From an uncultured Collinsella sp. (GTDB lineage Bacteria; Actinomycetota; Coriobacteriia; Coriobacteriales; Coriobacteriaceae), in assembly GCA_944321445.1 (NCBI GenBank), contig CALULJ010000007.1, forward strand, positions 1 to 64,000: a DNA stretch of 64,000 nucleotides. The letters run 5' to 3'. Every line of letters begins with the position of its first letter. Position 1 is the stretch's first letter. Below the pieces are notes generated by a model. It worked only from the letters and a program-made list of their open reading frames with translations, did no database searches and had not been told where the DNA came from. Positions 1 to 64,000 of the stretch are shown piece by piece. Made by a program: the position numbers and the translations under genes.

Positions 1-2
1 TG

Positions 3-245
3 GCAAACTACGCGAGCATCGTGGCCAAGCTTGACGTTTCGTCAAACATGGTTGCCGCCTCTACTATCTCTGGTTGGTCCAGCGTGTCTTCTTACGCTCG
101 CGAGGCAGTGGGATGGGCTGTGGACAAGGGTATCATCAGCGGTGTTGATACTAACCAAGGGCCGCAGCTGCAGCCGCACGCTACCGCGTGGCGCTCCTCG
201 CTTGCTGCGATGGTCGCGCATTTTCATCGTGACGTTTTGAAGTAG
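3..245 (+). CDS. C-terminal end of an SLH-like surface protein (partial)
   Basis: The reading frame is open from the first complete codon at position 3 to a TAG at 243-245, so only the last 80 residues are present and the true start lies upstream of the window. The residues resemble the end of an S-layer-homology-type domain as found in actinobacterial wall proteins: an aromatic and Ala-rich helix (YAREAVGWAVDKGIISG) is followed by a Leu-x-Pro and a helix ending MVAHFHRDVLK. Such domains usually anchor secreted proteins to wall polysaccharide, which fits the glycan genes that follow. The assignment is by pattern only and the rest of the protein is unknown. A strong terminator follows. Confidence 0.5.
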   Translation, partial: ANYASIVAKLDVSSNMVAASTISGWSSVSSYAREAVGWAVDKGIISGVDTNQGPQLQPHATAWRSSLAAMVAHFHRDVLK

Positions 246-269
246 TGTCGAGCTTCACTCTATGTTTCT

Positions 270-305
270 AACCGGCGCGGTCGAAAGGCCGTGCCGGTTT
301 TTGGG
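270..305 (+). terminator. Rho-independent terminator after the SLH-like gene
   Basis: AACCGGC at 270-276 pairs with GCCGGTT at 293-299, with further pairing inside, a GAAA loop and a T-run. It separates the partial surface gene from the next gene. Confidence 0.8.
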
Positions 306-337
306 TTCTGCGATGAAAAAGCAACCGGCATCAATCC

Positions 338-355
338 ATTCAAGTAGACTTGAAT
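338..355. promoter_or_regulatory. 18-bp palindrome upstream of the GlfT2-like gene
   Basis: TTCAAGT-AG-ACTTGAA forms a perfect 7-2-7 inverted repeat at 339-354, extended by an A/T pair on each side. It lies about 45 bp upstream of the chosen start of the next gene and could be an operator. No regulator can be named and no clear -35/-10 pair was recognised. Confidence 0.35.
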
Positions 356-397
356 AGATTCATTAGGTATATGTGCGATGCAACGAGGAGTTGTCAC

Positions 398-2242
398 ATG
401 TCTACGGTCGATTATAAACTTGCAAATGTTCTCCTGCGGGTAGACGACCATGCGGCGCTCCATCCCGAGCTTTACTATCGTGCTGCTGCTTCTGTGGCAA
501 CATTTGATGAAGACGCCAGGGCTCTGTCCTTTGCCGGCCCGGTAGACTTCTTCACCTATCTCAACGCTTGCTCGGCGAAAAAGTGGTCCCAATACGCGGG
601 GATTGATACCGTCTGGTTGCATGTAAAGGTAATGGGCGAGGGCGAAATCATCGTCGAGGGCGTTGCGAGCGACGGGTCGGATCGTCGTGAGCTATCGCGT
701 CATGTTTTCGCTTCTCAAGATGAATTCACCGTTGTCGATATCGAGATTTCGACGGCAGGGGAGGACCTTGTTGGTTTTACGGTGGTTCCCGCAGAGGGCG
801 GGTCTGCGCAGGTCTCACGTGCGTGGTGGTATACGAAGGTCGATGCGGGCTGTATCAATCCGGTTCGCCTCGCCATTGCGACGACTACCTTCAAAAAGGA
901 AGCCTACATCACTGCAAATATCGATTTGGTGCAAGAGGCGGTGCGCGCCGAGGGAGCGCCCATCATGGGCAACTTCCATATGTTCGTTGTCGATAACGGT
1001 CAAACGCTCGACGCCAAAGCGCTGAGCGATGATTTGGTCACCGTGATTCCCAACCCCAATGTGGGCGGATCCGGTGGTTTTGCGCGCGGTATGATGGCGG
1101 CCACTGAGGTGCCGGGTGCGTACACGCATGTGCTCGTCATGGACGATGACGTGCGCATCGTGGCCGAGAGCCTCATTCGGACGTTCAACCTGCTGTCCTT
1201 GGCGCAAGGGAAGTACCGCTCCGCCTACATCAACGGTGCGATGCTTTCGCTCGAAGAGCCTACGCGTCAGTTCGAAGACATTTCGTACGTTGTGAACTCG
1301 GGTGTTTACCGTCGTGTCAAACCGGATCTTAATGTTGGGCTGCTCGAAGATATCGTTGAGAACGAGCGCATCGACGTCGAGGTCCCGAGTGCCTATGGCG
1401 CTTGGTGGTTCAGCTGCATACCCACGGCGGACGTTGAGCGTAACGGCCTCCCCATGCCGTTTTTCATCCGTTGTGACGACGTTGAATTCGGCATGCGCAA
1501 CGACCCCACCTACATGACTATGAACGGTATCTGCGTGTGGCATGAGAGCTTCGAGGGCAGGTATCGCGCTTCGGTTGATTGCTATCAGTACACACGTAAC
1601 TTCCTGGCGATGATTGCTGTTGACGATTGCGCATCGGAGTCACTGTTTATCGTGCGCCTCGTTCGCAGCGTGCGCCAGTCTCTGCGCGAGCTCGATTACG
1701 TCTCTGCCGAGTTTTTGCTCGACGGCCTCGATGACTATCTCAAGGGCCCCGGCTATCTTGCGAGGCTGGATGGCTCTGCGCTCATGCAGGCGAACGGAAA
1801 GCGTAACGAGAAGGTCGTACCGGTTGAGGAAATGGATCCTGGCGTTTTGCGTGCTGCTGGGGTGACGCCCGAGGTGCTTGCGAACACGAGCCTCGACTTC
1901 CATTACTCACCCTTCATGAAGTACTGGCGCTCGGTGCCCTACGACAAGCATTACATGCCCAAGCCGTTCTTGGGCCATCGTGCAGGGTACGTCGTTAAGA
2001 ACGGAACGTGCTCGCTCGAGGGGAATACGACCGGCTGCGAGACGGTCGTCTATCTGGATCCCACACGCAAGAAGGGTGCGATCCGTCACATGGACCGTGC
2101 ACGGTTCCGCGCCATTCGTATCCGTGAGCACGAACTTATGCGTCGGTATCGTTCGGAGGGCAAGCGCGTTCGCCAGGCGTGGAAGGATGCGCTTCCTCGG
2201 CTGACGTCTCGTGAGTTTTGGACCGAGTATCTGGGGCTGTAA
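398..2242 (+). CDS. GlfT2-like galactofuranosyltransferase (GT2 family)
   Basis: This 614-residue protein resembles GlfT2-type enzymes that transfer galactofuranose from UDP-Galf to growing galactan at the membrane. An N-terminal beta-rich domain (about 1-165) precedes a GT-A fold. The metal-binding triad Asp249-Asp250-Asp251 sits in VMDDDVRI, the likely catalytic base Asp361 in FIRCDDVEFGMR, and the metal-ligand His382 in VWHESFEGRY. These three blocks occur in the order and spacing known for mycobacterial GlfT2. The ATG at 398 is chosen because a GAGGAG ribosome site at 385-390 precedes it with good spacing; the frame could begin at 350 but without such a site. The context of glycosyltransferases supports a wall or capsule galactan role. 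The acceptor is not known. Confidence 0.8.
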   Translation: MSTVDYKLANVLLRVDDHAALHPELYYRAAASVATFDEDARALSFAGPVDFFTYLNACSAKKWSQYAGIDTVWLHVKVMGEGEIIVEGVASDGSDRRELSRHVFASQDEFTVVDIEISTAGEDLVGFTVVPAEGGSAQVSRAWWYTKVDAGCINPVRLAIATTTFKKEAYITANIDLVQEAVRAEGAPIMGNFHMFVVDNGQTLDAKALSDDLVTVIPNPNVGGSGGFARGMMAATEVPGAYTHVLVMDDDVRIVAESLIRTFNLLSLAQGKYRSAYINGAMLSLEEPTRQFEDISYVVNSGVYRRVKPDLNVGLLEDIVENERIDVEVPSAYGAWWFSCIPTADVERNGLPMPFFIRCDDVEFGMRNDPTYMTMNGICVWHESFEGRYRASVDCYQYTRNFLAMIAVDDCASESLFIVRLVRSVRQSLRELDYVSAEFLLDGLDDYLKGPGYLARLDGSALMQANGKRNEKVVPVEEMDPGVLRAAGVTPEVLANTSLDFHYSPFMKYWRSVPYDKHYMPKPFLGHRAGYVVKNGTCSLEGNTTGCETVVYLDPTRKKGAIRHMDRARFRAIRIREHELMRRYRSEGKRVRQAWKDALPRLTSREFWTEYLGL

Positions 2243-2245
2243 TGC

Positions 2246-2273
2246 AATGGGCGCTCCTCGCGGAGCGCCCATG
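2246..2273. terminator. Hairpin between convergent GlfT2-like gene and tRNA-Arg
   Basis: An 11-bp perfect stem (ATGGGCGCTCC with GGAGCGCCCAT) closes a 4-nt loop. It lies between a plus-strand gene and a minus-strand tRNA and has no clear T-run on either side. It is a plausible bidirectional terminator. Confidence 0.5.
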
Positions 2274-2283
2274 GTGGATGCGT

Positions 2284-2360
2284 TGGTGCGCCATGTCGGA
2301 TTCGAACCAACGACCTTGGGATTAGAAGTCCCCTGCTCTATCCAACTGAGCTAATGGCGC
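2284..2360 (-). tRNA. tRNA-Arg (anticodon TCT)
   Basis: The minus strand folds into a cloverleaf. The acceptor stem GCGCCAT (2354-2360) pairs with ATGGCGC (2288-2294), the anticodon loop is CTTCTAA with TCT as anticodon, the T-loop is TTCGAAT, the discriminator base is A, and CCA is encoded at 2284-2286. The length is 77 nt. It reads AGA codons, which are rare in a high-GC genome. Confidence 0.95.
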
Positions 2361-2397
2361 GCTATGAGTACTGTGATATTCTACATGCTGCGTCGCT

Positions 2398-4056
2398 ATG
2401 AGCCATGAAGAATCTGGTGATGATTTGTTGCAATCAGTCGCGCACTGCGCTCATCGAGTTACGGAACATCCTTTGCGCATTCGCAAGGCCTCTTGCATAG
2501 TGCTTGCAATTATCCTCTGCGTGCAGCTGGCGGTCTGCTCTTGGTTTGCAGTGCATAAGCTTGGATTATTTCAAGATGAATCGTATACGTTTTTCCTCGC
2601 CAACGGTGACTGGTTGAACGCGGTTCCCGAAGAAGGCGTTATCTATAAGCAGGGTGATCCCTGGGGGGAATGGGCATCGGTTGACAGCTTTCTTGGCGTT
2701 GATTTTGAGATGCTCTACAAGAATCAGGCCTCTGACAACCATCCGCCGCTTTACTATACTTTGTTCTCTTTAGCATATTCCCTATTTCCCGGTTCGGTAA
2801 ATCCAATCATTGGCGTTGGACTCAATATCGTGTTCGCTCTCATCACGACAATCGAGCTCTACTTTTTGGGAAAAATACTTGGACTTCCGAAGTCGGCAGG
2901 GCTGCTTGTCTGTGGCCTTTGGGCTGTTAACCCGGGCATGATCAATTGCATGCTGTATCTACGCATGTATCAGCTGCTCGCCGTGTTCTTCTTGGGCTCT
3001 GCACTTGCAGCGCTTTCCTTTTTGAAATCCGAGCGCATTCATCTGGGGAATGTACTTGCAGTTTTCCTCACGACTGTTGGCGGCTTTCTGACTCAGTATT
3101 TCTTCGTCTTCTTTGCCTTCGTTCTATATCTGTGTGTTGGGATAACTCTGCTCGCACGCCGTCGCGTGGGTAACGCCGCCCTGTTTGCGGTGAGTGGAAT
3201 TGGAGGAGTGGCTGCCGGGATACTGCTCTTCCCCCCGAGCATCGACCATCTGTTCTCGAGTTTTCGTGGCCAGGAGGCTTTAGAGCGCGCCGCCTCGGGT
3301 GATTCGTTTGGTGCCTATCTCGTTGAGGACTTCAGGTTGCTAAATTCAGGCGTTTTCGGTTATTTGCTTCCTTTCGTCCTGGTGCTTGCACTCTGCTTTG
3401 CGCTGGTCGCTGTCTTTCGCAACAGAGCGTCCGCGATGATAGAGTCAGAGCACCTTGCGCCCGTTGCCTATGAGAGCTCTGGAATATGGTGGCTCGGTGT
3501 TGCCATCCTTGCCATCTCGTCTCTGTTTTACATTGTTATTGTCGCTCGTGTTGCTCCGTATGCTTCCATTCGGTATCTCATGGCAGTAAATGCCGTGCTT
3601 ATGGTATGGCCATACGCCTGCGTATTGGGCGCTCTGCGCTACTTGCTTCCCAAAAAGCGCGTTGTCGCTCTTGGGGTTATAGCGGTTCTCGGAGTTGCTG
3701 CGACGGAGAACGGTTATATGCAGGGAATCAAATATTTTTATCAGCAGAATGATTCTATTGCAGAGCTTGCGCAACGCAATGGAGCCATGGTTGCCCTTTG
3801 GGGAGATAAGCTTCTCCAAGAAGCGATTTTCCAAGATGCCATGAACTACGACAAGTCGGTGTACTTCTCAGATATCGATTCGTTTGGCTCGTTTGAGTTT
3901 GAGTCACTAGGACATGATTTTTCCCTTTATGTTCAGCATTGGATGGATGTTGACCCGTATATAGAACTGCTTGAGAGCCAGTGGGGAGCACGCGTAACGT
4001 ACGTAGGCGATAACGTCGATAGCAGCTATGCGGTTTATGACGTGCATATCGACTGA
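2398..4056 (+). CDS. GT-C-type polytopic membrane glycosyltransferase-like protein
   Basis: The 552-residue product has about 10-12 hydrophobic segments. It carries the acidic pair Asp60-Glu61 in LFQDESYTFF, directly after the first membrane segment, as in GT-C enzymes (PMT, ArnT, GT83) that use lipid-phosphate-linked sugars. NHPPLYYTLF and YLRMYQLL are further features common in that fold. It probably transfers a sugar from a polyprenyl-phosphate donor to an extracytoplasmic glycan or protein, and the polyprenyl-phosphate sugar synthase-like gene just downstream could make that donor. No convincing ribosome site precedes the ATG at 2398, so the start may be slightly wrong. Donor and acceptor cannot be read from sequence. 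Confidence 0.65.
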   Translation: MSHEESGDDLLQSVAHCAHRVTEHPLRIRKASCIVLAIILCVQLAVCSWFAVHKLGLFQDESYTFFLANGDWLNAVPEEGVIYKQGDPWGEWASVDSFLGVDFEMLYKNQASDNHPPLYYTLFSLAYSLFPGSVNPIIGVGLNIVFALITTIELYFLGKILGLPKSAGLLVCGLWAVNPGMINCMLYLRMYQLLAVFFLGSALAALSFLKSERIHLGNVLAVFLTTVGGFLTQYFFVFFAFVLYLCVGITLLARRRVGNAALFAVSGIGGVAAGILLFPPSIDHLFSSFRGQEALERAASGDSFGAYLVEDFRLLNSGVFGYLLPFVLVLALCFALVAVFRNRASAMIESEHLAPVAYESSGIWWLGVAILAISSLFYIVIVARVAPYASIRYLMAVNAVLMVWPYACVLGALRYLLPKKRVVALGVIAVLGVAATENGYMQGIKYFYQQNDSIAELAQRNGAMVALWGDKLLQEAIFQDAMNYDKSVYFSDIDSFGSFEFESLGHDFSLYVQHWMDVDPYIELLESQWGARVTYVGDNVDSSYAVYDVHID

Positions 4057-4120
4057 ACCTTGTTCTGGTCTACAATAGCCTAATCTGAGTGCATTGCGTT
4101 TATGGAGGGGGCTTCGTGCC

Positions 4121-5137
4121 ATGCCGTTGCCAAGACTGTGCATAGTCGTACCGTGCTACAACGAGCAGGACGTGCTCCCGATCACCGCCCCGCTTTTCGT
4201 CCAAGAGCTTGTCGATCTTGAGGAGAAGGGAAAGATTTCCCCGCAGAGCTGCGTGCTGCTTGTTAATGACGGCAGCGCTGATGGCACATGGGGCATCATC
4301 GAGGATCTTTCCAAGAGCGATGCACGCATTCAGGGTGTTTCGCTCTCACGCAATCGTGGCCATCAGTATGCGCTTTTGGCGGGATACACGGTTGCATGCC
4401 AGGTTGCTGACATCGCGATCAGCATCGATTGCGACGGCCAGGATGACATCACGGCGATGGAGCGCATGGTTGACGCCTATATGCAGGGGAATGACATTGT
4501 GTATGGTGTTCGCTCCGATCGCTCGAGCGATTCCGCCTTCAAGCGCGGGTCTGCGGAACTGTTCTACCGTATCCAGCATGCTATGGGCATCGAGAGCGAG
4601 TTCAACCATGCCGACTATCGCCTTATGTCGCGCCGTGCGCTCTCAGCGCTTCTCAAGTATCACGAGGCAAATGTTTTCCTTCGTGGCTTGATACCCCTGG
4701 TCGGGTTTTCTTCGACAACCGTCGAGTATGTGCGTCATGAGCGCATGGCGGGGGAGAGCCACTATCCGTTCCGGAAGATGCTCGCCTTTGCTCTAGATGG
4801 GATTACCAGCTTTTCTATTCAGCCCATTCGCTTCATCACGTTCTTCGGAATCATTGCTTCGCTTCTTAGCTTTGTAGGCATGATCTGGGCGTTCGTGAAC
4901 GCGTTGCTGGGCAACACGGTGTCCGGCTGGGCCAGTCTTGCGTGCCTCGTGTGCTTCATGGGCGGCATTCAGCTTATGAGCTTGGGGATTATCGGGGAAT
5001 ACGTTGGGAAAACCTACCTTGAGACCAAGCGCCGGCCGCGTTTCTTCATAGAAAAGATGACGCCGCGGCTGCGTGGGGAGCAGCGTGCGGCGTCTGGCTC
5101 TGTCACTTCTGATGGCGCTTCTACGAAGCGTGACTAG
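4121..5137 (+). CDS. Polyprenyl-phosphate glycosyltransferase (DPM1/GtrB-like)
   Basis: This 338-residue protein has an N-terminal GT2 domain that begins LCIVVPCYNEQ, with a VNDGSADGTW nucleotide-sugar motif and an acidic SIDCDGQDD metal site. Two hydrophobic segments follow at about 235-300, ending before a basic tail. This is the architecture of dolichol- or undecaprenyl-phosphate sugar synthases such as GtrB. It likely loads a hexose onto undecaprenyl phosphate on the cytoplasmic face for a GT-C enzyme like its upstream neighbour. The ATG at 4121 is chosen because GGAGGGGG (4104-4111) is correctly spaced. Its stop codon shares a CTAG tetranucleotide with the stop of the convergent pyruvyltransferase gene. 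Confidence 0.82.
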   Translation: MPLPRLCIVVPCYNEQDVLPITAPLFVQELVDLEEKGKISPQSCVLLVNDGSADGTWGIIEDLSKSDARIQGVSLSRNRGHQYALLAGYTVACQVADIAISIDCDGQDDITAMERMVDAYMQGNDIVYGVRSDRSSDSAFKRGSAELFYRIQHAMGIESEFNHADYRLMSRRALSALLKYHEANVFLRGLIPLVGFSSTTVEYVRHERMAGESHYPFRKMLAFALDGITSFSIQPIRFITFFGIIASLLSFVGMIWAFVNALLGNTVSGWASLACLVCFMGGIQLMSLGIIGEYVGKTYLETKRRPRFFIEKMTPRLRGEQRAASGSVTSDGASTKRD

Positions 5138-6762
5138 CGGTCTTTGATCCGTTTAAGAGCGCGCGGTAGAGCCGTAACGAACGATCCGACATGCCAGGTG
5201 GTCGAAGCACGGACGCGCTCGATTTCCGCTTGGGCGGTGTCGCGCTCGGCACGTGTGCGTTCGAGTTCGGCTTCCACGTCGTGCAGGCGCTCCTCTTCGA
5301 TCGAGACCGTTCTTGCATAAAAGATGCGACGGCGATAGGGTTGTGGGCTAGCGCTGCGCACAATGCGCTCGAACGCATCGAACGCTTCCACGGCTTGTGA
5401 GCGATTGGTCGAAGCGCGCAGATTGATGGACGCGATGTCCGCCTCTCTGTGCTTCTCCATGAGCGCGAAGGCGTCCGCGATTCGTTCGGATTCGCTGTCG
5501 AGCGGCAGAAGGTATTGCTCGCGATTCATTTGCTCGTAGTATGCCGCAATCTTCTCGTTGTAATCGAGCCCGAGAGAGGGAACCCCGCACGTATTGGCGA
5601 CAATCGAGGCATGAAGTCTCATGGCGATAACCGCATGCGATTGAGCGAGAAGGTCGACGACTGCGGCGGTATCGATTCCCGGATCGATGATGCATGTTCG
5701 GCATGCGGAATCCAGTTGGTCGATAACGGCGGAGTGCATGGCATGATCTTCGGGCGCAAGATCGATAAACGCAAGGGTAAGCTCGCGCGACAAGGCGATG
5801 CGTTCCAGTGCGGATGCGAGTTTTTGCACAAACCCTTCGGGAACAAGGCGGTGCTCACGCAGCGTAATCGCAATGTAAGAGCCGGCTTCCATGTCGTGCT
5901 TTGCGAGTAGAAGATCCGCAGCGCCGCAGACGCTTTCGCGTTCGATTGAGAACGCAAGGTCGACTTTACGGTCGATGCTGCTGGTGGGGACTCCTGCGCG
6001 GAGCAATAGGCGTTCCGTCTCGGAGTCGCGTGGGATGTAGTAGGCACCATTGCGTGCCTCGAGGTTAACAAGCGCCTGGGCATCTGGGTTTTCAAGCGGG
6101 CCTGCGCCGATTCCCAGGTACACGCTTGGAATGTTGTACAGCGCGGCGAGTAGCGTAAAGGCAAGCTGGCCGCCGATTTCAGAACGTGGGTTGAGCATGA
6201 AATCAATGGGTCCGGCGGTCCATTCCATAGGGTCGTCGAACATGATGCCCGCCATGTACACAAGAGCGCTCGCTCCGCGCAGCATGATGTCCGCCTCCAT
6301 CTTTTGGTCGCAGGTAATGGAGACCACGCCATGGCGCGCGAGTGCAGATGCGGGATTATGGCCGATGAGTTGGATATGCGCTCCGGGGAACCGACGTTCA
6401 ATCTGGCGGCAGATAAGCGAGAAGATGAGCTCATCGCCGAAGTTGTTGGGACCTACGTAACCAAATATCACGAAGCGTTGAGCAGGGGAATCCGTACCGG
6501 CATCAGACTGCTGCAGATTGTTTAGGATCGTTTGGGCATCCTCGGTGCCGGTGGTAAGGTAATCGGGCTTAAACCGCTCAAGGAATGGGGCAAGGGTCTT
6601 TTGGTTCGGCTTTCCCGCCTCATCTATAATGTTGGGAAAGCGTCGGGGGTCCAGGAGCTCTACGCAGTGTCCGGCTAATCGAAGGTCTTCGAAGCACCGC
6701 CATACCGGGTTGTCTTCGTGGTACTCGATTGGTGCGATGATTGCGATTCGATAGTGTTTCAC
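5134..6762 (-). CDS. Polysaccharide pyruvyltransferase with C-terminal STTW tail
   Basis: The 542-residue protein starts at a GTG at 6760-6762 preceded by AAAGGGAG. Residues about 95-440 match the polysaccharide pyruvyl transferase family (CsaB-like). They contain FGYVGPNNFGDELI, a GIGAGPL segment, and the late SHAVIAMRLHASI block typical of this fold. Family members add a ketal-linked pyruvate from phosphoenolpyruvate to wall or capsule glycans. After the catalytic domain comes a charged coiled coil (about 475-520) and a terminal STTWHVG...PRALK block that recurs in the divergent glycosyltransferase. An upstream in-frame extension to 7599 exists but runs antisense through the neighbour and is rejected. 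Confidence 0.8.
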   Translation of the reverse strand: MKHYRIAIIAPIEYHEDNPVWRCFEDLRLAGHCVELLDPRRFPNIIDEAGKPNQKTLAPFLERFKPDYLTTGTEDAQTILNNLQQSDAGTDSPAQRFVIFGYVGPNNFGDELIFSLICRQIERRFPGAHIQLIGHNPASALARHGVVSITCDQKMEADIMLRGASALVYMAGIMFDDPMEWTAGPIDFMLNPRSEIGGQLAFTLLAALYNIPSVYLGIGAGPLENPDAQALVNLEARNGAYYIPRDSETERLLLRAGVPTSSIDRKVDLAFSIERESVCGAADLLLAKHDMEAGSYIAITLREHRLVPEGFVQKLASALERIALSRELTLAFIDLAPEDHAMHSAVIDQLDSACRTCIIDPGIDTAAVVDLLAQSHAVIAMRLHASIVANTCGVPSLGLDYNEKIAAYYEQMNREQYLLPLDSESERIADAFALMEKHREADIASINLRASTNRSQAVEAFDAFERIVRSASPQPYRRRIFYARTVSIEEERLHDVEAELERTRAERDTAQAEIERVRASTTWHVGSFVTALPRALKRIKDR

Positions 6763-6816
6763 GGGCTCCCTTTCGCGTGTCGGTTTGCTTTTATGATAGT
6801 GTGCGAGGTCTTCGAG

Positions 6817-8553
6817 ATGCGCCTTTCCATCGTCGTTCCCATGTTTAATGCAGAACGTTTCATTGCCGACTGCATCGAGACGATTCACAACCAGGGGCTT
6901 CAGCAAAACGAGTACGAGATTATCGCTATCGATGACGGTTCGACTGATTCCACCCCGCAGCTGTGTGACCGCTACGCCGCGCAGCTTTCGAATTTCCGCG
7001 TATACCACCAGCGTAACGCCGGTGCTGGGGCGGCTCGGAATCGCGGTATCGATCTGGCGAAGGGCGATTATCTTTATTTCTTCGACGTCGATGACGGCCT
7101 GAAGGAAGGAACGCTGAGGCGCCTGCTTGATCAGTGCGAAGAGGAGTCCCTTGACGTACTGTTCTTCGGAGCAGAGGTTTTGTATGAGTTCGAGGAATGC
7201 AAGAAGCGCTATCCGCAGGATCCTCGCTATTTTGAGCGTCGGCAGAAGTCCGGCGTGGTCACAGGCGAGCAGATGTTCATCGCCCAGCAGAATGACTGGA
7301 ACTTCTGCGGCCAGCCTTGCATGCTCATCTCGCGCCTTCGCACGGTGCATAAGTCTCGCGCGCGTTTCGCCGAAGGCATTATGAATGAGGATAACTTTTA
7401 TGTCATTCGCGTGACGCTTCACGCCGAGCGCGCCAACGTCATTCCCGAGCTGCTCTACGAATACTATGTGAGGCCCAATACCGTTACCACGAGCCATGTG
7501 GGCGACGGACAGGTGTTTCTCTCCCATCTCGTACTGACGCGGGAATTCGAGAAGGAGCGCCTCCGCGCCATCGCGGCGGGGAAGGTCGACCTTGCGCATG
7601 GGCTTGAGGCGCTATCCAATTGGTTCATGGATGTTGCGATCGACAACTGCCCCGAGGGCGTCGAGCAGTTCACGCCGTTTCTTGACGGCAGGTTCGCATC
7701 CGTATCGCTTACGGGCCGCTTTGCGTGGCGCGCTCACCACGAAAAGAAGCATGCGGAGTATGAGGAGTGGCGTGCATACGAGGCGTATCAGCAGCTGAAG
7801 GCGATGGGAGAGCGCGCGGACTCCTTGGAGGAGCGTGCGAATCGCGAGGAGCATCGTGCTGTGGTCGCAGAAAAGCGCGCCCAAAAGGCTGAATCGCGTA
7901 TTGCGGTTATGGAGGCGTCGACGACGTGGAAAGTGGGCAGGGTCATCACAGCGGTCCCTCGCGCTATCAAAGACCTGGCCTGGCGGCTCAAGCCCAATCG
8001 TGACCATGCGCTTCAGGAGGCTTCGGAGGCCGAGGCGGCCATCCCGATGACTTCCGAAGACGAGCCGTCCGATTCTGTGGCCAGCGACCAGCCCGCCCAA
8101 TCGGACTTCGTTCCCGCGAGCCATGTCTTTGTCGCCCAGGATTTGTCCTCGCGCGATGAGGTGCTGCGCTTCATCTCTGCCAAGGCGGTCGAGCTCGGTT
8201 CGGCAACCAATGAAGAGGAGCTGCTCCAAGCGTTCTTGCGCCGCGAGGCGGAAGGTACGACGGGCATGATGGAGGGCTTTGCCATCCCGCATGCGAAGTC
8301 TTCGACTGTGCAGGAGGCCTCTGCGTATGTGGTCAAGCTTGCTCACGGTGCAGACGACTGGGAGACTATGGACACGGCAAGCGTTACCGTGGTCATAGGC
8401 TTGCTCATTCCCGAGAGCAAGGCGGGTACCGAGCACCTGAAGCTGCTCTCTAAGATCGCCGAAGCGCTTATGGACGATGATTTTCGAGCAGAGATCCGCG
8501 CGACCGACGATGCGGAGGCTATCGCTCGGGCGACCAACGCCCGTCTTGTATGA
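6817..8553 (+). CDS. GT2 glycosyltransferase fused to a PTS EIIA (fructose/mannitol-type) domain
   Basis: The 578-residue product has three parts. Residues 1 to about 230 are a GT2 domain: MRLSIVVPMFNAE, IAIDDGSTD, the acidic FFDVDDG site and a MNEDNFY block. About 300-385 is a charged coiled coil that ends in STTWKVG...PRAIK. After an acidic, Pro/Ser-rich linker, residues about 435-578 match the PTS EIIA type-2 fold, with the phospho-acceptor candidate His492 in FAIPHAKS and a second conserved His540 in EHLKLLSK. EIIA normally receives phosphate from HPr, and ptsH and ptsI follow directly. The ATG at 6817 has GAGG eight bases upstream. A GT-EIIA fusion is unusual; the EIIA half could regulate the transferase or supply a sugar permease. 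Confidence 0.85.
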   Translation: MRLSIVVPMFNAERFIADCIETIHNQGLQQNEYEIIAIDDGSTDSTPQLCDRYAAQLSNFRVYHQRNAGAGAARNRGIDLAKGDYLYFFDVDDGLKEGTLRRLLDQCEEESLDVLFFGAEVLYEFEECKKRYPQDPRYFERRQKSGVVTGEQMFIAQQNDWNFCGQPCMLISRLRTVHKSRARFAEGIMNEDNFYVIRVTLHAERANVIPELLYEYYVRPNTVTTSHVGDGQVFLSHLVLTREFEKERLRAIAAGKVDLAHGLEALSNWFMDVAIDNCPEGVEQFTPFLDGRFASVSLTGRFAWRAHHEKKHAEYEEWRAYEAYQQLKAMGERADSLEERANREEHRAVVAEKRAQKAESRIAVMEASTTWKVGRVITAVPRAIKDLAWRLKPNRDHALQEASEAEAAIPMTSEDEPSDSVASDQPAQSDFVPASHVFVAQDLSSRDEVLRFISAKAVELGSATNEEELLQAFLRREAEGTTGMMEGFAIPHAKSSTVQEASAYVVKLAHGADDWETMDTASVTVVIGLLIPESKAGTEHLKLLSKIAEALMDDDFRAEIRATDDAEAIARATNARLV

Positions 8554-8734
8554 TGGGTCGCTGCGTTTTGCGCGCGTAGGCCGGGTGTGCTTCGCGCGTG
8601 TCCGTTCCGTCACGTTCCATTTCGCTCCGCTCGCCCGTTTTGTGCGTAAATCGGCTCGTGTTGCGTTACACTATCCTCGTACTTTGGTGCGCCTCATGTC
8701 ACTTGGCGCGCTCAGATCACAAAGGAGTAAAAGT

Positions 8735-8998
8735 ATGGTTTCTGAGAAGGCTACCCTCATCAACCCCCAGGGTCTGCACATGCGTCCGGCCGGTCTGTTC
8801 GCCTCCACCATGGGCAAGTACGCTTGCGACGTCACGATCGTGACCGCCGACAAGGAGGTCAACGGCAAGAGCCCCATGGCCCTCATGGCTGCTGGCATCC
8901 CCTGCGGCACCGAGGTTGAGGTCCGCTGCGACGGCGCCGACGAGGCCGAGGCCCTGGCTGCTGCTCTCGACCTCATCAAGAGCGGTCTGGGCGAGTAA
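8735..8998 (+). CDS. ptsH: HPr, phosphocarrier protein of the PTS
   Basis: This 87-residue protein relays phosphate from enzyme I to EIIA domains. The active His15 lies in NPQGLHMRPAG, with Met in place of the usual Ala after it. Ser46 in NGKSPMALMAAG is in the position of the regulatory serine phosphorylated by HPr kinase in Gram-positive bacteria. AAAGGAG precedes the ATG at 8735. A terminator lies between it and ptsI, so HPr may be made in excess of enzyme I. The GT-EIIA gene immediately upstream is an obvious phosphate acceptor. Confidence 0.96.
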   Translation: MVSEKATLINPQGLHMRPAGLFASTMGKYACDVTIVTADKEVNGKSPMALMAAGIPCGTEVEVRCDGADEAEALAAALDLIKSGLGE

Positions 8999-9041
8999 CC
9001 GGTTCATACGTTAACCGCACCATCCACTTGTTGGATTTCCG

Positions 9042-9079
9042 GCGCGGGCATCGCCGGGTGGCGGTGCCCGCGCTTTTTT
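9042..9079 (+). terminator. Terminator between ptsH and ptsI
   Basis: GCGCGGGCA (9042-9050) pairs with TGCCCGCGC (9065-9073), with a smaller inner stem, followed by TTTTTT. Partial read-through would give more HPr than enzyme I. Confidence 0.85.
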
Positions 9080-9124
9080 GCAGGGGGCCGGCCGTGAGGC
9101 CGGTACAGTTGGAGAGGAAGATTC

Positions 9125-10834
9125 ATGTCTATGTACGAGGGAGTCAACGCGTCTGAGGGCATCGGTATCGGTACCGTGACCGTCGCGGTCGATCCTGACC
9201 TGTCCTTCACGCCGCATGATGTTGAGGACGTCGAGGCCGAGCAGGCTCGCTACAAGGCCGCGCTCGACGTGTTCTGCGATAAGACCGCCGCTATGGCCGA
9301 GCACATGAAGGAGAGCGTCGGCGAGGCCGAGGCCGAGATCATGAGCGGCCATATCATGCTTGCGCAGGATCCGGAGCTCACCAACTCCATCAACGCTGCC
9401 ATTGCGGGCGGCACGTGCGCCGAGCAGGCCCTCGTGGAGACCAGCACCATGTTCGAGAACATGTTCCTCTCCATGGACGACGAGATGTTCCGCCTGCGTG
9501 CCGCCGATATCGCCGATATCCGCACCGGCATTCTGGCTGAGCTTCTGGGCCGTGAGGTCGTCGACCTCTCTGTTCTGCCCGCCGGCACGGTCATCGTTAT
9601 CCATGACCTCACGCCGTCGATGACCGCGACGATCGACAAGAAGAACGTTGCCGGTATCGTCACCGAGGTCGGCGGCCGCACTTCGCATTCCGCCATCATC
9701 GCGCGTGCTCTCGAGATTCCCGCGGTCCTGTCCGTCTCCAACGCGTGCGGTGCTCTCCACAACGGCATGACCGCCATCGTTGACGGTTCCAAGGGCGTTG
9801 TGGTGTCCGAGCCCGACGAGGAGACGCTCGCCGACTACACGAAGCGTCGCGAGGAGTTCGTGGCCGAGAAGCAGGCGCTCGAGGCGTTCCGCGGCAAGCC
9901 GACCATCACGGCCGATGGCTATAAGAAGATCATGGCGTGCAACATCGGCAACCCCGATGACGTCAAGGGCGCGCTCGAGCACGATGCCGAGGCTATCGGC
10001 CTGTTCCGCTCCGAGTTCCTCTTCATGGACGCCAAGTCTCTGCCCTCCGAGGAGGAGCAGTTCGACGCGTATCGCAAGGTCGCTGTTGCCCTGAAGGGAA
10101 ATCCGGTCATCATCCGTACGCTCGACGTGGGCGGCGACAAGGAGATTCCGTATCTCAAGCTCGTGAAGGAAGAGAACCCCTTCATGGGTTACCGCGCCAT
10201 CCGCTACTGCCTCGATAACCCCGATGAGTACAAGGTCCAGCTCCGCGCCCTGCTGCGTGCGAGCGCGTTCGGCGACATCAAGATTATGGTTCCCATGGTC
10301 ACCTGCGTCGAGGAGATCCGTGCCGTCAAGGAGCTCGTCGAGGTCTGCAAGGCCGAGCTGCGCGAAGAGGGCTACAAGTTCAACGAGGACATCGAGGTCG
10401 GCATCATGACCGAGACCGCTGCCTCCGCGAACATCCCCGACCTTTTGGCCAAGGAAGCCGACTTCTTCTCCATCGGTACCAACGACCTCACCGGCTATAC
10501 CATGGCGTCCGACCGTGGCAACGACAAGGTCGCCTACCTTTACAGCTGGTACTATCCGGCGGTGCTGCGCGCAATCAAGAACATCATCGAGGCCGGTGTC
10601 AAGGAGGGCATCATGGTCGGTATGTGCGGCGAGGCCGCTGCCGATCCGTTGCTCACGCCGCTGCTGATCGCGTGGGGCATGGAAGAGTTCTCCACCTCTG
10701 CGCCGAGCATCCTGCGTACGCGCAAGGCCATCTCCGAGTGGACGGTCGATGAGGCCAAGGAGCTCGCCGACAAGGCGCTCGAGTGCGCGACTGCCGAAGA
10801 GGTCAAGGCCCTGCTTGAAGCCGCTGCAAAGTAA
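9125..10834 (+). CDS. ptsI: PTS enzyme I (phosphoenolpyruvate-protein phosphotransferase)
   Basis: The 569-residue enzyme autophosphorylates from PEP and passes phosphate to HPr. The active His188 is in GGRTSHSAIIAR. The PEP-binding domain has TLDVGGDKE, FFSIGTNDLTGYTMASDRGND, and the catalytic Cys501 in VGMCGEAAAD. The block GIMTETAASAN keeps the conserved Glu but has Ala where most enzymes have Pro, and YSWYYPAVL is divergent; the key residues are otherwise intact. GGAGAGGAAG precedes the ATG. It lies downstream of ptsH, separated by a terminator. Confidence 0.96.
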   Translation: MSMYEGVNASEGIGIGTVTVAVDPDLSFTPHDVEDVEAEQARYKAALDVFCDKTAAMAEHMKESVGEAEAEIMSGHIMLAQDPELTNSINAAIAGGTCAEQALVETSTMFENMFLSMDDEMFRLRAADIADIRTGILAELLGREVVDLSVLPAGTVIVIHDLTPSMTATIDKKNVAGIVTEVGGRTSHSAIIARALEIPAVLSVSNACGALHNGMTAIVDGSKGVVVSEPDEETLADYTKRREEFVAEKQALEAFRGKPTITADGYKKIMACNIGNPDDVKGALEHDAEAIGLFRSEFLFMDAKSLPSEEEQFDAYRKVAVALKGNPVIIRTLDVGGDKEIPYLKLVKEENPFMGYRAIRYCLDNPDEYKVQLRALLRASAFGDIKIMVPMVTCVEEIRAVKELVEVCKAELREEGYKFNEDIEVGIMTETAASANIPDLLAKEADFFSIGTNDLTGYTMASDRGNDKVAYLYSWYYPAVLRAIKNIIEAGVKEGIMVGMCGEAAADPLLTPLLIAWGMEEFSTSAPSILRTRKAISEWTVDEAKELADKALECATAEEVKALLEAAAK

Positions 10835-10883
10835 GGCCTTTGTAAACATGTGCTGCGCTGTTCACGCACATAGTGTTTAATAG

Positions 10884-10921
10884 GACCGCGTGGTACCGCT
10901 AACGGTGCGGACCACGCGGTC
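10884..10921 (+). promoter_or_regulatory. Strong hairpin in the leader of the PfkB-family gene
   Basis: GACCGCGTGGT (10884-10894) pairs perfectly with ACCACGCGGTC (10911-10921), extended inside by CCGC/GCGG, giving about 15 bp. No T-run follows, and the AAAGGGGA ribosome site of the next gene begins 7 bp later. It may act as a processing, stability or translation element rather than a classic terminator. Confidence 0.6.
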
Positions 10922-10942
10922 TACTTGGAAAGGGGAGATTCC

Positions 10943-11875
10943 ATGTTCTATACGCTTACCGCTAACCCTGCCGTCGACATGACCGTGACGTGCCCCCCGT
11001 TGATTCCCAACGAGAACATTCGCTCGGTCACTGCGAGCTATACGCCCAACGGTAAGGGTCTCGACGTGTCCTTCGCTTTGAAGAAGTTCGGCGTCGACTC
11101 CGTTGCCCTGGGCTTTTTTGCCGGCTTCACGGGCAAGTACATCGTCGACGAGACCATGAACATGGGTTGCCTGTGCCGTCCTGTGTGGATCGACGGCATC
11201 ACGCGCATCAATTCGTATTTCAACGATGGTGAGAACGAGTACGGCATCCTGAACGCCGGCGCACCGCTGACTCCCGAGGGCGAGCGCGAGCTCTATCGCA
11301 TTCTTGACACCACCGGTGACCTTGAGTGCCTCATCATCTCCGGTTCGCTGCCTCCGAAGGCTTCCCGCTACTTCCTGGATGAGGTCATCGACCACGCCCA
11401 GGATCGCGGCGCCGATGTCATCCTCGACCTCTCCAGCGATCGCCTGAAGAAGCTTGCCGATAAGAAGCCGCTGCTCATCAAGCCGAATCACCACGAGATG
11501 AAGGCTATCTTCGGTGTCCCCGTGGATACGGATGACGAGGTCCGCGTCGCTATGAAGATGGCGCACGACATCGGTGTTCAGAACGTCCTGCTCACCCGCG
11601 GCAGCCGTGGCGACGCCTATTTCTCCAACGGTGAGGACATCTGGTATGCTCGCCGCGAGTTCAACATTAATCTCGTGTCCTCGGTGTGCGCCGGCGACTG
11701 CACCCTCGCTGCGTTTATCCTCAAGTGGTACCACAACCGCGAGAACGTCGAGGAGGCCCTGCGTCTTGCGCTGGCCACCGGCGCGAACGTCGCCGAGAGC
11801 GTTGGCCTGGGCGACTTCGGTCGTGTCGAGGAGTACAGCCACCGCATCGCGGTGCGCAAACTTGAGCGCCAGTAA
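10943..11875 (+). CDS. PfkB-family kinase, probably 1-phosphofructokinase
   Basis: This 310-residue protein matches the 1-phosphofructokinase/tagatose-6-phosphate kinase branch of the PfkB sugar kinases, which phosphorylate a ketohexose phosphate with ATP. It starts MFYTLTANPAVDMTV, has NGKGLDVSFALKKFG in the substrate-binding region, IISGSLPP, and the late ATP/anion-hole motif. That last motif reads Cys249-Ala-Gly-Asp252-Cys253 where the family usually has GAGDS; the catalytic Asp252 is retained. The ATG at 10943 follows AAAGGGGA. Its position after ptsI fits fructose-1-phosphate use, but no fructose EIIBC is in the window, so the substrate is inferred. Confidence 0.75.
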   Translation: MFYTLTANPAVDMTVTCPPLIPNENIRSVTASYTPNGKGLDVSFALKKFGVDSVALGFFAGFTGKYIVDETMNMGCLCRPVWIDGITRINSYFNDGENEYGILNAGAPLTPEGERELYRILDTTGDLECLIISGSLPPKASRYFLDEVIDHAQDRGADVILDLSSDRLKKLADKKPLLIKPNHHEMKAIFGVPVDTDDEVRVAMKMAHDIGVQNVLLTRGSRGDAYFSNGEDIWYARREFNINLVSSVCAGDCTLAAFILKWYHNRENVEEALRLALATGANVAESVGLGDFGRVEEYSHRIAVRKLERQ

Positions 11876-11901
11876 ACGATTTGCATCCATCTGGATTGCC
11901 C

Positions 11902-11937
11902 AACCCGCCTGCAGCCCCGCGCCGCAGGCGGGTTTTT
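11902..11937 (+). terminator. Terminator after the PfkB-family gene
   Basis: AACCCGCCTGC (11902-11912) pairs with GCAGGCGGGTT, followed by a T-run. Confidence 0.88.
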
Positions 11938-11940
11938 CTT

Positions 11941-12150
11941 TGTCCTCTCTTGGGACGGGGGTGCCAGAGGACAAAATGTCTCCTTTTGGGACAGGCCTGC
12001 TGTGGAATTCATCGCGTTTCGTATTGTACCGATAATCGCAATATGAGATGTATACGAGGTCTGTCCCATAAGAGGACAAAATGTCTCCAACGACCCCCGT
12101 TCCCAGAGGAGACAAAATGTCCCCCGGCACCCCCGTCCCCGGAGGGGACA
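11941..12150. repeat. MITE-like element with 25-bp terminal inverted repeats
   Basis: The left end 11941-11965 and the inverted right end 12126-12150 match at 22 of 25 positions. They begin TGTCC and contain GGGACGGGGGTGCC. Inside are three copies of GACAAAATGTC (11970-11980, 12075-12085, 12111-12121) and inverted copies of GGGACAGG, around a unique AT-richer core (about 12001-12055). There is no coding capacity for a transposase. It sits directly after the pfkB-type terminator and ends about 48 bp before the next start codon, so it may contribute promoter sequence: a TATACT -10-like box lies at 12157-12162. Confidence 0.7.
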
Positions 12151-12197
12151 TAACGGTATACTTTGGAGTATGCGCACATCGGAAGAAGAGGCCCAAG

Positions 12198-13622
12198 GTG
12201 ACTGATATCCGCACGGTAGCTCAACTGAATGGAATCCTGCTGTCTTCGGGCGGGGAGCGCGTACTGGGCGTGCTCGAGGACGCGGGGCTCGAGGCATGGG
12301 TCGTTGGCGGATGGGTTCGCGATGCGCTCATGGGCGTCTCGGGTCATGACGTGGATATCTGCTGCGCCGGTACCTGGCAAGAAAATGAGGCGGCACTTCG
12401 GGCCAAAGGCATTGCCGTCGTGGAGTCGGGTATTAAATTCGGCGGTATCACGGCTGTTGTCGACGGCGAGCGCATCGAGGTCACGACGTATCGTACCGAC
12501 GGGTTCTATACAGACGGCAGGCATCCTGATTCCGTGGTGCGCGCTTCGTGCGTTCAGGACGACCTTGCGCGCCGCGACTTCACGGTGAATGCGATGGCGT
12601 GGCACCCTCAGCGCGGGTTGCTCGACCTCTACGGCGGTCAGGCCGACCTCGAGCACAAAGTGATTCGAGCGGTCGGCGAGCCGCGCAAGCGATTTGAGGA
12701 GGATGCCCTGCGCATGTTGCGCGCGGTGCGCTTCGCCTGCCGACTCGATTTTGTCATCGAGCCCGCTACAGCGCGCGCCCTGGCAGATTGCGCCCATCTG
12801 CTCGATCAGGTCGCTCGCGAGCGCGTGGGCATCGAACTCGAGGGCATCTTGGTTACCCGTCATGGCGGTGACGCGCTCCTTCGGTACCCCGAGCTTATGT
12901 GCGCCGCCATCCCCGAGCTTGCGGTGTGTCGCGGGTTCGATCAGCGCAGCCCCTATCACGCCTTCGATGTCTACGAGCACATCGCGCGCGTTCTTACCGT
13001 CGCTGGTGAGCTCTCGCGTTTCCGCATCGACGGGGGAGATCCCGATCAGCCGCCTTCGCCGTCGCTCATGTGGGCGGCGCTGCTTCACGACATCGGCAAG
13101 CCGGGCACGTTCACGACAGACGAGACGGGGCGCGGCCATTTCTACGGTCACCCCGAGCTCAGCGCAAAGATGGCGAAAGAGATCATGCGCGGCCTCTCGT
13201 GTTCAAACGACCTCATCCGCGATACGTGCCTGCTCATTCGCTACCACGACCGCCCCGTGATGGCGGAGCGCGAGGACCTGCTGCGGGTCATGGGCATCTT
13301 TTCGGGCAACGGGCTCAATACGGCGCGCCTGATGGGCGAGCTGTTCGACCTCAAGCGCGCTGATGCGCTGGGCAAGGCCCCGTCGTGCTTCTACTATGTC
13401 GAAGATATCGAGCGCATGCGCGAGATCGTGCGCGAGCTACTTGCCAACCATGAGGCCTATAGCATCGCCACACTCGATCTTTCCGGTGCCGACCTCATCC
13501 AAGAGGGCGTGAAGCCCGGCCCACGCATCGGCGAGCTTCTGAAGCGCGCGCTGAACGCCACCATTGCCGGCACCGTGCCAAATAAACGCGACGCGTTGAT
13601 CGCGTACCTTCATCTGCACTGA
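12198..13622 (+). CDS. cca: CCA-adding-type tRNA nucleotidyltransferase with HD domain
   Basis: The 474-residue protein belongs to the class II CCA-adding/poly(A) polymerase family, which builds or repairs the tRNA 3' CCA end. The nucleotidyltransferase head has WVVGGWVRDALMG and the metal pair in GHDVDI, followed by RRDFTVNAMAW and a RFEEDALRMLRAVRFA block. A C-terminal HD domain has His297-Asp298 in LLHDIGKPGTF and a later RYHDRP. The GTG at 12198 is chosen because AAGAGG lies six bases upstream. An in-frame extension back to 12081 reads through the adjacent repeat and would add spurious Pro/Gly/Thr residues. All tRNAs in this window already encode CCA, so repair is the likelier role. Confidence 0.88.
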   Translation: MTDIRTVAQLNGILLSSGGERVLGVLEDAGLEAWVVGGWVRDALMGVSGHDVDICCAGTWQENEAALRAKGIAVVESGIKFGGITAVVDGERIEVTTYRTDGFYTDGRHPDSVVRASCVQDDLARRDFTVNAMAWHPQRGLLDLYGGQADLEHKVIRAVGEPRKRFEEDALRMLRAVRFACRLDFVIEPATARALADCAHLLDQVARERVGIELEGILVTRHGGDALLRYPELMCAAIPELAVCRGFDQRSPYHAFDVYEHIARVLTVAGELSRFRIDGGDPDQPPSPSLMWAALLHDIGKPGTFTTDETGRGHFYGHPELSAKMAKEIMRGLSCSNDLIRDTCLLIRYHDRPVMAEREDLLRVMGIFSGNGLNTARLMGELFDLKRADALGKAPSCFYYVEDIERMREIVRELLANHEAYSIATLDLSGADLIQEGVKPGPRIGELLKRALNATIAGTVPNKRDALIAYLHLH

Positions 13623-13769
13623 GCCTGCCCGAACAGCGAGTCTCTCGGTCGTAGCGCAGGCGGACGGCGTGCGACGTTGCGCTGCTTCTTGCGCCCTGCA
13701 GCGGGCGGCGGTACCATGAGTCCATCAGTAACACGATTCAGTCAATTCGTAACACTAATGTGAGGATGC

Positions 13770-15413
13770 ATGGGTCATAGTGAGCGCGCGGTCTCTCGCC
13801 GCGCGGTTATTGGCGGTTCGCTGGCGTGTGCGCTGGCGGCCGTATCTGCCGGATGCTCGAACGGGTCCGGCGGCGCGGACGCGCAAGGCAGCGATGCTTC
13901 TGCATCCAGCAACGAGGTCATCGTCGTTATGAACGCCGGCAGCGAGCCTGCCGCAGGTTTTGACCCTCTCGTTTCATGGGGATGCGGCGAGCATGTCCAC
14001 GAGCCGCTCATCCAGTCATCGCTCATCACAACGGATGACCATCTCAACTTCGTGAACGACCTCGCGACGGATTACCTTTGCTCTGACGATGGGCTCACTT
14101 GGACCTTTACGATTCGCGACGACGTTACGTTTACCGATGGTGAGCCGCTTACGGCGCATGACGTTGCATTCACGGTCAACTCAATTGCTCGGGGCACGGC
14201 ATCGGAGGCGGACCTGTCCATGGTCACTGAGGCCGTCGCACTTTCCGACACGGTGGTTGAGCTTCATCTCTCAAAACCCTACAACGCGCTGCTCTACACC
14301 CTTGCGGTCATGGGTATCGTTCCCGAACACGCCTATGGAGAGGGCTATGGGGCGAATCCAATCGGATCGGGGCGGTACATGCTCGAGCAGTGGGATTGCG
14401 GCCAGCAGGTGATCTTGCGCGCAAATCCCGATTACTATGGCGATGCTCCGCTTATGGAGCGCGTCGTCATCGTGTTTATGGATGAGGATGCCGCGCTCGC
14501 GGCGGTCCAGGCGGGGCAGGTGGACATCGCCTATACGTACGCCACGCATGCCCAGCAAGCGTTCGATGGCTACGCGCTCGTATCCTACGGATCGGTCGAT
14601 TCGCGCGGCATCTCGTTGCCCTGCGTGCCTGCTGGAGGGACGAAGACCGTCGATGGAGTTTCGTACGCTCAGGGAAACGACGTTACCTGCGATATCGCGG
14701 TGCGTCGTGCCATCAACGCGGCGGTCGATCGTCAGGCGGTAATCGACCACGTCATCGCCGGGTACGGTTCCATTGCCTACAGCGTGGGAGACGGCATGCC
14801 TTGGACGAGCGACGACATGCGGGTGGAGCGCGATATCGACGCCGCTCTGCGCACGCTCGAGGATGCCGGCTGGATTGCGGGAGAGGACGGCGTGCGGGGG
14901 CGCGACGGCGTGCGTGCCGCCTTCGACCTCTGGTATTCCTCGGACGACTCGGTGCGTCAGGCCATAGCCAACGAGTTCGCCAACCAGATGTCCAAGCTTG
15001 GCATCGCCGTGACCCCGCGCGGCGGCAGCTGGGATGAGATCTACTCCCATCAGTATGAACAGCCTGTGCTGTGGGGCTGGGGGTCCAACTCGCCGGTTGA
15101 GGTCTATGAGCTCAACTACTCCACCGGGTGGGGCAACTACGCCTCCTATGAGAGTGAGACAGTCGATGCGTATCTCGATGCCGCTCTCGCCCAGCCCGAT
15201 ATTGAGGCTTCCTATGCATACTGGAAGCGCGCCCAATGGGATGGCGAGGAGGGAATCGCCCCGCAGGGTGCTGCCACATGGTGCTGGATCGCTAACGTCG
15301 ACCATCTGTACTTCAAGCGCGAAGGTCTCGACGTTGCCGATCAAAAGCCGCATCCGCATGGGCACGGCTGGTCGCTCGTGAACAACGTCGATCGCTGGTC
15401 TTGGAATCGCTAG
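13770..15413 (+). CDS. Substrate-binding lipoprotein of a nickel/peptide-type ABC importer
   Basis: The 547-residue protein is a family 5 extracellular solute-binding protein (NikA/DppA/OppA type). The N-terminus has a twin-arginine motif (Ser9-Arg10-Arg11), a hydrophobic stretch, and a lipobox-like SAGC with Cys29 as the lipidation site, suggesting a Tat-exported lipoprotein on the outer face of the membrane. Typical family segments are WTFTIRDDVTFTDGEPLTAHDV and NPIGSGRYML. It is the first gene of a five-gene operon; the permease begins 9 bp after its stop. Sequence alone does not distinguish nickel from peptides, although a His-rich ATPase downstream hints at metal. Confidence 0.85.
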   Translation: MGHSERAVSRRAVIGGSLACALAAVSAGCSNGSGGADAQGSDASASSNEVIVVMNAGSEPAAGFDPLVSWGCGEHVHEPLIQSSLITTDDHLNFVNDLATDYLCSDDGLTWTFTIRDDVTFTDGEPLTAHDVAFTVNSIARGTASEADLSMVTEAVALSDTVVELHLSKPYNALLYTLAVMGIVPEHAYGEGYGANPIGSGRYMLEQWDCGQQVILRANPDYYGDAPLMERVVIVFMDEDAALAAVQAGQVDIAYTYATHAQQAFDGYALVSYGSVDSRGISLPCVPAGGTKTVDGVSYAQGNDVTCDIAVRRAINAAVDRQAVIDHVIAGYGSIAYSVGDGMPWTSDDMRVERDIDAALRTLEDAGWIAGEDGVRGRDGVRAAFDLWYSSDDSVRQAIANEFANQMSKLGIAVTPRGGSWDEIYSHQYEQPVLWGWGSNSPVEVYELNYSTGWGNYASYESETVDAYLDAALAQPDIEASYAYWKRAQWDGEEGIAPQGAATWCWIANVDHLYFKREGLDVADQKPHPHGHGWSLVNNVDRWSWNR

Positions 15414-15422
15414 GCGGGCGAC

Positions 15423-16427
15423 ATGGGCATAGTTCGATCTGCGGTAGTGCAGCTCCTGCGTTTCATGGCGCTCATGGCAGCCGTGAGCTTCATTACGTTC
15501 GTCCTGGTGAGTGCATCTCCTATCGATCCGGTTCAGGCAAATGCCGGGCAGGCGGCCATGATATCCATGACTGCCGAGAAGCGGGCGGCTCTGGCGGAAC
15601 GCTGGGAGGTCGATACGCCGCTGCTCGATCGCTACGGCTCCTGGCTTTCCGATGCCGTCCATGGGGACCTGGGCGACAGCCTGCGCTACAACGCTCCTGT
15701 CGTCGAGGTGGTTGCAAACAGGCTTGCAGGGTCCGCCCTGCTGCTTGCGTCCGCATGGGTTATTTCGGGCGTGTTGGGGCTTGCGCTCGGTATCGCGGCC
15801 GGTGCCCTGCGCGGAAGTGCGATTGATCGTGCTGTACGTCTGTACTGCTACATGCTTTCCGCCACCCCTGCGTTTTGGCTGGGCATCGTGATGCTCATGG
15901 TGTTTGCCGTCATGCTCGGCTGGTTTCCCGTAGGGTTCTCGGTACCCATCGGATCGTCTGCCTCTGCGGTCTCGTTGGGAGACCGCCTGTATCACCTGGT
16001 ATTACCAGCGCTTACGCTCTCGCTTACCGGTGTTGCCAACATCGCGCTGCACACGCGAGAGAAGACCATAGACGTCCTGTCTGCAGATTACGTCCGCTTC
16101 GCACGGGCGCGCGGCGAGAGCACCTGGAGCATCGTGCGGCGCCACGGCCTGCGCAACCTGTTGCTTCCGGCGCTTACGCTGCAGTTCGCTTCCATCAGCG
16201 AGATCGTTGGCGGCTCGGTCCTCGTTGAACAGGTGTTTTCGTATCCCGGTCTGGGACAGGCGACGGTTACGGCAGGGTTGGGCGGAGACGCTCCGCTGCT
16301 CGTGGGTATTGCACTCGCGACGGCGGCGCTTGTGTTCGCGGGCAACCTCTTCGCAAATATCCTCTACGGTGTTATCGACCCGCGCATGCGAAAGGGGGTC
16401 GGCCGTGTCCGCAGCATCGGTGCATAG
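15423..16427 (+). CDS. ABC importer permease, DppB/NikB type
   Basis: The 334-residue protein has an N-terminal membrane segment (about 9-30), a periplasmic loop, and five further segments. The EAA-like loop is RARGESTWSIVRRHGLRNLLLPALT, preceding a SEIVGGSVLVEQVFSYPGLG block that is characteristic of DppB/NikB permeases. It should pair with the downstream DppC-type permease to form the membrane pore. The start ATG lies 9 bp after the binding-protein gene; its 3' end overlaps the next gene by 23 bp, indicating translational coupling. Confidence 0.88.
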   Translation: MGIVRSAVVQLLRFMALMAAVSFITFVLVSASPIDPVQANAGQAAMISMTAEKRAALAERWEVDTPLLDRYGSWLSDAVHGDLGDSLRYNAPVVEVVANRLAGSALLLASAWVISGVLGLALGIAAGALRGSAIDRAVRLYCYMLSATPAFWLGIVMLMVFAVMLGWFPVGFSVPIGSSASAVSLGDRLYHLVLPALTLSLTGVANIALHTREKTIDVLSADYVRFARARGESTWSIVRRHGLRNLLLPALTLQFASISEIVGGSVLVEQVFSYPGLGQATVTAGLGGDAPLLVGIALATAALVFAGNLFANILYGVIDPRMRKGVGRVRSIGA

Positions 16428-17286
16428 CGCTTCCGGTACGGTATTCCATGAGCCTGAAGGTTGGACCCGACGTGGTGCTCGACGGTCCCTGCTGGCGCTC
16501 GCGATGGCGTGCGCGGTCGTGCTCGTCGCAATCGTTATCGCAGGGCGCGTGCTTGAACCGCTTGGAACCTCAACGGACTTCTCCGCAGCAAATTCAGGTC
16601 CATCGCTTGCCCATCCGTTCGGATGCGACTGGATGGGGCGCGACATGCTGGCGCGCACGCTTTCCGGGCTTTCGACGTCGGTCCTGGTCGGTTTGCTATC
16701 GGCGGGCGTTTCCGCTGTGATCGCACTTGCGCTCGCGTCTGCCGCCGCTTTGGGAGGGCCTCGCATCGATGCCTGCATAAGCTGGGTCATCGACTTGGTG
16801 ATGGGCATTCCGCACCTCGTGTTGCTCATCCTCATCAGCTATGCCTTGGGGCGCGGAGCGCTCGGTGTGTGCGTCGGCGTTGCGGTGACCCACTGGCCGA
16901 GCCTCACGAGGGTCTTGCGCGCGGAGATTCTGCAGCTGCGCGAACAGCCGTTTATTGCGTGCTCGCGCGCGTTCGGTATCTCGGGCGCACGCCTGGCGCT
17001 TGCCCATGCCGTTCGCTACATCCTGCCGCAATTCCTCGTCGGTCTCGTTCTGCTCTTTCCGCATGCGATTCTGCACGAAGCATCGATCACCTTCCTGGGC
17101 TTCGGACTGCCGCCTGAGTTCCCTGCAATCGGCGTCATCCTGTCTGAGGCGATGACGTATCTCACGGTGGGCTGTTGGTGGCTTGCGGTGTTTCCCGGTG
17201 TCGCGTTGCTGCTTGTTGTGATGATGTTCGATCGCATGGGAGCGGCGCTGCGACGTCTCTGCTCCATCGAGGGGGTGCAGTCATGA
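16405..17286 (+). CDS. ABC importer permease, DppC/NikC type
   Basis: The 293-residue protein starts at a GTG at 16405 preceded by AAAGGGGG and overlaps the previous gene by 23 bp. It contains the DppC/NikC signatures HPFGCDWMGRDMLARTLSG and the EAA loop REQPFIACSRAFGISGARLALAHAVR, with a HEASITFLGFGLPPEFPAIG block near the C-terminus. About six membrane segments are expected. The frame is open further upstream to 16207 but that portion lies wholly inside the DppB-type gene. It ends with an ATGA overlap with the first ATPase. Confidence 0.88.
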   Translation: MSAASVHSASGTVFHEPEGWTRRGARRSLLALAMACAVVLVAIVIAGRVLEPLGTSTDFSAANSGPSLAHPFGCDWMGRDMLARTLSGLSTSVLVGLLSAGVSAVIALALASAAALGGPRIDACISWVIDLVMGIPHLVLLILISYALGRGALGVCVGVAVTHWPSLTRVLRAEILQLREQPFIACSRAFGISGARLALAHAVRYILPQFLVGLVLLFPHAILHEASITFLGFGLPPEFPAIGVILSEAMTYLTVGCWWLAVFPGVALLLVVMMFDRMGAALRRLCSIEGVQS

Positions 17287-18245
17287 CGAGGCAAGGGGAA
17301 TGCGCGGGATGTGCACCCGGTTTTGGTGCGGAAAACGCCGTCCCGCATGCACGCCATCGGGATGCCGAGTTTCATCACCATCACTCGCATGCCTCCACAT
17401 CGCATCATTCGGGAGATCATCATCTGCTCGCAATCGAGCATCTGACGGTGTCGTTTGACATGTACGATTCGGATGCTCCGTTCTTTGCAGCCGAGCGCCG
17501 GTCGCACGAGCAGCTTCACGGCCTGTCGCTCTCTGTGCATGAGGGCGAGGTGCTCGCCGTGGTCGGTGCGAGCGGATCGGGAAAGTCGCTGCTCGCCGAT
17601 GCCATTATGGGGCTCTATGAGCCAAATGCGTGCGTGACGGGAACCATCTGGTTCGACGGGGAGCTCATGGATGCTAAGAAGCTGCCACAATTGCGTGGTC
17701 GCGGAATCTCGTTTGTTCCTCAGAGCGTCGAGCATCTCGACCCGCTCATGCGTGTGGGCGACCAGATAATCGGGGCGTGCGCGCGAGCCGATCGAGATCT
17801 TCGCCGGCAACGCATGCGCGCTTTCATGGAAGCATATGGGCTCGATGCTTCTGTGGAGCGAATGTACCCGTATGAGCTTTCGGGGGGGATGGCGCGCCGC
17901 GTGCTGCTCATCTGCGCTCTCATGGACGAGCCGCGCCTCATCGTGGCCGACGAGCCCACACCTGGACTCGATTTGGACATCGCCGTCCATGCAGTTGAGG
18001 ACCTGCGCACATTCGCTGATGGGGGAGGCGGGGTCCTGCTGATCACGCACGATATCGACCTTGCGCTCACGGTTGCCGACCGCGTCGCCGTGTTCCACGG
18101 CGGGACGATTGTGGAAGAGACTTCAGCCTCGAGCTTCGCGTCGCCCGATACGCTGCGCCATCCCTTTTCGCGTGCTCTGTGGCGCGCTATGCCCCAGCAT
18201 GGCTTTGCGGTACCGGATGGCAGCGCGGATGGAGGATGCGCATGA
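17283..18245 (+). CDS. ABC importer ATPase 1 (DppD/NikD type) with His-rich N-terminus
   Basis: This 320-residue ATPase has the Walker A motif VGASGSGKS, the Q-loop in SFVPQSVEHLDP, the signature LSGGMARR, Walker B LIVADEPTPGLD and the switch His in LITHDID. Before the ATPase domain there is an unusual extension: two Cys in CAGC near the start and eleven His among about the first 47 residues, including a run of four. Such stretches bind Ni, Co or Zn in metal-handling proteins, so nickel or cobalt import is favoured, though a peptide importer is not excluded. It overlaps genes on both sides through ATGA, so all five genes form one coupled operon. Confidence 0.87.
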   Translation: MTRQGECAGCAPGFGAENAVPHARHRDAEFHHHHSHASTSHHSGDHHLLAIEHLTVSFDMYDSDAPFFAAERRSHEQLHGLSLSVHEGEVLAVVGASGSGKSLLADAIMGLYEPNACVTGTIWFDGELMDAKKLPQLRGRGISFVPQSVEHLDPLMRVGDQIIGACARADRDLRRQRMRAFMEAYGLDASVERMYPYELSGGMARRVLLICALMDEPRLIVADEPTPGLDLDIAVHAVEDLRTFADGGGGVLLITHDIDLALTVADRVAVFHGGTIVEETSASSFASPDTLRHPFSRALWRAMPQHGFAVPDGSADGGCA

Positions 18246-18886
18246 GTTTGGAAGCTCGGGAGATTTCGTTTGCGTACGACAGGTCGCACCCTTTGCTGGA
18301 TGGGTTTAGCCTTTCTGTTGCAGCGGGGGAGCGCGTGGCGATCGTCGCCTCATCTGGAGCGGGCAAGACGACCTTGTGTCGGATTCTCGCCGGGTATATC
18401 GCGCCGCACGCTGGTTCCGTGCTGGTTGATGGAGCGGATCTGGCTGCCGCCGATCCGCGTTCGCCCCGTCCGGTGCAGCTCATTTGGCAACATCCCGAGC
18501 AAGCGTTCGACCCACGCATGCGCATGGGGCATTCGCTTGCCGAGGGGACGGGGGAGCGCTCGAAAGAACAGGCGCTCGCGCGTGCCTGCACAGACGGGTT
18601 GCTCGATGCGTTCGGCATTCGCTCGGAGTGGCTGAGCCGGTATCCGCACGAGTTGTCCGGAGGCGAGCTCATGCGCTTTTGCATCGCGCGTGCCCTGCTT
18701 GCTCGACCGCGCTACCTGATATGCGATGAGATATCGGCGATGCTCGATGCGGTGACTCAGGCAGAGGTGTGGCATGCGCTGCTCGATTGCGTCGATGGCA
18801 CGGGGCTGGGGCTTGTCATCGTATCGCATGCCCCGGCTCTGCTCGACCAGGTGGCGACGCGCCGCGTGCCGCTTGTACCTGCATAA
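18242..18886 (+). CDS. ABC importer ATPase 2 (DppF/NikE type)
   Basis: The 214-residue protein is the second nucleotide-binding subunit. It has Walker A SSGAGKTT, Q-loop QLIWQHPEQAFDPRMRMG, signature LSGGELMRF, Walker B YLICDEISAMLDAVTQAEVW and the switch His in IVSHA. The CDEISxMLD form resembles NikE-like partners of nickel systems. GGAGGA precedes the ATG at 18242, which overlaps the stop of ATPase 1 by 4 bp; ATG 18236 is a less well spaced alternative. It is shorter than DppF (about 330 residues) because it lacks the C-terminal oligopeptide-type extension. Confidence 0.87.
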   Translation: MSLEAREISFAYDRSHPLLDGFSLSVAAGERVAIVASSGAGKTTLCRILAGYIAPHAGSVLVDGADLAAADPRSPRPVQLIWQHPEQAFDPRMRMGHSLAEGTGERSKEQALARACTDGLLDAFGIRSEWLSRYPHELSGGELMRFCIARALLARPRYLICDEISAMLDAVTQAEVWHALLDCVDGTGLGLVIVSHAPALLDQVATRRVPLVPA

Positions 18887-18940
18887 ACGCTGTTGCACTT
18901 CGCAAGTCCTCCACAACTTCAAAAACTTGGAATTTAGGGC

Positions 18941-18969
18941 TTGCGCGTAACGGGGGTATCCCGTAATAT
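18941..18969 (+). promoter_or_regulatory. Promoter of the first tRNA-Glu
   Basis: TTGCGC (18941-18946), a 17-bp spacer and TAATAT (18964-18969) lie 29 bp before the tRNA. An almost identical promoter precedes the second tRNA pair. Confidence 0.75.
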
Positions 18970-18997
18970 TCTCTCTGCGCAAAGGCGCGACACAGAC

Positions 18998-19074
18998 GGC
19001 CCGTTCGTCTAGCGGTTTAGGACGCCGCCCTCTCAAGGCGGAGATCACCAGTTCGAATCTGGTACGGGCTACCA
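18998..19074 (+). tRNA. tRNA-Glu (anticodon CTC), copy 1
   Basis: The cloverleaf has acceptor GGCCCGT/ACGGGCT (one G-U pair), anticodon stem CCGCC/GGCGG with loop CTCTCAA and CTC as anticodon, T-arm ACCAG-TTCGAAT-CTGGT, discriminator A and encoded CCA at 19072-19074. An identical copy follows at 19350-19426. Confidence 0.95.
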
Positions 19075-19082
19075 AGAACTTC

Positions 19083-19108
19083 AAGGGCTCCTTCGGGAGC
19101 CCTTCTTC
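19083..19108 (+). terminator. Terminator after tRNA-Glu copy 1
   Basis: AAGGGCTCC pairs with GGAGCCCTT around a stable TTCG tetraloop, followed by a T-rich stretch. Confidence 0.85.
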
Positions 19109-19184
19109 ATATGAGTTCAAGGTTGGGGAACGGTCCTAGCTTGCGGCCATCTTTCGTTCGAAAAAAAGTTTTCCAAAAAAGTGC

Positions 19185-19213
19185 TTGCGTATGCGACGGT
19201 CGTACCGTAATAT
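19185..19213 (+). promoter_or_regulatory. Promoter of tRNA-Gln/tRNA-Glu
   Basis: TTGCGT (19185-19190), a 17-bp spacer and TAATAT (19208-19213). The same -10 box and spacer occur before the first tRNA-Glu. Confidence 0.75.
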
Positions 19214-19261
19214 ACTTTCTTGCGCGAAGCGGTCACGCAGAAGCGCAACGGATGCATTCAT

Positions 19262-19335
19262 TGGGATGTCGTCTAATGGCAGGACAGCGGATTCTGGTTC
19301 CGTCAATGGGGGTTCGACTCCCTCCATCCCAGCCA
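19262..19335 (+). tRNA. tRNA-Gln (anticodon CTG)
   Basis: Acceptor TGGGATG (19262-19268) pairs with CATCCCA (19325-19331). The anticodon loop TTCTGGT carries CTG, the discriminator is G and CCA is encoded at 19333-19335. It is co-transcribed with tRNA-Glu copy 2, which starts 15 bp later. Confidence 0.94.
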
Positions 19336-19349
19336 TTCGTCCGTTACAT

Positions 19350-19426
19350 GGCCCGTTCGTCTAGCGGTTTAGGACGCCGCCCTCTCAAGGCGGAGATCAC
19401 CAGTTCGAATCTGGTACGGGCTACCA
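19350..19426 (+). tRNA. tRNA-Glu (anticodon CTC), copy 2
   Basis: Identical over 77 nt to the copy at 18998-19074, and the identity continues into the downstream terminator, so the unit was duplicated recently or is kept identical by gene conversion. CCA is encoded. Confidence 0.95.
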
Positions 19427-19434
19427 AGAACTTC

Positions 19435-19458
19435 AAGGGCTCCTTCGGGAGCCCTTTT
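19435..19458 (+). terminator. Terminator after tRNA-Glu copy 2
   Basis: Same AAGGGCTCC-TTCG-GGAGCCCTT hairpin as after copy 1, followed by TT. Confidence 0.85.
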
Positions 19459-19618
19459 GCATGAACTAATACCTTTAGGGTTTTGCATCGGATTCGTCTG
19501 GAATTATTCCGGATGGGGAGGCGCTCTTCGGCATGCCGCCAAAGAGCCGTACAATAAGGATGTACTTCACATTCCCATGCCGCTCATACGAGGGGCGTTT
19601 CCTGGCTGAGGTGGACCC

Positions 19619-20962
19619 ATGTCGGATTCTTCTCATAAGCTTTCGCAGAAGCCGAAAGTTGCCGCAGAGCCCTCCGGTGGCGATGACCACAAGGGAGCGC
19701 GCCGCGGCGCGATCTTCATCGGCTTCGTGCTCATCCTCTATATCGTGTATCTCGTTGTAACCGGGCAGGTCGCCCAGTTCTGGGAGGCCATGAGCACGGT
19801 CCAGGGCGGATGGCTTGCCCTTGCGTGCCTGAGCATGCTGCTGTATCTCATCTTCGGCATCGCTGCGTATGCCATCGCCGTTTGGCTCGATCCGGCATCT
19901 CCGGTCGGTATCCGTGACCTTATCTCTGTTGAGGCGAGCGGCATCTTCTTCGGTAACCTGACGCCCATGATGATGGGGTCCACCCCGGCACAGATCTACC
20001 GCCTCACGAAGGCGGGGCAGAACGTGGGCGAGGCGGGCGCCATTCAGTTCACGCGTTTCATCGTCTATCAGTTCGGCCTTGTCGCCTGGGGTGCCATCCT
20101 TCTGCTCGCGCGCATGCCGTTCTTTGCCGCTCAGTACGGCGACATCACCTTGCTGTGCATCTTCAGCTTCGGCGGCCACGTGTGCATCCTGCTGGGTATC
20201 TTCGCCGTCGCCCTCATGCCGCGCATGGTCATGCGCGTTGCCCATTGGATTATCCGCACGATGGAGCGCGTGGGCGTGGCGCGCGATAAAACCGCCAGCT
20301 GGCATGAGTTCGTCGACAACGAGGTCATGGCGTTTTCCGAGAAATTCAAGCTCGCAGCGGGCCATTTGAGCTCCATGGCGCTCACGGTCGTCATTACCAT
20401 GCTGCAGCTCGCGTTCTTTTATCTCGTTCCGTACTTCCTCATGCTCTCGTTCGGTCACCACGATGTCGATTTCTTCTCCGTCATGGCGGCGAGCGCGTTC
20501 GTGCAGCTGCTGAGCTCTGCGGTTCCGCTGCCCGGCGGTACCGGCGGTGCCGAGGGCGGTTTCGCGCTGTTCTTGGGCCATTTCTACGGCAGTGCTGCCA
20601 CGGCAGGCTACCTCCTGTGGCGCCTCATCACCTTCATCGCGCCTACGATCCTCGCGGCGCCCCTGTTGGGCTTGAAGAGCTCGCACAATGCGAGCATCCA
20701 CGACCGGTGGGACCGTGCGATCTCCAAATTCGGCCGTGGCAAGAAGAGGTCAAAGCGATCGGCCCATGCCGTTGCCGTAACTGCTTCGTCTGTCGATACG
20801 GCCATCGTCGAGCAACCGAAACTCGATGCTGCCACCGCTCAGAAAAAACGTTCGCGTCCGGTGCGCCATCGCGGTACGCAGGTGCGGCGAACGGCCGATG
20901 GCATCAGTGTTTCGCCTTCAGCTTTGGCCAAAAAGCGGCCTTCGCGGGGTGTTAAGAATTAG
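19619..20962 (+). CDS. LPG-synthase-type/YbhN-family integral membrane protein
   Basis: The 447-residue protein has about seven or eight membrane segments between residues 30 and 355 and matches the LPG_synthase_TM (UPF0104, YbhN/AglD2) family, whose flippase-like domain is found in lysyl-phosphatidylglycerol synthases. The conserved block PLPGGTGGAEGGFALF is present, as is an ASGIFFGNLTPMMMGSTPAQIYRL segment. The cytoplasmic aminoacyl-transfer domain of MprF is absent; instead the C-terminus (about 360-447) is a basic, low-complexity tail rich in Lys, Arg and Ser. Possible roles are lipid or lipid-linked sugar translocation. The ATG at 19619 follows a GAGG-containing site. Confidence 0.75.
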   Translation: MSDSSHKLSQKPKVAAEPSGGDDHKGARRGAIFIGFVLILYIVYLVVTGQVAQFWEAMSTVQGGWLALACLSMLLYLIFGIAAYAIAVWLDPASPVGIRDLISVEASGIFFGNLTPMMMGSTPAQIYRLTKAGQNVGEAGAIQFTRFIVYQFGLVAWGAILLLARMPFFAAQYGDITLLCIFSFGGHVCILLGIFAVALMPRMVMRVAHWIIRTMERVGVARDKTASWHEFVDNEVMAFSEKFKLAAGHLSSMALTVVITMLQLAFFYLVPYFLMLSFGHHDVDFFSVMAASAFVQLLSSAVPLPGGTGGAEGGFALFLGHFYGSAATAGYLLWRLITFIAPTILAAPLLGLKSSHNASIHDRWDRAISKFGRGKKRSKRSAHAVAVTASSVDTAIVEQPKLDAATAQKKRSRPVRHRGTQVRRTADGISVSPSALAKKRPSRGVKN

Positions 20963-21051
20963 TTGAAGTTAACGTGCGCTCCCGTAGCGCGCGTTATCAT
21001 TCTGTACCATCTTTTCGGAATGATTCGTACGATGGTCGAGGAGCGGCGTTC

Positions 21052-22056
21052 ATGATTCAGGTTGTCGGTGCGTGCGCCGCAGGCGCGCTTGCGTTGGGCG
21101 GTATCGGCCTTTCCGCTGTCGGTGGCACGCTCTTCGATTTCGCTTTGAATCCTCGGGCGAAGCGCTCCATCATGGCGCGCATCAACTCAGGTGCCGCTTC
21201 GGGTCTCGATGCGAGCGTATTTGCGGCAGATCCCTTTCGCCAGGAGGCGCTCGCGTGGTTTGAAGAGGCAAAGCGTCCTTCGGAGGTTCCGGCGTTCGAC
21301 CATGGTACCGTGCATGGATGGCATGTGTGGGGGCGAGGCGTCGTCCCAGGCGAAGACGGTCGCCGTTCCAGTGCAAGCACCGATACCGAACATCGCTACC
21401 TCATCATGTGCCATGGCTACAGCGGACGTCCGAGCGACCTGTGCCGTGAGGCGCTTATGGCGCACCGTGCGGGCTATTCAGTCGTTTTGCCCGTTGCGCG
21501 CGGACACGAGGCCAACAGTGACCGCTATGTGGGAATGGGCTGGCTCGATGCGAAAGACTTGCTTCAGTGGATCCAGTTCGTGATCGATTTCGATCCTGAG
21601 GCGCGTATCGCGCTCTACGGCGTGTCCATGGGCGGTGCCGAGGTCATGATGGCATCTGGTCTCGATTTGCCTGCCCAGGTGAAATGTATCGTGGAAGATT
21701 GCGGCTACACCAGCGTGTGGGATGAGTTCGCCGTTCAGATGGGCAACATCATGCACCTGCCGGTGCATCCGCTGTTGGATGCCGCCGATGCCGTATGCCG
21801 CATGCGTGCAGGCTACGGCTTCAAAGAGGCGAGCGCGGTGGCGCAGCTCGCGCATGCTCGCGTTCCTATGCTGTTCCTTCACGGATCCGCCGATACGTTC
21901 GTGCCGTTCTGGATGCTCGACGCTGTATACGAGGCGTGCGCGAGCCCACAGAAGGAAAAGGTGGCGTTCGAGGGTGCCGGACACGGTGCCAGCAGCCACG
22001 CTCAGCCGGAGCGGTACTGGCAAACCGTGAGCGGGTTCCTCTCGCGCCACCTGTGA
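21052..22056 (+). CDS. Membrane-anchored alpha/beta hydrolase
   Basis: The 334-residue protein begins with a hydrophobic segment (about 2-28), likely a signal anchor, followed by an alpha/beta hydrolase fold. The nucleophile Ser192 lies in YGVSMGGAE, Asp281 in LHGSADTFVP, and His311 in GAGHGA, so the catalytic triad is complete. CHGYSGRPSD is the oxyanion-hole region. It is similar to the family often annotated as YqkD- or FrsA-like hydrolases of unknown substrate. GAGGAG is seven bases before the ATG at 21052; an upstream in-frame start at 20974 lacks a ribosome site. Confidence 0.8.
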   Translation: MIQVVGACAAGALALGGIGLSAVGGTLFDFALNPRAKRSIMARINSGAASGLDASVFAADPFRQEALAWFEEAKRPSEVPAFDHGTVHGWHVWGRGVVPGEDGRRSSASTDTEHRYLIMCHGYSGRPSDLCREALMAHRAGYSVVLPVARGHEANSDRYVGMGWLDAKDLLQWIQFVIDFDPEARIALYGVSMGGAEVMMASGLDLPAQVKCIVEDCGYTSVWDEFAVQMGNIMHLPVHPLLDAADAVCRMRAGYGFKEASAVAQLAHARVPMLFLHGSADTFVPFWMLDAVYEACASPQKEKVAFEGAGHGASSHAQPERYWQTVSGFLSRHL

Positions 22057-22113
22057 GGCAACAGTCCAGGATGACGCCCGCGCGTCCTTGCGCCCCATGG
22101 GCGCTACGGCGCG

Positions 22114-24993
22114 TTATGCGATATCGGTCTTGAGCGCCTCGACAACACTGGATGCACGGCATTGGTGCAGCGCGTATGCCACGCTGATAAGGATGATGAC
22201 GAGGATCATGAGAATCGATATCCCGACGTTTGCCCAGGGCACCTCAAGCTCATACGAGATGTACGAGAGCTCCATTGCCCGGGTGAGCAGCAGCGCCACG
22301 ACTGCCGAGAGCACTGCTCCGACGGCGAGCCCGCGCAGCGCATAGCTTGCGCACTCGTAAGCGATCATGTATCCGAACGCCCTATCTCCCATACCGATCG
22401 ACTTGAGCACCGCGAACTCGCGACGGCGCAGGATCAGTGAGTTCGTGAGCGTGTTGAACACGTTGGCGATAGCGATGAGCCCACAGATCACGGTGAAGCA
22501 GTAGATGAATGTCTGGACCGTTTGCGACATCAGGCGGTTTTGCTGGACCGTCTGCGCGATGTTGTTGAAGCTGAAGCTCAGATCGGGGAAGGTGCTCGCA
22601 AGGCCCTCAAAGGTGTCCTGTGCCTTCCCGGCGGCCTCTGCAGACCCTCCAGTTGCATAGGCAATGGTGGAAGATCCATTGCCGAGCGTGCGCGCGAGCG
22701 AGATTGCGGACGCGGGCATCACGAGGCTCAGGGTGCTGGAGAACGTGTCGATTCCCGCAGGTGCGCTGTCAGCCATAGCGCCGACCTCGATGGCGGAATC
22801 TGACTCAACCGCTTCCTCTACGGGCACGTAGCGCTCCGCACCATCGGGTCCCGAGTACCAAACGCTCGGCTCTCCCTGATCGTTGTCGACGATGCCGCCG
22901 GGCATCAGGTTTTCGTCCTCCTTGAACGTTACCACGCGGACAGACCCGGTGTTAGCAAGCGGGCTATAGCTCACGTAGTTGCCGTCTTCTTGTCCGTTGT
23001 ACCGGTTGAGGGCGATTGCTTCCGGGTGCGAAGCGCTGCAGAACTGCCGGGTCGAGAGTCCGAGTTCATCGATGTAGGCGCGCCATGTCGTATCGTCAAC
23101 GAAATAGATGTAGATGGGTGCTGCCCAGCTACCGTCGTTGAGCTGCGTACCGAAAAAGCGGTTCGCATCTCCAGATACCATGCTCGCCGGGATGAGCGTA
23201 TCGGCATAGTAGGAGATGGAGTATCCCAAAGGGGTCGCGTCCACGGCGCTGTTTGCGGCCGCGTAAAGGTCGTCGACCGCATCGAGCATCCTTGTGCTGT
23301 CGATGTCGCCTTCCGCGTCTATGAGGGCCCCCTGTTCGCCTTCTCTTGTGGTGGGAAAGACCGACACTTCAAGATCGACGCCGTTCGCCGTGTTGACAGA
23401 AGTGGTCGTGGCATAGTCGAGCACGCCGCCGATGAGTCCGGCAACGATGAGCAGCGTGACCGAGACGGCGAGCGCGGCAATGGTCACACGGGCCTTGGAG
23501 GCGGCACGCGTGAGATTGCGGTGTGCGATGAACCCCGGGATTCCGAAGAGCCGTGCGGCGACCCCATGCGGTCGCGCGTCCATCCGCGTGTGGCGCGCCC
23601 TGCTCATGGAGCTGCGGGCAAGACGCCTGCGCGCGCTTCGGGTGAGCCGCACATCTTGCGTCCTACGGATGGCGTCGACGGCAGAGACGCGGCTCGCGCG
23701 CCGTGCGGGAATCCAGGCGCTCACCAGTACGGTGGCCAAGGACAACAGGGCGGCAAGCGCAAGGAGCGGTAAGCTCACGGTGACTTGGGCGGCAACCCCG
23801 TAAGCATCGACGTTGAACATGTACGCGAGCCCCGATCCGGTGAGCGCGAAAACCGCTACGCATCCCAAGATGCCCAGAACGATACCGGCAGGGATGCCGA
23901 TTGCAGAAAGGATCAGCGCCTCGGTGAGGACGGTGCGGCGCAGTTGCCGCTTGCTCGCGCCAAGGGACGCCAACAGGCCGAACATCTGGGTACGCTCGGA
24001 GACCGAGATGGCAAACGCGTTGTAGACGAGCGAGATGCCCGCAACGATGATCACCGCTGCCAATATTCCTGCCATCATGTAGAGCGTGGTCCAGATATCC
24101 GCATCGTTGGTGGCTCCTTGCCAGCGAAGCAGGGAATTATGGGTGGATGCCCCGCCAGTTGCCTGGGAGCTGTTGGCAAGTTCTTGTGCCAACGGATCGG
24201 CGTCATGCGGGTTATGTACCGTGATGAGCGAGTAGACGCAGGTCGCTTCGGCACCGTCTGTCGCCGCTTTCTCGACGCAGCCGCTCTCCGGATAGACAAA
24301 GAAGCAGGTGCCCTCCATGGCGCTCGTGCTTCGCAGGCCGTAGGCATAGTAGAACCCGACGACGGTAAGGTCGAGTGTGCCCAGGTTCGCCTCGTAGCTA
24401 TCGGAGATTTCCTCGTCTACACCACCGATGCTGGACGATGAGAGGGAAACATAGGTCCCATCGCTCGTCGTTATCGTGCGCGTACCCAACTGAACAGAAA
24501 GGTGACTGCCGATATCGAGTGCGCCCTCAGTGGCGATGCCGCATGGCTGAAGCGTGGCACCTTGCAGGTAGTGGGGGAGAACGACTTCTCCTGCCGCCTG
24601 CGGCGCGTGACCGTCGGTGATCTTCTGCATGGTCACGATGTTTTCGCCATCGGGGTTTTGCGGCCATGTCTTGATGAACTGGTACGGCCCGTAGCTCTTC
24701 GCGTTCTCTTCGCCCATGCTCACGGAGCCCAGTTCCACCACTTCGATGTGACGGTCGATACGGCCGTCTGCGGCTATGGTTTCGAGTCCCTCCTCGTTGA
24801 GGCCGATCGCCTCCACCTGCCAGGTTCCCTCGTCTGCTGCCGTGCGCTCGCGCAGCATGGTCGTCATGCTCACCACGCTCGTGAACACCGCGGTGATGAG
24901 GGCGCATGAGAGCGCGATGCCTATGATGGACACGGCGGTGCGCGTGCGGTTGCGCTTAAGGGAGCGGATGGCGAAGCGCGTGAAGACGCTCAC
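22114..24993 (-). CDS. FtsX/MacB-type ABC exporter permease
   Basis: The 959-residue protein has two FtsX-like halves. A first membrane segment (about 18-42) is followed by a large extracytoplasmic domain up to about 300, three segments at about 310-430, a fifth at about 495-520, a second extracytoplasmic domain to about 800 and three C-terminal segments. It starts at a GTG (24991-24993) preceded by GAGGAGG and only two bases after the stop of its ATPase, so the two are coupled. Homologous pairs with an adjacent two-component system commonly remove antimicrobial peptides or act on the envelope. No substrate can be read from the sequence. Confidence 0.85.
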   Translation of the reverse strand: MSVFTRFAIRSLKRNRTRTAVSIIGIALSCALITAVFTSVVSMTTMLRERTAADEGTWQVEAIGLNEEGLETIAADGRIDRHIEVVELGSVSMGEENAKSYGPYQFIKTWPQNPDGENIVTMQKITDGHAPQAAGEVVLPHYLQGATLQPCGIATEGALDIGSHLSVQLGTRTITTSDGTYVSLSSSSIGGVDEEISDSYEANLGTLDLTVVGFYYAYGLRSTSAMEGTCFFVYPESGCVEKAATDGAEATCVYSLITVHNPHDADPLAQELANSSQATGGASTHNSLLRWQGATNDADIWTTLYMMAGILAAVIIVAGISLVYNAFAISVSERTQMFGLLASLGASKRQLRRTVLTEALILSAIGIPAGIVLGILGCVAVFALTGSGLAYMFNVDAYGVAAQVTVSLPLLALAALLSLATVLVSAWIPARRASRVSAVDAIRRTQDVRLTRSARRRLARSSMSRARHTRMDARPHGVAARLFGIPGFIAHRNLTRAASKARVTIAALAVSVTLLIVAGLIGGVLDYATTTSVNTANGVDLEVSVFPTTREGEQGALIDAEGDIDSTRMLDAVDDLYAAANSAVDATPLGYSISYYADTLIPASMVSGDANRFFGTQLNDGSWAAPIYIYFVDDTTWRAYIDELGLSTRQFCSASHPEAIALNRYNGQEDGNYVSYSPLANTGSVRVVTFKEDENLMPGGIVDNDQGEPSVWYSGPDGAERYVPVEEAVESDSAIEVGAMADSAPAGIDTFSSTLSLVMPASAISLARTLGNGSSTIAYATGGSAEAAGKAQDTFEGLASTFPDLSFSFNNIAQTVQQNRLMSQTVQTFIYCFTVICGLIAIANVFNTLTNSLILRRREFAVLKSIGMGDRAFGYMIAYECASYALRGLAVGAVLSAVVALLLTRAMELSYISYELEVPWANVGISILMILVIILISVAYALHQCRASSVVEALKTDIA

Positions 24994-24995
24994 GG

Positions 24996-25676
24996 CTACC
25001 GCCTCCTCTCGTCGCGCACGAGGCGGCCGTCCTCGATGGCGATGACGCGGTCTGCCATGAGGGCGACGTTCTCGTCATGGGTGATCACGACAAGCGTTTG
25101 GCCGAGCTCGCGGTTGGAGCGACGCAGGAGCGTCATGATCTCGGCGGAGTTTTTCGAGTCGAGGTTTCCGGTGGGCTCATCGGCGAGCACCACCGCCGGC
25201 GCATTCATGAGGGCGCGCCCGATGGCTACGCGCTGCTGCTGCCCGCCGGAGAGCTGATTGGGCAGGCTGTGCTCGCGTCCGCGCAGCCCGAGGGCGCCCA
25301 GCAGCATGTCGAGACGTCTGGTGTTCGGCTCGCGACCATCCATGAGCGCGGGCAGCGTCATGTTCTCCACGACGTCGAGCACGGGTACGAGATTGTAGAA
25401 CTGGTAGACGAGTCCGACTTCACGGCGGCGAAACACGGCGAGCTCCTCGTCGCTCCTCGCGAAGACGTCCTGGTCCTGTAGGCGCACTGTGCCCGACGTG
25501 GGGCGGTCCACGCCGCCCATGAGGTGCAGCAGCGTCGACTTGCCCGAGCCCGAGCTGCCGATGATGGCGACGAACTCGCCGGTAGCTACCTCGAAGCTCA
25601 CGTCGTCCAGCGCGCGCACGGCGGTGTCGCCTGTGCCGTACACCTTGGTGAGGTGCTCGACGGAAAGGATGTTCAT
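24996..25676 (-). CDS. ABC exporter ATPase (LolD/MacB/BceA type)
   Basis: The 226-residue ATPase starts MNILSVEHLTKVYG and has Walker A IIGSSGSGKST, Q-loop LVYQFYNLVP, signature LSGGQQQRVAIGRAL, Walker B AVVLADEPTGNLDS and switch His in VITHDE. The GNLDS D-loop and compact length are typical of ATPases that partner FtsX-type permeases. AGGAG precedes the ATG at 25674-25676. It is followed by the permease after two bases. The two-component genes lie upstream on the same strand, separated by about 125 bp. Confidence 0.92.
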   Translation of the reverse strand: MNILSVEHLTKVYGTGDTAVRALDDVSFEVATGEFVAIIGSSGSGKSTLLHLMGGVDRPTSGTVRLQDQDVFARSDEELAVFRRREVGLVYQFYNLVPVLDVVENMTLPALMDGREPNTRRLDMLLGALGLRGREHSLPNQLSGGQQQRVAIGRALMNAPAVVLADEPTGNLDSKNSAEIMTLLRRSNRELGQTLVVITHDENVALMADRVIAIEDGRLVRDERRR

Positions 25677-25801
25677 GGGTGCTCCTTGCGTCTGCGTTGA
25701 TATGTCACCAACGATACTGCACGCGTGGCCTTTCACGGGCATGACGGCAACGTGACAGTATCGTCACGCTTCAGGCCGCATTCGGCGGGGCTCTGCAAAC
25801 G

Positions 25802-26869
25802 CTACACCGCAGATTTGAAGAAGGCGATCTCGAAGCGCGCACCGACCGTCGCACCGTTCGCGTCATGGACGTTACCCGCTCGGATGGTGCCGTTTTGCGC
25901 TGTCACGAGGCTTTGTGCGAGAGCGAGCCCGATACCGATGCCGGCAGGGTTGACGGCATCAGCGCGCCCATCGGTGCTGCCGCGATAGAACCGTTCAAAG
26001 ACGTGGGGGAGGTCCTTATCGGATATTCCCGGGCCGGTATCCGTTACAACGATGCGACAGGCAAGAGCATCTTCGGTCACACGAATGCGGACCGTGCCAC
26101 GGGCGGGCGTGTGCTCGAGGCAGTTCTTCACGACGTTTCTGAGCGCCTCGGCACTCCAGGCGGCATCTCCGCGGTAGCTGCAATCGGGCTGTACGTCGAC
26201 GCTCAGTTCGACGTCTGCAAGATCGAACGAGACGGCAAGCGGTGCGACCGCTTCTTGAACGACACCAAGCGGATCGACGAGCTCACAGGCGAGTTTGATG
26301 GTGCCTGCATCCAACCTGGCGATCTTAAGGAGCGCGGAGACAAGCCAGGTGATGCGGTCTTCAAGCACTTCAATGGCGCGCAGGCGATCCGCTATGGCCA
26401 CAAGGTCTTGCTCTGTCACATCTGTTCCTCGTTCCATGATGCGCTTGCGTACGAGTTCGGTCATAAGCGCCAGCGAGGTAAGGGGTGTTTTAAGCTGGTG
26501 GGAAATGTCGGCCAGAGAATTCGCAAGCAGTTCGCGGTCGGCGTCGAGTTGCTCAGCCGTGAGTGTCAGGCGGTGCAGGAGCTTCTCGATTTCATTGGAG
26601 AGCACAGCGAGTTCTCCTTCGCACGCAGAGGCGAACTGCACGTTCCGCTCGCCATGGAGGCATTCATCGAGTCGGTTGGAAAGACCGGCGATGGCTTGAT
26701 AGCGCTTGCGTGTAAACCATGCCACGACGGCGCCCAAAACAACCGATGCACCCAAGACCCAAAGTGCCGTTTGGGGACCCGTGATGATGAGGGCAGCTGC
26801 AGCAAGCAAAGCGGTAAGGAGAAGGTACGTAGCAGTGAAGCGTCTGAGTTCCCGGTTGCGCGAAAGCAT
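25802..26869 (-). CDS. Sensor histidine kinase with minimal extracellular loop
   Basis: The 355-residue kinase has two membrane segments (about 14-32 and 35-52) joined by only a few residues, the arrangement of intramembrane-sensing kinases such as BceS. His124 in DISHQLKTPLTSL is the phosphorylation site. The catalytic domain has NCLEHT, DTGPGISDKDLPHVFERFYRG, and GIGIGLALAQSL. It should phosphorylate the response regulator encoded just upstream. Short-loop kinases often sense through their ABC transporter rather than directly, which fits the ABC genes downstream. Confidence 0.9.
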   Translation of the reverse strand: MLSRNRELRRFTATYLLLTALLAAAALIITGPQTALWVLGASVVLGAVVAWFTRKRYQAIAGLSNRLDECLHGERNVQFASACEGELAVLSNEIEKLLHRLTLTAEQLDADRELLANSLADISHQLKTPLTSLALMTELVRKRIMERGTDVTEQDLVAIADRLRAIEVLEDRITWLVSALLKIARLDAGTIKLACELVDPLGVVQEAVAPLAVSFDLADVELSVDVQPDCSYRGDAAWSAEALRNVVKNCLEHTPARGTVRIRVTEDALACRIVVTDTGPGISDKDLPHVFERFYRGSTDGRADAVNPAGIGIGLALAQSLVTAQNGTIRAGNVHDANGATVGARFEIAFFKSAV

Positions 26870-26878
26870 AGCCGCCTG

Positions 26879-27571
26879 CTATTCACATGCCTTGTAACCG
26901 AGCCCGCGCACGGTTTGGATGAGTTTGGGTGCGCTTGCGTCATCCTCGACTTTGTCGCGGAGTCGCTTGATATAGACCGATAGGGTGTTCTCTTCTATGT
27001 AGGTTCCCGCATCGTCCCAAAGCGCCTCGCGCATGGTCTCGCGCGTCACGATTTTGCCCTTGTTCTGTGCGAACAAAAGGAGCAGCCGATATTCGAGAGC
27101 GGAAAGGACGATCTCGTTGCCATGCTTCTCAACGCGCGCTCGATCGGTGTCGATGGTGAGCGTGCCGAGACGCAGCAGGCTGCGCTGGGGATGCGCGCGG
27201 CGAAGGGCGGCGGCGATGCGGGCGAGAAGCTCGCGCGGGCGAAAGGGTTTTGCGATGTAGTCGTCAGCACCCATCGTGAGGCCCGTTACGGTGTTGAACT
27301 CATCGTCCGATGCGGTGAGAAAGATGATGGGAAGGTCGGGTCGGGCCTGCTTGATGGCTGCGCACGCAGCAAAGCCGTTACCCGCTGAGAGGGTGACGTC
27401 CATGAGGACCAGGTCGCACAGGGACGAGTTAGGTGCTCCAGGCGTTGCGAGCTCTATGGCTCGCTGTTGGGTACTTGCCGTATCCACGACGTAGCCCTCG
27501 CTGTTCAGCAGCTCCGATAATGAGTCGATGATGAGTGGATCGTCTTCGACGAGCAGTATGCGATCGGACAT
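26879..27571 (-). CDS. OmpR/PhoB-family response regulator
   Basis: The 230-residue protein has a receiver domain with the acidic pocket EDD near residue 10, the phosphorylated Asp58 in LVLMDVTLS, and the conserved Lys in DDYIAKPFRP. A C-terminal winged-helix DNA-binding domain includes LSALEYRLLLLF, SVYIKRLRDKVE and TVRGLGYK. AAGGGGG precedes the ATG at 27571. The kinase gene begins 9 bp after its stop. The likely target is the downstream ABC exporter; no operator was identified. Confidence 0.92.
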   Translation of the reverse strand: MSDRILLVEDDPLIIDSLSELLNSEGYVVDTASTQQRAIELATPGAPNSSLCDLVLMDVTLSAGNGFAACAAIKQARPDLPIIFLTASDDEFNTVTGLTMGADDYIAKPFRPRELLARIAAALRRAHPQRSLLRLGTLTIDTDRARVEKHGNEIVLSALEYRLLLLFAQNKGKIVTRETMREALWDDAGTYIEENTLSVYIKRLRDKVEDDASAPKLIQTVRGLGYKACE

Positions 27572-27645
27572 GGCGCCCCCTTCGCGGCAATGTGTCGTGC
27601 CATGCCACGCCATGGTAGCACGAGACGGCGCTGTTCGCTGTACCC

Positions 27646-27680
27646 AAGAAAACGCCCCCGTCCTGGTGGGCGGGGGCGCG
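27646..27680 (-). terminator. Terminator of the L,D-transpeptidase gene
   Basis: On the minus strand a GC-rich stem (GCCCCCG with CGGGGGC) is followed by GTTTTC. It lies just past the stop codon of the L,D-transpeptidase gene. Confidence 0.7.
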
Positions 27681-27700
27681 AAGAGCGTTCGATGTGTGCG

Positions 27701-29497
27701 TTAGTCGTGCACGATGACGCAAAGGCCGACGTACAGGAGCTCGTGAAGCTCGGCGGCCTTGGAGGGCTGCAGGTTGATGCAGCCGTGGCTGCCCACGCGG
27801 CGGTAGGCAGTGGGGTCGGAGAAACTGGAGTTGGCCTGCCAATCGGCATCGTGGAAGCCGATGGAGCCGCCCACAAAGGGCATCCAGTACTGGACGGGCG
27901 TGCGGTAATCGGGCTCGCCGTCGCCGTTTTCGTCGCGGCCGACGAGCGTGGCGCCGCCGTTGTTGCTGTTCACCTTGTACACACCGGTGGGGGTGGCGTG
28001 ATCGGTGGTGGGGTTGCCCGAGATGCAGGGCGCTTCCCATATGAGGTTGTCGTTCTCATCGTAGAAGCGCACGTGCTGCTCGGAGAGGTCGACGTCGATG
28101 TAGGCGCCCCATTCGCGCCCGCCCATGCCGGCGTATTTGTCGGCGGTCTGCTTCATGGGAATCTCGATGTCACCCGTCTGCTTGTTGGCGACGGCATCCT
28201 GGATCTGCTGGACGAGCGCCGCTTCGTCGCTGATCCAGCCGTAGGAGCCGCCAGACACCGTGACCTGCTTGCCGTCGGGGCGCGTGTAGGTGCGCTGCGT
28301 ACCGGAGGTGTCGAGCTTGGAGACCGCGAGCTCGCGCACCCAGGCGGCGAGCTGTTCTTGGTTGAGCGTGGGGTTGAGGTTTTGATCGAACGTCACCCAC
28401 TGCATCATGGTCTGGCCGTCGAGGGTCGCGATATCCGTCTCGCCGAGCTTGAGGTTGATGCTCGCGCCGATCAGCTCGTTGGCGGCATCGCAGGCGGCCT
28501 GGAGCTGGGCATCGTCGGCACCGCCCGCGAGCGGCTCGTACATGCTGTCATCGAGCGTGAGCGTCGTGTCGGCGCGGCTCACGGCCTCCTTACCGGCGGC
28601 GATGACGGCGTCGCGGCTGAGTTTTTGGTTGGAGCGCGCCTTGGCGACCGTGAACTGGCCGGTCTCGGTGTCGAACGCGCCGGCGGCGTCGAAGGTGCCT
28701 GTGCGGTTGGCGTTGAACGCGTCGATGGCGGCACCGAGTTCCTGCTCGAAGGTCGCCTCGTCGTAGTTCACGACGACCTGAGACTCAGCGTTTTTAGCGG
28801 CCTCGCTCTCGTTGCCCGTCAGGCCCATGATGAGGCGCACCGGCCAGATGAGGGCCTCGTTGGCCGCGATGACCGCTTGGGCTTCGGCGCTGGCGTCGAT
28901 GGAGTAGGTGCCCTCGGCGGGCTCGTAGGTCCACTCGAAGCCTAAGCCATCGATTGCCAAGCTGTATGGCCCTACAGACGAATCGATCTTTTCTGCCGCC
29001 GCGGACGCGGTGGTAAGCGAGACGTCCTGGCCGGCGATGACGGTGCCGGGATAGTTGAGGTTAGAGAACGCGACGATGCCCCCAACGTAGGCGGCAACGA
29101 TGATGCCGCCCGCAACGGCCAAGCCAATTTTCAGGCCGCGGTGATTGCGGGGCTGCTCAGACTCGATGTCGGGTTGCTGGTTGAAGTCATAGGGCTCGGC
29201 ATCCGCATCGATGGTGCCCAAGTTGGGGTTGGCGGGAACGTAGTCGGGGAGGGGCTGACGCACGCGGGCACCAGCAGGAACATTCATGCGCTCCGTTGCG
29301 CCCAGGTTCACGGGAGCCTGCTTGGAAGAGGCGTTTTGGCCTGCGTTCGCGTTGGAGGGATGCTGCTGCGGATGGGTGGCGCGGTGAGCGGACATCTGGT
29401 CGCGCTTGACCGGCATGAGGGGATCGGAGGAGCCTTGGCTTCCACCGTTCATAAACGGGTTGGTATTCGCGGCGGGCTCGTTGGGATTGTTGGCCAT
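27701..29497 (-). CDS. L,D-transpeptidase (YkuD) with membrane anchor
   Basis: The 598-residue protein has an Asn/Gln/Pro-rich cytoplasmic N-terminus (1 to about 118), one membrane segment (about 120-146), a long extracytoplasmic region resembling putative peptidoglycan-binding repeats (about 150-455), and a C-terminal YkuD domain. The catalytic Cys573 is in SHGCINL, with the upstream His in GFHDADW. It should form 3-3 peptidoglycan cross-links or attach proteins to the wall, outside the membrane. The N-terminal extension is longer than in most family members. A terminator-like hairpin follows the stop. Confidence 0.88.
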   Translation of the reverse strand: MANNPNEPAANTNPFMNGGSQGSSDPLMPVKRDQMSAHRATHPQQHPSNANAGQNASSKQAPVNLGATERMNVPAGARVRQPLPDYVPANPNLGTIDADAEPYDFNQQPDIESEQPRNHRGLKIGLAVAGGIIVAAYVGGIVAFSNLNYPGTVIAGQDVSLTTASAAAEKIDSSVGPYSLAIDGLGFEWTYEPAEGTYSIDASAEAQAVIAANEALIWPVRLIMGLTGNESEAAKNAESQVVVNYDEATFEQELGAAIDAFNANRTGTFDAAGAFDTETGQFTVAKARSNQKLSRDAVIAAGKEAVSRADTTLTLDDSMYEPLAGGADDAQLQAACDAANELIGASINLKLGETDIATLDGQTMMQWVTFDQNLNPTLNQEQLAAWVRELAVSKLDTSGTQRTYTRPDGKQVTVSGGSYGWISDEAALVQQIQDAVANKQTGDIEIPMKQTADKYAGMGGREWGAYIDVDLSEQHVRFYDENDNLIWEAPCISGNPTTDHATPTGVYKVNSNNGGATLVGRDENGDGEPDYRTPVQYWMPFVGGSIGFHDADWQANSSFSDPTAYRRVGSHGCINLQPSKAAELHELLYVGLCVIVHD

Positions 29498-29530
29498 GCT
29501 GCTATCAAATCCTTTGTATTCTGTGGCGAA

Positions 29531-29548
29531 CGGGCCCCGAAGGGCCCG
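29531..29548 (-). terminator. Hairpin between L-serine dehydratase and L,D-transpeptidase genes
   Basis: CGGGCCC and GGGCCCG form a 7-bp stem with a TTCG-type loop on the minus strand. No T-run follows, so its role as terminator is uncertain. Confidence 0.45.
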
Positions 29549-29634
29549 AGAAACTTCAATCGATTGAGGATTATACCTGCCGTCATGATAACGGTGTGCG
29601 TGCAGGGGGCGGTTTCACAGGTATTTGAGGATAT

Positions 29635-31242
29635 CTACCCGCAAATTCCGCAGCGTCTGCACGCCTCGAGCGCAGAGGGCGCTTGAGCGACGCCGCCGCG
29701 CGCCGTTTCGCGCAGCGAAGCGGGGAGGGCGTGCCCCACGGCGAGCATGACTTTTGCCATCTCGTCGAAGGGGACGAGGCTCCCAACGCCCGAAAGCGCA
29801 AGCTGAGCCGAGGAGAACGCTGCGGCGACGCCGATGGCGTTGCGGTTTTGGCAGGGAACCTCCACAAGGCCGCCCACGGGATCGCAAACGAGGCCAAGAA
29901 GGTTGGAAAGCGCGATGGATGCGGCGTCGAGCGCGCAGGCAGGGGAGCCGCCGAGCATTTGAACGAGCGCAGCGGCGGCCATCGCGGCGGCGCTGCCGAC
30001 TTCTGCCTGGCATCCGCCCTCGGCACCCGCGACGCATGCGGAGGTGGAAAGGTTGAGGCCGATCGCTGCAGCGCAGAACAGCGCGTCCATGATCTCGTGG
30101 TCATCGAGGCCCAGGTGCTCTGCACAGGCGAGCACGCAGCCCGGAACCACGCCTGCAGAGCCGGCGGTGGGGGCCGCGACGATTACGCCCATGCTCGCGC
30201 TGCGCTCGAGCACCGCCATGGCGCGAGCGACCGCCATCGTCTGGACGTCTCCCATGAGTGCGCTCGAGAGCCTGCCCGCTCCATTCAATGCGACCTTGCG
30301 GGCCTCGCCGCCGATGAAGCCGCCAAGGGAGGTGCGGGGGTTGCTGATGGGGTTCGTGGTCTCTTCGCGCATGACGGCGAGCACGCGGCGCATGGATGCA
30401 ACGCAGCGGTCCTCGCCGATGAGGCTCGCCTCGCGCACGGCCATGACGGCACCGATGTTCATCTTGAGCTTGTCGCACGCGGCAAGCAGCTGCGCGCCAT
30501 CGTCGAACATCTCGGGGGTGGAGACGCCGGGCGCCAGGGAAGAGGAGGTGCCGGGAAGCTCGATAAACGTCGCGTTATCGACGGGCTCGAGCGCGCGGAC
30601 GGCGGGGAGCACGGACGCATCGGGCGCCGCATCCGTTTCGAAGACCGAGTACGCCTGTCCGCCCGCCTCGGTGCGGTAGGTGCGGCAAAACGCGATGTTC
30701 ACGTTGTAGCGTGCCAGCAGGCCGGTCAGCGCGGCGAGGGCGCCGGGAACGTCGCGGTGCGCCACGAACAGCGTGCTGTAGGTGCCTGAGATATCGACGC
30801 CCACGCCGTTGATGCGGCTGATGCGCATGCGCCCGCCGCCCAGGCTCTCGCCGCGTACGTCGGCATGCGTGCCCTCGCTGTCGGTGAGGTCGATGTCGAC
30901 CGTGTTGGGGTGCAGTGTGGCATCGTCACCCGCGATGGCGAATTCCACCTCGAGGCCGCGCTCGCGTGCGAGGTCGAAGGCATTGCGGATGCGCTCGTCG
31001 TCGCAGGAAAGCCCGAGGACGCCCGCGACGAGGGCGCGGTCGGTGCCGTGCCCCCGGTAGGTGTGGGCGAAGCTGTTCCACAGCGTGAAGCGTACGCGGC
31101 GGATGTCGCCTTCGAGCAGCGACGCGGCAACGCTCGCGCAGCGCAGGGCGCCTGCCGTGTGTGACGAGGAAGGGCCCACCATGATGGGGCCCAGGATCTC
31201 GAATGCCGAGGTGGTGGCCAGGGTTTGCGGTTTCGATGCCAT
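29635..31242 (-). CDS. sdaA: L-serine dehydratase, iron-sulfur type (fused beta and alpha)
   Basis: The 535-residue enzyme deaminates L-serine to pyruvate with a 4Fe-4S cluster. The beta part (1 to about 155) opens with MVGPSSSHTAGALR. An ACT-like region (about 160-225) may give allosteric control. The alpha part has AAPTAGSAGVVPG, CVAGAEGGCQAEVG and LVCDPVGGLVEVPCQNRN, which supply cluster ligands, and a Cys-rich end (CRRCGICG). Many bacteria split alpha and beta into two genes; here they are one chain, as in enterobacterial enzymes. It starts 9 bp after gltX, so both are probably co-transcribed. Confidence 0.93.
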   Translation of the reverse strand: MASKPQTLATTSAFEILGPIMVGPSSSHTAGALRCASVAASLLEGDIRRVRFTLWNSFAHTYRGHGTDRALVAGVLGLSCDDERIRNAFDLARERGLEVEFAIAGDDATLHPNTVDIDLTDSEGTHADVRGESLGGGRMRISRINGVGVDISGTYSTLFVAHRDVPGALAALTGLLARYNVNIAFCRTYRTEAGGQAYSVFETDAAPDASVLPAVRALEPVDNATFIELPGTSSSLAPGVSTPEMFDDGAQLLAACDKLKMNIGAVMAVREASLIGEDRCVASMRRVLAVMREETTNPISNPRTSLGGFIGGEARKVALNGAGRLSSALMGDVQTMAVARAMAVLERSASMGVIVAAPTAGSAGVVPGCVLACAEHLGLDDHEIMDALFCAAAIGLNLSTSACVAGAEGGCQAEVGSAAAMAAAALVQMLGGSPACALDAASIALSNLLGLVCDPVGGLVEVPCQNRNAIGVAAAFSSAQLALSGVGSLVPFDEMAKVMLAVGHALPASLRETARGGVAQAPSALEACRRCGICG

Positions 31243-31251
31243 GATCTCTCC

Positions 31252-32733
31252 TTAGAGCGCCATCTCACGCGCGCGGTCGATGCGTGCGAGGCAGTCGTCG
31301 CGGCCGATGAGCTGCATGGTCTCACCGAGCGGCGGGCTCACCATGTTGCCGCATTCGGCGACGCGAATGGCCTGGAACACAAGGCGCTTCTTCATGGCGA
31401 GGGCATCTTGCAGCGGCTCGAGCGCGGCGTCGATGGCCGCGGCGTTCCATTCGTCGGCAGGCAGCGTGCCCAGCGCCACGCGGGCAGCGTCCAGCACCGT
31501 GCCCATGCCCTCCTTGGCAAGGCCCTTGTTGACGGACTTCTCGTCATAGGCGAGCGTCTTGGCGGTCGCGAAGACGGGGGCGGAGACGCTCACCGCGTCG
31601 GCGGGCATCTTCGTGCGTGGACGTACGATGCTCGCCAGCAGGTTCCACCAGGCATCGGTGTGCGAGGCGCGCACCGCCGGGCAGCCGGCCTGCTCGAGCT
31701 GGGGCAGCAGGATGGTATCGACGAAAGTGCTGTCATCCATGGCGTTGATGTACTCGGCGTTCATCCAGTCGAGCTTCTTGGGGTCGAAGGTCGCCGGGTT
31801 CTTGGAGATGCGCTCGAGCGAGAACTCGCGGGCGAGCACGTCGCGCGGGATGACGGTGGTCTCGCCGTCGAGCGACCAGCCGAGCAGCGCGAGGTAGTTC
31901 ACGAAGGCATCGGACAGGTAGCCGGCGTCGCGGTACTCCTCGACGCTTGTGGCGCCGTGGCGCTTGGAGAGCTTCTTGCCGTCGGCGCCGAGGATCATCG
32001 AGATGTGGGCGAACGTGGGCACCGGGGCGCCGAGCGCCTCGTAGACCATGACCTGGCGCGGGGTGTTGGACAGGTGGTCGTCGCCGCGGATGACGTGCGT
32101 GATGCCCATGAGCGCGTCGTCGACCACGGTCGCGAAGTTGTAGGTGGGCGTGCCGTCGGAGCGGAAGATCACGAAATCGTCGAGCTCCTTGGCATCGAAG
32201 ACGACCTTGCCGTGCACCGCGTCGTCGATCACGACGTCGCCGCGGTCCTCGGGTACCTTGATGCGCAGGGTGTAGGGCTCGCCGGCCTCCATGCGGGCGC
32301 GCGCTTCGTCGGCAGGGATGTTGCGGCAGCGGCGCTGGTAGCCTTGGAAGGGGTCCTTGCGCTCCTGCGCGGCCTTGCGGTCGGCATCGAGCTGCTCGGG
32401 CGTGCAGAAACAGGGGTACGCCTTGCCTTCGGCCAGCAGGCGCTCGGCGGCCTCGCGGTAGAGGTCCAGGCGCTCGGTCTGGGCGTACGGACCGAAGTCT
32501 CCGCCGACCTCGGGGCCCTCATCCCAATCGAGTCCGAGCCAGCGCATGGCGCGCAGGATGACCTGGGTGTTCTCGGCAGTCGAGCGGGTGGGGTCGGTGT
32601 CGTCGATGCGCAGGATGAACGTGCCGCCGTTGGCGCGGGCAAAGGCCCAGTTGTAGATTGCCGTGCGGGCACCGCCGATATGCAGCTTGCCGGTGGGCGA
32701 GGGCGCGAAGCGCACGCGGACGTTTGAGGTCAT
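31252..32733 (-). CDS. gltX: Glutamyl-tRNA synthetase
   Basis: The 493-residue class I synthetase charges tRNA-Glu. The HIGH motif is in PSPTGKLHIGGARTA and the KMSKS equivalent is GKKLSKRHG. IRGDDHLSNTPRQ and a Cys-containing CFCTPEQLDADR block are typical of bacterial GltX. The ATG at 32733 follows AGAGGAG; the in-frame start at 32766 lacks a ribosome site. A TATAAT-like -10 on the minus strand lies at 32774-32780. The anticodon-binding domain is complete. Two tRNA-Glu genes lie in this window. Confidence 0.95.
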   Translation of the reverse strand: MTSNVRVRFAPSPTGKLHIGGARTAIYNWAFARANGGTFILRIDDTDPTRSTAENTQVILRAMRWLGLDWDEGPEVGGDFGPYAQTERLDLYREAAERLLAEGKAYPCFCTPEQLDADRKAAQERKDPFQGYQRRCRNIPADEARARMEAGEPYTLRIKVPEDRGDVVIDDAVHGKVVFDAKELDDFVIFRSDGTPTYNFATVVDDALMGITHVIRGDDHLSNTPRQVMVYEALGAPVPTFAHISMILGADGKKLSKRHGATSVEEYRDAGYLSDAFVNYLALLGWSLDGETTVIPRDVLAREFSLERISKNPATFDPKKLDWMNAEYINAMDDSTFVDTILLPQLEQAGCPAVRASHTDAWWNLLASIVRPRTKMPADAVSVSAPVFATAKTLAYDEKSVNKGLAKEGMGTVLDAARVALGTLPADEWNAAAIDAALEPLQDALAMKKRLVFQAIRVAECGNMVSPPLGETMQLIGRDDCLARIDRAREMAL

Positions 32734-32943
32734 GAATGCTCCTCTGGAATCGTCGGTAATAATCAATCGTCTGCATTATATGGCACGGCGGTATACGGGC
32801 GGGCGATCGCGTCGATTTGTGCGAGAAGCCCAAACACGCGCTCACACCATGACGGAGTGCGGTGCCGGCGAAAAATAAGACGTTGCGTGCAGGGAAATCG
32901 GGTACCGTAATAGGCAGGAATGTGAGAGAAAGATACTCTGAGT

Positions 32944-33702
32944 ATGCTGGGAAAGACAATGGAGACTCTTGGGGCCGACGAGGCCGCTGTCATTGCGCGC
33001 GATGCGTCGTACCGGGCTGGCGGATACCGCTCTTTTGAATATGCAACCTTTACCGCTGTGTTCGGTGAGGTCACCGCGCTGTTGGGGGCCGATGTCGCTG
33101 CGCCGCGAGACCTTGCCCTGGCGTGTGCGGGCGTTGTGCGGCCTAGCGAAGGATCGCTGAGTGTTGTGGGTGTCGAGCTTGCGAGCGGCGAGCGTTCGCC
33201 TCGCGGGCTAGCAGGCGTCGGCGTGTTCAGCGGGATGTTGGACGTGAGTCCAGAGCTGACGGTCGAGGAGACGGTGCGGCGTGAATTTCGCCTGCGCCGT
33301 GCGGGGGAGGTGGATGTACTCCCGTACTTGGCGAAGCACGGCCTTGCCACGCATGCAGAGCATGTCGTATCTTCGCTCGAGCCGGCAGCACGCGCCCGCT
33401 TGAGCGGTGCGCTCGCTTGCGCGGGCGGCGCTCGCATTGCGACGCTCGACCTCGATGATCCGTTTATCGGCGGTATGTCGACATCGGCTGCGCGCGATAT
33501 CGTAGAGGGCCTGCGAGCTTTCGCCGAGCAGCATGCCGTATGCATCGTCGTGGCGACGCGCGATGCGGACATTGCATCGGCATGCGATGAGGCGTATGCG
33601 CTCGATTTTGCATCTGAAGAGGAACTTCGGGCGAAGACCCGCGCTGTGCGCGGTACGCGCTTTCGGAAGGGGCCCGTGTTGATGGAGGTCGGTGCCGTAT
33701 GA
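32944..33702 (+). CDS. ABC-ATPase-like protein lacking Walker A (probable pseudo-ATPase)
   Basis: The 252-residue product follows the ABC ATPase layout but has lost catalytic residues. Where Walker A should be, the sequence reads LLGADVAAPRDLALACAGV, with no GK(S/T). The Walker B region is TLDLDDPFIGGMS, with Asp in place of the catalytic Glu. The H-loop region reads VVATRDADIASACDEA, with Arg where the switch His is expected. RPSEGSLSVVGVEL preserves the family pattern after Walker A. Its last bases overlap the YhgE/Pip gene by ATGA, so the two are coupled. It may be a regulatory or structural subunit of that membrane protein. The start at 32944 is tentative. Confidence 0.6.
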   Translation: MLGKTMETLGADEAAVIARDASYRAGGYRSFEYATFTAVFGEVTALLGADVAAPRDLALACAGVVRPSEGSLSVVGVELASGERSPRGLAGVGVFSGMLDVSPELTVEETVRREFRLRRAGEVDVLPYLAKHGLATHAEHVVSSLEPAARARLSGALACAGGARIATLDLDDPFIGGMSTSAARDIVEGLRAFAEQHAVCIVVATRDADIASACDEAYALDFASEEELRAKTRAVRGTRFRKGPVLMEVGAV

Positions 33703-36293
33703 GGTCCGTCCTCGATTCGCTTCGCGCAACGGTGGCGTCGCTTGTTCGCTCCCGCCGCTCTCTGTTGTTTGCTGTGTCACTCATCCTTCCTGTTATCACG
33801 GTCGTTGTGCTTGTAGTCGCCATCAGTCCCGCATTGAAGGGCTCGGGCTCGGTTCCCGTCGCTGTGGTCAACCTCGATGAAGGGGCGACCCGTGAGGGCG
33901 TTGCCATCCATGCGGGGGAGGACTTGGTCGATTCCCTCGAGAACACCGATACGCTGCTGTGGAGCGTTGTTGACGAACAGGATGCGGAAGCTGGCCTCGA
34001 AGACGGGACGTACGCCTTCGCGCTCAAGGTTCCGAAAGATTACTCGGCCGCCATCGCGAGTTTGACGGGTGATGACCCGCACAAGGCGACGGTCGAGATC
34101 GTCTCGAGCGGCGCCACGAATGTACTGGCCACGCGTGCCGGTTCTGCGGCGCTTCAGCAGCTGCAGGCACGGCTTCGCAGCGATGCTGGGGAGGATTATC
34201 TCGTTTCTGTGCTGAACGATGTCCAGAGCCAGGCGACGAAGCTGTCGCTCACTGCAGACGGCGCGACGTTGCTTGATGAAGGCTATGACGGGATTATCGA
34301 AGGGTCTGAGGCAATAGCCGATGGCCTTGACCAAACCGCCACGGGTGCCGGCGAGCTTGTTTCCGGACTTGATCAGATTGCGCAGGGTTCCGCCGCGGCC
34401 GCGCAGGGTGCGTCTGCGCTGGGCGAGGGAATCGCTCTCGTGCGCGACCAGGCTGTGACGCCCTTGGCGCAGGGTGCGGGGGCGTTGGCCGAGGGGCTCG
34501 ATGCCGTTGCCGAAACGACCGACACGCTGGGACAAGGCATCGTGCAATCCGGCGATGCGCTGGCGGGTGTTGCCGACACGCTCTCGGGCGCTTTGGAAGA
34601 TGTGGGCACGCTGGGGTCCGCTGCGGCGCGCTTGAGCCAGCAAGGGGCATCGCTGGGCGCTGCCCTCGCGAGCGCAGCCGGTGTGCTCGATACCGCTGAC
34701 ACGTCGCTCCATGCGGCGGCATCTGGCGCAGAGGGCGCATGGGAGGGTGTTGCCGCGGTTCAGCAGGGGGCGCAAGATCTTCTGGGCGCCCTCGATGGAG
34801 ACGGTGGCGAGACGGCGGCGCTTACCGAAGAGCTTACAGGAATCGATGCGCGCACGGACGAGCTCATGGTTCGTCTGCGCGAACTTGCCCTCGATGCCAC
34901 CCTCGATGAGGCTTCGCGCAGCGAGCAGGTTGCTGCCATCGATGCCGAACTGGAGCAGCTTGCGCAGGACCGCACGTCGCTTGCCGCGCGCGTGCAGTCC
35001 GTGGAGGATGCGGCGTCTTTGCTCGCGGAGCACGGCGACAACGCCGCGGAGGGCCTGGAGGGCGTTCGGCAGGCGCAGGCCGACCTGGATGCGGCCGTGA
35101 CGGAGTTTGAGGATGCGAAGGAAGCCGTCAGTATTCCTTCGCAGGAGGTTACGGGGGCGCTGGGTGAAGCCGCCGGGGCCGCTGCCGACATGGTGAGCGG
35201 CATCGCCACCGCACAGGCGACGCTTGCCGGCGTGGGGGAGCCGGGTGCCGAAGGCTCCGTTACTGGTCTTGCAGATGTTGTCCGGTCCATGGGTCAGGGC
35301 GTTTCCGCTATCGCGGAGCAGCTCTCCTCAACGGGGGCTGTGGGAAGCGGTGCGAGCGGTCTTGCGACGGGCGCGGCGGCACTCGGTGAGGCGCTGACGC
35401 CTCTTGCTGAAGCCACCGGTCAGCTGGCAACGGGGAACGTGACGCTTGCCACGGCGCTTGATGGCGTCGCGCAGGGCGCTTCGGGCCTGGGGACCGCGCT
35501 TTCTGCCATGTCTGACGCGAGCGGCCAGATCGCATCCGGTACCGAGCAGCTGAAGGACGCTTCTGGCCAGATTGGCGACAGCATGTCTGCGGCGGGTGAC
35601 AACCTGGGCGCCCTGGCATCTGAGCGCAGCGAGCGCGCCGAGGCGGCATCGAGCCCGGTGACGTTGAAGACGACGCGCATCAATGCAGTCGACAGTCGCA
35701 CCTCGGTCGCGCCGGCGTGCATTGCCGTTGCGCTGTGGTTGGGTGCCTTGCTTTCTGTGCTCGCCTTGACGCCTATCGATATGCGGGCCGTGGTCGCTGG
35801 GGACTATCCGAGTGCCGTTTGCGCTCCGCTGCTGGGATTCATATGCGTGGGCTTCATACAGGCGCTGCTGTGCCTGATCGCCACCGTGGCAGCAGGTGTG
35901 AGTTTGGGGGATGCTCTACAGACGGTAGGTGCGTTGGTGCTTGCCGCGGTATGTTTCGCCTGCATCGCGCAGGCGGCGTGCTCGTTTGGCCGCCTTGCGG
36001 GAGCAGGGGCAATGGGCCTGTTGCTCGCATTGCAGCTCGTATGCGCGGGCGGCATCTTGCCGGATGCGCTCTCTTCGGGCCTGTTCCGCGTTTTGGGTGA
36101 GGTCCTGCCGCTTCCCGCCCTTGCTGAGGCGCTGCGCTTTTCGTGCGCGGGGGTCGGCGGGCACCTAGCGTCGGCTGCGCCCGTGTTGATCGTGTGGGCG
36201 CTGATCGCCGTTGCGGCCACCATCGTCCGCGCGCGTTCACAAGTGCAGATACGCCCCGAGCACGCGTTTCGGCATGCAGGCGCCACACGCTAG
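33699..36293 (+). CDS. YhgE/Pip-family membrane protein (ABC-2 permease type)
   Basis: The 864-residue protein has one N-terminal membrane segment (about 21-44), a large extracytoplasmic domain with long Ala/Gly-rich coiled regions of repeating GxxxLxxG pattern (about 180-650), and about six C-terminal segments (about 680-845). This is the architecture of YhgE/Pip proteins, known as phage receptor components in Lactococcus and linked to type VII-like or ABC-2 transport in other Gram-positives. The N-terminal NLDEGATREG segment matches the family. It overlaps the upstream ATPase-like gene by 4 bp. What is transported is unknown. Confidence 0.8.
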   Translation: MRSVLDSLRATVASLVRSRRSLLFAVSLILPVITVVVLVVAISPALKGSGSVPVAVVNLDEGATREGVAIHAGEDLVDSLENTDTLLWSVVDEQDAEAGLEDGTYAFALKVPKDYSAAIASLTGDDPHKATVEIVSSGATNVLATRAGSAALQQLQARLRSDAGEDYLVSVLNDVQSQATKLSLTADGATLLDEGYDGIIEGSEAIADGLDQTATGAGELVSGLDQIAQGSAAAAQGASALGEGIALVRDQAVTPLAQGAGALAEGLDAVAETTDTLGQGIVQSGDALAGVADTLSGALEDVGTLGSAAARLSQQGASLGAALASAAGVLDTADTSLHAAASGAEGAWEGVAAVQQGAQDLLGALDGDGGETAALTEELTGIDARTDELMVRLRELALDATLDEASRSEQVAAIDAELEQLAQDRTSLAARVQSVEDAASLLAEHGDNAAEGLEGVRQAQADLDAAVTEFEDAKEAVSIPSQEVTGALGEAAGAAADMVSGIATAQATLAGVGEPGAEGSVTGLADVVRSMGQGVSAIAEQLSSTGAVGSGASGLATGAAALGEALTPLAEATGQLATGNVTLATALDGVAQGASGLGTALSAMSDASGQIASGTEQLKDASGQIGDSMSAAGDNLGALASERSERAEAASSPVTLKTTRINAVDSRTSVAPACIAVALWLGALLSVLALTPIDMRAVVAGDYPSAVCAPLLGFICVGFIQALLCLIATVAAGVSLGDALQTVGALVLAAVCFACIAQAACSFGRLAGAGAMGLLLALQLVCAGGILPDALSSGLFRVLGEVLPLPALAEALRFSCAGVGGHLASAAPVLIVWALIAVAATIVRARSQVQIRPEHAFRHAGATR

Positions 36294-36333
36294 CGCACAG
36301 TATGGGACCGTGCTCCGTCTTAATTCGTCTTTC

Positions 36334-36410
36334 GGAAAACGTTTCGGGCATTTGTGCGATTTGCTGTCATTCAAGAGGAGCAAATCTTCTAAATGCGCGA
36401 AACGTTTTCC
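36334..36410. repeat. 77-bp palindrome upstream of metK
   Basis: The left arm 36334-36365 and the inverted right arm 36379-36410 match at 27 of 32 positions around a 13-nt loop. The outer 13 bp (GGAAAACGTTTCG) are perfect and contain the AAACGTTT core seen in LacI-type operators. The 36294-36611 interval also holds a TACAAT -10-like box (36542-36547) and a leader hairpin, but no recognisable riboswitch or gene. Confidence 0.65.
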
Positions 36411-36562
36411 GGTCTTTGCGGCACACGCGGGACCCGCTGCTTTTCCTGAGCGGTATGCTTCTTCTTGCAGCTGCCGTATGGGGACAACGTGACCCGAAGG
36501 GCCCTACGCCGTTTGGGGGCCGCAAAGCGTGCGCAGGGGTATACAATAGCCTGATGCTTTTG

Positions 36563-36591
36563 GCCCGGCGGAATGGTAACGGTCGCCGGGC
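36563..36591 (+). promoter_or_regulatory. Leader hairpin just upstream of metK
   Basis: GCCCGGCG (36563-36570) and CGCCGGGC (36584-36591) form a perfect 8-bp stem with a 13-nt loop, ending 9 bp before the AAAGGGG ribosome site. Without a T-run it is not a terminator. The position resembles the hairpin before the PfkB-family gene. Confidence 0.55.
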
Positions 36592-36611
36592 GTATCGTCG
36601 AAAGGGGCATA

Positions 36612-37892
36612 ATGCCAGATCAACTTCGTTCCACCCAGGAACCCCGTACCTACGTGTTCACGTCTGAGTCCGTGACCGAGGGCCATCCCGACAAGATCGC
36701 CGATCAGATCTCGGATGCCGTCCTCGATGCCATTTTGGCTAAGGAGGCCAAGCTCGAGAGCCAGGGCTACGTCGACCACAAGGGTGTTCCCGCTAAACTC
36801 GAAAATGTCCGCTGCGCCTGCGAGACGCTGGTCACCACCGGCTCCGTCATCGTGTCCGGTGAGATTCGCTGCCAAGCCTACGTCGACGTGCAGAAGATCG
36901 CGCGTCGTGTGATCGAGCGCATCGGCTATACGCGCGCGAAGTACGGTTTCGACTCCGAGACCTGCGGCGTCATCAATATGATTCACGAGCAGAGCCCCGA
37001 TATCGCGCAGGGCGTCGACCAGAGCTTCGACGCGCAGCGCGGTGCGGTCGATCCGCTTGACCTCATCGGTGCCGGCGACCAGGGCATGATGTTCGGCTAT
37101 GCTTCCAACGAGACCTCGACGCTTATGCCCATGCCGCATTACCTGGCAAGCCGTCTGGCGGAGCGCCTTGCTGAGGTGCGCCACGACGGGACGCTGCCGT
37201 ACCTGCGTCCCGACGGCAAGACCCAGGTCACGGTTCGCTATGAGGACGACCAGCCTGTCGCCGTCGAGACCATCGTCATCTCCACGCAGCATGCGCCCGA
37301 AATCGAGAGCATGGATCACATCAGCGCCGATCTTATCGAGCACGTGATCGCGCCCGTCATGGATGCCGAGGGCATCGCTTGGCGCGACGCCACCATCTAT
37401 GTGAACCCCACGGGTCGATTCGTCGTGGGCGGCCCCATGGGCGACACCGGTCTGACCGGTCGCAAGATCATCGTCGACACCTACGGCGGCACGGGTCGTC
37501 ACGGCGGCGGTGCCTTCAGCGGCAAGGATTGCACGAAGGTCGATCGCTCTGCTGCCTACGCCGCGCGTTGGGTTGCGAAGAACGTGGTCGCTGCCGGTTT
37601 GGCGGACCGCTGCGAGGTGCAGCTCGCGTATGCCATTGGCGTTGCGCATCCGCTGTCGCTCATGGTGGACACCTTCGGCACCGAGCATGCTCCCGTGCAC
37701 GATATCGAGGCTGCCATCGAGCAGGTTTTCGACCTGCGTCCCGGCGCCATCATCCGCGATCTCGACTTGCGTCGCCCCATCTTCGAGAAGACCGCTGCCT
37801 ACGGTCACTTTGGCCGCGAGGATGCGGATTTCACCTGGGAGCGCTGCGACCGCGTGGACGAGCTGCGCGCCGCATGCGGGCTCTCTGACTAG
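36612..37892 (+). CDS. metK: S-adenosylmethionine synthetase
   Basis: The 426-residue enzyme makes SAM from methionine and ATP. It has the family blocks [30 protein letters not shown], and [22 protein letters not shown], all with intact catalytic residues. The ATG at 36612 follows AAAGGGG; the in-frame start at 36573 lies in the leader hairpin. It is the first gene of a run metK-priA-def-fmt-rsmB on one strand, a common arrangement in bacteria. The gap to priA is 7 bp. Confidence 0.97.
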
Positions 37893-37899
37893 GGCGCGT

Positions 37900-40407
37900 A
37901 TGGCCGACCAGCTCGCGCTGTTCCCCGAACCGAAGAGCGTTGTGAGCGATAAGGCCCCTGCGACTGCGGGGGCCTCTGCTTCCGTTGGTGCGAAGCCTGC
38001 GCGTGGGGATGCGGAGCAAAAATGCCGCTCCTTTGCGTGTTTCGCCTCGGTGGCGCTGGACATCCCCTCGCGTGCGCTGTCCGAGCCATTCACCTACGGC
38101 GTGCCCGATGAGCTTGCGGACGATTGCGCGGTGGGTTCCACCGTCCTTGTCGACTTCGGCCATCGAGCCGCCTTGGGATACGTGCTGGCGCTGGCACCGA
38201 CGATTGAGGGGCTCCCGGTGTTCGAGTCGGTAGATGCCGATCAGTCGGGTGCTGCCGCCCGTAAGCCTCTTGACCCGTCGCGTGTGAAGCCCATTCGCGC
38301 CTTGCTCGCCGAGCCGTCCTGCTCCGACATGATCGCGAGCGTGTCGTACTGGATGAGCCGCGAATACGTGGCTCCGCTCTCGGAGTGCTTGCGGCTGTTT
38401 TTGCCCCCCGGGGGAACGCCGCGTCTGAGACGCGGAGAAGACGGTGCGTACGAGGTCGTGCGTCCCGCCGTTCCCGCGCTGCACGAGCGCGTGGTCTCGC
38501 TGATGCCTGAGGGAAGCGACTACGTTCCGCCCAAAACCGCCGTTCGTCAGCGTCAGCTCCTTGAGGCGCTTGCCTGCGGTCCGGTGACCACGCGTGAGCT
38601 CAACCTGCTTTACACCGATCTGACGCCGGCCATCCGGGCACTCGAGAAGCGCGGCGTCGTTCGGGTGGATGAGCGGCGTGCGTGGCGCGGCATCGACGAT
38701 GCGACCACATTGTCCTCGGCGCGCGCAGTGGCACCGACGCGCCTTACGGCCGGCCAGCAGCATGCGCTCGATACCATCGAAGAAGCCGTGGCCCATGCGA
38801 CGGGCGACGTCGTCGTCATCGACGGCGTGACCGGTTCGGGCAAAACCGAGGTGTATCTCTCGGCAATCGAGCGGGTGCTTGCGCGCGGTCGATCGGCCTG
38901 CGTCTTGGTGCCCGAAATCTCGCTCACCGCACAGACGGTCGGGCGGTTCCGCTCCCGCTTCGGAGCTGCGGTCGCGGTCTTCCATTCGCGCCTCACTGCT
39001 GGCGAGCGTCTGGACCAATGGGACATGGTCCGTTCCGGCGCCGCACGCGTCGTGGTCGGTGCCCGATCCGCGCTGTTCTGCCCACTGCGCGACTTGGGCA
39101 TCATCATCATCGACGAGGAGCACGAGCAGACCTATAAGCAGGGGTCGAGCCCGCGCTACCATGCGCGCGAGGTCGCCGCCATGATGGCGCGGCTGCGCGG
39201 CATCCCTTTGGTGCTGGGGTCGGCTACGCCTTCTGCCGAGGCGCTTGCCCGGTGCCATGAGGGGACGTATCTCGGCCAGTGCTGGACACGCGTGGTGATG
39301 CCCGAACGCGCGGGCGCCGGGCGCCTGCCCGACATCACGGTCGTCGACTTGAGGCGCGAATTCGCAGGCGGAGCGCGCTCCATCTTCTCCCGCCCTCTGC
39401 ACGATGCTTTGCTGGATGTTGTGGAGAAGCGGCAAAAGGCGGTGCTCCTGCACAACCGGCGCGGCTTCGCCCCGTTTCTCATGTGTCGCGATTGCGGCTG
39501 CGTTCCCACCTGCAAGCATTGCTCGACCGCACTTACCTATCACGAACGCACCCACACGCTGGAATGCCATACCTGCGGAAGCGTCTATCATGTGCGCCCG
39601 TACCCAGCACCCGGAAGCGCATGCCCTAAGTGCGGCAGCCGGTATCTAGCCAAGATGGGCATGGGCACGCAGCAGATCGAGGACGCCCTCATCTCCCTGC
39701 TGCCTGATGACGTCGCCGTGATTCGCATGGATGCGGACTCCACGAAGGGCAAAGATGCCCATAAGCGCCTGCTGGAGGAGTTCGACGCGGCCGAGTGCGC
39801 GGTGCTGTTGGGTACGCAGATGATCGCCAAGGGGCTCGATTTTCCCGAGGTGACGCTCGTGGGCGTGGTCATTGCCGACTATGCGCTCAAGATGCCCGAT
39901 TTTCGCGCCCAGGAGCGCGCCTACGACCTGTTTGAGCAAGTCGCGGGTCGCGCGGGCCGCGGAGACAACCCGGGCCGCGTCATTATACAGACGTATCTGC
40001 CGGAAGACCCCGTCATCCGTGCCGTCGCCGCCCATGATCGCTCGGTTTTCACCGAGCATGACGCTCGTCAGCGGCGTGAAGCGCTCTATCCGCCGTATGT
40101 GCGCCTCTCCAACGTGCTCATGTGGGGTCGCGACGAGCGCGCGACGTTCGGCTATGCCCAGCGTCTTGCCGATGAGGTGCGGAGGCGCCTAGAGGACCTG
40201 TACTCGAAAGGTCCTGATGCCCCTGTGCTCATGGGCCCCACGAGCTGCGTCATCGAGCGCGCAAAGGATCAGTTCCGCTTCCATTTCATCGTGAAGTCGC
40301 CTGTCGGTTGCGATATCTCGTCGGTGATCGGCGGTGCGCTTGCGCGTGTCGGCGCCTGCCGCGGCATCAACGTGAGCGTCGACATCGATGCGTACGACCT
40401 CATGTAG
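37900..40407 (+). CDS. priA: Primosomal helicase PriA
   Basis: The 835-residue helicase restarts stalled replication forks. Walker A is in GVTGSGKTEVYL, the DEEH box in IIIDEEHEQTYKQG, and helicase motif VI in VAGRAGRGDNPGRVIIQT. A zinc domain with four Cys pairs lies between motifs (CRDCGC, CKHC, CHTC, CPKC). The N-terminal 3'-DNA-binding domain includes FTYGVPDELADDCAVGSTVLVDFGHR. The first 40 or so residues are a low-complexity Ala/Ser extension. It starts 7 bp after metK with no obvious separate ribosome site, so translation is probably coupled. Confidence 0.95.
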   Translation: MADQLALFPEPKSVVSDKAPATAGASASVGAKPARGDAEQKCRSFACFASVALDIPSRALSEPFTYGVPDELADDCAVGSTVLVDFGHRAALGYVLALAPTIEGLPVFESVDADQSGAAARKPLDPSRVKPIRALLAEPSCSDMIASVSYWMSREYVAPLSECLRLFLPPGGTPRLRRGEDGAYEVVRPAVPALHERVVSLMPEGSDYVPPKTAVRQRQLLEALACGPVTTRELNLLYTDLTPAIRALEKRGVVRVDERRAWRGIDDATTLSSARAVAPTRLTAGQQHALDTIEEAVAHATGDVVVIDGVTGSGKTEVYLSAIERVLARGRSACVLVPEISLTAQTVGRFRSRFGAAVAVFHSRLTAGERLDQWDMVRSGAARVVVGARSALFCPLRDLGIIIIDEEHEQTYKQGSSPRYHAREVAAMMARLRGIPLVLGSATPSAEALARCHEGTYLGQCWTRVVMPERAGAGRLPDITVVDLRREFAGGARSIFSRPLHDALLDVVEKRQKAVLLHNRRGFAPFLMCRDCGCVPTCKHCSTALTYHERTHTLECHTCGSVYHVRPYPAPGSACPKCGSRYLAKMGMGTQQIEDALISLLPDDVAVIRMDADSTKGKDAHKRLLEEFDAAECAVLLGTQMIAKGLDFPEVTLVGVVIADYALKMPDFRAQERAYDLFEQVAGRAGRGDNPGRVIIQTYLPEDPVIRAVAAHDRSVFTEHDARQRREALYPPYVRLSNVLMWGRDERATFGYAQRLADEVRRRLEDLYSKGPDAPVLMGPTSCVIERAKDQFRFHFIVKSPVGCDISSVIGGALARVGACRGINVSVDIDAYDLM

Positions 40408-40549
40408 GTGTCTGTCGGAAGGGGGGGCGTTCCCTGCAAGAGCACCCGTCGATTTCCGCATATTTGCCGCGTCCTCGGATGGGGCGCTCGGCAGCGGGTA
40501 AGATAGTCATCGATTGAAGAATCGAAACCCAAGGAAGGAATCCTGCCTC

Positions 40550-41086
40550 ATGGAGATGAACGGTATTGTCCTGTCGCCCGACCCGCGCCTTCGCCAGGAG
40601 TGCGCCGAGATCGAGGAGATCGATGCGAACATCGAGCGCCTTGCCGAGCAAATGAAGAAGCAGATGTTCGAAAACGGCGGGTGCGGTCTTGCCGCCCCGC
40701 AGGTGGGGGAGCTCATCCAGCTCGTCGTTATCGATACTGACTACACGTCCGAGAAGGATTACGACCCCTACGTGCTCATCAATCCCCGTATCGTCGAGCA
40801 GTCCGACACGCTCGTGCCGTTCAACGAGGGTTGCCTCTCCATTCCGGGCATCAATGTCGAGATCAAGCGCCCCGATCGCGTGGTCGTCGAGGCGTACGAT
40901 CTCAATGCCGACTTGCTTCGCTACGAAGCGGAGGGCGACCTCATGTGCGTGTGCCTGCAGCACGAGATCGATCACCTGCACGGCATCACGATGTTCGAGC
41001 GCTTAGCTCCGAGCGCGCGCATGACGGCCATGCACGATTATCAGGAGGCCCTTGCGCGCGGTGCGAAGCCCGGCCAGACCGAGTAA
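40550..41086 (+). CDS. def: Peptide deformylase
   Basis: The 178-residue metalloenzyme removes the N-formyl group from new proteins. The three motifs are GCGLAAPQVG, EGCLSIPG with the metal ligand Cys95, and HEIDH with His138, Glu139 and His142. Its first motif has Cys where most enzymes have Val (GxGLAAPQ). AAGGAAGG is about ten bases before the ATG at 40550. It precedes fmt, whose product adds the formyl group, a common pairing. Confidence 0.96.
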   Translation: MEMNGIVLSPDPRLRQECAEIEEIDANIERLAEQMKKQMFENGGCGLAAPQVGELIQLVVIDTDYTSEKDYDPYVLINPRIVEQSDTLVPFNEGCLSIPGINVEIKRPDRVVVEAYDLNADLLRYEAEGDLMCVCLQHEIDHLHGITMFERLAPSARMTAMHDYQEALARGAKPGQTE

Positions 41087-41128
41087 CAGGGCATCGAATC
41101 GGTTCCGTCTGCCAGGAGAGGAGCGCGT

Positions 41129-42052
41129 ATGCGCGTTGTGTTCATGGGTACCCCGGCGTTTTCGGTGCCCTCGCTGAAGAAGCTTGCTGCCGCGCACGAG
41201 GTGGCCCTCGTGCTGACGCGTCCGGATGCCGTGCGCAGTCGCGGGAAGAAGCTCGAGCCCTCACCGGTAAAGGTAGCGGCGCTTGAGCTCGGGCTTCCCG
41301 TCATAGAGGCCAAGCGCATGACGCCCGAGGTGCTCGATGCCCTGCGAGCTGCAAACGCCGACGTGTTCTGTGTTGCCGCCTATGGGTGCATCTTGCCCGA
41401 TGAGGTGCTCACGATGGCCCCGTTAGGCTGCGTGAACGTCCACGCATCGCTGCTGCCGCGCTGGCGCGGCGCCGCTCCCATCCAGCGTTCCATTCTGGCG
41501 GGCGACGACGTAACCGGCGTGTCCATCATGCGCATCGGGCACGGCGTGGATACGGGTGCCTATTGCGCGCAGGCGAGCTGCAGCGTGCCCGGCAAGACGG
41601 CCGACGAGCTCACATCCGAGCTTGCCGAGCTGGGAGGCGATTTGCTCGTTTCGGTGCTTCCTGCGCTTGCCGACGGTACGGTTCAATGGACCGAGCAGGA
41701 CGAATCGCTGGTAACGCATGCTGCGAAGATCGAGAAATCTGAGTTGTGGCTCGATCCTGAGGCTTCTGTTTTGGACAACCTGCGCCGCGCGCTCGCTTCT
41801 TCCGATGCCGCGCCTGCACGCTGCTCGGTTGCGGGCAAGCCGTTGCGCGTGCTTGCCGCTGCGGTTTGTGAGGGATGCGATGTGCCCGCTGCGGGTGCAT
41901 TCGCCAAGTCGGGCAAGCAGGTCGTGCTGGGATGCTCGGACGGTGGCCTGCAGCTTGTGCAGGTAAAGCCCGATGGCAAGCGCGCCATGGATGCGAGCGC
42001 GTGGGCCGCGGGTCTGCAGGCGAAAAACGGCGTCTGGGAGAAGCTCTCGTGA
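41129..42052 (+). CDS. fmt: Methionyl-tRNA formyltransferase
   Basis: The 307-residue enzyme transfers a formyl group from 10-formyl-tetrahydrofolate to Met-tRNA. The catalytic loop NVHASLLPRWRGAAPIQR contains the Asn-His active site, GHGVDTGA carries the conserved Asp, and MRVVFMGTPAFSVPSL is the standard N-terminus. The C-terminal anticodon-stem-binding domain is present. AGGAGAGGAG precedes the ATG. The stop overlaps the GTG of rsmB by 4 bp. Confidence 0.96.
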   Translation: MRVVFMGTPAFSVPSLKKLAAAHEVALVLTRPDAVRSRGKKLEPSPVKVAALELGLPVIEAKRMTPEVLDALRAANADVFCVAAYGCILPDEVLTMAPLGCVNVHASLLPRWRGAAPIQRSILAGDDVTGVSIMRIGHGVDTGAYCAQASCSVPGKTADELTSELAELGGDLLVSVLPALADGTVQWTEQDESLVTHAAKIEKSELWLDPEASVLDNLRRALASSDAAPARCSVAGKPLRVLAAAVCEGCDVPAAGAFAKSGKQVVLGCSDGGLQLVQVKPDGKRAMDASAWAAGLQAKNGVWEKLS

Positions 42053-43365
42053 CGAAGCCCGCCGCTGCCCGGAAAGCCGCTTTGCGCGTGCTCGTGGATG
42101 CGGAACGGTCGGGCACCTATGCGCGCGATGCGTTCAATGCCGATGCCGGCGTTCGGGCACTCGATGCGCGCGACCGCGGACTTGCCCTTCGCTTGACGCT
42201 CGGCGTGACGGCAACGATCGGCTGCCTCGATGAGGCGCTCGATGCTTTCATCGCGAAGCCCAAGAAGGTGGCTCCGCGTGTTCGCTGGTGTTTGCGCATC
42301 TCTACCTTCGAGCTGCTCTATCTTCACACTCCCGCTGAGGTCGCGGTCAGCCAGGGCGTGGAGCTTGTCCGTTCGTGCGCGCGCGGTGCTGTCGGTTTGG
42401 CGAACGCCGTTTTGCGACGCGTAGCGGAAGGGCGGGAGGCGTATCTGGCGGCAGAAGGTGTTGCCGATGGCGATCGCGCTGTGGTTCGGCTGTCGAGGTC
42501 TGGCGGCCTTCCCGTTTGGCTCGTCCGGTCCATAATCGAGGCACGCGGCTTTGAAGCGACGCGCCTCCTTGTTGCCTCGGAGCTCGAGGCGGCTCCTCTT
42601 GCCGTGCATCTCAATGCGCGCGTCGACGACCTTGACGGTATTGGGGGCAATTCTTGTGAGATTCCCGGCTGCATCGTCGATGTTGACGGTCCTGCATTAA
42701 TCGCAAGTGGGGCGCTTGACCGCGCCGATGCTGCGGTGTCTGACGCTAACGCTCAGGCGGTGGCGTGCCGTGCGATCCGGAACGGTTCTTTGCTCGAGAT
42801 CGGAGCTGGCCGCGGCACGAAATCGTTTGTCATCGCAGCCGAGTCTCACCGTGCCGGCCTTGCGCGCAACCATGTTGCCGTTGAGCTCAGCGAGGATAAG
42901 TGCGCGCTCAATCGTGAGCGCTTGGCTGCTGCGGACTTGGATGCCGGTATGCGCGTGCTGTCCGGCGATGCGTGCGACCTCGACTCCGTTCTCGCTTCTC
43001 TTGATTTGGAGGCAGGGGAGCGCTGCCTGTTCGATACCGTTCTCGTGGATGCACCGTGTTCCGGGACGGGCACGATGCGGCGCCATCCAGAGATTCCCTG
43101 GCGCCTAGACCCCGAGGATACTTTTCAAGGCTTACCCGAGCTGCAGCTTCAGATGCTCACTGAAGCGTCGCGTCGTGTTGCTCCAGGTGGAAGGCTTATC
43201 TATGCGACGTGTTCGGTGCTTCCTACCGAGAACGAGGGGGTTGTCGAGACGTTTTTAGCATCAGAGGCGGGGGAGCGCTTTGCGCTTGAAGGTTCGCCCA
43301 GCCAAACCATGCCCGCACCAGGCACGTATGACGGCCACTTCTGCGCCGTCTTCCTATCGGAGTAA
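42049..43365 (+). CDS. rsmB: 16S rRNA (cytosine-967-C5) methyltransferase RsmB
   Basis: The 438-residue protein starts at a GTG that overlaps the fmt stop by 4 bp (GTGA). A NusB-like RNA-binding domain (1 to about 150) precedes a SAM-dependent methyltransferase domain. The latter has LLEIGAGRGTKSF as the SAM site, LVDAPCSGTGTMRRHPEIPWRL with the release Cys, and YATCSVLPTENEGVV with the catalytic Cys. It modifies helix 31 of 16S rRNA. An upstream extension to 41875 exists but overlaps fmt. The gene ends immediately before the repeat cluster at 43367. Confidence 0.93.
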   Translation: MTKPAAARKAALRVLVDAERSGTYARDAFNADAGVRALDARDRGLALRLTLGVTATIGCLDEALDAFIAKPKKVAPRVRWCLRISTFELLYLHTPAEVAVSQGVELVRSCARGAVGLANAVLRRVAEGREAYLAAEGVADGDRAVVRLSRSGGLPVWLVRSIIEARGFEATRLLVASELEAAPLAVHLNARVDDLDGIGGNSCEIPGCIVDVDGPALIASGALDRADAAVSDANAQAVACRAIRNGSLLEIGAGRGTKSFVIAAESHRAGLARNHVAVELSEDKCALNRERLAAADLDAGMRVLSGDACDLDSVLASLDLEAGERCLFDTVLVDAPCSGTGTMRRHPEIPWRLDPEDTFQGLPELQLQMLTEASRRVAPGGRLIYATCSVLPTENEGVVETFLASEAGERFALEGSPSQTMPAPGTYDGHFCAVFLSE

Positions 43366-43366
43366 A

Positions 43367-43436
43367 TGGCCTCTCTGGGGACGGTGATGGTTAACGCCAC
43401 TTTGGCGCCTCCCATCCCCGTCCCCAGAGAGGCCAA
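43367..43436. repeat. 70-bp palindromic unit of the GGGGACGG repeat family
   Basis: TGGCCTCTCTGGGGACGG at 43367-43384 is matched in inverted form at 43419-43436 (CCGTCCCCAGAGAGGCCA), with a GCCACTTTGGC palindrome between. It begins directly after the rsmB stop and is related to the elements at 11941-12150 and 63739-63810. Confidence 0.7.
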
Positions 43437-43437
43437 T

Positions 43438-43574
43438 GCAAAAACCGGGGACTTTGTACGGTTTTTCGGGGCCGGGTCCGTATCGGCGCCCTTTCTGCCT
43501 GCGAAAACGCGAGGTCAGAGAGCCGCTTGTCTGGACCCGGGGCGAAAAATCCGCCCAAAGTCCCCGGTTTTTGC
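43438..43574. repeat. 137-bp element with 42-bp inverted ends
   Basis: The arms 43438-43479 and 43533-43574 are inverted copies. The outer 19 bp (GCAAAAACCGGGGACTTTG) are perfect and the inner part has a few mismatches and two single-base gaps. The 53-bp core contains no gene. It sits inside the flanking GGGGACGG repeats as if inserted between two units. Confidence 0.65.
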
Positions 43575-43608
43575 TGCAGGGCGCCTTGCGGCAAGACGGC
43601 GCGCGCCA

Positions 43609-43664
43609 GGCCTGTCCCGGGAGGGGACAAAATGTCTCCTGGCACCCCCGTCCCCAGAGAGGAC
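43609..43664. repeat. GACAAAATGTC/GGGGACGG repeat unit, inverted
   Basis: CCTGTCCCGGGAGG, then GGGGACAAAATGTCTCC, then GGCACCCCCGTCCCC, and an end AGAGAGGACA repeat the right half of the 11941-12150 element. Confidence 0.7.
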
Positions 43665-43667
43665 AAT

Positions 43668-43701
43668 GAGGCCGCCTTCTCCGGTGGGAGAGGGCGGCCT
43701 C
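43668..43701. terminator. GC-rich hairpin between rsmB repeats and the FmdB-like gene
   Basis: GAGGCCGCC (43668-43676) and GGCGGCCTC (43693-43701) form a 9-bp stem between two convergent genes. The following T-content is weak, so this is a plausible bidirectional terminator only. Confidence 0.5.
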
Positions 43702-43726
43702 GGTAGCTTTCAGGTGTTTGATGTTG

Positions 43727-43972
43727 CTAGTTATTGTGCGGGCAGTTCTCACAACCGCAGCTGGAGCCTGAAGTCGCCTCTGTGCTCGAGGAGCCTCCGC
43801 GCTGATCGGTGTTGTAGAAACCGGAACCCTTAAACTCGATCCCGCTGGCGCTGAAAACCTTTTCGGCGGAGTTGCCGCACTCCGGGCAGGTGATGCTCGG
43901 ATGCTCGGTCATACCGTGCTCGACTTCGAACACGGTGCCGCAGGAGGTGCAACGATAATCGTAGCGTGCCAT
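43727..43972 (-). CDS. FmdB-like zinc-ribbon protein
   Basis: The 81-residue protein starts MARYDYRC and has two CxxC pairs in CTSCG and CPECG, matching the FmdB/CxxC_CxxC_SSSS regulatory-protein family, and a Ser-rich segment. It ends in an extra Cys-rich CGCENCPHNN. Family members are small zinc-ribbon proteins, originally linked to formamidase gene regulation, but the true role is mostly unknown. GAGGGGAAG precedes the ATG at 43970-43972. It lies downstream of the GH13-GH77 gene, separated by a terminator-like hairpin. Confidence 0.75.
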   Translation of the reverse strand: MARYDYRCTSCGTVFEVEHGMTEHPSITCPECGNSAEKVFSASGIEFKGSGFYNTDQRGGSSSTEATSGSSCGCENCPHNN

Positions 43973-44000
43973 ATCTTCCCCTCGTTTGCTTCTCATGAAA

Positions 44001-44028
44001 TCCCCGCCGTGGACAAACACGGCGGGGA
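44001..44028 (-). terminator. Terminator-like hairpin after the GH13-GH77 gene
   Basis: TCCCCGCCGTG and CACGGCGGGGA form an 11-bp perfect stem with a 6-nt loop. On the minus strand ATTTC follows. Confidence 0.55.
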
Positions 44029-44090
44029 AGCGTTTAACCTTGTCTACTGTACCCAAATGCGGGCTGTATGCAATGGAGCGCGTTGAGGAA

Positions 44091-47000
44091 TCAGCGTTGC
44101 TCCACTGAATTAGCCCTGCCGGTCTCTGTTGCAAGGTCGTGGATGCGCTCGATAGAGCCCACAAGCAAATCCTCGTCCGCCTGCCAGCTCCAATTGCCCT
44201 CCGCAGTGCCGGGGACGTTCATACGGGCATCGTCGTCCAGCAGCATGACGTCCTGCAGCTGGAGCATCACAAGGTCGGCGTCGCTTTCGAAGGCGTCCTT
44301 GATGATGGAGAGCGCAAGCTCCTGCTTCGCTTTCGGCTCTGCATCGGCTGCCCAGCGCGCACTCGTCCAGCCCACAAGGGTGGAGGTGTCGTGCGTCGAG
44401 GTGTACACGATCTTCTCGGAGGCGGGCTTCACACCCTCGCGCACGTCGTAATCCTCGAACTCGAGCACATCCATGCCGGGGAAGCCGCACGATGCCGTGA
44501 GGGCGCGAACGGCGGGCGTGAGGTAGCCCAGATCTTCGGCGATGAGCGGAAGCGGGCCGAATTCGCGCTCGGCGCGGCGGAACAGGTCGATACCAGGGCC
44601 GGGGAGCCAGCGTCCGGCGCTTCCGTCCTTGTCGGCAGGAATGCTGAAATACGACTGGAAGCCCAGGAAGTGGTCGAGGCGCACGCGGTCGTAGAGGCGA
44701 AGCGAGCGGCGCAGGCGCTCGATCCACCACGTGTACCCGTCGGCGCGCATGACATCCCAACGGTAGGTCGGGTTGCCCCAGATCTGGCCGGTGGCGCTGA
44801 AGCGGTCGGGCGGGGTGCCGGCGATCTCGGTGGGCTTGCCGTTAAAGGCAAGCGAGAACATGTCGGGTTCGCTCCAGGCGTCAGCGGAGTCATCCGACAC
44901 GTACATGGGAATGTCGCCGATGATCTCGATGCCGTGCTCGTGGGCGTAATCCATGAGCTCAGACCACTCCGTATCGAAGCGATACTGAGCAAAGGCGTGG
45001 AAGCGACCGCGCTCGAGGAAGCGGGCGTCGTCGAGGATCTGCACATCGTAGGCGCGATAGGCGCGCGGCCAGCGGTGACGGCTTGCGCCGCGCGAGGCGT
45101 CCTTCAGGGCCATGAAGGCGCAGTATGGGTCGAGCCACACCTCGTTGCGCTCCAAGAACGCGCGGAAATCGGCGGATTTGTGGCCACCGGCAAGCTGGAA
45201 CGCCTCGTAGGCATCCTCAAGTTCCTCGCGCGTTTCCTCGAGCAGATCCATATTGCCAGCGAACGCGGAGGGACCGGCATAGGGGGAGCCGAACTGGTCG
45301 GTGGGGTTGACCGGCAGCACCTGCCAGTAACTTGCGCCCATAGCGGCCAGGTGGTCGATGAAGCGGCGAGCGGGGGCACCCAGGGTACCGGGGCCGTCCG
45401 CGTTGGGGATGGAGGTGATGTGGCACACGACGCCCCATCCACGGTTGAGCGGCTTTTGCAGGCGCTGCTCGTCATGGAAGTACGCGACGGCACTGCCCAG
45501 GGGCCAAAGCGAAAACTCGCAGGTGCCGTCCTCGTCGATGGCAAGATCGTGGCCGCTGATGACGTCGATAGCCATCGAGCCCTCAGCGGGGATGCGCACC
45601 GTGTGCATGGCGCTCAGGCTGCGGTTGATAACAACAGTCGCTACCTGGCCGTCCTCGCCGCGGCGCGTGTACGAAAGCACATCGTCGTTCAGGGCGCGCG
45701 CCTCGATGGAGCCGGTGGTGAACAGCGGCAGCGTGCGGCGCAGCGCGGAGGCGTTGCGCACCATGTCGAAGAAATCTCGGTCCTCGTGTCCCCAGGGGAA
45801 GGTTGCGCGGTTGCCCGGGTCGGTGAGTCCCTGCACACCCGCTTCGTCGCCGTAATAGATCGAAGGGACGCCGCGGAAGGTCATCTGCATGAGCACGGCG
45901 AGCCAGAAGCGGCTCTTGGCAAGGCCCAGCTGGTTGTCGCTCAGGCGGTACGTGCTGCGCTCCGCTTCAGGCAGGCTGTCGGGGTTCGGTGCGCCGCCCA
46001 GAATGGAGATGATACGAGCGCGGTCGTGACTGCCCAGCAGGTTGAGGGCGCAGGCAAGCGCCTCATCCGGGTAGTTCTCGCGCAGCGTCTCGATGGCCTC
46101 GGCCGCGTCGTAGGCGGTGTATCCGGAATCCTCACCGGCGAGCAAACCGAGCACGAGGTCGCGGAAGGGGTAGTTCATCGCGGAATCGAGCTCGGAGCCC
46201 AGCAGGTAGTGCCGCAGCTTGCCGTAGGCGACCTTGTTGGAGGCGTCCTCCCACACCTCGCCGAGTACGAGCGCATCGGGTCGTTCCTTGAGCGCGGCCG
46301 TCTTGATGTCGGCCAAGAACTCGTCGGAGAGCTCATCGGCGACGTCGAGGCGCCATCCGCGGGCACCGGCGCGCAGCCAGTGGCGAATCACGCCGTCTGC
46401 GCCCAAGATGAGCTCGCGAATCGCATCGGACTTCTGGTTGACGGCGGGCATGTTGCCCACGCCCCACCAGCAGTCGTAGGTGCCGTCCGGGTTGATGTGG
46501 AAGGCGTCAGCCCAGTCCGACTCGGGGTCTTTGGACCATGCGCCGGGCTCGGGGTAGTTGCCGAAGGCGTTGAAATAGATGGAATCGCTGCCCGTGTGGT
46601 TGAAGACGCCGTCAAGGATGATGGCGATGCCGTGGCGGCGCGCCGTGGCGCACAGGCTGCGGAAATCCTCTTCGGTGCCCAGCAGCGAGTCGATCTTCAT
46701 GTAATCGGCGGTGTCGTAGCGATGGTTGCTCGCCGCCTCGAAGATGGGGTTGAGGTAAATCGCCGTGACGCCCATCTCCGCGATGTAAGGGAGGTGCTCC
46801 TCGATGCCGCGCAGCGAGCCGCCGTAGAAGTCCCAGCTGCGAATCGCGCCTGTCTCATCGCGGTCGTAGACCGGAGGGGTGTCCCAATCCTGAACGATGT
46901 GCTGCTCGCAGCCACGGCGCGGGTGCGCCATACGCTCGAGAGCGCGCTGCTTCCAGTCCTCGTCGCGTGCGAAGCGATCGGGGAAAATCTGGTAGACAAT

Positions 47001-47402
47001 GCCGCGCTCGTACCACGAGGGGCGCGTTGCGCGGTGGCGATAGACGGTAATCTGGAACGAGGGGACATCGACGCGGTCGAAGTACGTGACGCCCTCGCCG
47101 CCCACATGCCCCTCGGGCGCACCGACGCGCTGCTCGAAGCCGTCCATGGTGCGTACGATGAAGCTGTACCACACGATAGAGGGGTCGGTCCATGACACCG
47201 TGACGGTGTACATGCCATCGGATCCCGCCTGCATAGGATAGAGCTGCTCGCCCACGCCATCAATCCAAGTGCGCAGCGCGCACTCGATGCCCGCGGCGTC
47301 CTCTTTGTAGACCTCGAGGGAGAGGTTGACGTCTGTGCCCGTCTGCACCGCGCCGAACGGCGAGCGGAACTGCGGGAGCCTGCTGTTATGCTGAAGCTTC
47401 AT
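44091..47402 (-). CDS. Fusion of GH13 alpha-glucanase and GH77 4-alpha-glucanotransferase
   Basis: The 1103-residue chain joins two alpha-glucan enzymes. Residues 1 to about 120 look like a beta-sandwich N-domain of neopullulanase type. A GH13 catalytic domain follows, with Asp353 in GWRLDVADEL, Glu382 in LGEVWEDA and Asp460 in LGSHDRARI. After its C-domain, about residue 625 onward is a GH77 domain (MalQ) with Asp910 in RLDHFLGF, Glu956 in IAEDLG and Asp1005 in THDTSTLVGW. All six catalytic acids are present, so both halves should be active. Together they could trim and rearrange maltodextrins or glycogen side chains. No signal peptide is seen, so it acts in the cytoplasm. An operator-like palindrome lies upstream. 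Confidence 0.93.
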   Translation of the reverse strand: MKLQHNSRLPQFRSPFGAVQTGTDVNLSLEVYKEDAAGIECALRTWIDGVGEQLYPMQAGSDGMYTVTVSWTDPSIVWYSFIVRTMDGFEQRVGAPEGHVGGEGVTYFDRVDVPSFQITVYRHRATRPSWYERGIVYQIFPDRFARDEDWKQRALERMAHPRRGCEQHIVQDWDTPPVYDRDETGAIRSWDFYGGSLRGIEEHLPYIAEMGVTAIYLNPIFEAASNHRYDTADYMKIDSLLGTEEDFRSLCATARRHGIAIILDGVFNHTGSDSIYFNAFGNYPEPGAWSKDPESDWADAFHINPDGTYDCWWGVGNMPAVNQKSDAIRELILGADGVIRHWLRAGARGWRLDVADELSDEFLADIKTAALKERPDALVLGEVWEDASNKVAYGKLRHYLLGSELDSAMNYPFRDLVLGLLAGEDSGYTAYDAAEAIETLRENYPDEALACALNLLGSHDRARIISILGGAPNPDSLPEAERSTYRLSDNQLGLAKSRFWLAVLMQMTFRGVPSIYYGDEAGVQGLTDPGNRATFPWGHEDRDFFDMVRNASALRRTLPLFTTGSIEARALNDDVLSYTRRGEDGQVATVVINRSLSAMHTVRIPAEGSMAIDVISGHDLAIDEDGTCEFSLWPLGSAVAYFHDEQRLQKPLNRGWGVVCHITSIPNADGPGTLGAPARRFIDHLAAMGASYWQVLPVNPTDQFGSPYAGPSAFAGNMDLLEETREELEDAYEAFQLAGGHKSADFRAFLERNEVWLDPYCAFMALKDASRGASRHRWPRAYRAYDVQILDDARFLERGRFHAFAQYRFDTEWSELMDYAHEHGIEIIGDIPMYVSDDSADAWSEPDMFSLAFNGKPTEIAGTPPDRFSATGQIWGNPTYRWDVMRADGYTWWIERLRRSLRLYDRVRLDHFLGFQSYFSIPADKDGSAGRWLPGPGIDLFRRAEREFGPLPLIAEDLGYLTPAVRALTASCGFPGMDVLEFEDYDVREGVKPASEKIVYTSTHDTSTLVGWTSARWAADAEPKAKQELALSIIKDAFESDADLVMLQLQDVMLLDDDARMNVPGTAEGNWSWQADEDLLVGSIERIHDLATETGRANSVEQR

Positions 47403-47452
47403 GCGTCTTCCTTATACCGTGACCTCACCGGGAATGGTCCAAGCGAGGGTGT

Positions 47453-47483
47453 TGTTACTTCTGGCGAAATCGCCAACGTAACA
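47453..47483. promoter_or_regulatory. Nested palindrome (putative operator) upstream of the GH13-GH77 gene
   Basis: TGGCGA-AA-TCGCCA at 47462-47475 is a perfect 6-2-6 palindrome, itself flanked by TGTTAC (47453-47458) and GTAACA (47478-47483) in inverted orientation. It lies about 50-80 bp upstream of the start codon at 47402. The regulator is unknown; a sugar-responsive repressor would be expected. Confidence 0.5.
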
Positions 47484-47571
47484 GTTTAACGTATGCGCGT
47501 ATGGCATCCGACATGGAAGCCCAGAATGTTGAAGTAAGAACGCTCAAATTAAAAAATGACGCACCTACGCA

Positions 47572-47606
47572 ACAAAAAGATGGGGTGGAAGTTGAACTTC
47601 CACCCC
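47572..47606 (-). terminator. Terminator of the glycogen operon (after glgA)
   Basis: On the minus strand GGGGTGGAAGTT pairs with AACTTCCACCCC (12 bp), followed by ATCTTTTTG. It closes the glgB-glgP-glgC-glgD-glgA run. Confidence 0.85.
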
Positions 47607-47632
47607 CTCATATCCCGTTTGGTTGAAGTGGT

Positions 47633-49876
47633 TTAGCGCTTCTTGCGGATCGTGGTCTTGCGCGCGGCGGAGACGGTGGTCGCCTTGGGTGCGGGCTTCT
47701 CAGCCGGCTTCTCGGCGGCAGGCGCCTCAGCCTTGGGCTCGACTTCCTTCTCGGCGGTCTTCGTCGTTGCGGCCTTGGTGGTCTTGGCTGCAGCGGTCTT
47801 GGTCGCCGTGGTCGTCTTGGCGGCAGTGGTCTTCGTAGCCGTCGTCTTCTTGGCCGCGGGCTTCGCGGCAGCCTCAGTGGTCTCCTCGGTCTTGGCAGCA
47901 GCCGTCTTCTTGGCTGCAGCTGTCTTGGTCGCGGTCGTCTTGGTGGTCGTCGCCTTGGTGGCAGTCGCCTTCTTGGCCGTCGTGGTCTTTGCGGTGGTCG
48001 TCTTGGTGGAAGCAGCCTTGGTCGTCGTGGTCTTCTTGGCGGTCGTTGCCTTCTTCGCAGCCGGCTCCTCAGCAGCCTTCTCGGCCTCGTCGGCCTTGGC
48101 AGCGGCGGTTTTTGCGGCAGCGGTCTTGGAGGCCGTCGTCTTCGAAGCGGTCGCCTTGGTCGCAGTCGTCTTCTTGGCCGTCGTGCGCGTGGTCTTCTTT
48201 GCCGCAGGCTTGGGTTCGGCCTTCTCCTCGGCCTTCTCCTCGGCCTTCACCTCGGGCTCAGCGGGAGCTTCGACCTTCTCCTCAACGGGTGCGGGAGCGG
48301 GCTTCTCTTCAGCCTTCGGCTCCTCAGCAGGGGACTCAGCGGTCGGCTCGGGCTCGGCAGCGGGCTTCTCCTCGGTGGCCGGCTCGGGCTCAGCCGCAAA
48401 AGGGACGGTGCGCTCGATCTCGGGGTGCAGGCCGTAGTAGAGGTCCATGTACTGGTCGGCGGAACGCTTCCAGCTGAAGTCGCAGGCCATAGCGTTGTCC
48501 ACGAGCTTGTTCCATGCGTCGCGATCATCCCAGAACGTGCGGGCGGCACGGAAGACGGCGTCGCCCATCTCGTCGCCGTTGAAGTGCGTGAACGTGAATC
48601 CCGTGCCCTCGCCGGTGAACATGTTGTAGGGGATGACGGTGTCCTTGAGGCCGCCGGTCTCGCGCACGATGGGCAGGGTGCCGTAGCGCATGGCGATCAT
48701 CTGGGACAGGCCGCAGGGCTCGAAGAGCGACGGCATGAGGAACATGTCGGCGCCGGAGTACATGCGCTGTGAGAGGAACGGGTCGAACTCGATGCGCGCG
48801 GCCATGGTGCCGGGGTAGGTGCGCTCGAAGTAACGCAGGGCCTCCTCGTACTCAGCGTCGCCGGTGCCCAGGATGGCCACCTGCACGCCGCCGGACAGGA
48901 TGCGGTCGAGAGAGTAGGTGACGAGGTCCATGCCCTTCTGACGGGTGAGGCGCGTGACCATGACCATGAGGGGACGGTCATCGCGGACCTCGAGGCCGAG
49001 CTCGGCCTGGAGAGCGGCTTTGCAAGCAGCCTTGCCGGAGCGGTCCTCGCGGGTGTAGTTGGCGTGGATGCGGTCATCGGTGGCCGGATCGTTGCGCTTG
49101 ACGTCGAGGCCGTTCAGGATGCCCGAGAGGATGTTCTCGCGGCGACGCAGGATGCCGTCGAGGCCCTCGCCGAACTCCGGCGTGCGGATTTCCCAGGAAT
49201 AGGTGGGGGAGACGGTGGTGATGGCGTCGGTGTAGTTCAGCGCGCCCTGCATGTAGTTGATGGAGCGGGCGTCGCAGCGCAGCTGGCGCACGGCGGGCTC
49301 GATGTGCGAAAGGCCGAGCACGTCGCCCAGCAGCATGTCGGTGAACTGGCCCTGGAACGCGATGTTGTGGATCGAGAAGACGGTTTTCACGTTCTGGTAG
49401 AGCGGGTTGGCCATGTAGAACTCGCGCAGGAACACGGGCGCGAGTGCGGTGTGCCAGTCGTTGCAGTGCAGCACGTCGGTCACGAAGCCGTCGGGCAGGT
49501 ACTGCAGGCTCTCGCAGATGGCCTTGGAGAAGAACGCGAAGCGCTCGCCGTCATCGAAGAAGCCATAGGGGTAGCTGCGGTTAAAGTAGTGCTCGTTGTC
49601 GAGGAACATATAGGTGACGCCGTCATAGACCAGGCGCTCAAGACCGCAGTACTCGTTGCGCCAGCCCAGGGGCACGTAGAACTCGCCCACATGCTCCATC
49701 TGGTTTTTGTACTCGTCCGCGATGGTTGAGTACTTGGGGACCATAACGATGACCTCGGCGCCGTCGGCTGCGAGCGCTGCGGGCAGCGAGCCGGCGACAT
49801 CGCCGAGACCGCCGGTCTTGACGAACGGGGCGGCTTCAGCGGAGGCGAAGACGATATGGAGCTTTTCGTTAGCCAT
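47633..49876 (-). CDS. glgA: Glycogen synthase with 257-residue histone-like tail
   Basis: The 747-residue enzyme is a GT5 glycogen synthase using ADP-glucose. The N-terminal KTGGLGDVAGSLP loop binds ADP-glucose, HCNDWHTALAPVFL is the central block, and LMPSLFEPCGLSQMIAMRYG carries the catalytic Glu. This core is about 490 residues, the usual length. From about residue 491 to the end (nucleotides 47636-48406) follows an acidic Pro/Glu/Ala linker and then repeated AKKTT, TKTT and AAAKT units, rich in Lys, Ala and Thr, ending TTIRKKR. GlgA normally stops at the core. The branching enzyme in this operon carries a similar tail. The ATG at 49876 follows AGGAGA. Confidence 0.95.
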   Translation of the reverse strand: MANEKLHIVFASAEAAPFVKTGGLGDVAGSLPAALAADGAEVIVMVPKYSTIADEYKNQMEHVGEFYVPLGWRNEYCGLERLVYDGVTYMFLDNEHYFNRSYPYGFFDDGERFAFFSKAICESLQYLPDGFVTDVLHCNDWHTALAPVFLREFYMANPLYQNVKTVFSIHNIAFQGQFTDMLLGDVLGLSHIEPAVRQLRCDARSINYMQGALNYTDAITTVSPTYSWEIRTPEFGEGLDGILRRRENILSGILNGLDVKRNDPATDDRIHANYTREDRSGKAACKAALQAELGLEVRDDRPLMVMVTRLTRQKGMDLVTYSLDRILSGGVQVAILGTGDAEYEEALRYFERTYPGTMAARIEFDPFLSQRMYSGADMFLMPSLFEPCGLSQMIAMRYGTLPIVRETGGLKDTVIPYNMFTGEGTGFTFTHFNGDEMGDAVFRAARTFWDDRDAWNKLVDNAMACDFSWKRSADQYMDLYYGLHPEIERTVPFAAEPEPATEEKPAAEPEPTAESPAEEPKAEEKPAPAPVEEKVEAPAEPEVKAEEKAEEKAEPKPAAKKTTRTTAKKTTATKATASKTTASKTAAAKTAAAKADEAEKAAEEPAAKKATTAKKTTTTKAASTKTTTAKTTTAKKATATKATTTKTTATKTAAAKKTAAAKTEETTEAAAKPAAKKTTATKTTAAKTTTATKTAAAKTTKAATTKTAEKEVEPKAEAPAAEKPAEKPAPKATTVSAARKTTIRKKR

Positions 49877-49910
49877 GAGATTCTCCTGTGCGTACATCAA
49901 ATGTGGCAAA

Positions 49911-49939
49911 TCGCCGCCCGGCAAAAAACCGAACGGCGA
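49911..49939 (-). promoter_or_regulatory. Intercistronic hairpin between glgD and glgA
   Basis: TCGCCG and CGGCGA pair across a loop that holds a second CGG/CCG pairing and an A-run. It lies in the 118-bp gap before glgA and may modulate transcription or message stability. Confidence 0.35.
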
Positions 49940-49994
49940 TTCAATGATACCGCTATTTGCCCTTATGTGGGAACTAAGGGGTCATTGTTGCGAT

Positions 49995-51101
49995 TTAGGC
50001 CATGGGAGCCTTGCCAACGGAGAGGATGGCGTCGGGCGTCCCGCGCAGCTCGGTGTTGGCCGGGACCACGTTGTTCTTGTCGATGATCGCGTTCTCCACG
50101 CGAGCGCCGCTCTTGATGATGACGCCCTGCATGATGATGGAGTTCACCACGTTCGCACCGGACTCGACGACGACGCCGCGCGAGAGGATGGAGTTGCGGA
50201 CCGTGCCCATGATCTCGCAGCCAGCGGAGATGCGGGAGTTGCAGGCGATGGAGCCGGCGGCATACTTCGCAGGAGGCGCGTCGTGGGCCTTAGTGAGGAT
50301 CGGGCGATCCTTGCGGAACAGCTGGTTGTTGATGACCGGGTCGAGCATCTCCATGGAGCGCTGATAATAGGTCTCCTGATCGAACATGCCGACGGCGAGG
50401 CCCTTGAACTCATAGCTGCAGACGTCGATACGGCTGAAATCGGCGGCGATGGCCTCGAAGATGTCGAGGTAGTCGGCGGCGGCATAGCGGTCGATGATCT
50501 GGAGCAAGAGCTCACGGTTGATGACGAAGCAGTCGATGAACTTGTTGTCGCCGTACTTGCAGCCCTCGTTGACCTTCTGGACGCGGCCGGCGTCGCCGAT
50601 CACGAGAGAGCAGGCTTCTTCGTGGTCGCGCTCGGCCTTGACGTAGACCATGGTGATGCCCACGCCGCTGGCCTCGTGCGCCTCGATGATGGCGTTGAGG
50701 TCCATGTTGAAGATGATGTTCGAGCCCATAAGCACGACGTAGGGCTCCTTGGCGCGCTGGAACAGCGTCTTGTTGGAGATGATGTCGCGCAGCAGGAAGC
50801 GCATACCGGCCTTGGTGGTGCCATAGGGGTTGCCGGGCAGCGGGAACAGGCCGCCGCGCTTGCGGTCGAGACCCCAGTCCTTACCGTGGCCGACGTGGTC
50901 GATGATGGAACGGTAGTTGCCCGGCATCACGAGGCCGACCGTCTTGATGCCGGCGTTCGCCATGTTCGACAGCGGGAAGTCGATGAGGCGGTAGCGGCCC
51001 ATGACGGGGACCGAGGCGATGGGGCGGCTCTCGAGCAGCGTCTCCTGCTTGAGAGCGGTGTAGTTGGCTGTGATGTAACCGATGGCCTTATTGTTGATCA
51101 T
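49995..51101 (-). CDS. glgD: GlgD, regulatory subunit of ADP-glucose pyrophosphorylase
   Basis: The 368-residue protein is a nucleotidyltransferase-fold paralogue of GlgC. It starts MINNKAIGYITANYT, lacking the GGxGxRL nucleotide loop of the catalytic subunit, but keeps RYRLIDFPLSNMANAGI and the C-terminal left-handed beta-helix repeats. In Firmicutes such GlgD proteins bind GlgC as a catalytically poor partner that raises activity. Its ATG is four bases after the glgC stop, so the two are co-translated. Confidence 0.88.
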   Translation of the reverse strand: MINNKAIGYITANYTALKQETLLESRPIASVPVMGRYRLIDFPLSNMANAGIKTVGLVMPGNYRSIIDHVGHGKDWGLDRKRGGLFPLPGNPYGTTKAGMRFLLRDIISNKTLFQRAKEPYVVLMGSNIIFNMDLNAIIEAHEASGVGITMVYVKAERDHEEACSLVIGDAGRVQKVNEGCKYGDNKFIDCFVINRELLLQIIDRYAAADYLDIFEAIAADFSRIDVCSYEFKGLAVGMFDQETYYQRSMEMLDPVINNQLFRKDRPILTKAHDAPPAKYAAGSIACNSRISAGCEIMGTVRNSILSRGVVVESGANVVNSIIMQGVIIKSGARVENAIIDKNNVVPANTELRGTPDAILSVGKAPMA

Positions 51102-51105
51102 CGGC

Positions 51106-52251
51106 TCATTCCCCCTTCCCGATGACGACGTCGTTTCCGACGACGGCGGTGTCCTTCTGAGTGTCGACGCTACCGAGCTTGACGCCCTCTTCGACGACGG
51201 CGTTCTCGCCCAGGATCGCGCGGACCACATGGGCGCCGCTCTTCACGATGGCGCCGGGCAGCAGGACGGAATCCTCGACGATGGCGCGCTCCTCGACCAC
51301 GACGTCGGTGGAGAGGATGGAGTGCTTGGCGGTACCGAAGACCTCGCAGCCGTTGGAGACCAGGCAGTCATCCACGCGGCCGTTGGGGCCGATGTAGTGC
51401 GGCGGGCGCGTGGTGTCGTTGCTCATGATGGGCGCGGACTTCTCGTAGATGTCGAACTCGGGGTTGGCGCCGAGCAGGCCCATGGAGGTCTCGTGGTAGC
51501 TCGCGATGGTGCCGACGTCTTTCCAATAGCCATGGAACTTGTGAACGAACAGGCGACGGCCCTCGGCGAGCGCCTTGGGGATGATGTCGCCGCCGAAGTC
51601 GTGGCTGGAGCGCTGGTCGAGCGCGTCTTCCTCGAGCGCATCGATGAGGAACTTCGCGGAGAAGATGTAGATGCCCATGGATGCGAGGTTCGAATCGGGC
51701 TTCTCGGGCTTCTCGGTGAACTTGGTGATGCGGTCGTTGTCATCGGTGGTGAGGATGCCGAAGCGGCTTGCGTCCTCCCAGGGCACCGGCATGACGGCGA
51801 TGGTGAGGTCAGCCTCGTTCTGGATGTGCGCGTCGAGCATCTTGCGGTAATCCATGCGGTACAGAGCGTCACCGGAGAGAATCAGGACGTACTCGGGATC
51901 GTGCGTCTTGATGTAGTCAAGGTTCTGGGTCACGGCGTCAGCGGTGCCGGCATACCAGGCGCCGCCTTCCTGGGTCGCGTAGGGCGGGAGGATGGAAACG
52001 CCGCCGCCGCGCTCGTCGAGGTCCCACGCAGAGCCGGAACCAAGGTACGCGTGCAGACGATAGGGACGGTACTGGGTCAGAACGCCGACGGTGTCGATGC
52101 CGGAGTTAGCACAGTTCGACAGCGTAAAGTCGATAATCCTGTACTTGCCTCCGAACGAGACGGCCGGTTTGGCGATCTTGGATGTGAGCGCCCCCAATCT
52201 GCTGCCTTGTCCTCCTGCGAGGAGCATAGCGATGCATTCTTTTTTACTCAT
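51106..52251 (-). CDS. glgC: ADP-glucose pyrophosphorylase, catalytic subunit
   Basis: The 381-residue enzyme makes ADP-glucose from ATP and glucose-1-phosphate, the first committed step of glycogen synthesis. It has the [21 protein letters not shown] nucleotide loop, [31 protein letters not shown] (usually GDHIYKMDY), and [21 protein letters not shown] beta-helix C-domain completes it. GGAGAA precedes the ATG at 52251. It lies between glgP and glgD on the minus strand. Confidence 0.95.
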
Positions 52252-52308
52252 CGAATTCTCCTTCATTGCCGTGCCGTGCAATACCTTGCCTTACCTATGT
52301 GTTTCAGA

Positions 52309-52336
52309 CGGGCCGGCCTATGCCCAGACCGGCCCG
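52309..52336 (-). promoter_or_regulatory. Intercistronic hairpin between glgP and glgC
   Basis: CGGGCCGG (52309-52316) and CCGGCCCG (52329-52336) form a perfect 8-bp stem with a 12-nt loop. No T-run was seen. It may set the relative expression of glgP and glgC. Confidence 0.4.
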
Positions 52337-52358
52337 CCCGTAAGGGCCGCGTGAGGGG

Positions 52359-54788
52359 TTACGCGTGCCAGATCTCGTCGCGGTACTCGCGGATGGTGCG
52401 GTCAGACGAGAAGTGACCGGAGTTGGCGATGTTCATGAGCGCCATCTTCTGCCACGTGCGCTGGTCATCGTAGACTGCCGTGAGCTCCTCCCAAGCCTGG
52501 ACGTAGCTCGCGAAGTCGGCGAGGACGAAGTCGTAGTCGTTGTTGTTCATGAGCTCGGCGTGAATGCTCTCGAAGTTACCCGAGAGGCGCGCGAACGTAT
52601 CGTCGGTGAGTTCGTCGATGCAGCGGCCCAAGCCATCGCGATCGGCATTGTAGAGGTCCCAGGCGAAGTGGTTGCCACGGCGCAGGGCCTCGACCTCATC
52701 GACCTTCAGGCCGAAGATCTTCACGTTCTCGAGACCGGCGAGCTCGGCGATCTCGATGTTGGCGCCGTCGAGGGTGCCGAGCGTGATGGCACCGTTCATC
52801 ATGAGCTTCATGTTCGAGGTGCCCGAGGCCTCCTTGCCGGCCGTGGAGATCTGCTCGGAGATGTCCGTGGCGGGGTAGATGAGCTGGGCGTTCGAAACCG
52901 CGAAGTTGGGGATGAACGCGACTTTGATGTAGTCGTTCACGCGCTCGTCGGCGTTGATGACGTCGGCGACCGAGTTGATGAGACGGATGACCTCCTTGGC
53001 GAACGTGTAGGCGCTCGCAGCCTTGCCGGAGAAGATGAACGAGGTCTTATGCGGCTTGTAGGAGGGGTCGGCCAGCATGCGGTTGTAGATGTGCATGACC
53101 TTGAAGATGTTCAGGAGCTGGCGCTTGTAGGCGTGGAAACGCTTCACCTGGACATCGAAGATCGAGGTCTCGTCGAGCTCGACGCCCGTGGTCTTCTTCA
53201 CGTAGTCGGCCAGGCGCTTCTTGTTCTCGAGCTTGCTGGCAGACAGCGCGTCGAGGAACTCCTTGTCGTCCGCATAGCGCTCGAGGCGCTTGAGCTCGCT
53301 TGCGTCCTTCAGCCAGCCGTCGCCGATCTTGGCGGTGACCAGGCGGGAGAGGGACGGGTTCGCGTTGCCCAGGAAGCGACGGGGCGAGATGCCGTTCGTC
53401 TTGTTGTTGAACTTCTCGGGAGTAAGCTCATAGAAGTCGTGGAGCGTCTCGCGCTTCAGGATGTCGGTGTGGAGCTGAGCCACGCCGTTGACGGAGTGCG
53501 AGCAGATGACGGAAAGGTTGGCCATGCGCACCTGACCGTCCCACAGGATGGCGGTGTTGCGCAGCTTGTCCTGCCAGTTCTCGATGTCACGCGGGAACGC
53601 CTCCATGTAGCGGCGGTTGATCTCGTCGATGATCATGTACACGCGCGGAAGCAGGCGGCGGAACGTGTCGATGGGCCACTTCTCGAGCGCCTCGGGCAGG
53701 ACGGTGTGGTTCGTGTAGGAAACGGACTTGGTGACGATGCCCCAGGCGGTATCCCAATCGAGGCCCTCCTGGTCCATGAGCAGGCGCATGAGCTCAGCGC
53801 CGCACATGGCGGGGTGGGTGTCGTTGGTGTGGATGGCGACGAGCTCGGGGAAGCGGTCCCAGGCGTCGGTGCCGTAGTCGGTCTTGTAGGTGCGAAGAAT
53901 CGAGGCGAGGCCCGCGGCGACGAACAGGTACTCCTGCTTCAGGCGCAGGATGCGGCCGTGCTCACCGGCGTCGTTGGGGTAGAGGATCTCGGAGATGGCC
54001 TCGGCATCGGTGCGGAACTTATTGGCCTTGGCGTAGTCGCCGGCGCTGAAGGCGTCCAGATCGAAGTCGGCGCTTGCGGGCTCGGCGCTCCACAGGCGCA
54101 GACGGTTCACGGTCTTGCCCTCATAACCGATGATGGGCACATCGTAGGGAACGGCCTCGATGAGGTCGCCGCCCTCGACGTCGAAGTGGAACTGGCCATC
54201 GGGGCCCTCGTGGCGCACGACGTTGCCGCCGAAGCGCACGATGACGGCGCTCTCGGGGTGCTTGGTCTCCCACGGATAGCCCTTAGCAAGCCAGTTGTCG
54301 GTGACCTCGACCTGACGGCCATCGCGAATCTCCTGCTTGAAGAGGCCGTAGCGGTAGCGCATGCCGTTACCGAAGCCCAGGATGCCCTCGGCGGCCATGG
54401 AATCGAGGAAGCAGGCGGCAAGACGGCCCAAGCCGCCGTTGCCCAGACCCGGATCGCCCTCCTGAGCCAGCAGCTCATCGAGGTCGATGTCCATCTCCTT
54501 CAGGCCTTCCTCGACGATGTCGCGGATGCCGTAGTTGAGCAGGTAGTTGTCAAGCAGCGGGCCCATCAGGAACTCAAGCGAGAAGTAATAGACCTTCTTC
54601 TGGTCGCTTTTGCCGTTCTCGGAATCGGCCAAGGCGAACTGGCGATTTGCGCGCGAGGCGATCAGCTTGGCCAGGGCACGATAGCGCTCGCCGCTCCTGG
54701 CGTCGCTATAGTCCTTGCCCACTTCGGCCATGAGCATCGCGCGGTAATCGCGCTTGAAGTCCTCAGTGGTCTCGAAAAACTTCGACAT
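52359..54788 (-). CDS. glgP: Glycogen/starch phosphorylase
   Basis: The 809-residue GT35 enzyme releases glucose-1-phosphate from alpha-1,4-glucan. Lys661 in EASGTSNMKLMMNG is the pyridoxal-phosphate ligand. LEFLMGPLLDNYLLNYG, EGDPGLGNGGLGRLAACFLDS, and VKRFHAYKRQLLNI are conserved blocks. Its length is typical and it has no low-complexity tail, unlike GlgA and GlgB. It starts 27 bp after the branching-enzyme gene and lies between glgB and glgC, so synthesis and degradation genes are in one operon. Confidence 0.96.
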   Translation of the reverse strand: MSKFFETTEDFKRDYRAMLMAEVGKDYSDARSGERYRALAKLIASRANRQFALADSENGKSDQKKVYYFSLEFLMGPLLDNYLLNYGIRDIVEEGLKEMDIDLDELLAQEGDPGLGNGGLGRLAACFLDSMAAEGILGFGNGMRYRYGLFKQEIRDGRQVEVTDNWLAKGYPWETKHPESAVIVRFGGNVVRHEGPDGQFHFDVEGGDLIEAVPYDVPIIGYEGKTVNRLRLWSAEPASADFDLDAFSAGDYAKANKFRTDAEAISEILYPNDAGEHGRILRLKQEYLFVAAGLASILRTYKTDYGTDAWDRFPELVAIHTNDTHPAMCGAELMRLLMDQEGLDWDTAWGIVTKSVSYTNHTVLPEALEKWPIDTFRRLLPRVYMIIDEINRRYMEAFPRDIENWQDKLRNTAILWDGQVRMANLSVICSHSVNGVAQLHTDILKRETLHDFYELTPEKFNNKTNGISPRRFLGNANPSLSRLVTAKIGDGWLKDASELKRLERYADDKEFLDALSASKLENKKRLADYVKKTTGVELDETSIFDVQVKRFHAYKRQLLNIFKVMHIYNRMLADPSYKPHKTSFIFSGKAASAYTFAKEVIRLINSVADVINADERVNDYIKVAFIPNFAVSNAQLIYPATDISEQISTAGKEASGTSNMKLMMNGAITLGTLDGANIEIAELAGLENVKIFGLKVDEVEALRRGNHFAWDLYNADRDGLGRCIDELTDDTFARLSGNFESIHAELMNNNDYDFVLADFASYVQAWEELTAVYDDQRTWQKMALMNIANSGHFSSDRTIREYRDEIWHA

Positions 54789-54815
54789 GCAGTAATCTCC
54801 CTTTTTGTCGTGTCG

Positions 54816-57314
54816 CTACGCCGAGGCAGAGGGGGTCTTCGACGTAGCCTTTTTCGCGCTCGTCGTCGACTTCTTAGTCGTGGACGAGGCCTTCTTGGTC
54901 GCTGCTGCGGTCTTCTTGGCCGCAGAGCGCGTAGAAGCGGTAGTGATGGTTGACTTCTTGGTCGCAGACGCGGCCTTGGTCGTCGTGGATTTCGCGGCTG
55001 TCTTCTTAGCGACAGCCGAAGTCTTCGTGGCGGCCGTCTTGGTCGTCGACGCCTTCTTGGCGGCAGTCGTCTTGGATGCCGCTGCGGTCGTCTTGGTGGA
55101 CGCAGCTGTCGTCGTCTTCTTTGCGGCCGTCTTGCGGGTGGTCGTCTTCGTGGCCTTAGGCGGCTTGTAGGAGCTCTTGCCCGTACGCTTCAGCACGATG
55201 CCAGCCAGCGGCGGGACCGTGAGCTCGATGGAGTCCTCGAAACCGTGCATGGGCTCGGGGCGGCTCGAGAGAACCTTGTCGTTGCCCTTGCCCGATCCGC
55301 CGAACTCGACGGCGTCGGAATTGAAGATCTCCTTGTAATTGCCCTCGCGGGGGACGCCCATCTGGAACGTCTCGTAGTACGCGGGATCGAAGTTGATGAG
55401 CACGATCACGTCATCATCGGGCTTGTCGCCGTGGCGGACGAACGAGATGATGGATTGCTCGGCGTTGTTGGGATCGATCCACTCGAAGCCCTCCTGCACG
55501 TAACCCAGCTCGTAGAGAGCGGGCTCGGAGGTATAGAGGTGGTTGAGGGCGCGAATGAACTGCTGGTGCTTGGCGTGGGTCTCGTACTCTTCGGTGAGGA
55601 ACCACTGAATCGACTCGTAGTAGCGCCACTCGATGAACTGGGCGATTTCGTTGCCCATGAAGTTCAGCTTCGCACCGGGATGCGTCATCTGGTAGAACGC
55701 AAGGGTGCGAAGACCGGCGAATTGGCGCCACCAGTCGCCCGGCATACGGCCGATGAGCGAGCACTTGCCGTGCACGACCTCGTCGTGCGAAAGCGGCAGG
55801 ATGAAGTTCTCGCTGAAGGCGTACATGATCGAGAAGGTGAGCAGGTTGTGGTTGCCCGGGCGCCAGGGGAAGTCGGTCTGCATGTAGTGCAGGGTGTCGT
55901 TCATCCAACCCATGTCCCACTTGTAGTGGAACGCCAGGCCGCCATCCTCGGCAGGGTAGGTAACGAGCGGCCAGGCGGTGGATTCCTCGGCCATCATCAT
56001 GACGTCGGGATGGAGCGTGCCGACCGTATGGTTCACCTGACGGATGAACGCGGACGCATCGAGGTCCTCCTCGGTGCCGTACTTGTTGAACTTCTTCTGG
56101 CCGGGGTCATCGACGCCGAAGTTGAGATAGAGCATGCTCGAGACGCCGTCCATGCGGATGCCGTCGGCGTGGAACAGCTCGATCCAGTACAGGACGTTTG
56201 ACACCAGGAAGCTGCGGACCTCACCGCGACCGAAGTCGAACTTGTGCGTGCCCCAGTTGGGGTGAATCTCGCGCTCATAGAGCATATGGCCGTTGAAGGT
56301 CGCCAGACCCTGGGCGTCGGCGCAGAAGCCACCGGGGACCCAGTCGAGGATGACGCCGATACCGGCCTGGTGACAGGCATCGATGAGGTGCATGAGCTGC
56401 TTGGGCTCGCCGTAGCGGGAAGTCGCGGCATAGTAGCCGGTGCCCTGGTAGCCCCACGAGCCGTCGAAGGGGTGCTCCTGCACGGGCAGGATCTCGACGT
56501 GGGTATAGCCCATGTCGCGCACGTAGTCCACGAGCTCGACCGCGAGGTCGTCATACGAGTAGTACTCGCCGCGCTGCGCGGGGAAGGGATCCATGGGGCC
56601 GGGGTAGTTGCCGTTCTCGTCGGGGTCGCCTTGCGGCTCGTCGCCGTGGCGCTTCCACGACCCGAGGTGCACCTCGTAGATGTTGAGCGGCTTCTTCATA
56701 TGGTCAGATTTTTTGCGCTTGTTCATCCAGGAGGCGTCTTTCCAAGCGTAGCCGGTGACGTCCATGAGGCGCGAGGCAGTCCCGGGCACCTTCTCGGCAT
56801 AGAAGCCGTACGGGTCCGCCTTGTACAGCATCGTGCCCTCTTCGGTCTCGATGACATACTTGTAAAGGTCGCCCTGCTCAAGTCCGGGAACGAAGCCCTG
56901 CCACAGACTGCCGGTGGGCAGCTGCTCCAAAGGATTGGCCTTCTCGTCCCAGTTGTTGAAGTCACCGATGACGCTTACGCCCTTGACCTCGGGCGCCCAA
57001 ACGCAGAAGCGCCAACCCGCGACGCCGCCCTGGACATCGGGGTGCGCTCCCATCTTCTCCCAGCTGCGGTTCCACGAACCTTGAGCGAAAAGATGGATGT
57101 CATCCTCGGTAATGATCAGGCAGGGTTCCTGCCCCTTTTTCGCGGATGCCGCCTTTGTCTTGCGAGATGAAACGTTCGTGCGGTCCAACTTGTCCGTCCA
57201 ATCGTCGGGGGTGACGAAGCGTCGCCCGAAGGTGGGTACTGGCCGTAGCAACCCGGGAAGGTGCACGCAAGCACGGGAGGGGTCCGGAATACCACGACAG
57301 CCATAATTTAACAC
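54816..57314 (-). CDS. glgB: Glycogen branching enzyme with 120-residue Lys/Ala/Thr tail
   Basis: The GH13 branching enzyme cuts an alpha-1,4 chain and rejoins it by an alpha-1,6 bond. Numbered from a GTG at 57314, the catalytic residues are Asp389 in GIRMDGVSSMLY, Glu443 in MMMAEESTAWP and Asp511 in LPLSHDEVVHG. A CBM48-type N-domain includes FCVWAPEVKGVSVIGDFNNWD. The core ends near TVPPLAGIVLKRTG. A tail of about 120 residues (nucleotides 54819-55178) follows, made of KTT, AKK and STTK units, with almost no acidic residues, hence strongly basic. No ribosome site was found at the proposed start, so the first 45 or so residues are uncertain; a later GTG or TTG start is possible. Confidence 0.92.
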   Translation of the reverse strand: MLNYGCRGIPDPSRACVHLPGLLRPVPTFGRRFVTPDDWTDKLDRTNVSSRKTKAASAKKGQEPCLIITEDDIHLFAQGSWNRSWEKMGAHPDVQGGVAGWRFCVWAPEVKGVSVIGDFNNWDEKANPLEQLPTGSLWQGFVPGLEQGDLYKYVIETEEGTMLYKADPYGFYAEKVPGTASRLMDVTGYAWKDASWMNKRKKSDHMKKPLNIYEVHLGSWKRHGDEPQGDPDENGNYPGPMDPFPAQRGEYYSYDDLAVELVDYVRDMGYTHVEILPVQEHPFDGSWGYQGTGYYAATSRYGEPKQLMHLIDACHQAGIGVILDWVPGGFCADAQGLATFNGHMLYEREIHPNWGTHKFDFGRGEVRSFLVSNVLYWIELFHADGIRMDGVSSMLYLNFGVDDPGQKKFNKYGTEEDLDASAFIRQVNHTVGTLHPDVMMMAEESTAWPLVTYPAEDGGLAFHYKWDMGWMNDTLHYMQTDFPWRPGNHNLLTFSIMYAFSENFILPLSHDEVVHGKCSLIGRMPGDWWRQFAGLRTLAFYQMTHPGAKLNFMGNEIAQFIEWRYYESIQWFLTEEYETHAKHQQFIRALNHLYTSEPALYELGYVQEGFEWIDPNNAEQSIISFVRHGDKPDDDVIVLINFDPAYYETFQMGVPREGNYKEIFNSDAVEFGGSGKGNDKVLSSRPEPMHGFEDSIELTVPPLAGIVLKRTGKSSYKPPKATKTTTRKTAAKKTTTAASTKTTAAASKTTAAKKASTTKTAATKTSAVAKKTAAKSTTTKAASATKKSTITTASTRSAAKKTAAATKKASSTTKKSTTSAKKATSKTPSASA

Positions 57315-57623
57315 TTGCAGGGCCTCTCGATGCGGTCAGAACGAAGTACGGTCGGTTTTGGCCTTTGGGCGAGTGGACGTAACGGACACACGGTCGACGA
57401 TTTTCGGCGAATGGCAGAATGTATATAACGCGATGCCACTTGCGCGGATTCGATGGGGATGCGCTCTGGGGGAGCTTCGGTGTCGTCCCCAGCGTGCGTC
57501 AGGGGTGTGAAAGCTGCGTACCAAGGCTTTGATGCTTTGTTCTTTTGGTAGCATATGCTGCGGAATCGCCTCTTTTCGTAAGTGTTGGGGCAGGTCTTTG
57601 CAAGGAAACTGAAAGGCACGTCG

Positions 57624-58352
57624 ATGACGGATACCGTCTGCGCGCATCCGCGCGCCTTCATATTCGATTGCGACGGGACGCTCGTGCGTTCCATGGGTAT
57701 GTGGATCGAGCTCGGTCCACAGGTTCTGGCAGACTACGGCGTCTCGGTTACCGGCGACGACCTTGCGCGCTTCGAGTCGCTTTCTATGTACGGTGAGTGC
57801 TGCGCGTATCACGACACGTGGGGCGTGGGGAACGATGGCGACGAGATCTACGACCATATGATGGGTCTGTTGCTCGAGCGCTACCGTACGGTCGTTCCCG
57901 CGCGCGATGGCGTGAAGGATTTTCTCGAAAGCGTGAAGGCCGCTGGCATTCCCATGTGCATCGCGACGTCGACGCCTGCCCATGCGGTACGTTGCGGACT
58001 TTCCGCCAACGGTCTCGATGGATACTTCGATGTCATCGTGACCACGCAGGACGCCGGCGCCTCGAAGGATCATCCCGACGTGTACGATTTGGCGCTTGAT
58101 CGCCTGTGCGCTCATGAGGGGATAGCGGTGCCCGATCGCGGCGATGTGTGGGTGTTCGAGGATGCCCTGTTCGGACTCAAGAGCTCGGGTTCTGTGGGGT
58201 ATCGCCGAGTTGGCGTGTACGACTACGAGGGCCGCTCTGCGCGCGAAGATGTGCGTGCGAACTGTGAGATATTCGTCGATGAGTTCACTGAGCTCGATCT
58301 TGATCGCATCTTGACGTTTGAGGGCAGCGGAAAGGAAAGCTCCTGTGACTAA
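57624..58352 (+). CDS. HAD-superfamily phosphatase
   Basis: The 242-residue protein is a phosphoglycolate-phosphatase/beta-phosphoglucomutase-like HAD hydrolase. Motif I has Asp15 and Asp17 in IFDCDGTL; IATSTP is motif II; SKDHPDVY holds the motif III Lys; and VFEDALFGLKS is motif IV. An alpha-helical cap lies between motif I and II. Substrate is not predictable; sugar phosphates are likely, given the location next to glycogen genes. The ATG at 57624 follows GAAAGG. The next gene overlaps it by 8 bp. The upstream gap to glgB (57315-57623) has promoter-like AT stretches but no convincing gene. Confidence 0.85.
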   Translation: MTDTVCAHPRAFIFDCDGTLVRSMGMWIELGPQVLADYGVSVTGDDLARFESLSMYGECCAYHDTWGVGNDGDEIYDHMMGLLLERYRTVVPARDGVKDFLESVKAAGIPMCIATSTPAHAVRCGLSANGLDGYFDVIVTTQDAGASKDHPDVYDLALDRLCAHEGIAVPDRGDVWVFEDALFGLKSSGSVGYRRVGVYDYEGRSAREDVRANCEIFVDEFTELDLDRILTFEGSGKESSCD

Positions 58353-59010
58353 AGTCTATCGTGTAGCCGTGATCGGTGGCTCTCCGGAACCCGCTTCTGT
58401 GCGTACGATACGCGATGCGGTTCATGGTGCTGATGCCGTTGTTGCTATCGATAGAGGTCTGGATGCCGCCATCGCGGCGTCTGTGCGCGTCGACCTATTT
58501 TGCGGTGACGCCGATTCGGTGAGCGCTTCCGGTGCCGAGCTCGTGCGGCAAGCTGAAGCAGGGGAGCGTGACGCCGCGTTCGAGGTCGAGCGCTACAACC
58601 CGCATAAGGATTTTACCGATCTCTCCCTCGTGCTGCGCGCCGTTCGCGAGCGCTGGGGTGCGCCGGCCCTCGTCTGCACCTGCCTGTCCGGCGGCAACCC
58701 CGACCACCTCCTCGGCGTCTTCGGCCGCCTCGCCGCCTGGGAAGGTCCCATCGAGCTTATCGAAGACGCATTTTCAGGTCGCATTCTGCACAGCGAAGAC
58801 GCATGGACCATTACGGGCGCAAGCGGTGCGCGCTTCTCGTTCATCCCGCTGTCTCCGGAGGTCGTCGTCTCCGAATCCAACATGCGGTGGGAACTCGATC
58901 ATGCCCGCGTCGAGCTTCTCTCCGACCTGGGCATCTCCAATGTTATAGAGTCCAATTCCGCAACCATCACCTGCCACGAAGGCACCCTGGTCTGCTGGAC
59001 GTTCAAGTAA
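58345..59010 (+). CDS. thiN: Thiamine pyrophosphokinase
   Basis: The 221-residue enzyme transfers pyrophosphate from ATP to thiamine, giving the cofactor TPP. It has the GDADS motif (Gly54-Ser58) and the HKDFTDLSLVL block that bind the metal and nucleotide, and a C-terminal beta-sandwich thiamine-binding domain. The GTG at 58345 overlaps the HAD gene by 8 bp, with GGAAAGG upstream. No TPP riboswitch was seen. A very strong hairpin follows the stop codon. Confidence 0.85.
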   Translation: MTKVYRVAVIGGSPEPASVRTIRDAVHGADAVVAIDRGLDAAIAASVRVDLFCGDADSVSASGAELVRQAEAGERDAAFEVERYNPHKDFTDLSLVLRAVRERWGAPALVCTCLSGGNPDHLLGVFGRLAAWEGPIELIEDAFSGRILHSEDAWTITGASGARFSFIPLSPEVVVSESNMRWELDHARVELLSDLGISNVIESNSATITCHEGTLVCWTFK

Positions 59011-59028
59011 GGTAACGCTTCAACAACA

Positions 59029-59095
59029 ATCTGTCTGAAAGCAGCCGCCGGATGATTACGAAAAGGAATCATCCGGCGGCTGCTTTCAGACAGAT
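59029..59095. terminator. 29-bp perfect inverted repeat with 9-nt loop
   Basis: The arms 59029-59057 and 59067-59095 are perfect reverse complements, closing a loop ACGAAAAGG. It lies between the convergent thiamine pyrophosphokinase and choline-kinase-like genes. There is no T-run. A bidirectional terminator or a palindromic mobile repeat are both possible. Confidence 0.75.
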
Positions 59096-59102
59096 ACAAA
59101 AC

Positions 59103-59248
59103 GAGCGCCGCAGCGCGGCGCTCACCACCTTCTCCTCCGCAGATTACCCGCAGCAAGGAAAACGCAAGGAGGCCCGGGTCTCCCTAAGCGGTCCGCTTTG
59201 AGCGCCGCAGGCGCGATAGGACCGCGTGGGAGCCCCGGGGCCTCCGGG
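59103..59248. repeat. Two further GC-rich hairpins between convergent genes
   Basis: GAGCGCCGC-AGC-GCGGCGCTC at 59103-59123 is a 9-bp stem. A second imperfect, larger stem runs from GGAGGCCCGGG (59172 area) to CCCCGGGGCCTCC (59247 area), with an inner GCGCCGCAGGCGC. Together with the 29-bp palindrome, the gap 59011-59261 is almost wholly self-complementary. Confidence 0.5.
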
Positions 59249-59261
59249 TGGGCGTTACCCC

Positions 59262-60026
59262 TTACTGATAATCGAACACGTCGATCCAGCTCATGAGGAA
59301 CTCGTCGTTCTTGCCGCCGCGGTGACGGGCGAGCTCAGAAGCGGCGACGATCGGCAGGTAGCCGCGGACAATCTGGACAGCCTCATCGGCGCGCTCGCAA
59401 TAGAGCTCCAGGTAGGCGTCGGCCTGCTGCTTGTCCTGCAGGGCAAACAGCAGGTAGGTCATGGCGGCGTCGGCAGCCGGGGCGCCCTGGGTCGCGTGAG
59501 CCCAGTCGCACACGTACAGCTGCTCGTCTTCGCCCACGATCACGTTGGTCGGGTTGAAGTCGCCATGGCACACGCGACGGCGGACCTTCATGCCGTCGAG
59601 GCGCTGGAGCAGGTCATAGCGCGTGGAAGCGTTGATCTGGTCAAGGGAGTTGATCATGCGGGAGTACTTGTCCGTCTGGCGGGGGAGCAGCGGGCAGCGG
59701 AAGGAGTGGACCTCAATCTGCAGGTTCACGAACTGCTCCAGGTACTCATAGAAGCGGCCGGGCTCGGCGGCCATCTTCTCGGCAAGGGTGGTGCCGGGGA
59801 CCTTGGTGGTGAGCAGGCCCCAGCCGCCATCCTCGACCTGAGAGACCTCGAGGGCCTTGGGAGAACGGATGCCGCACTCGTTGATGCGGGCGAGGTTCAA
59901 GGCCTCGTTGAACACATCGGAGACAGGCTTATCGGCAGAGAAGACCTTAGCGATCTTATCGCCCAGGTCGTACACGACCTTGTTGGAGTGACGAACGATC
60001 TCGACCTTGGAATCGGGGAGGATCAT
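59262..60026 (-). CDS. Choline/aminoglycoside-kinase-like phosphotransferase
   Basis: The 254-residue protein has the APH/choline-kinase catalytic loop CHGDFNPTNVIV, with His154, Asp156 and Asn161, and the metal-binding Asp174 in VCDWAHATQG. An N-terminal lobe with a conserved Lys near 24-27 would bind ATP. The substrate is a small molecule, perhaps choline or an amino-sugar alcohol, and cannot be decided. The ATG at 60024-60026 follows AAAGGAC. It lies downstream of adhE, behind a terminator-like hairpin. Confidence 0.72.
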   Translation of the reverse strand: MILPDSKVEIVRHSNKVVYDLGDKIAKVFSADKPVSDVFNEALNLARINECGIRSPKALEVSQVEDGGWGLLTTKVPGTTLAEKMAAEPGRFYEYLEQFVNLQIEVHSFRCPLLPRQTDKYSRMINSLDQINASTRYDLLQRLDGMKVRRRVCHGDFNPTNVIVGEDEQLYVCDWAHATQGAPAADAAMTYLLFALQDKQQADAYLELYCERADEAVQIVRGYLPIVAASELARHRGGKNDEFLMSWIDVFDYQ

Positions 60027-60070
60027 GGCGCTACCGTCCTTTCTGTTGGTTTGCACCATCGTTTGTCGAA

Positions 60071-60114
60071 TCGGGGCGCGCATGGCGGCGTTGCCGTGTG
60101 CCGGCGCGCCCCGA
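60071..60114 (-). terminator. Terminator-like hairpin after adhE
   Basis: TCGGGGCGCGC and GCGCGCCCCGA form a perfect 11-bp stem across a 22-nt loop with an inner stem. No strong T-run follows on the minus strand. Confidence 0.5.
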
Positions 60115-60142
60115 GTGCTAATGAACGTGAGTCAGCGGTTGC

Positions 60143-62788
60143 TTAGACCTCGTAGCTCTGGGGCTCGCGGCCATAGTAGGCGTCGAGGTAGAGCTCCTTG
60201 ATCTCGCTCATGAGCGGGTAGCGCGGGTTGGCGCCGGTGCACTGGTCGTTGAAGGCCTGCTCGGTCATCTCGTCCAGGGTCTCCAGGAAGTACTTCTCGT
60301 CGACACCGTACTCGGCGATGGTCTTCTTGATGCCGATCTGCTCCATGAGGTCCTCGAGCTTGGCGATGAAGTTCTCGAACACCTCGCGGTCGTCAGCGCC
60401 GGTGCAGCCGCAGTAACGGCCGAGGTCGGCGTAGTCCTTCAGCGCGTGCGGATACTGATACTGCGAGAAGGTGCCCATCTTGACGGGCTTCTCGGCGGCG
60501 TTGTAGCGCATGACGCGGGTCAGGATGACGGCGTTGGCCAGGCCATGCGGGATGTGGTGGAAGGCGCCGAGCTTGTGGGCCATGGAGTGGTTCACGCCCA
60601 GGAACGCATTGGCGAAGGCCATGCCGGCGAGGCAGGAGGCGTTGTGCATCTCCTCGCGAGCGTGCGGATCGGCAGCACCCTTCTCATAGGCCGCGGGCAG
60701 GTTCTCGAACACGAGCTTGGCGGCGCGCATGGAGAGGCCCTTGGTGTAGTCGGAGGACATGATCGAGACGTAGGACTCGATGGCGTGGGTCATGACGTCG
60801 ATACCGGAGGCGCAGGTGAGGCCCTTCGGGGCGGTCATGGCGTTGTCCACGTCGACGATGGCCATGTTCGGCATGAGCGCGTAGTCGGTGATCGGCCACT
60901 TGATGCCGGTCTCGGCGTCGGTGATGATGGCGAACGGCGTCACCTCGGAGCCGGTACCCGAGGAGGTCGGGACGGCGACGAAGTAGGCCTTCTCACCGAG
61001 CTTCGGGAAGGTGAAGACGCGCTTGCGGATGTCCATGAAGTCCATGGCGGCATCCTCGAAGTTGACCTCGGGGTGCTCGTACATGAGCCACATGATCTTG
61101 CCGGCGTCCATCGCGGAGCCGCCGCCGACGGCGATGATGACGTCGGGCTCGAACAGGCGCATGCGCTCGGCACCCTTCTGGGCGTCCTGCAGGCGCGGGT
61201 CGGGGCAGATGTCGTAGAACGCGTCGTGGGCGACACCCATCTCGTCGAGCTTGGCCTCGATGGCCTTGCAGTTGCCGTTCTTGTACAGGAAGGAGTCGGT
61301 GACGATGAAGGCGCGCTTCTTGCCCATCACGTTGCCGATCTCGTCGAGGGCGACGGGCGTGCAGCCCTTCTTGAAGTAAATCTTCTCGGGAGCGCGGAAC
61401 CACAGCATGTTCTCGCGGCGCTCCGCGACGGTCTTCACGTTGATCAAGTGCTTCACCCCAACGTTCTCAGAGACGGAGTTGCCACCCCAGGAGCCGCAGC
61501 CCAGAGTGAGGGACGGCTTCATGCCGAAGTTGTACAGGTCACCGATGCCGCCCTGAGAGGAAGGCGTGTTGATGACGATGCGGCACGCGGCCATGACGTC
61601 CTGGAACAGGGCGATCTTCTCGGTCTCGGCGGGATGCACGTAGAGGGACGCGGTGTGGCCCGGGCCACCGGCGAGCACCAGGTGCTCGGCCTTGTCCACG
61701 GCCTCCTGGAAATCCTTGGCGTGGTACATGGCCAGGACGGGGGAGAGCTTCTCGTGGGAGAACTCCTCTTTGACCGGGTCGGTGGAGGTGACCTCGGCGA
61801 TCAGGATCTTGGTCTTGGCCGGGACGTCGATGCCGGCGAGCTCGGCGATCTTGGCGGCGGGCATGCCCGGGATGCGGTGATCGAGGGCGCCGTTCTTGAA
61901 CATGGTCTCGCGCAGGGCCTCGAGCTCCTTGCCCTTCTTGACGAAGTAGCAGCCACGGCGCTCGAACTCGGCCTTGACCTCGTCGTAGACGGAGTCAAGC
62001 GCGGTCACGGATTGCTCGGAGGCGCAGATCATGCCGTTGTCGAACGTCTTGGAGTGGATGATGGAGTTGACGGCGAGCTTGATGTCGGCCGTGTCGTCGA
62101 TGACGACCGGGGTGTTGCCGGCGCCGACGCCGAGGGCGGGCTTGCCGGAGGAGTACGCGGACTTGACCATGCCCGGGCCGCCGGTGGCCAGAATGATGTC
62201 GACGTTGTGCATCAGGGCGTTGGTGAGCTCGAGGGTCGGCTGGTCGATCCAGCTAATGATGCCCTCGGGCGCGCCGGCCTTGACGGCGGCGTCGAGCACG
62301 ATCTTGGCGGCGGCGATGGTGCACTTGGCCGCCGCGGGGTGCGGGGAGATGATGATGGCGTTGCGGGTCTTCAGGCAGATGAGGCACTTGAAGATCGCAG
62401 TGGAGGTGGGGTTGGTGGTCGGGATGACCGCACCCACGACGCCGATGGGCTCGGCGACCTTGGTGATGCCGTAGGCCTCATCGCGCTCGATGACGCCGCA
62501 GGTCTTCGTGTTCTTATAGGCGTTGTAGATGTACTCGGCGGCGTAGTGGTTCTTGATCACCTTGTCCTCGAGAACACCGCGGCCCGTCTCCTCGACGGCC
62601 ATCTTGGCCAGGGGGATACGCGCCTTGTTGGCTGCCATGGCCGCCTCGTAGAAGATCTTGTCGACCTGCTCCTGGGTGAAGCTGGCGAATGCCTTCTGGG
62701 CGTCACGCACGTACGCGAGGCGCTCCTTGAAGGCGTCGACCGAATCGACGATGGCGGGATTGGCATGAACCGTAGGCTTTTTTGCCAT
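60143..62788 (-). CDS. adhE: Bifunctional acetaldehyde/alcohol dehydrogenase AdhE
   Basis: The 881-residue enzyme reduces acetyl-CoA to ethanol, regenerating NAD+ in fermentation. The N-terminal aldehyde dehydrogenase domain has the catalytic Cys255 in DNGMICASEQS and GVGAGNTPVVID. The C-terminal iron-dependent alcohol dehydrogenase domain has IAVGGGSAMDAGK (NAD site), GIDVMTHAIESYVS and NHSMAHKLGAFHHIPHGLANA with the iron-ligand His residues. Members form spirosomes. AAAAGGAG precedes the ATG. Two copies of a 12-bp LacI-type operator-like site lie upstream. Confidence 0.97.
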   Translation of the reverse strand: MAKKPTVHANPAIVDSVDAFKERLAYVRDAQKAFASFTQEQVDKIFYEAAMAANKARIPLAKMAVEETGRGVLEDKVIKNHYAAEYIYNAYKNTKTCGVIERDEAYGITKVAEPIGVVGAVIPTTNPTSTAIFKCLICLKTRNAIIISPHPAAAKCTIAAAKIVLDAAVKAGAPEGIISWIDQPTLELTNALMHNVDIILATGGPGMVKSAYSSGKPALGVGAGNTPVVIDDTADIKLAVNSIIHSKTFDNGMICASEQSVTALDSVYDEVKAEFERRGCYFVKKGKELEALRETMFKNGALDHRIPGMPAAKIAELAGIDVPAKTKILIAEVTSTDPVKEEFSHEKLSPVLAMYHAKDFQEAVDKAEHLVLAGGPGHTASLYVHPAETEKIALFQDVMAACRIVINTPSSQGGIGDLYNFGMKPSLTLGCGSWGGNSVSENVGVKHLINVKTVAERRENMLWFRAPEKIYFKKGCTPVALDEIGNVMGKKRAFIVTDSFLYKNGNCKAIEAKLDEMGVAHDAFYDICPDPRLQDAQKGAERMRLFEPDVIIAVGGGSAMDAGKIMWLMYEHPEVNFEDAAMDFMDIRKRVFTFPKLGEKAYFVAVPTSSGTGSEVTPFAIITDAETGIKWPITDYALMPNMAIVDVDNAMTAPKGLTCASGIDVMTHAIESYVSIMSSDYTKGLSMRAAKLVFENLPAAYEKGAADPHAREEMHNASCLAGMAFANAFLGVNHSMAHKLGAFHHIPHGLANAVILTRVMRYNAAEKPVKMGTFSQYQYPHALKDYADLGRYCGCTGADDREVFENFIAKLEDLMEQIGIKKTIAEYGVDEKYFLETLDEMTEQAFNDQCTGANPRYPLMSEIKELYLDAYYGREPQSYEV

Positions 62789-62891
62789 GCTGAGCTCCTT
62801 TTCTCCGGTGCCTGCCTATGGCCTGTATTCTATATAAGAAAAAGGGGGTTTGCACATACCCCTCGGAAACTTTTGCCGTAAACGGTATATA

Positions 62892-62903
62892 TGAAACGCT
62901 TCA
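62892..62903. promoter_or_regulatory. LacI-type operator-like site 1 upstream of adhE
   Basis: TGAAACGCTTCA is a near-palindrome fitting the LacI/CcpA-type pattern TGAAnCGnTTCA. It lies about 104 bp upstream of the adhE start, in the 657-bp adhE-rpmB intergenic region. A -10-like TATATAGAAT on the minus strand lies between it and the start. Confidence 0.5.
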
Positions 62904-63036
62904 ACTGCATGAATCACACTGAGTTTTGAAGAAAACTTGCTCAGATTATGATGAAGCGTCATGGCTTGCGTGAGAAGAAACCCCTCATAAATCAATAAAT
63001 CATGTCGAAATGGCCGTTTTGCATACGAAGAACAAC

Positions 63037-63048
63037 TGAAACGCTTCA
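63037..63048. promoter_or_regulatory. LacI-type operator-like site 2 upstream of adhE
   Basis: Identical TGAAACGCTTCA copy, 145 bp from site 1. Two sites could allow DNA looping. Apart from these sites and promoter-like boxes, I see no convincing gene in 62789-63445. Confidence 0.5.
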
Positions 63049-63381
63049 ATAGTTTGGTTGTAACGGATATGGCTGCGTCCCGCGAATCCTGTGTTCTTAG
63101 GACGTGTTCATTAATTGGTTTGACTGATGTCATTTGAGGGACGTTCAAAGCTTGCAGTGCGCCAGAAGGATGTGCTTGTGATGGTATAGAAGTGGCGAAT
63201 CTGCAGGATGCATATGTATTACCGTGTCGTTTAGCTAGATGGTCTGCTATAGTGCTAACGCGATGTGCGGCATCGATCTTGAGGGGCGCAGCCTGCTCCA
63301 CATTCCAACCGCTTGCGAAAGCTGCCCTTTGGTTGGAAAAACGCGTGCTCAATGTGTAGATTCCGCAGATTGACGATTCTA

Positions 63382-63390
63382 TGTTATAGT
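63382..63390 (+). promoter_or_regulatory. Extended -10 promoter of rpmB
   Basis: TGTTATAGT matches the extended -10 pattern TGnTATAAT with one change. It lies about 56 bp before the rpmB start. A similar TGCTATAGT lies further upstream at 63245-63253. Confidence 0.45.
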
Positions 63391-63445
63391 TCAATGCTGT
63401 TTGTTCATGCGGCTGTTTATCTGCCGTCCAAGGAGGTTAACGATT

Positions 63446-63634
63446 ATGTCCAAGGTTTGTGAGATCTGCGGTAAGCACCCCGTTGCTGGTCGCTCCATTA
63501 GCCACTCGCACCGCGTCGCCATCCGTAAGTTCCGTCCCAACATCCAGCGCGTGTACGTTGTCGTCGACGGTCATCGTCGCAAGATGAACGTCTGCACCAA
63601 CTGCCTGAAGTCCGGCAAGGTGGCCCGTTCCTAA
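63446..63634 (+). CDS. rpmB: 50S ribosomal protein L28
   Basis: The 62-residue protein is a complete L28 with the SHSHR...RRFRPNIQ-type core (here SHSHRVAIRKFRPNIQ) and a VCTNCLKSGKV end. It carries Cys pairs (CEIC and CTNC), the zinc-binding C+ form that is replaced by a C- form in some zinc-responsive bacteria. AAGGAGG is about 11 bases before the ATG at 63446. A terminator follows, so it is a single-gene unit. Confidence 0.97.
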   Translation: MSKVCEICGKHPVAGRSISHSHRVAIRKFRPNIQRVYVVVDGHRRKMNVCTNCLKSGKVARS

Positions 63635-63691
63635 TTAACCTTCTCGGCAAACATCGCGTGAACCGTAACTAACGGTACACTTTCAAACACA

Positions 63692-63715
63692 GGGCGCCCC
63701 AAGGGGCGCCTTTTT
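63692..63715 (+). terminator. Terminator of rpmB
   Basis: GGCGCCCC-AA-GGGGCGCC forms an 8-bp stem followed by TTTTT. Confidence 0.9.
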
Positions 63716-63738
63716 CTATGCATATCCTCTCTGGGTGT

Positions 63739-63810
63739 CCTCTCTGGGGACGGGGGTGGGAGGCGCCACTTTGGCCTCTCCGGGGACGGGGGTGGGAGAG
63801 GCCAAGGTGG
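63739..63810. repeat. Two tandem 36-bp units of the GGGGACGGGGGTG repeat family
   Basis: Units 63739-63774 and 63775-63810 both begin CCTCTC, contain GGGGACGGGGGTGGGAG and end in GG. They follow the rpmB terminator and belong to the same family as the elements at 11941-12150 and 43367-43664. Confidence 0.7.
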
Positions 63811-63858
63811 TGTCTCTGGAGACAGGTCTTCGGATGGGTGTACAGGTCTCCCGTAGTA

Positions 63859-63986
63859 TTGTGAGCACTTTCGGCCGATCGGCTTCTGTTCTGTGCGCTT
63901 TCGACCAATGCTTTCTTGGGATTCCCGTGATCTTGTTGGCCAAAACCGCTCACAACGGAGCTTGATTGGCCCAAAGCGCTCACAAC
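63859..63986. repeat. Four-copy 20-bp motif in two 30-bp-phased inverted pairs
   Basis: TTGTGAGCACTTTCGGCCGA at 63859-63878 has a related copy at 63889-63908. Inverted copies lie at 63936-63956 and 63966-63986, both reading GCTCACAAC on the plus strand. The two forward copies are 30 bp apart, as are the two inverted copies. It lies in a gene-free stretch at the window end; the neighbouring gene is not visible. Confidence 0.65.
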
Positions 63987-64000
63987 GAATGCGGGGCAAA

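Follow-up and report, generated by a model that had tools for sequence, protein, structure and literature searches.

A glycosyltransferase (GT) of family GT2 and a PTS EIIA domain are joined in one real gene, so far in one genome, in the 64,000-nucleotide stretch of uncultured Collinsella DNA that was analysed (the window). The fused state is known from one assembly. Taken as a whole, our explanation is that an orphaned, probably still phosphorylatable EIIA was tethered by a deletion to a predicted active GT, and we give it a probability of roughly 0.68. The EIIA of the fusion would be the retained C-terminal domain of the ancestral FruA of the genus (EIIB-EIIC-EIIA), encoded before ptsH-ptsI. 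In the lineage concerned, fructose uptake would have been taken over by a second, off-locus FruA of the order EIIA-EIIB-EIIC, and the pts locus would have lost EIIC and then EIIB, with EIIA retained. A deletion in this species then probably took the GT stop codon, the intergenic DNA and the EIIB remnant, bringing EIIA in frame at the natural end of the GT2 protein. Today's product would most likely be a working GT, flexibly tethered to an EIIA that accepts phosphate from HPr, the phosphorylation being suggested by the retained His residues and the fold. The initial annotation of this DNA had correctly recognised the fusion, the domain names and the His residues, while its proposal of permease subunits elsewhere was not supported and the origin from a permease remnant was missed.

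The fusion gene (6817..8553, + strand) was characterised by translation and with Pfam and TIGRFAM profiles. As annotated initially, GT2 and type-2 EIIA share one continuous frame, with 578 uninterrupted codons and a single stop at the end, and Pfam places both domains far over cut-off, Glycos_transf_2 at residues 4-119 (E 9e-31) and PTS_EIIA_2 at residues 432-570 (E 9e-31). The GT2 catalytic core (6826..7173, +; PF00535, 107.5 bits) is accompanied by the motifs DDGS (39-42), DxDD (90-93) and Glu191-Asp192, the ED of NEDN. The GTs of two same-genus genomes (G036 and G039), to which this half is 55% identical, carry the same DDGS/DxDD/NEDN motifs; no GT equivalog profile reached its cut-off for the GT half. 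The EIIA domain (8110..8526, +) scores 107.2 bits against PF00359 (cut-off 27) and, with 109.7 bits against TIGR00848 for fructose IIA (cut-off 103.5), is of the fructose type. Its identity to EIIAs from dozens of same-genus genomes is 46-58%. Both family His residues are found exactly at their annotated positions, the predicted phospho-acceptor His492 in GFAIPHA (codon 8290..8292, +) and the second family residue His540 in GTEHLKLL (codon 8434..8436, +), and both residues are conserved in the lineage. Since each half has homologues in the same genus, the open stretch at 6817-8553 is no chance frame. With the His pair and the GT motifs in place, both halves look functional as far as their residues tell, and HPr would be expected to phosphorylate His492.

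An AlphaFold2 model from a shallow alignment gave a pLDDT >90 for the EIIA domain and a poorly modelled GT core. In a Foldseek comparison the EIIA model matched EIIA-Ntr (2a0j, TMt 0.88) and E. coli IIA-Mtl (1a3a, TMt 0.79), and by this prediction the half has an EIIA fold. The model further contains a long helix at residues 298-377 and a disordered stretch at residues 371-427 (pLDDT <50). Together with the ends of unfused GTs, the helix delimits a long helix or coiled coil with the GT C-terminal tail (residues 298-391, 7708..7989, +), which ends in ASTTWKVGRVITAVPRAIKDLAWRLK. The linker at the fusion point follows at residues 392-430 (7990..8106, +) and is predicted to be disordered. Within this linker an in-frame ATG at residue 411 precedes the complete EIIA and has a GGAGG upstream, which could mean that EIIA is also made separately from Met411, so that the two domains, though joined in the genome, would not always be joined in the protein. 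As 17 nt separate the end of the GGAGG core from the ATG, beyond the usual spacing, and a nearer GAGG is weak, such an internal start seems rather improbable.

Less credible still is an assembly or sequencing artefact at the join, or a read-through of the GT frame into an EIIA pseudogene. The assembly (G000) is admittedly a draft in 84 contigs and the fusion was not found in a second genome, but completeness is 97% with 0.01% contamination, GC and GC3 are alike along the whole gene, and the EIIA is complete with its catalytic residues. The join itself is stop-free and in frame, and it lies at the natural GT end and the FruA inter-domain linker.

The origin of the EIIA half is indicated by its locus, which was compared among 45 same-genus species-level genomes, together with a whole-protein search of 150 relatives. 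In this search the EIIA half was matched in nearly all same-genus genomes, mostly as the end of a ~670-residue protein; these proteins are fructose permeases of the order EIIB-EIIC-EIIA. The gene order X - ptsH - ptsI - fruK - (second fruK) - cca is conserved, and X is a full FruA (B-C-A) in most genomes, including G001 (frame-split), G013, G021, G025, G026, G031 and G046, as well as at many loci of the C. aerofaciens group. The G001 gene (L079 6713-8904) consists of two overlapping frames of 332 and 672 aa and represents either a frameshift or early permease decay.

By an Enzyme I tree, in which it nests among genomes with a detached EIIA (99-100% support at the relevant forks), this genome belongs to the Collinsella tanakaei/ihumii lineage. 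The lineage of eight genomes was taken as Collinsella tanakaei (ET10, ET30, An368, An791), C. ihumii, Ca. C. stercoripullorum and uncultured Collinsella. Here X is reduced, either to an EIIB remnant and EIIA without EIIC (G036 with a 270-aa frame, G039 with 299 and G017 with 389 aa) or to EIIA with short N-terminal scraps (G012, G015, G022 and G023); reduced forms also occur in the separately placed genomes G020 and G034. The active-site Cys is missing from the EIIB remnants, which read TGHPTG instead of TGCPTG in G036 and G039 and have no such motif at all in G017. Between G036 and G039 the remnants share 62% identity, compared with 89% for attached EIIBs, and their dN/dS of 0.30 against ~0.07 for attached EIIBs indicates relaxed constraint. 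At the G034 locus the final membrane helix of EIIC (MELGVAIAVIIGLAIGGVLVVSF) has stayed with the detached EIIA (L076 5180-5884), which is therefore probably membrane-anchored. Collinsella sp. An2 (G045), which the Enzyme I tree places beside the lineage as its sister, has a detached EIIA at the pts locus as well (L065 6998-7642), and no fructose-type EIIC over cut-off was found anywhere in this 99% complete genome.

All eight lineage genomes contain one other high-scoring FruA, off-locus and in the order A-B-C (TIGR01427, 368-376 bits); in the present genome it lies on contig 3 alongside a fruK-like gene. Its presence in the entire lineage suggests that fructose uptake was taken over by this second permease, and that the B and C domains at the pts locus then decayed. 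EIIA is kept in 8/8 lineage genomes, with its two His residues and the pocket around them, and every EIIA of the lineage, attached or detached, has both family His residues. The detached EIIAs gave low dN/dS values of 0.015/0.208 (0.07) for G022-G023 and 0.157/1.118 (0.14) for G036-G039; in pairs with this genome dS is near saturation, and selection before and after the fusion is not separable. Constraint seems partly relaxed, as branches are longer for detached EIIAs than for attached ones, and EIIA is not indispensable, given that it is gone from the pts locus, with ptsHI intact, in several Collinsella/Enorma. The EIIA tree by itself is poorly resolved, so that the case for common origin with the FruA EIIA is built on locus position and on domain remnants. 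On these grounds it is very likely that the EIIA descends from a FruA remnant, after a handover to the second FruA and loss of EIIC and EIIB.

How EIIA came to be attached to a GT can be read from G036 and G039, the only genomes of the same-genus set, besides the present one, in which a GT orthologue was found. In both, the GT is a separate gene ending with ASTTWRVGRAVTAVPRALKR, and the gene after it, in the same orientation, encodes the EIIB remnant and EIIA. The G036 GT terminates in ASTTWRVGRAVTAVPRALKRMIAR directly before its stop, matching the tail end of the fused GT. The unfused GTs end at the very point where the linker starts in the fusion, and the linker is without counterpart there, while the fused protein continues from the equivalent tail through ~40 linker residues into EIIA. 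From these unfused neighbours we infer that a deletion in all likelihood joined EIIA to the natural end of the adjoining GT2, in junction DNA that is too diverged from G036 and G039 for the ends of the deletion to be placed exactly.

The fused state is present in one of the 45 same-genus genomes. Among the matches listed for the 150 relatives, no single frame spans both the GT and the EIIA half, and such a frame would outscore either half alone in that search. None of 72,556 plasmid records gave a match covering 80% of the fusion protein, the viral contigs gave no match to it, no relative of the GT half was found in the named genome collection, and no EIIA-glycosyltransferase fusion was found in the papers searched. 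Long-frame EIIA matches in other genera (343-793 aa) were considered as further fusions and rejected as frame artefacts, caused by high-GC DNA before EIIAs of ~150 aa. With regard to conservation among relatives, the initial annotation had named restriction to one assembly as an argument against its reading; this is largely what was found, with fusion only here and separate genes in G036 and G039.

It had also been suggested that the EIIA half serves a permease with its other subunits encoded elsewhere, for which we found no support. Neither the fusion gene nor its locus contains EIIB or EIIC, and no orphan fructose-type EIIBC was found on this genome's contigs. The type-2 EIIAs of the genome are the fusion EIIA, that of the complete FruA and three tails of PRD regulators, and the sole fructose permease is the complete A-B-C FruA, which carries its own EIIA. 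With no dedicated transport partner found, the simplest inference is a role as an orphan, a regulator or a buffer. The domain may be a passenger or a phosphate sink or sensor, and chances are about even that EIIA, lacking a dedicated EIIB, would if active serve as an orphan or regulatory phospho-acceptor by which the GT is not necessarily controlled.

An EIIA with the GT as mere carrier might nevertheless act in trans as phosphate donor for an EIIB encoded elsewhere, be it of the A-B-C FruA, of a PRD regulator or the GatB-like EIIB on contig 54. EIIA domains are able to work with EIIBs other than their cognate ones, and the genome does have an EIIB without EIIA or EIIC. In B. subtilis, EIIA domains artificially fused to the unrelated TkmA remain functional and still donate phosphate (PMC6148471), which supports a live tethered EIIA in our fusion. 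We regard donation in trans as unlikely, however, as the fructose permease is self-sufficient in EIIA and the Lac-type EIIB/EIIC operons found in this genome adjoin regulators or Lac-type EIIA. Moreover, G022 keeps its detached EIIA though its only two PF02302 EIIBs, in a FruA and an MtlA-like EIICBA, each have an EIIA of their own, and the fructose-family EIIA of B. subtilis ManP did not rescue glucose-family permeases (PMC6148471). The GatB-like EIIB is an orphan (L056 3937-4386, G000:C54) in a genome in which no EIIC-GAT was found. G012 has a similar protein (L190), and weak, partial matches of the same kind to PF02302 were seen in G017, G036, G039 and G045.

A different possibility is that EIIA is a true regulatory domain, with PTS phosphorylation altering the activity or location of the GT and so tying surface polysaccharide to carbon supply. 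EIIA phosphorylation is low while PTS sugar uptake is rapid, and other bacteria have EIIA-type proteins that bind enzymes and control them; PtsN in its phosphorylated form, for instance, inhibits GlmS, the supplier of polysaccharide precursors (PMC13104625). The His pair and fold are kept on the same chain as an apparently intact GT2, and EIIA persists in all eight clade genomes despite the loss of permease parts. This retention, however, long predates the fusion and hence cannot be explained by control of the GT. The GTs of G036 and G039 are complete at the C-terminus without EIIA, the fusion occurs in only 1/45 genomes, and the model shows a disordered tether with no sign of an interface, although its GT core is poorly modelled. 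A regulatory domain is thus a tentative alternative with low odds. Doubtful, too, is the specific version in which the recruited EIIA senses phosphorylation on the same chain and so switches a surface-polysaccharide GT with PTS sugar flux, and no described example of such switching of a glycosyltransferase was found in the papers searched.

Downstream, the fusion gene is followed by ptsH and ptsI, as originally reported. ptsH (8735..8998, +), identified by profiles and locus alignment, encodes an 87-aa HPr with the active site GLHMRPAG, and ptsI (9125..10834, +) encodes Enzyme I (TIGR01417, 611.6 bits). Next comes a PfkB/FruK-like kinase (10925..11875, +), over cut-off for TIGR03168 (240.5 bits) and, with 243 bits, under the cut-off of 292 for TIGR03828; it is kept after ptsI even in genomes without FruA there. 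The ptsH start lies 181 nt 3' of the fusion gene, and a joint transcript is putative. In the alignment of 16 loci, a block that is conserved throughout the genus ahead of ptsH (tgcgtTAcACTA...cgt; 8658..8680, +) falls into this gap and is probably ptsH's own promoter, though a sigma-70 consensus scan did not report it. Retention of EIIA only for the sake of ptsHI transcription is less likely, since ptsH has this conserved block of its own and some ptsHI loci are without EIIA. A dispersed repeat with the core GAGGACAAAATGTCYCC lies within longer inverted repeats at 11940-12150, in the fruK-cca gap, and also at 43623; genome-wide it has 52 sites at <=1 mismatch, and the reversed control gave 0.

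On the other side lies a divergent CsaB-like pyruvyl transferase gene (5134..6700, -, 5' end approximate; PF04230), whose orthologues adjoin the unfused GT in both G036 and G039. The remainder of a surface-polysaccharide cluster (350..5137, +), assigned from the ORF list and profiles, comprises a GlfT2-like transferase (350-2242, +), a membrane protein (2398-4056, +) and a further GT2 (4094-5137, +). The fusion GT would presumably act in this adjoining cluster. Its C-terminus (7708-7989, +) and that of the pyruvyl transferase (5134-6700, -) have in common a coiled coil and the pattern ASTTWxVGxxxTAxPRAxK, with up to 62% identity between the two tails, in G039. A tail common to different enzymes of the cluster perhaps serves membrane or complex targeting.

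Among known systems, the fusion resembles FruA (EIIBCA) of the fructose/mannitol PTS family in its homologous C-terminal EIIA, its TIGR00848 score over cut-off and the same place before ptsH-ptsI, but it has neither EIIB with its Cys nor EIIC, and a GT2 takes the N-terminus instead. With PtsN (EIIA-Ntr) it has the fold in common (2a0j, as above) and the absence of a dedicated EIIBC partner. Unlike PtsN, the fusion EIIA reaches just 69.8 bits with TIGR01419 (cut-off 138.7), is attached to a GT and lies beside sugar-type ptsH/ptsI, with no PtsP/PtsO partner or rpoN operon. EIIA tails also occur on PRD regulators of the MtlR/LicR type and on non-PTS permeases such as LacS. The PRD regulators, three of them in this genome, likewise carry an EIIA module on a protein not engaged in PTS transport. 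Such tails, however, belong to recurrent families with known partners, whereas the present case is singular and the partner is a polysaccharide enzyme. The GT2 structures 3bcv, GalT1 (5hea), TarS and RmlT match the fusion in the GT2 core and motifs, yet none carries an EIIA. EIIA modules on proteins outside transport are already known from the PRD regulators; a GT as the carrier was seen in one genome.

The locus offers a stepwise series from the whole permease through an EIIB remnant with EIIA and EIIA alone to the GT-fused EIIA. The series shows that a PTS EIIA can persist after the rest of its transporter is gone and can end up captured by an enzyme unrelated to it, and the survival of EIIA beyond its permease bears on the origin of regulatory EIIAs such as PtsN. 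If the fused EIIA does control the GT, a gut commensal would have its surface polysaccharide synthesis coupled directly to PTS sugar flux.
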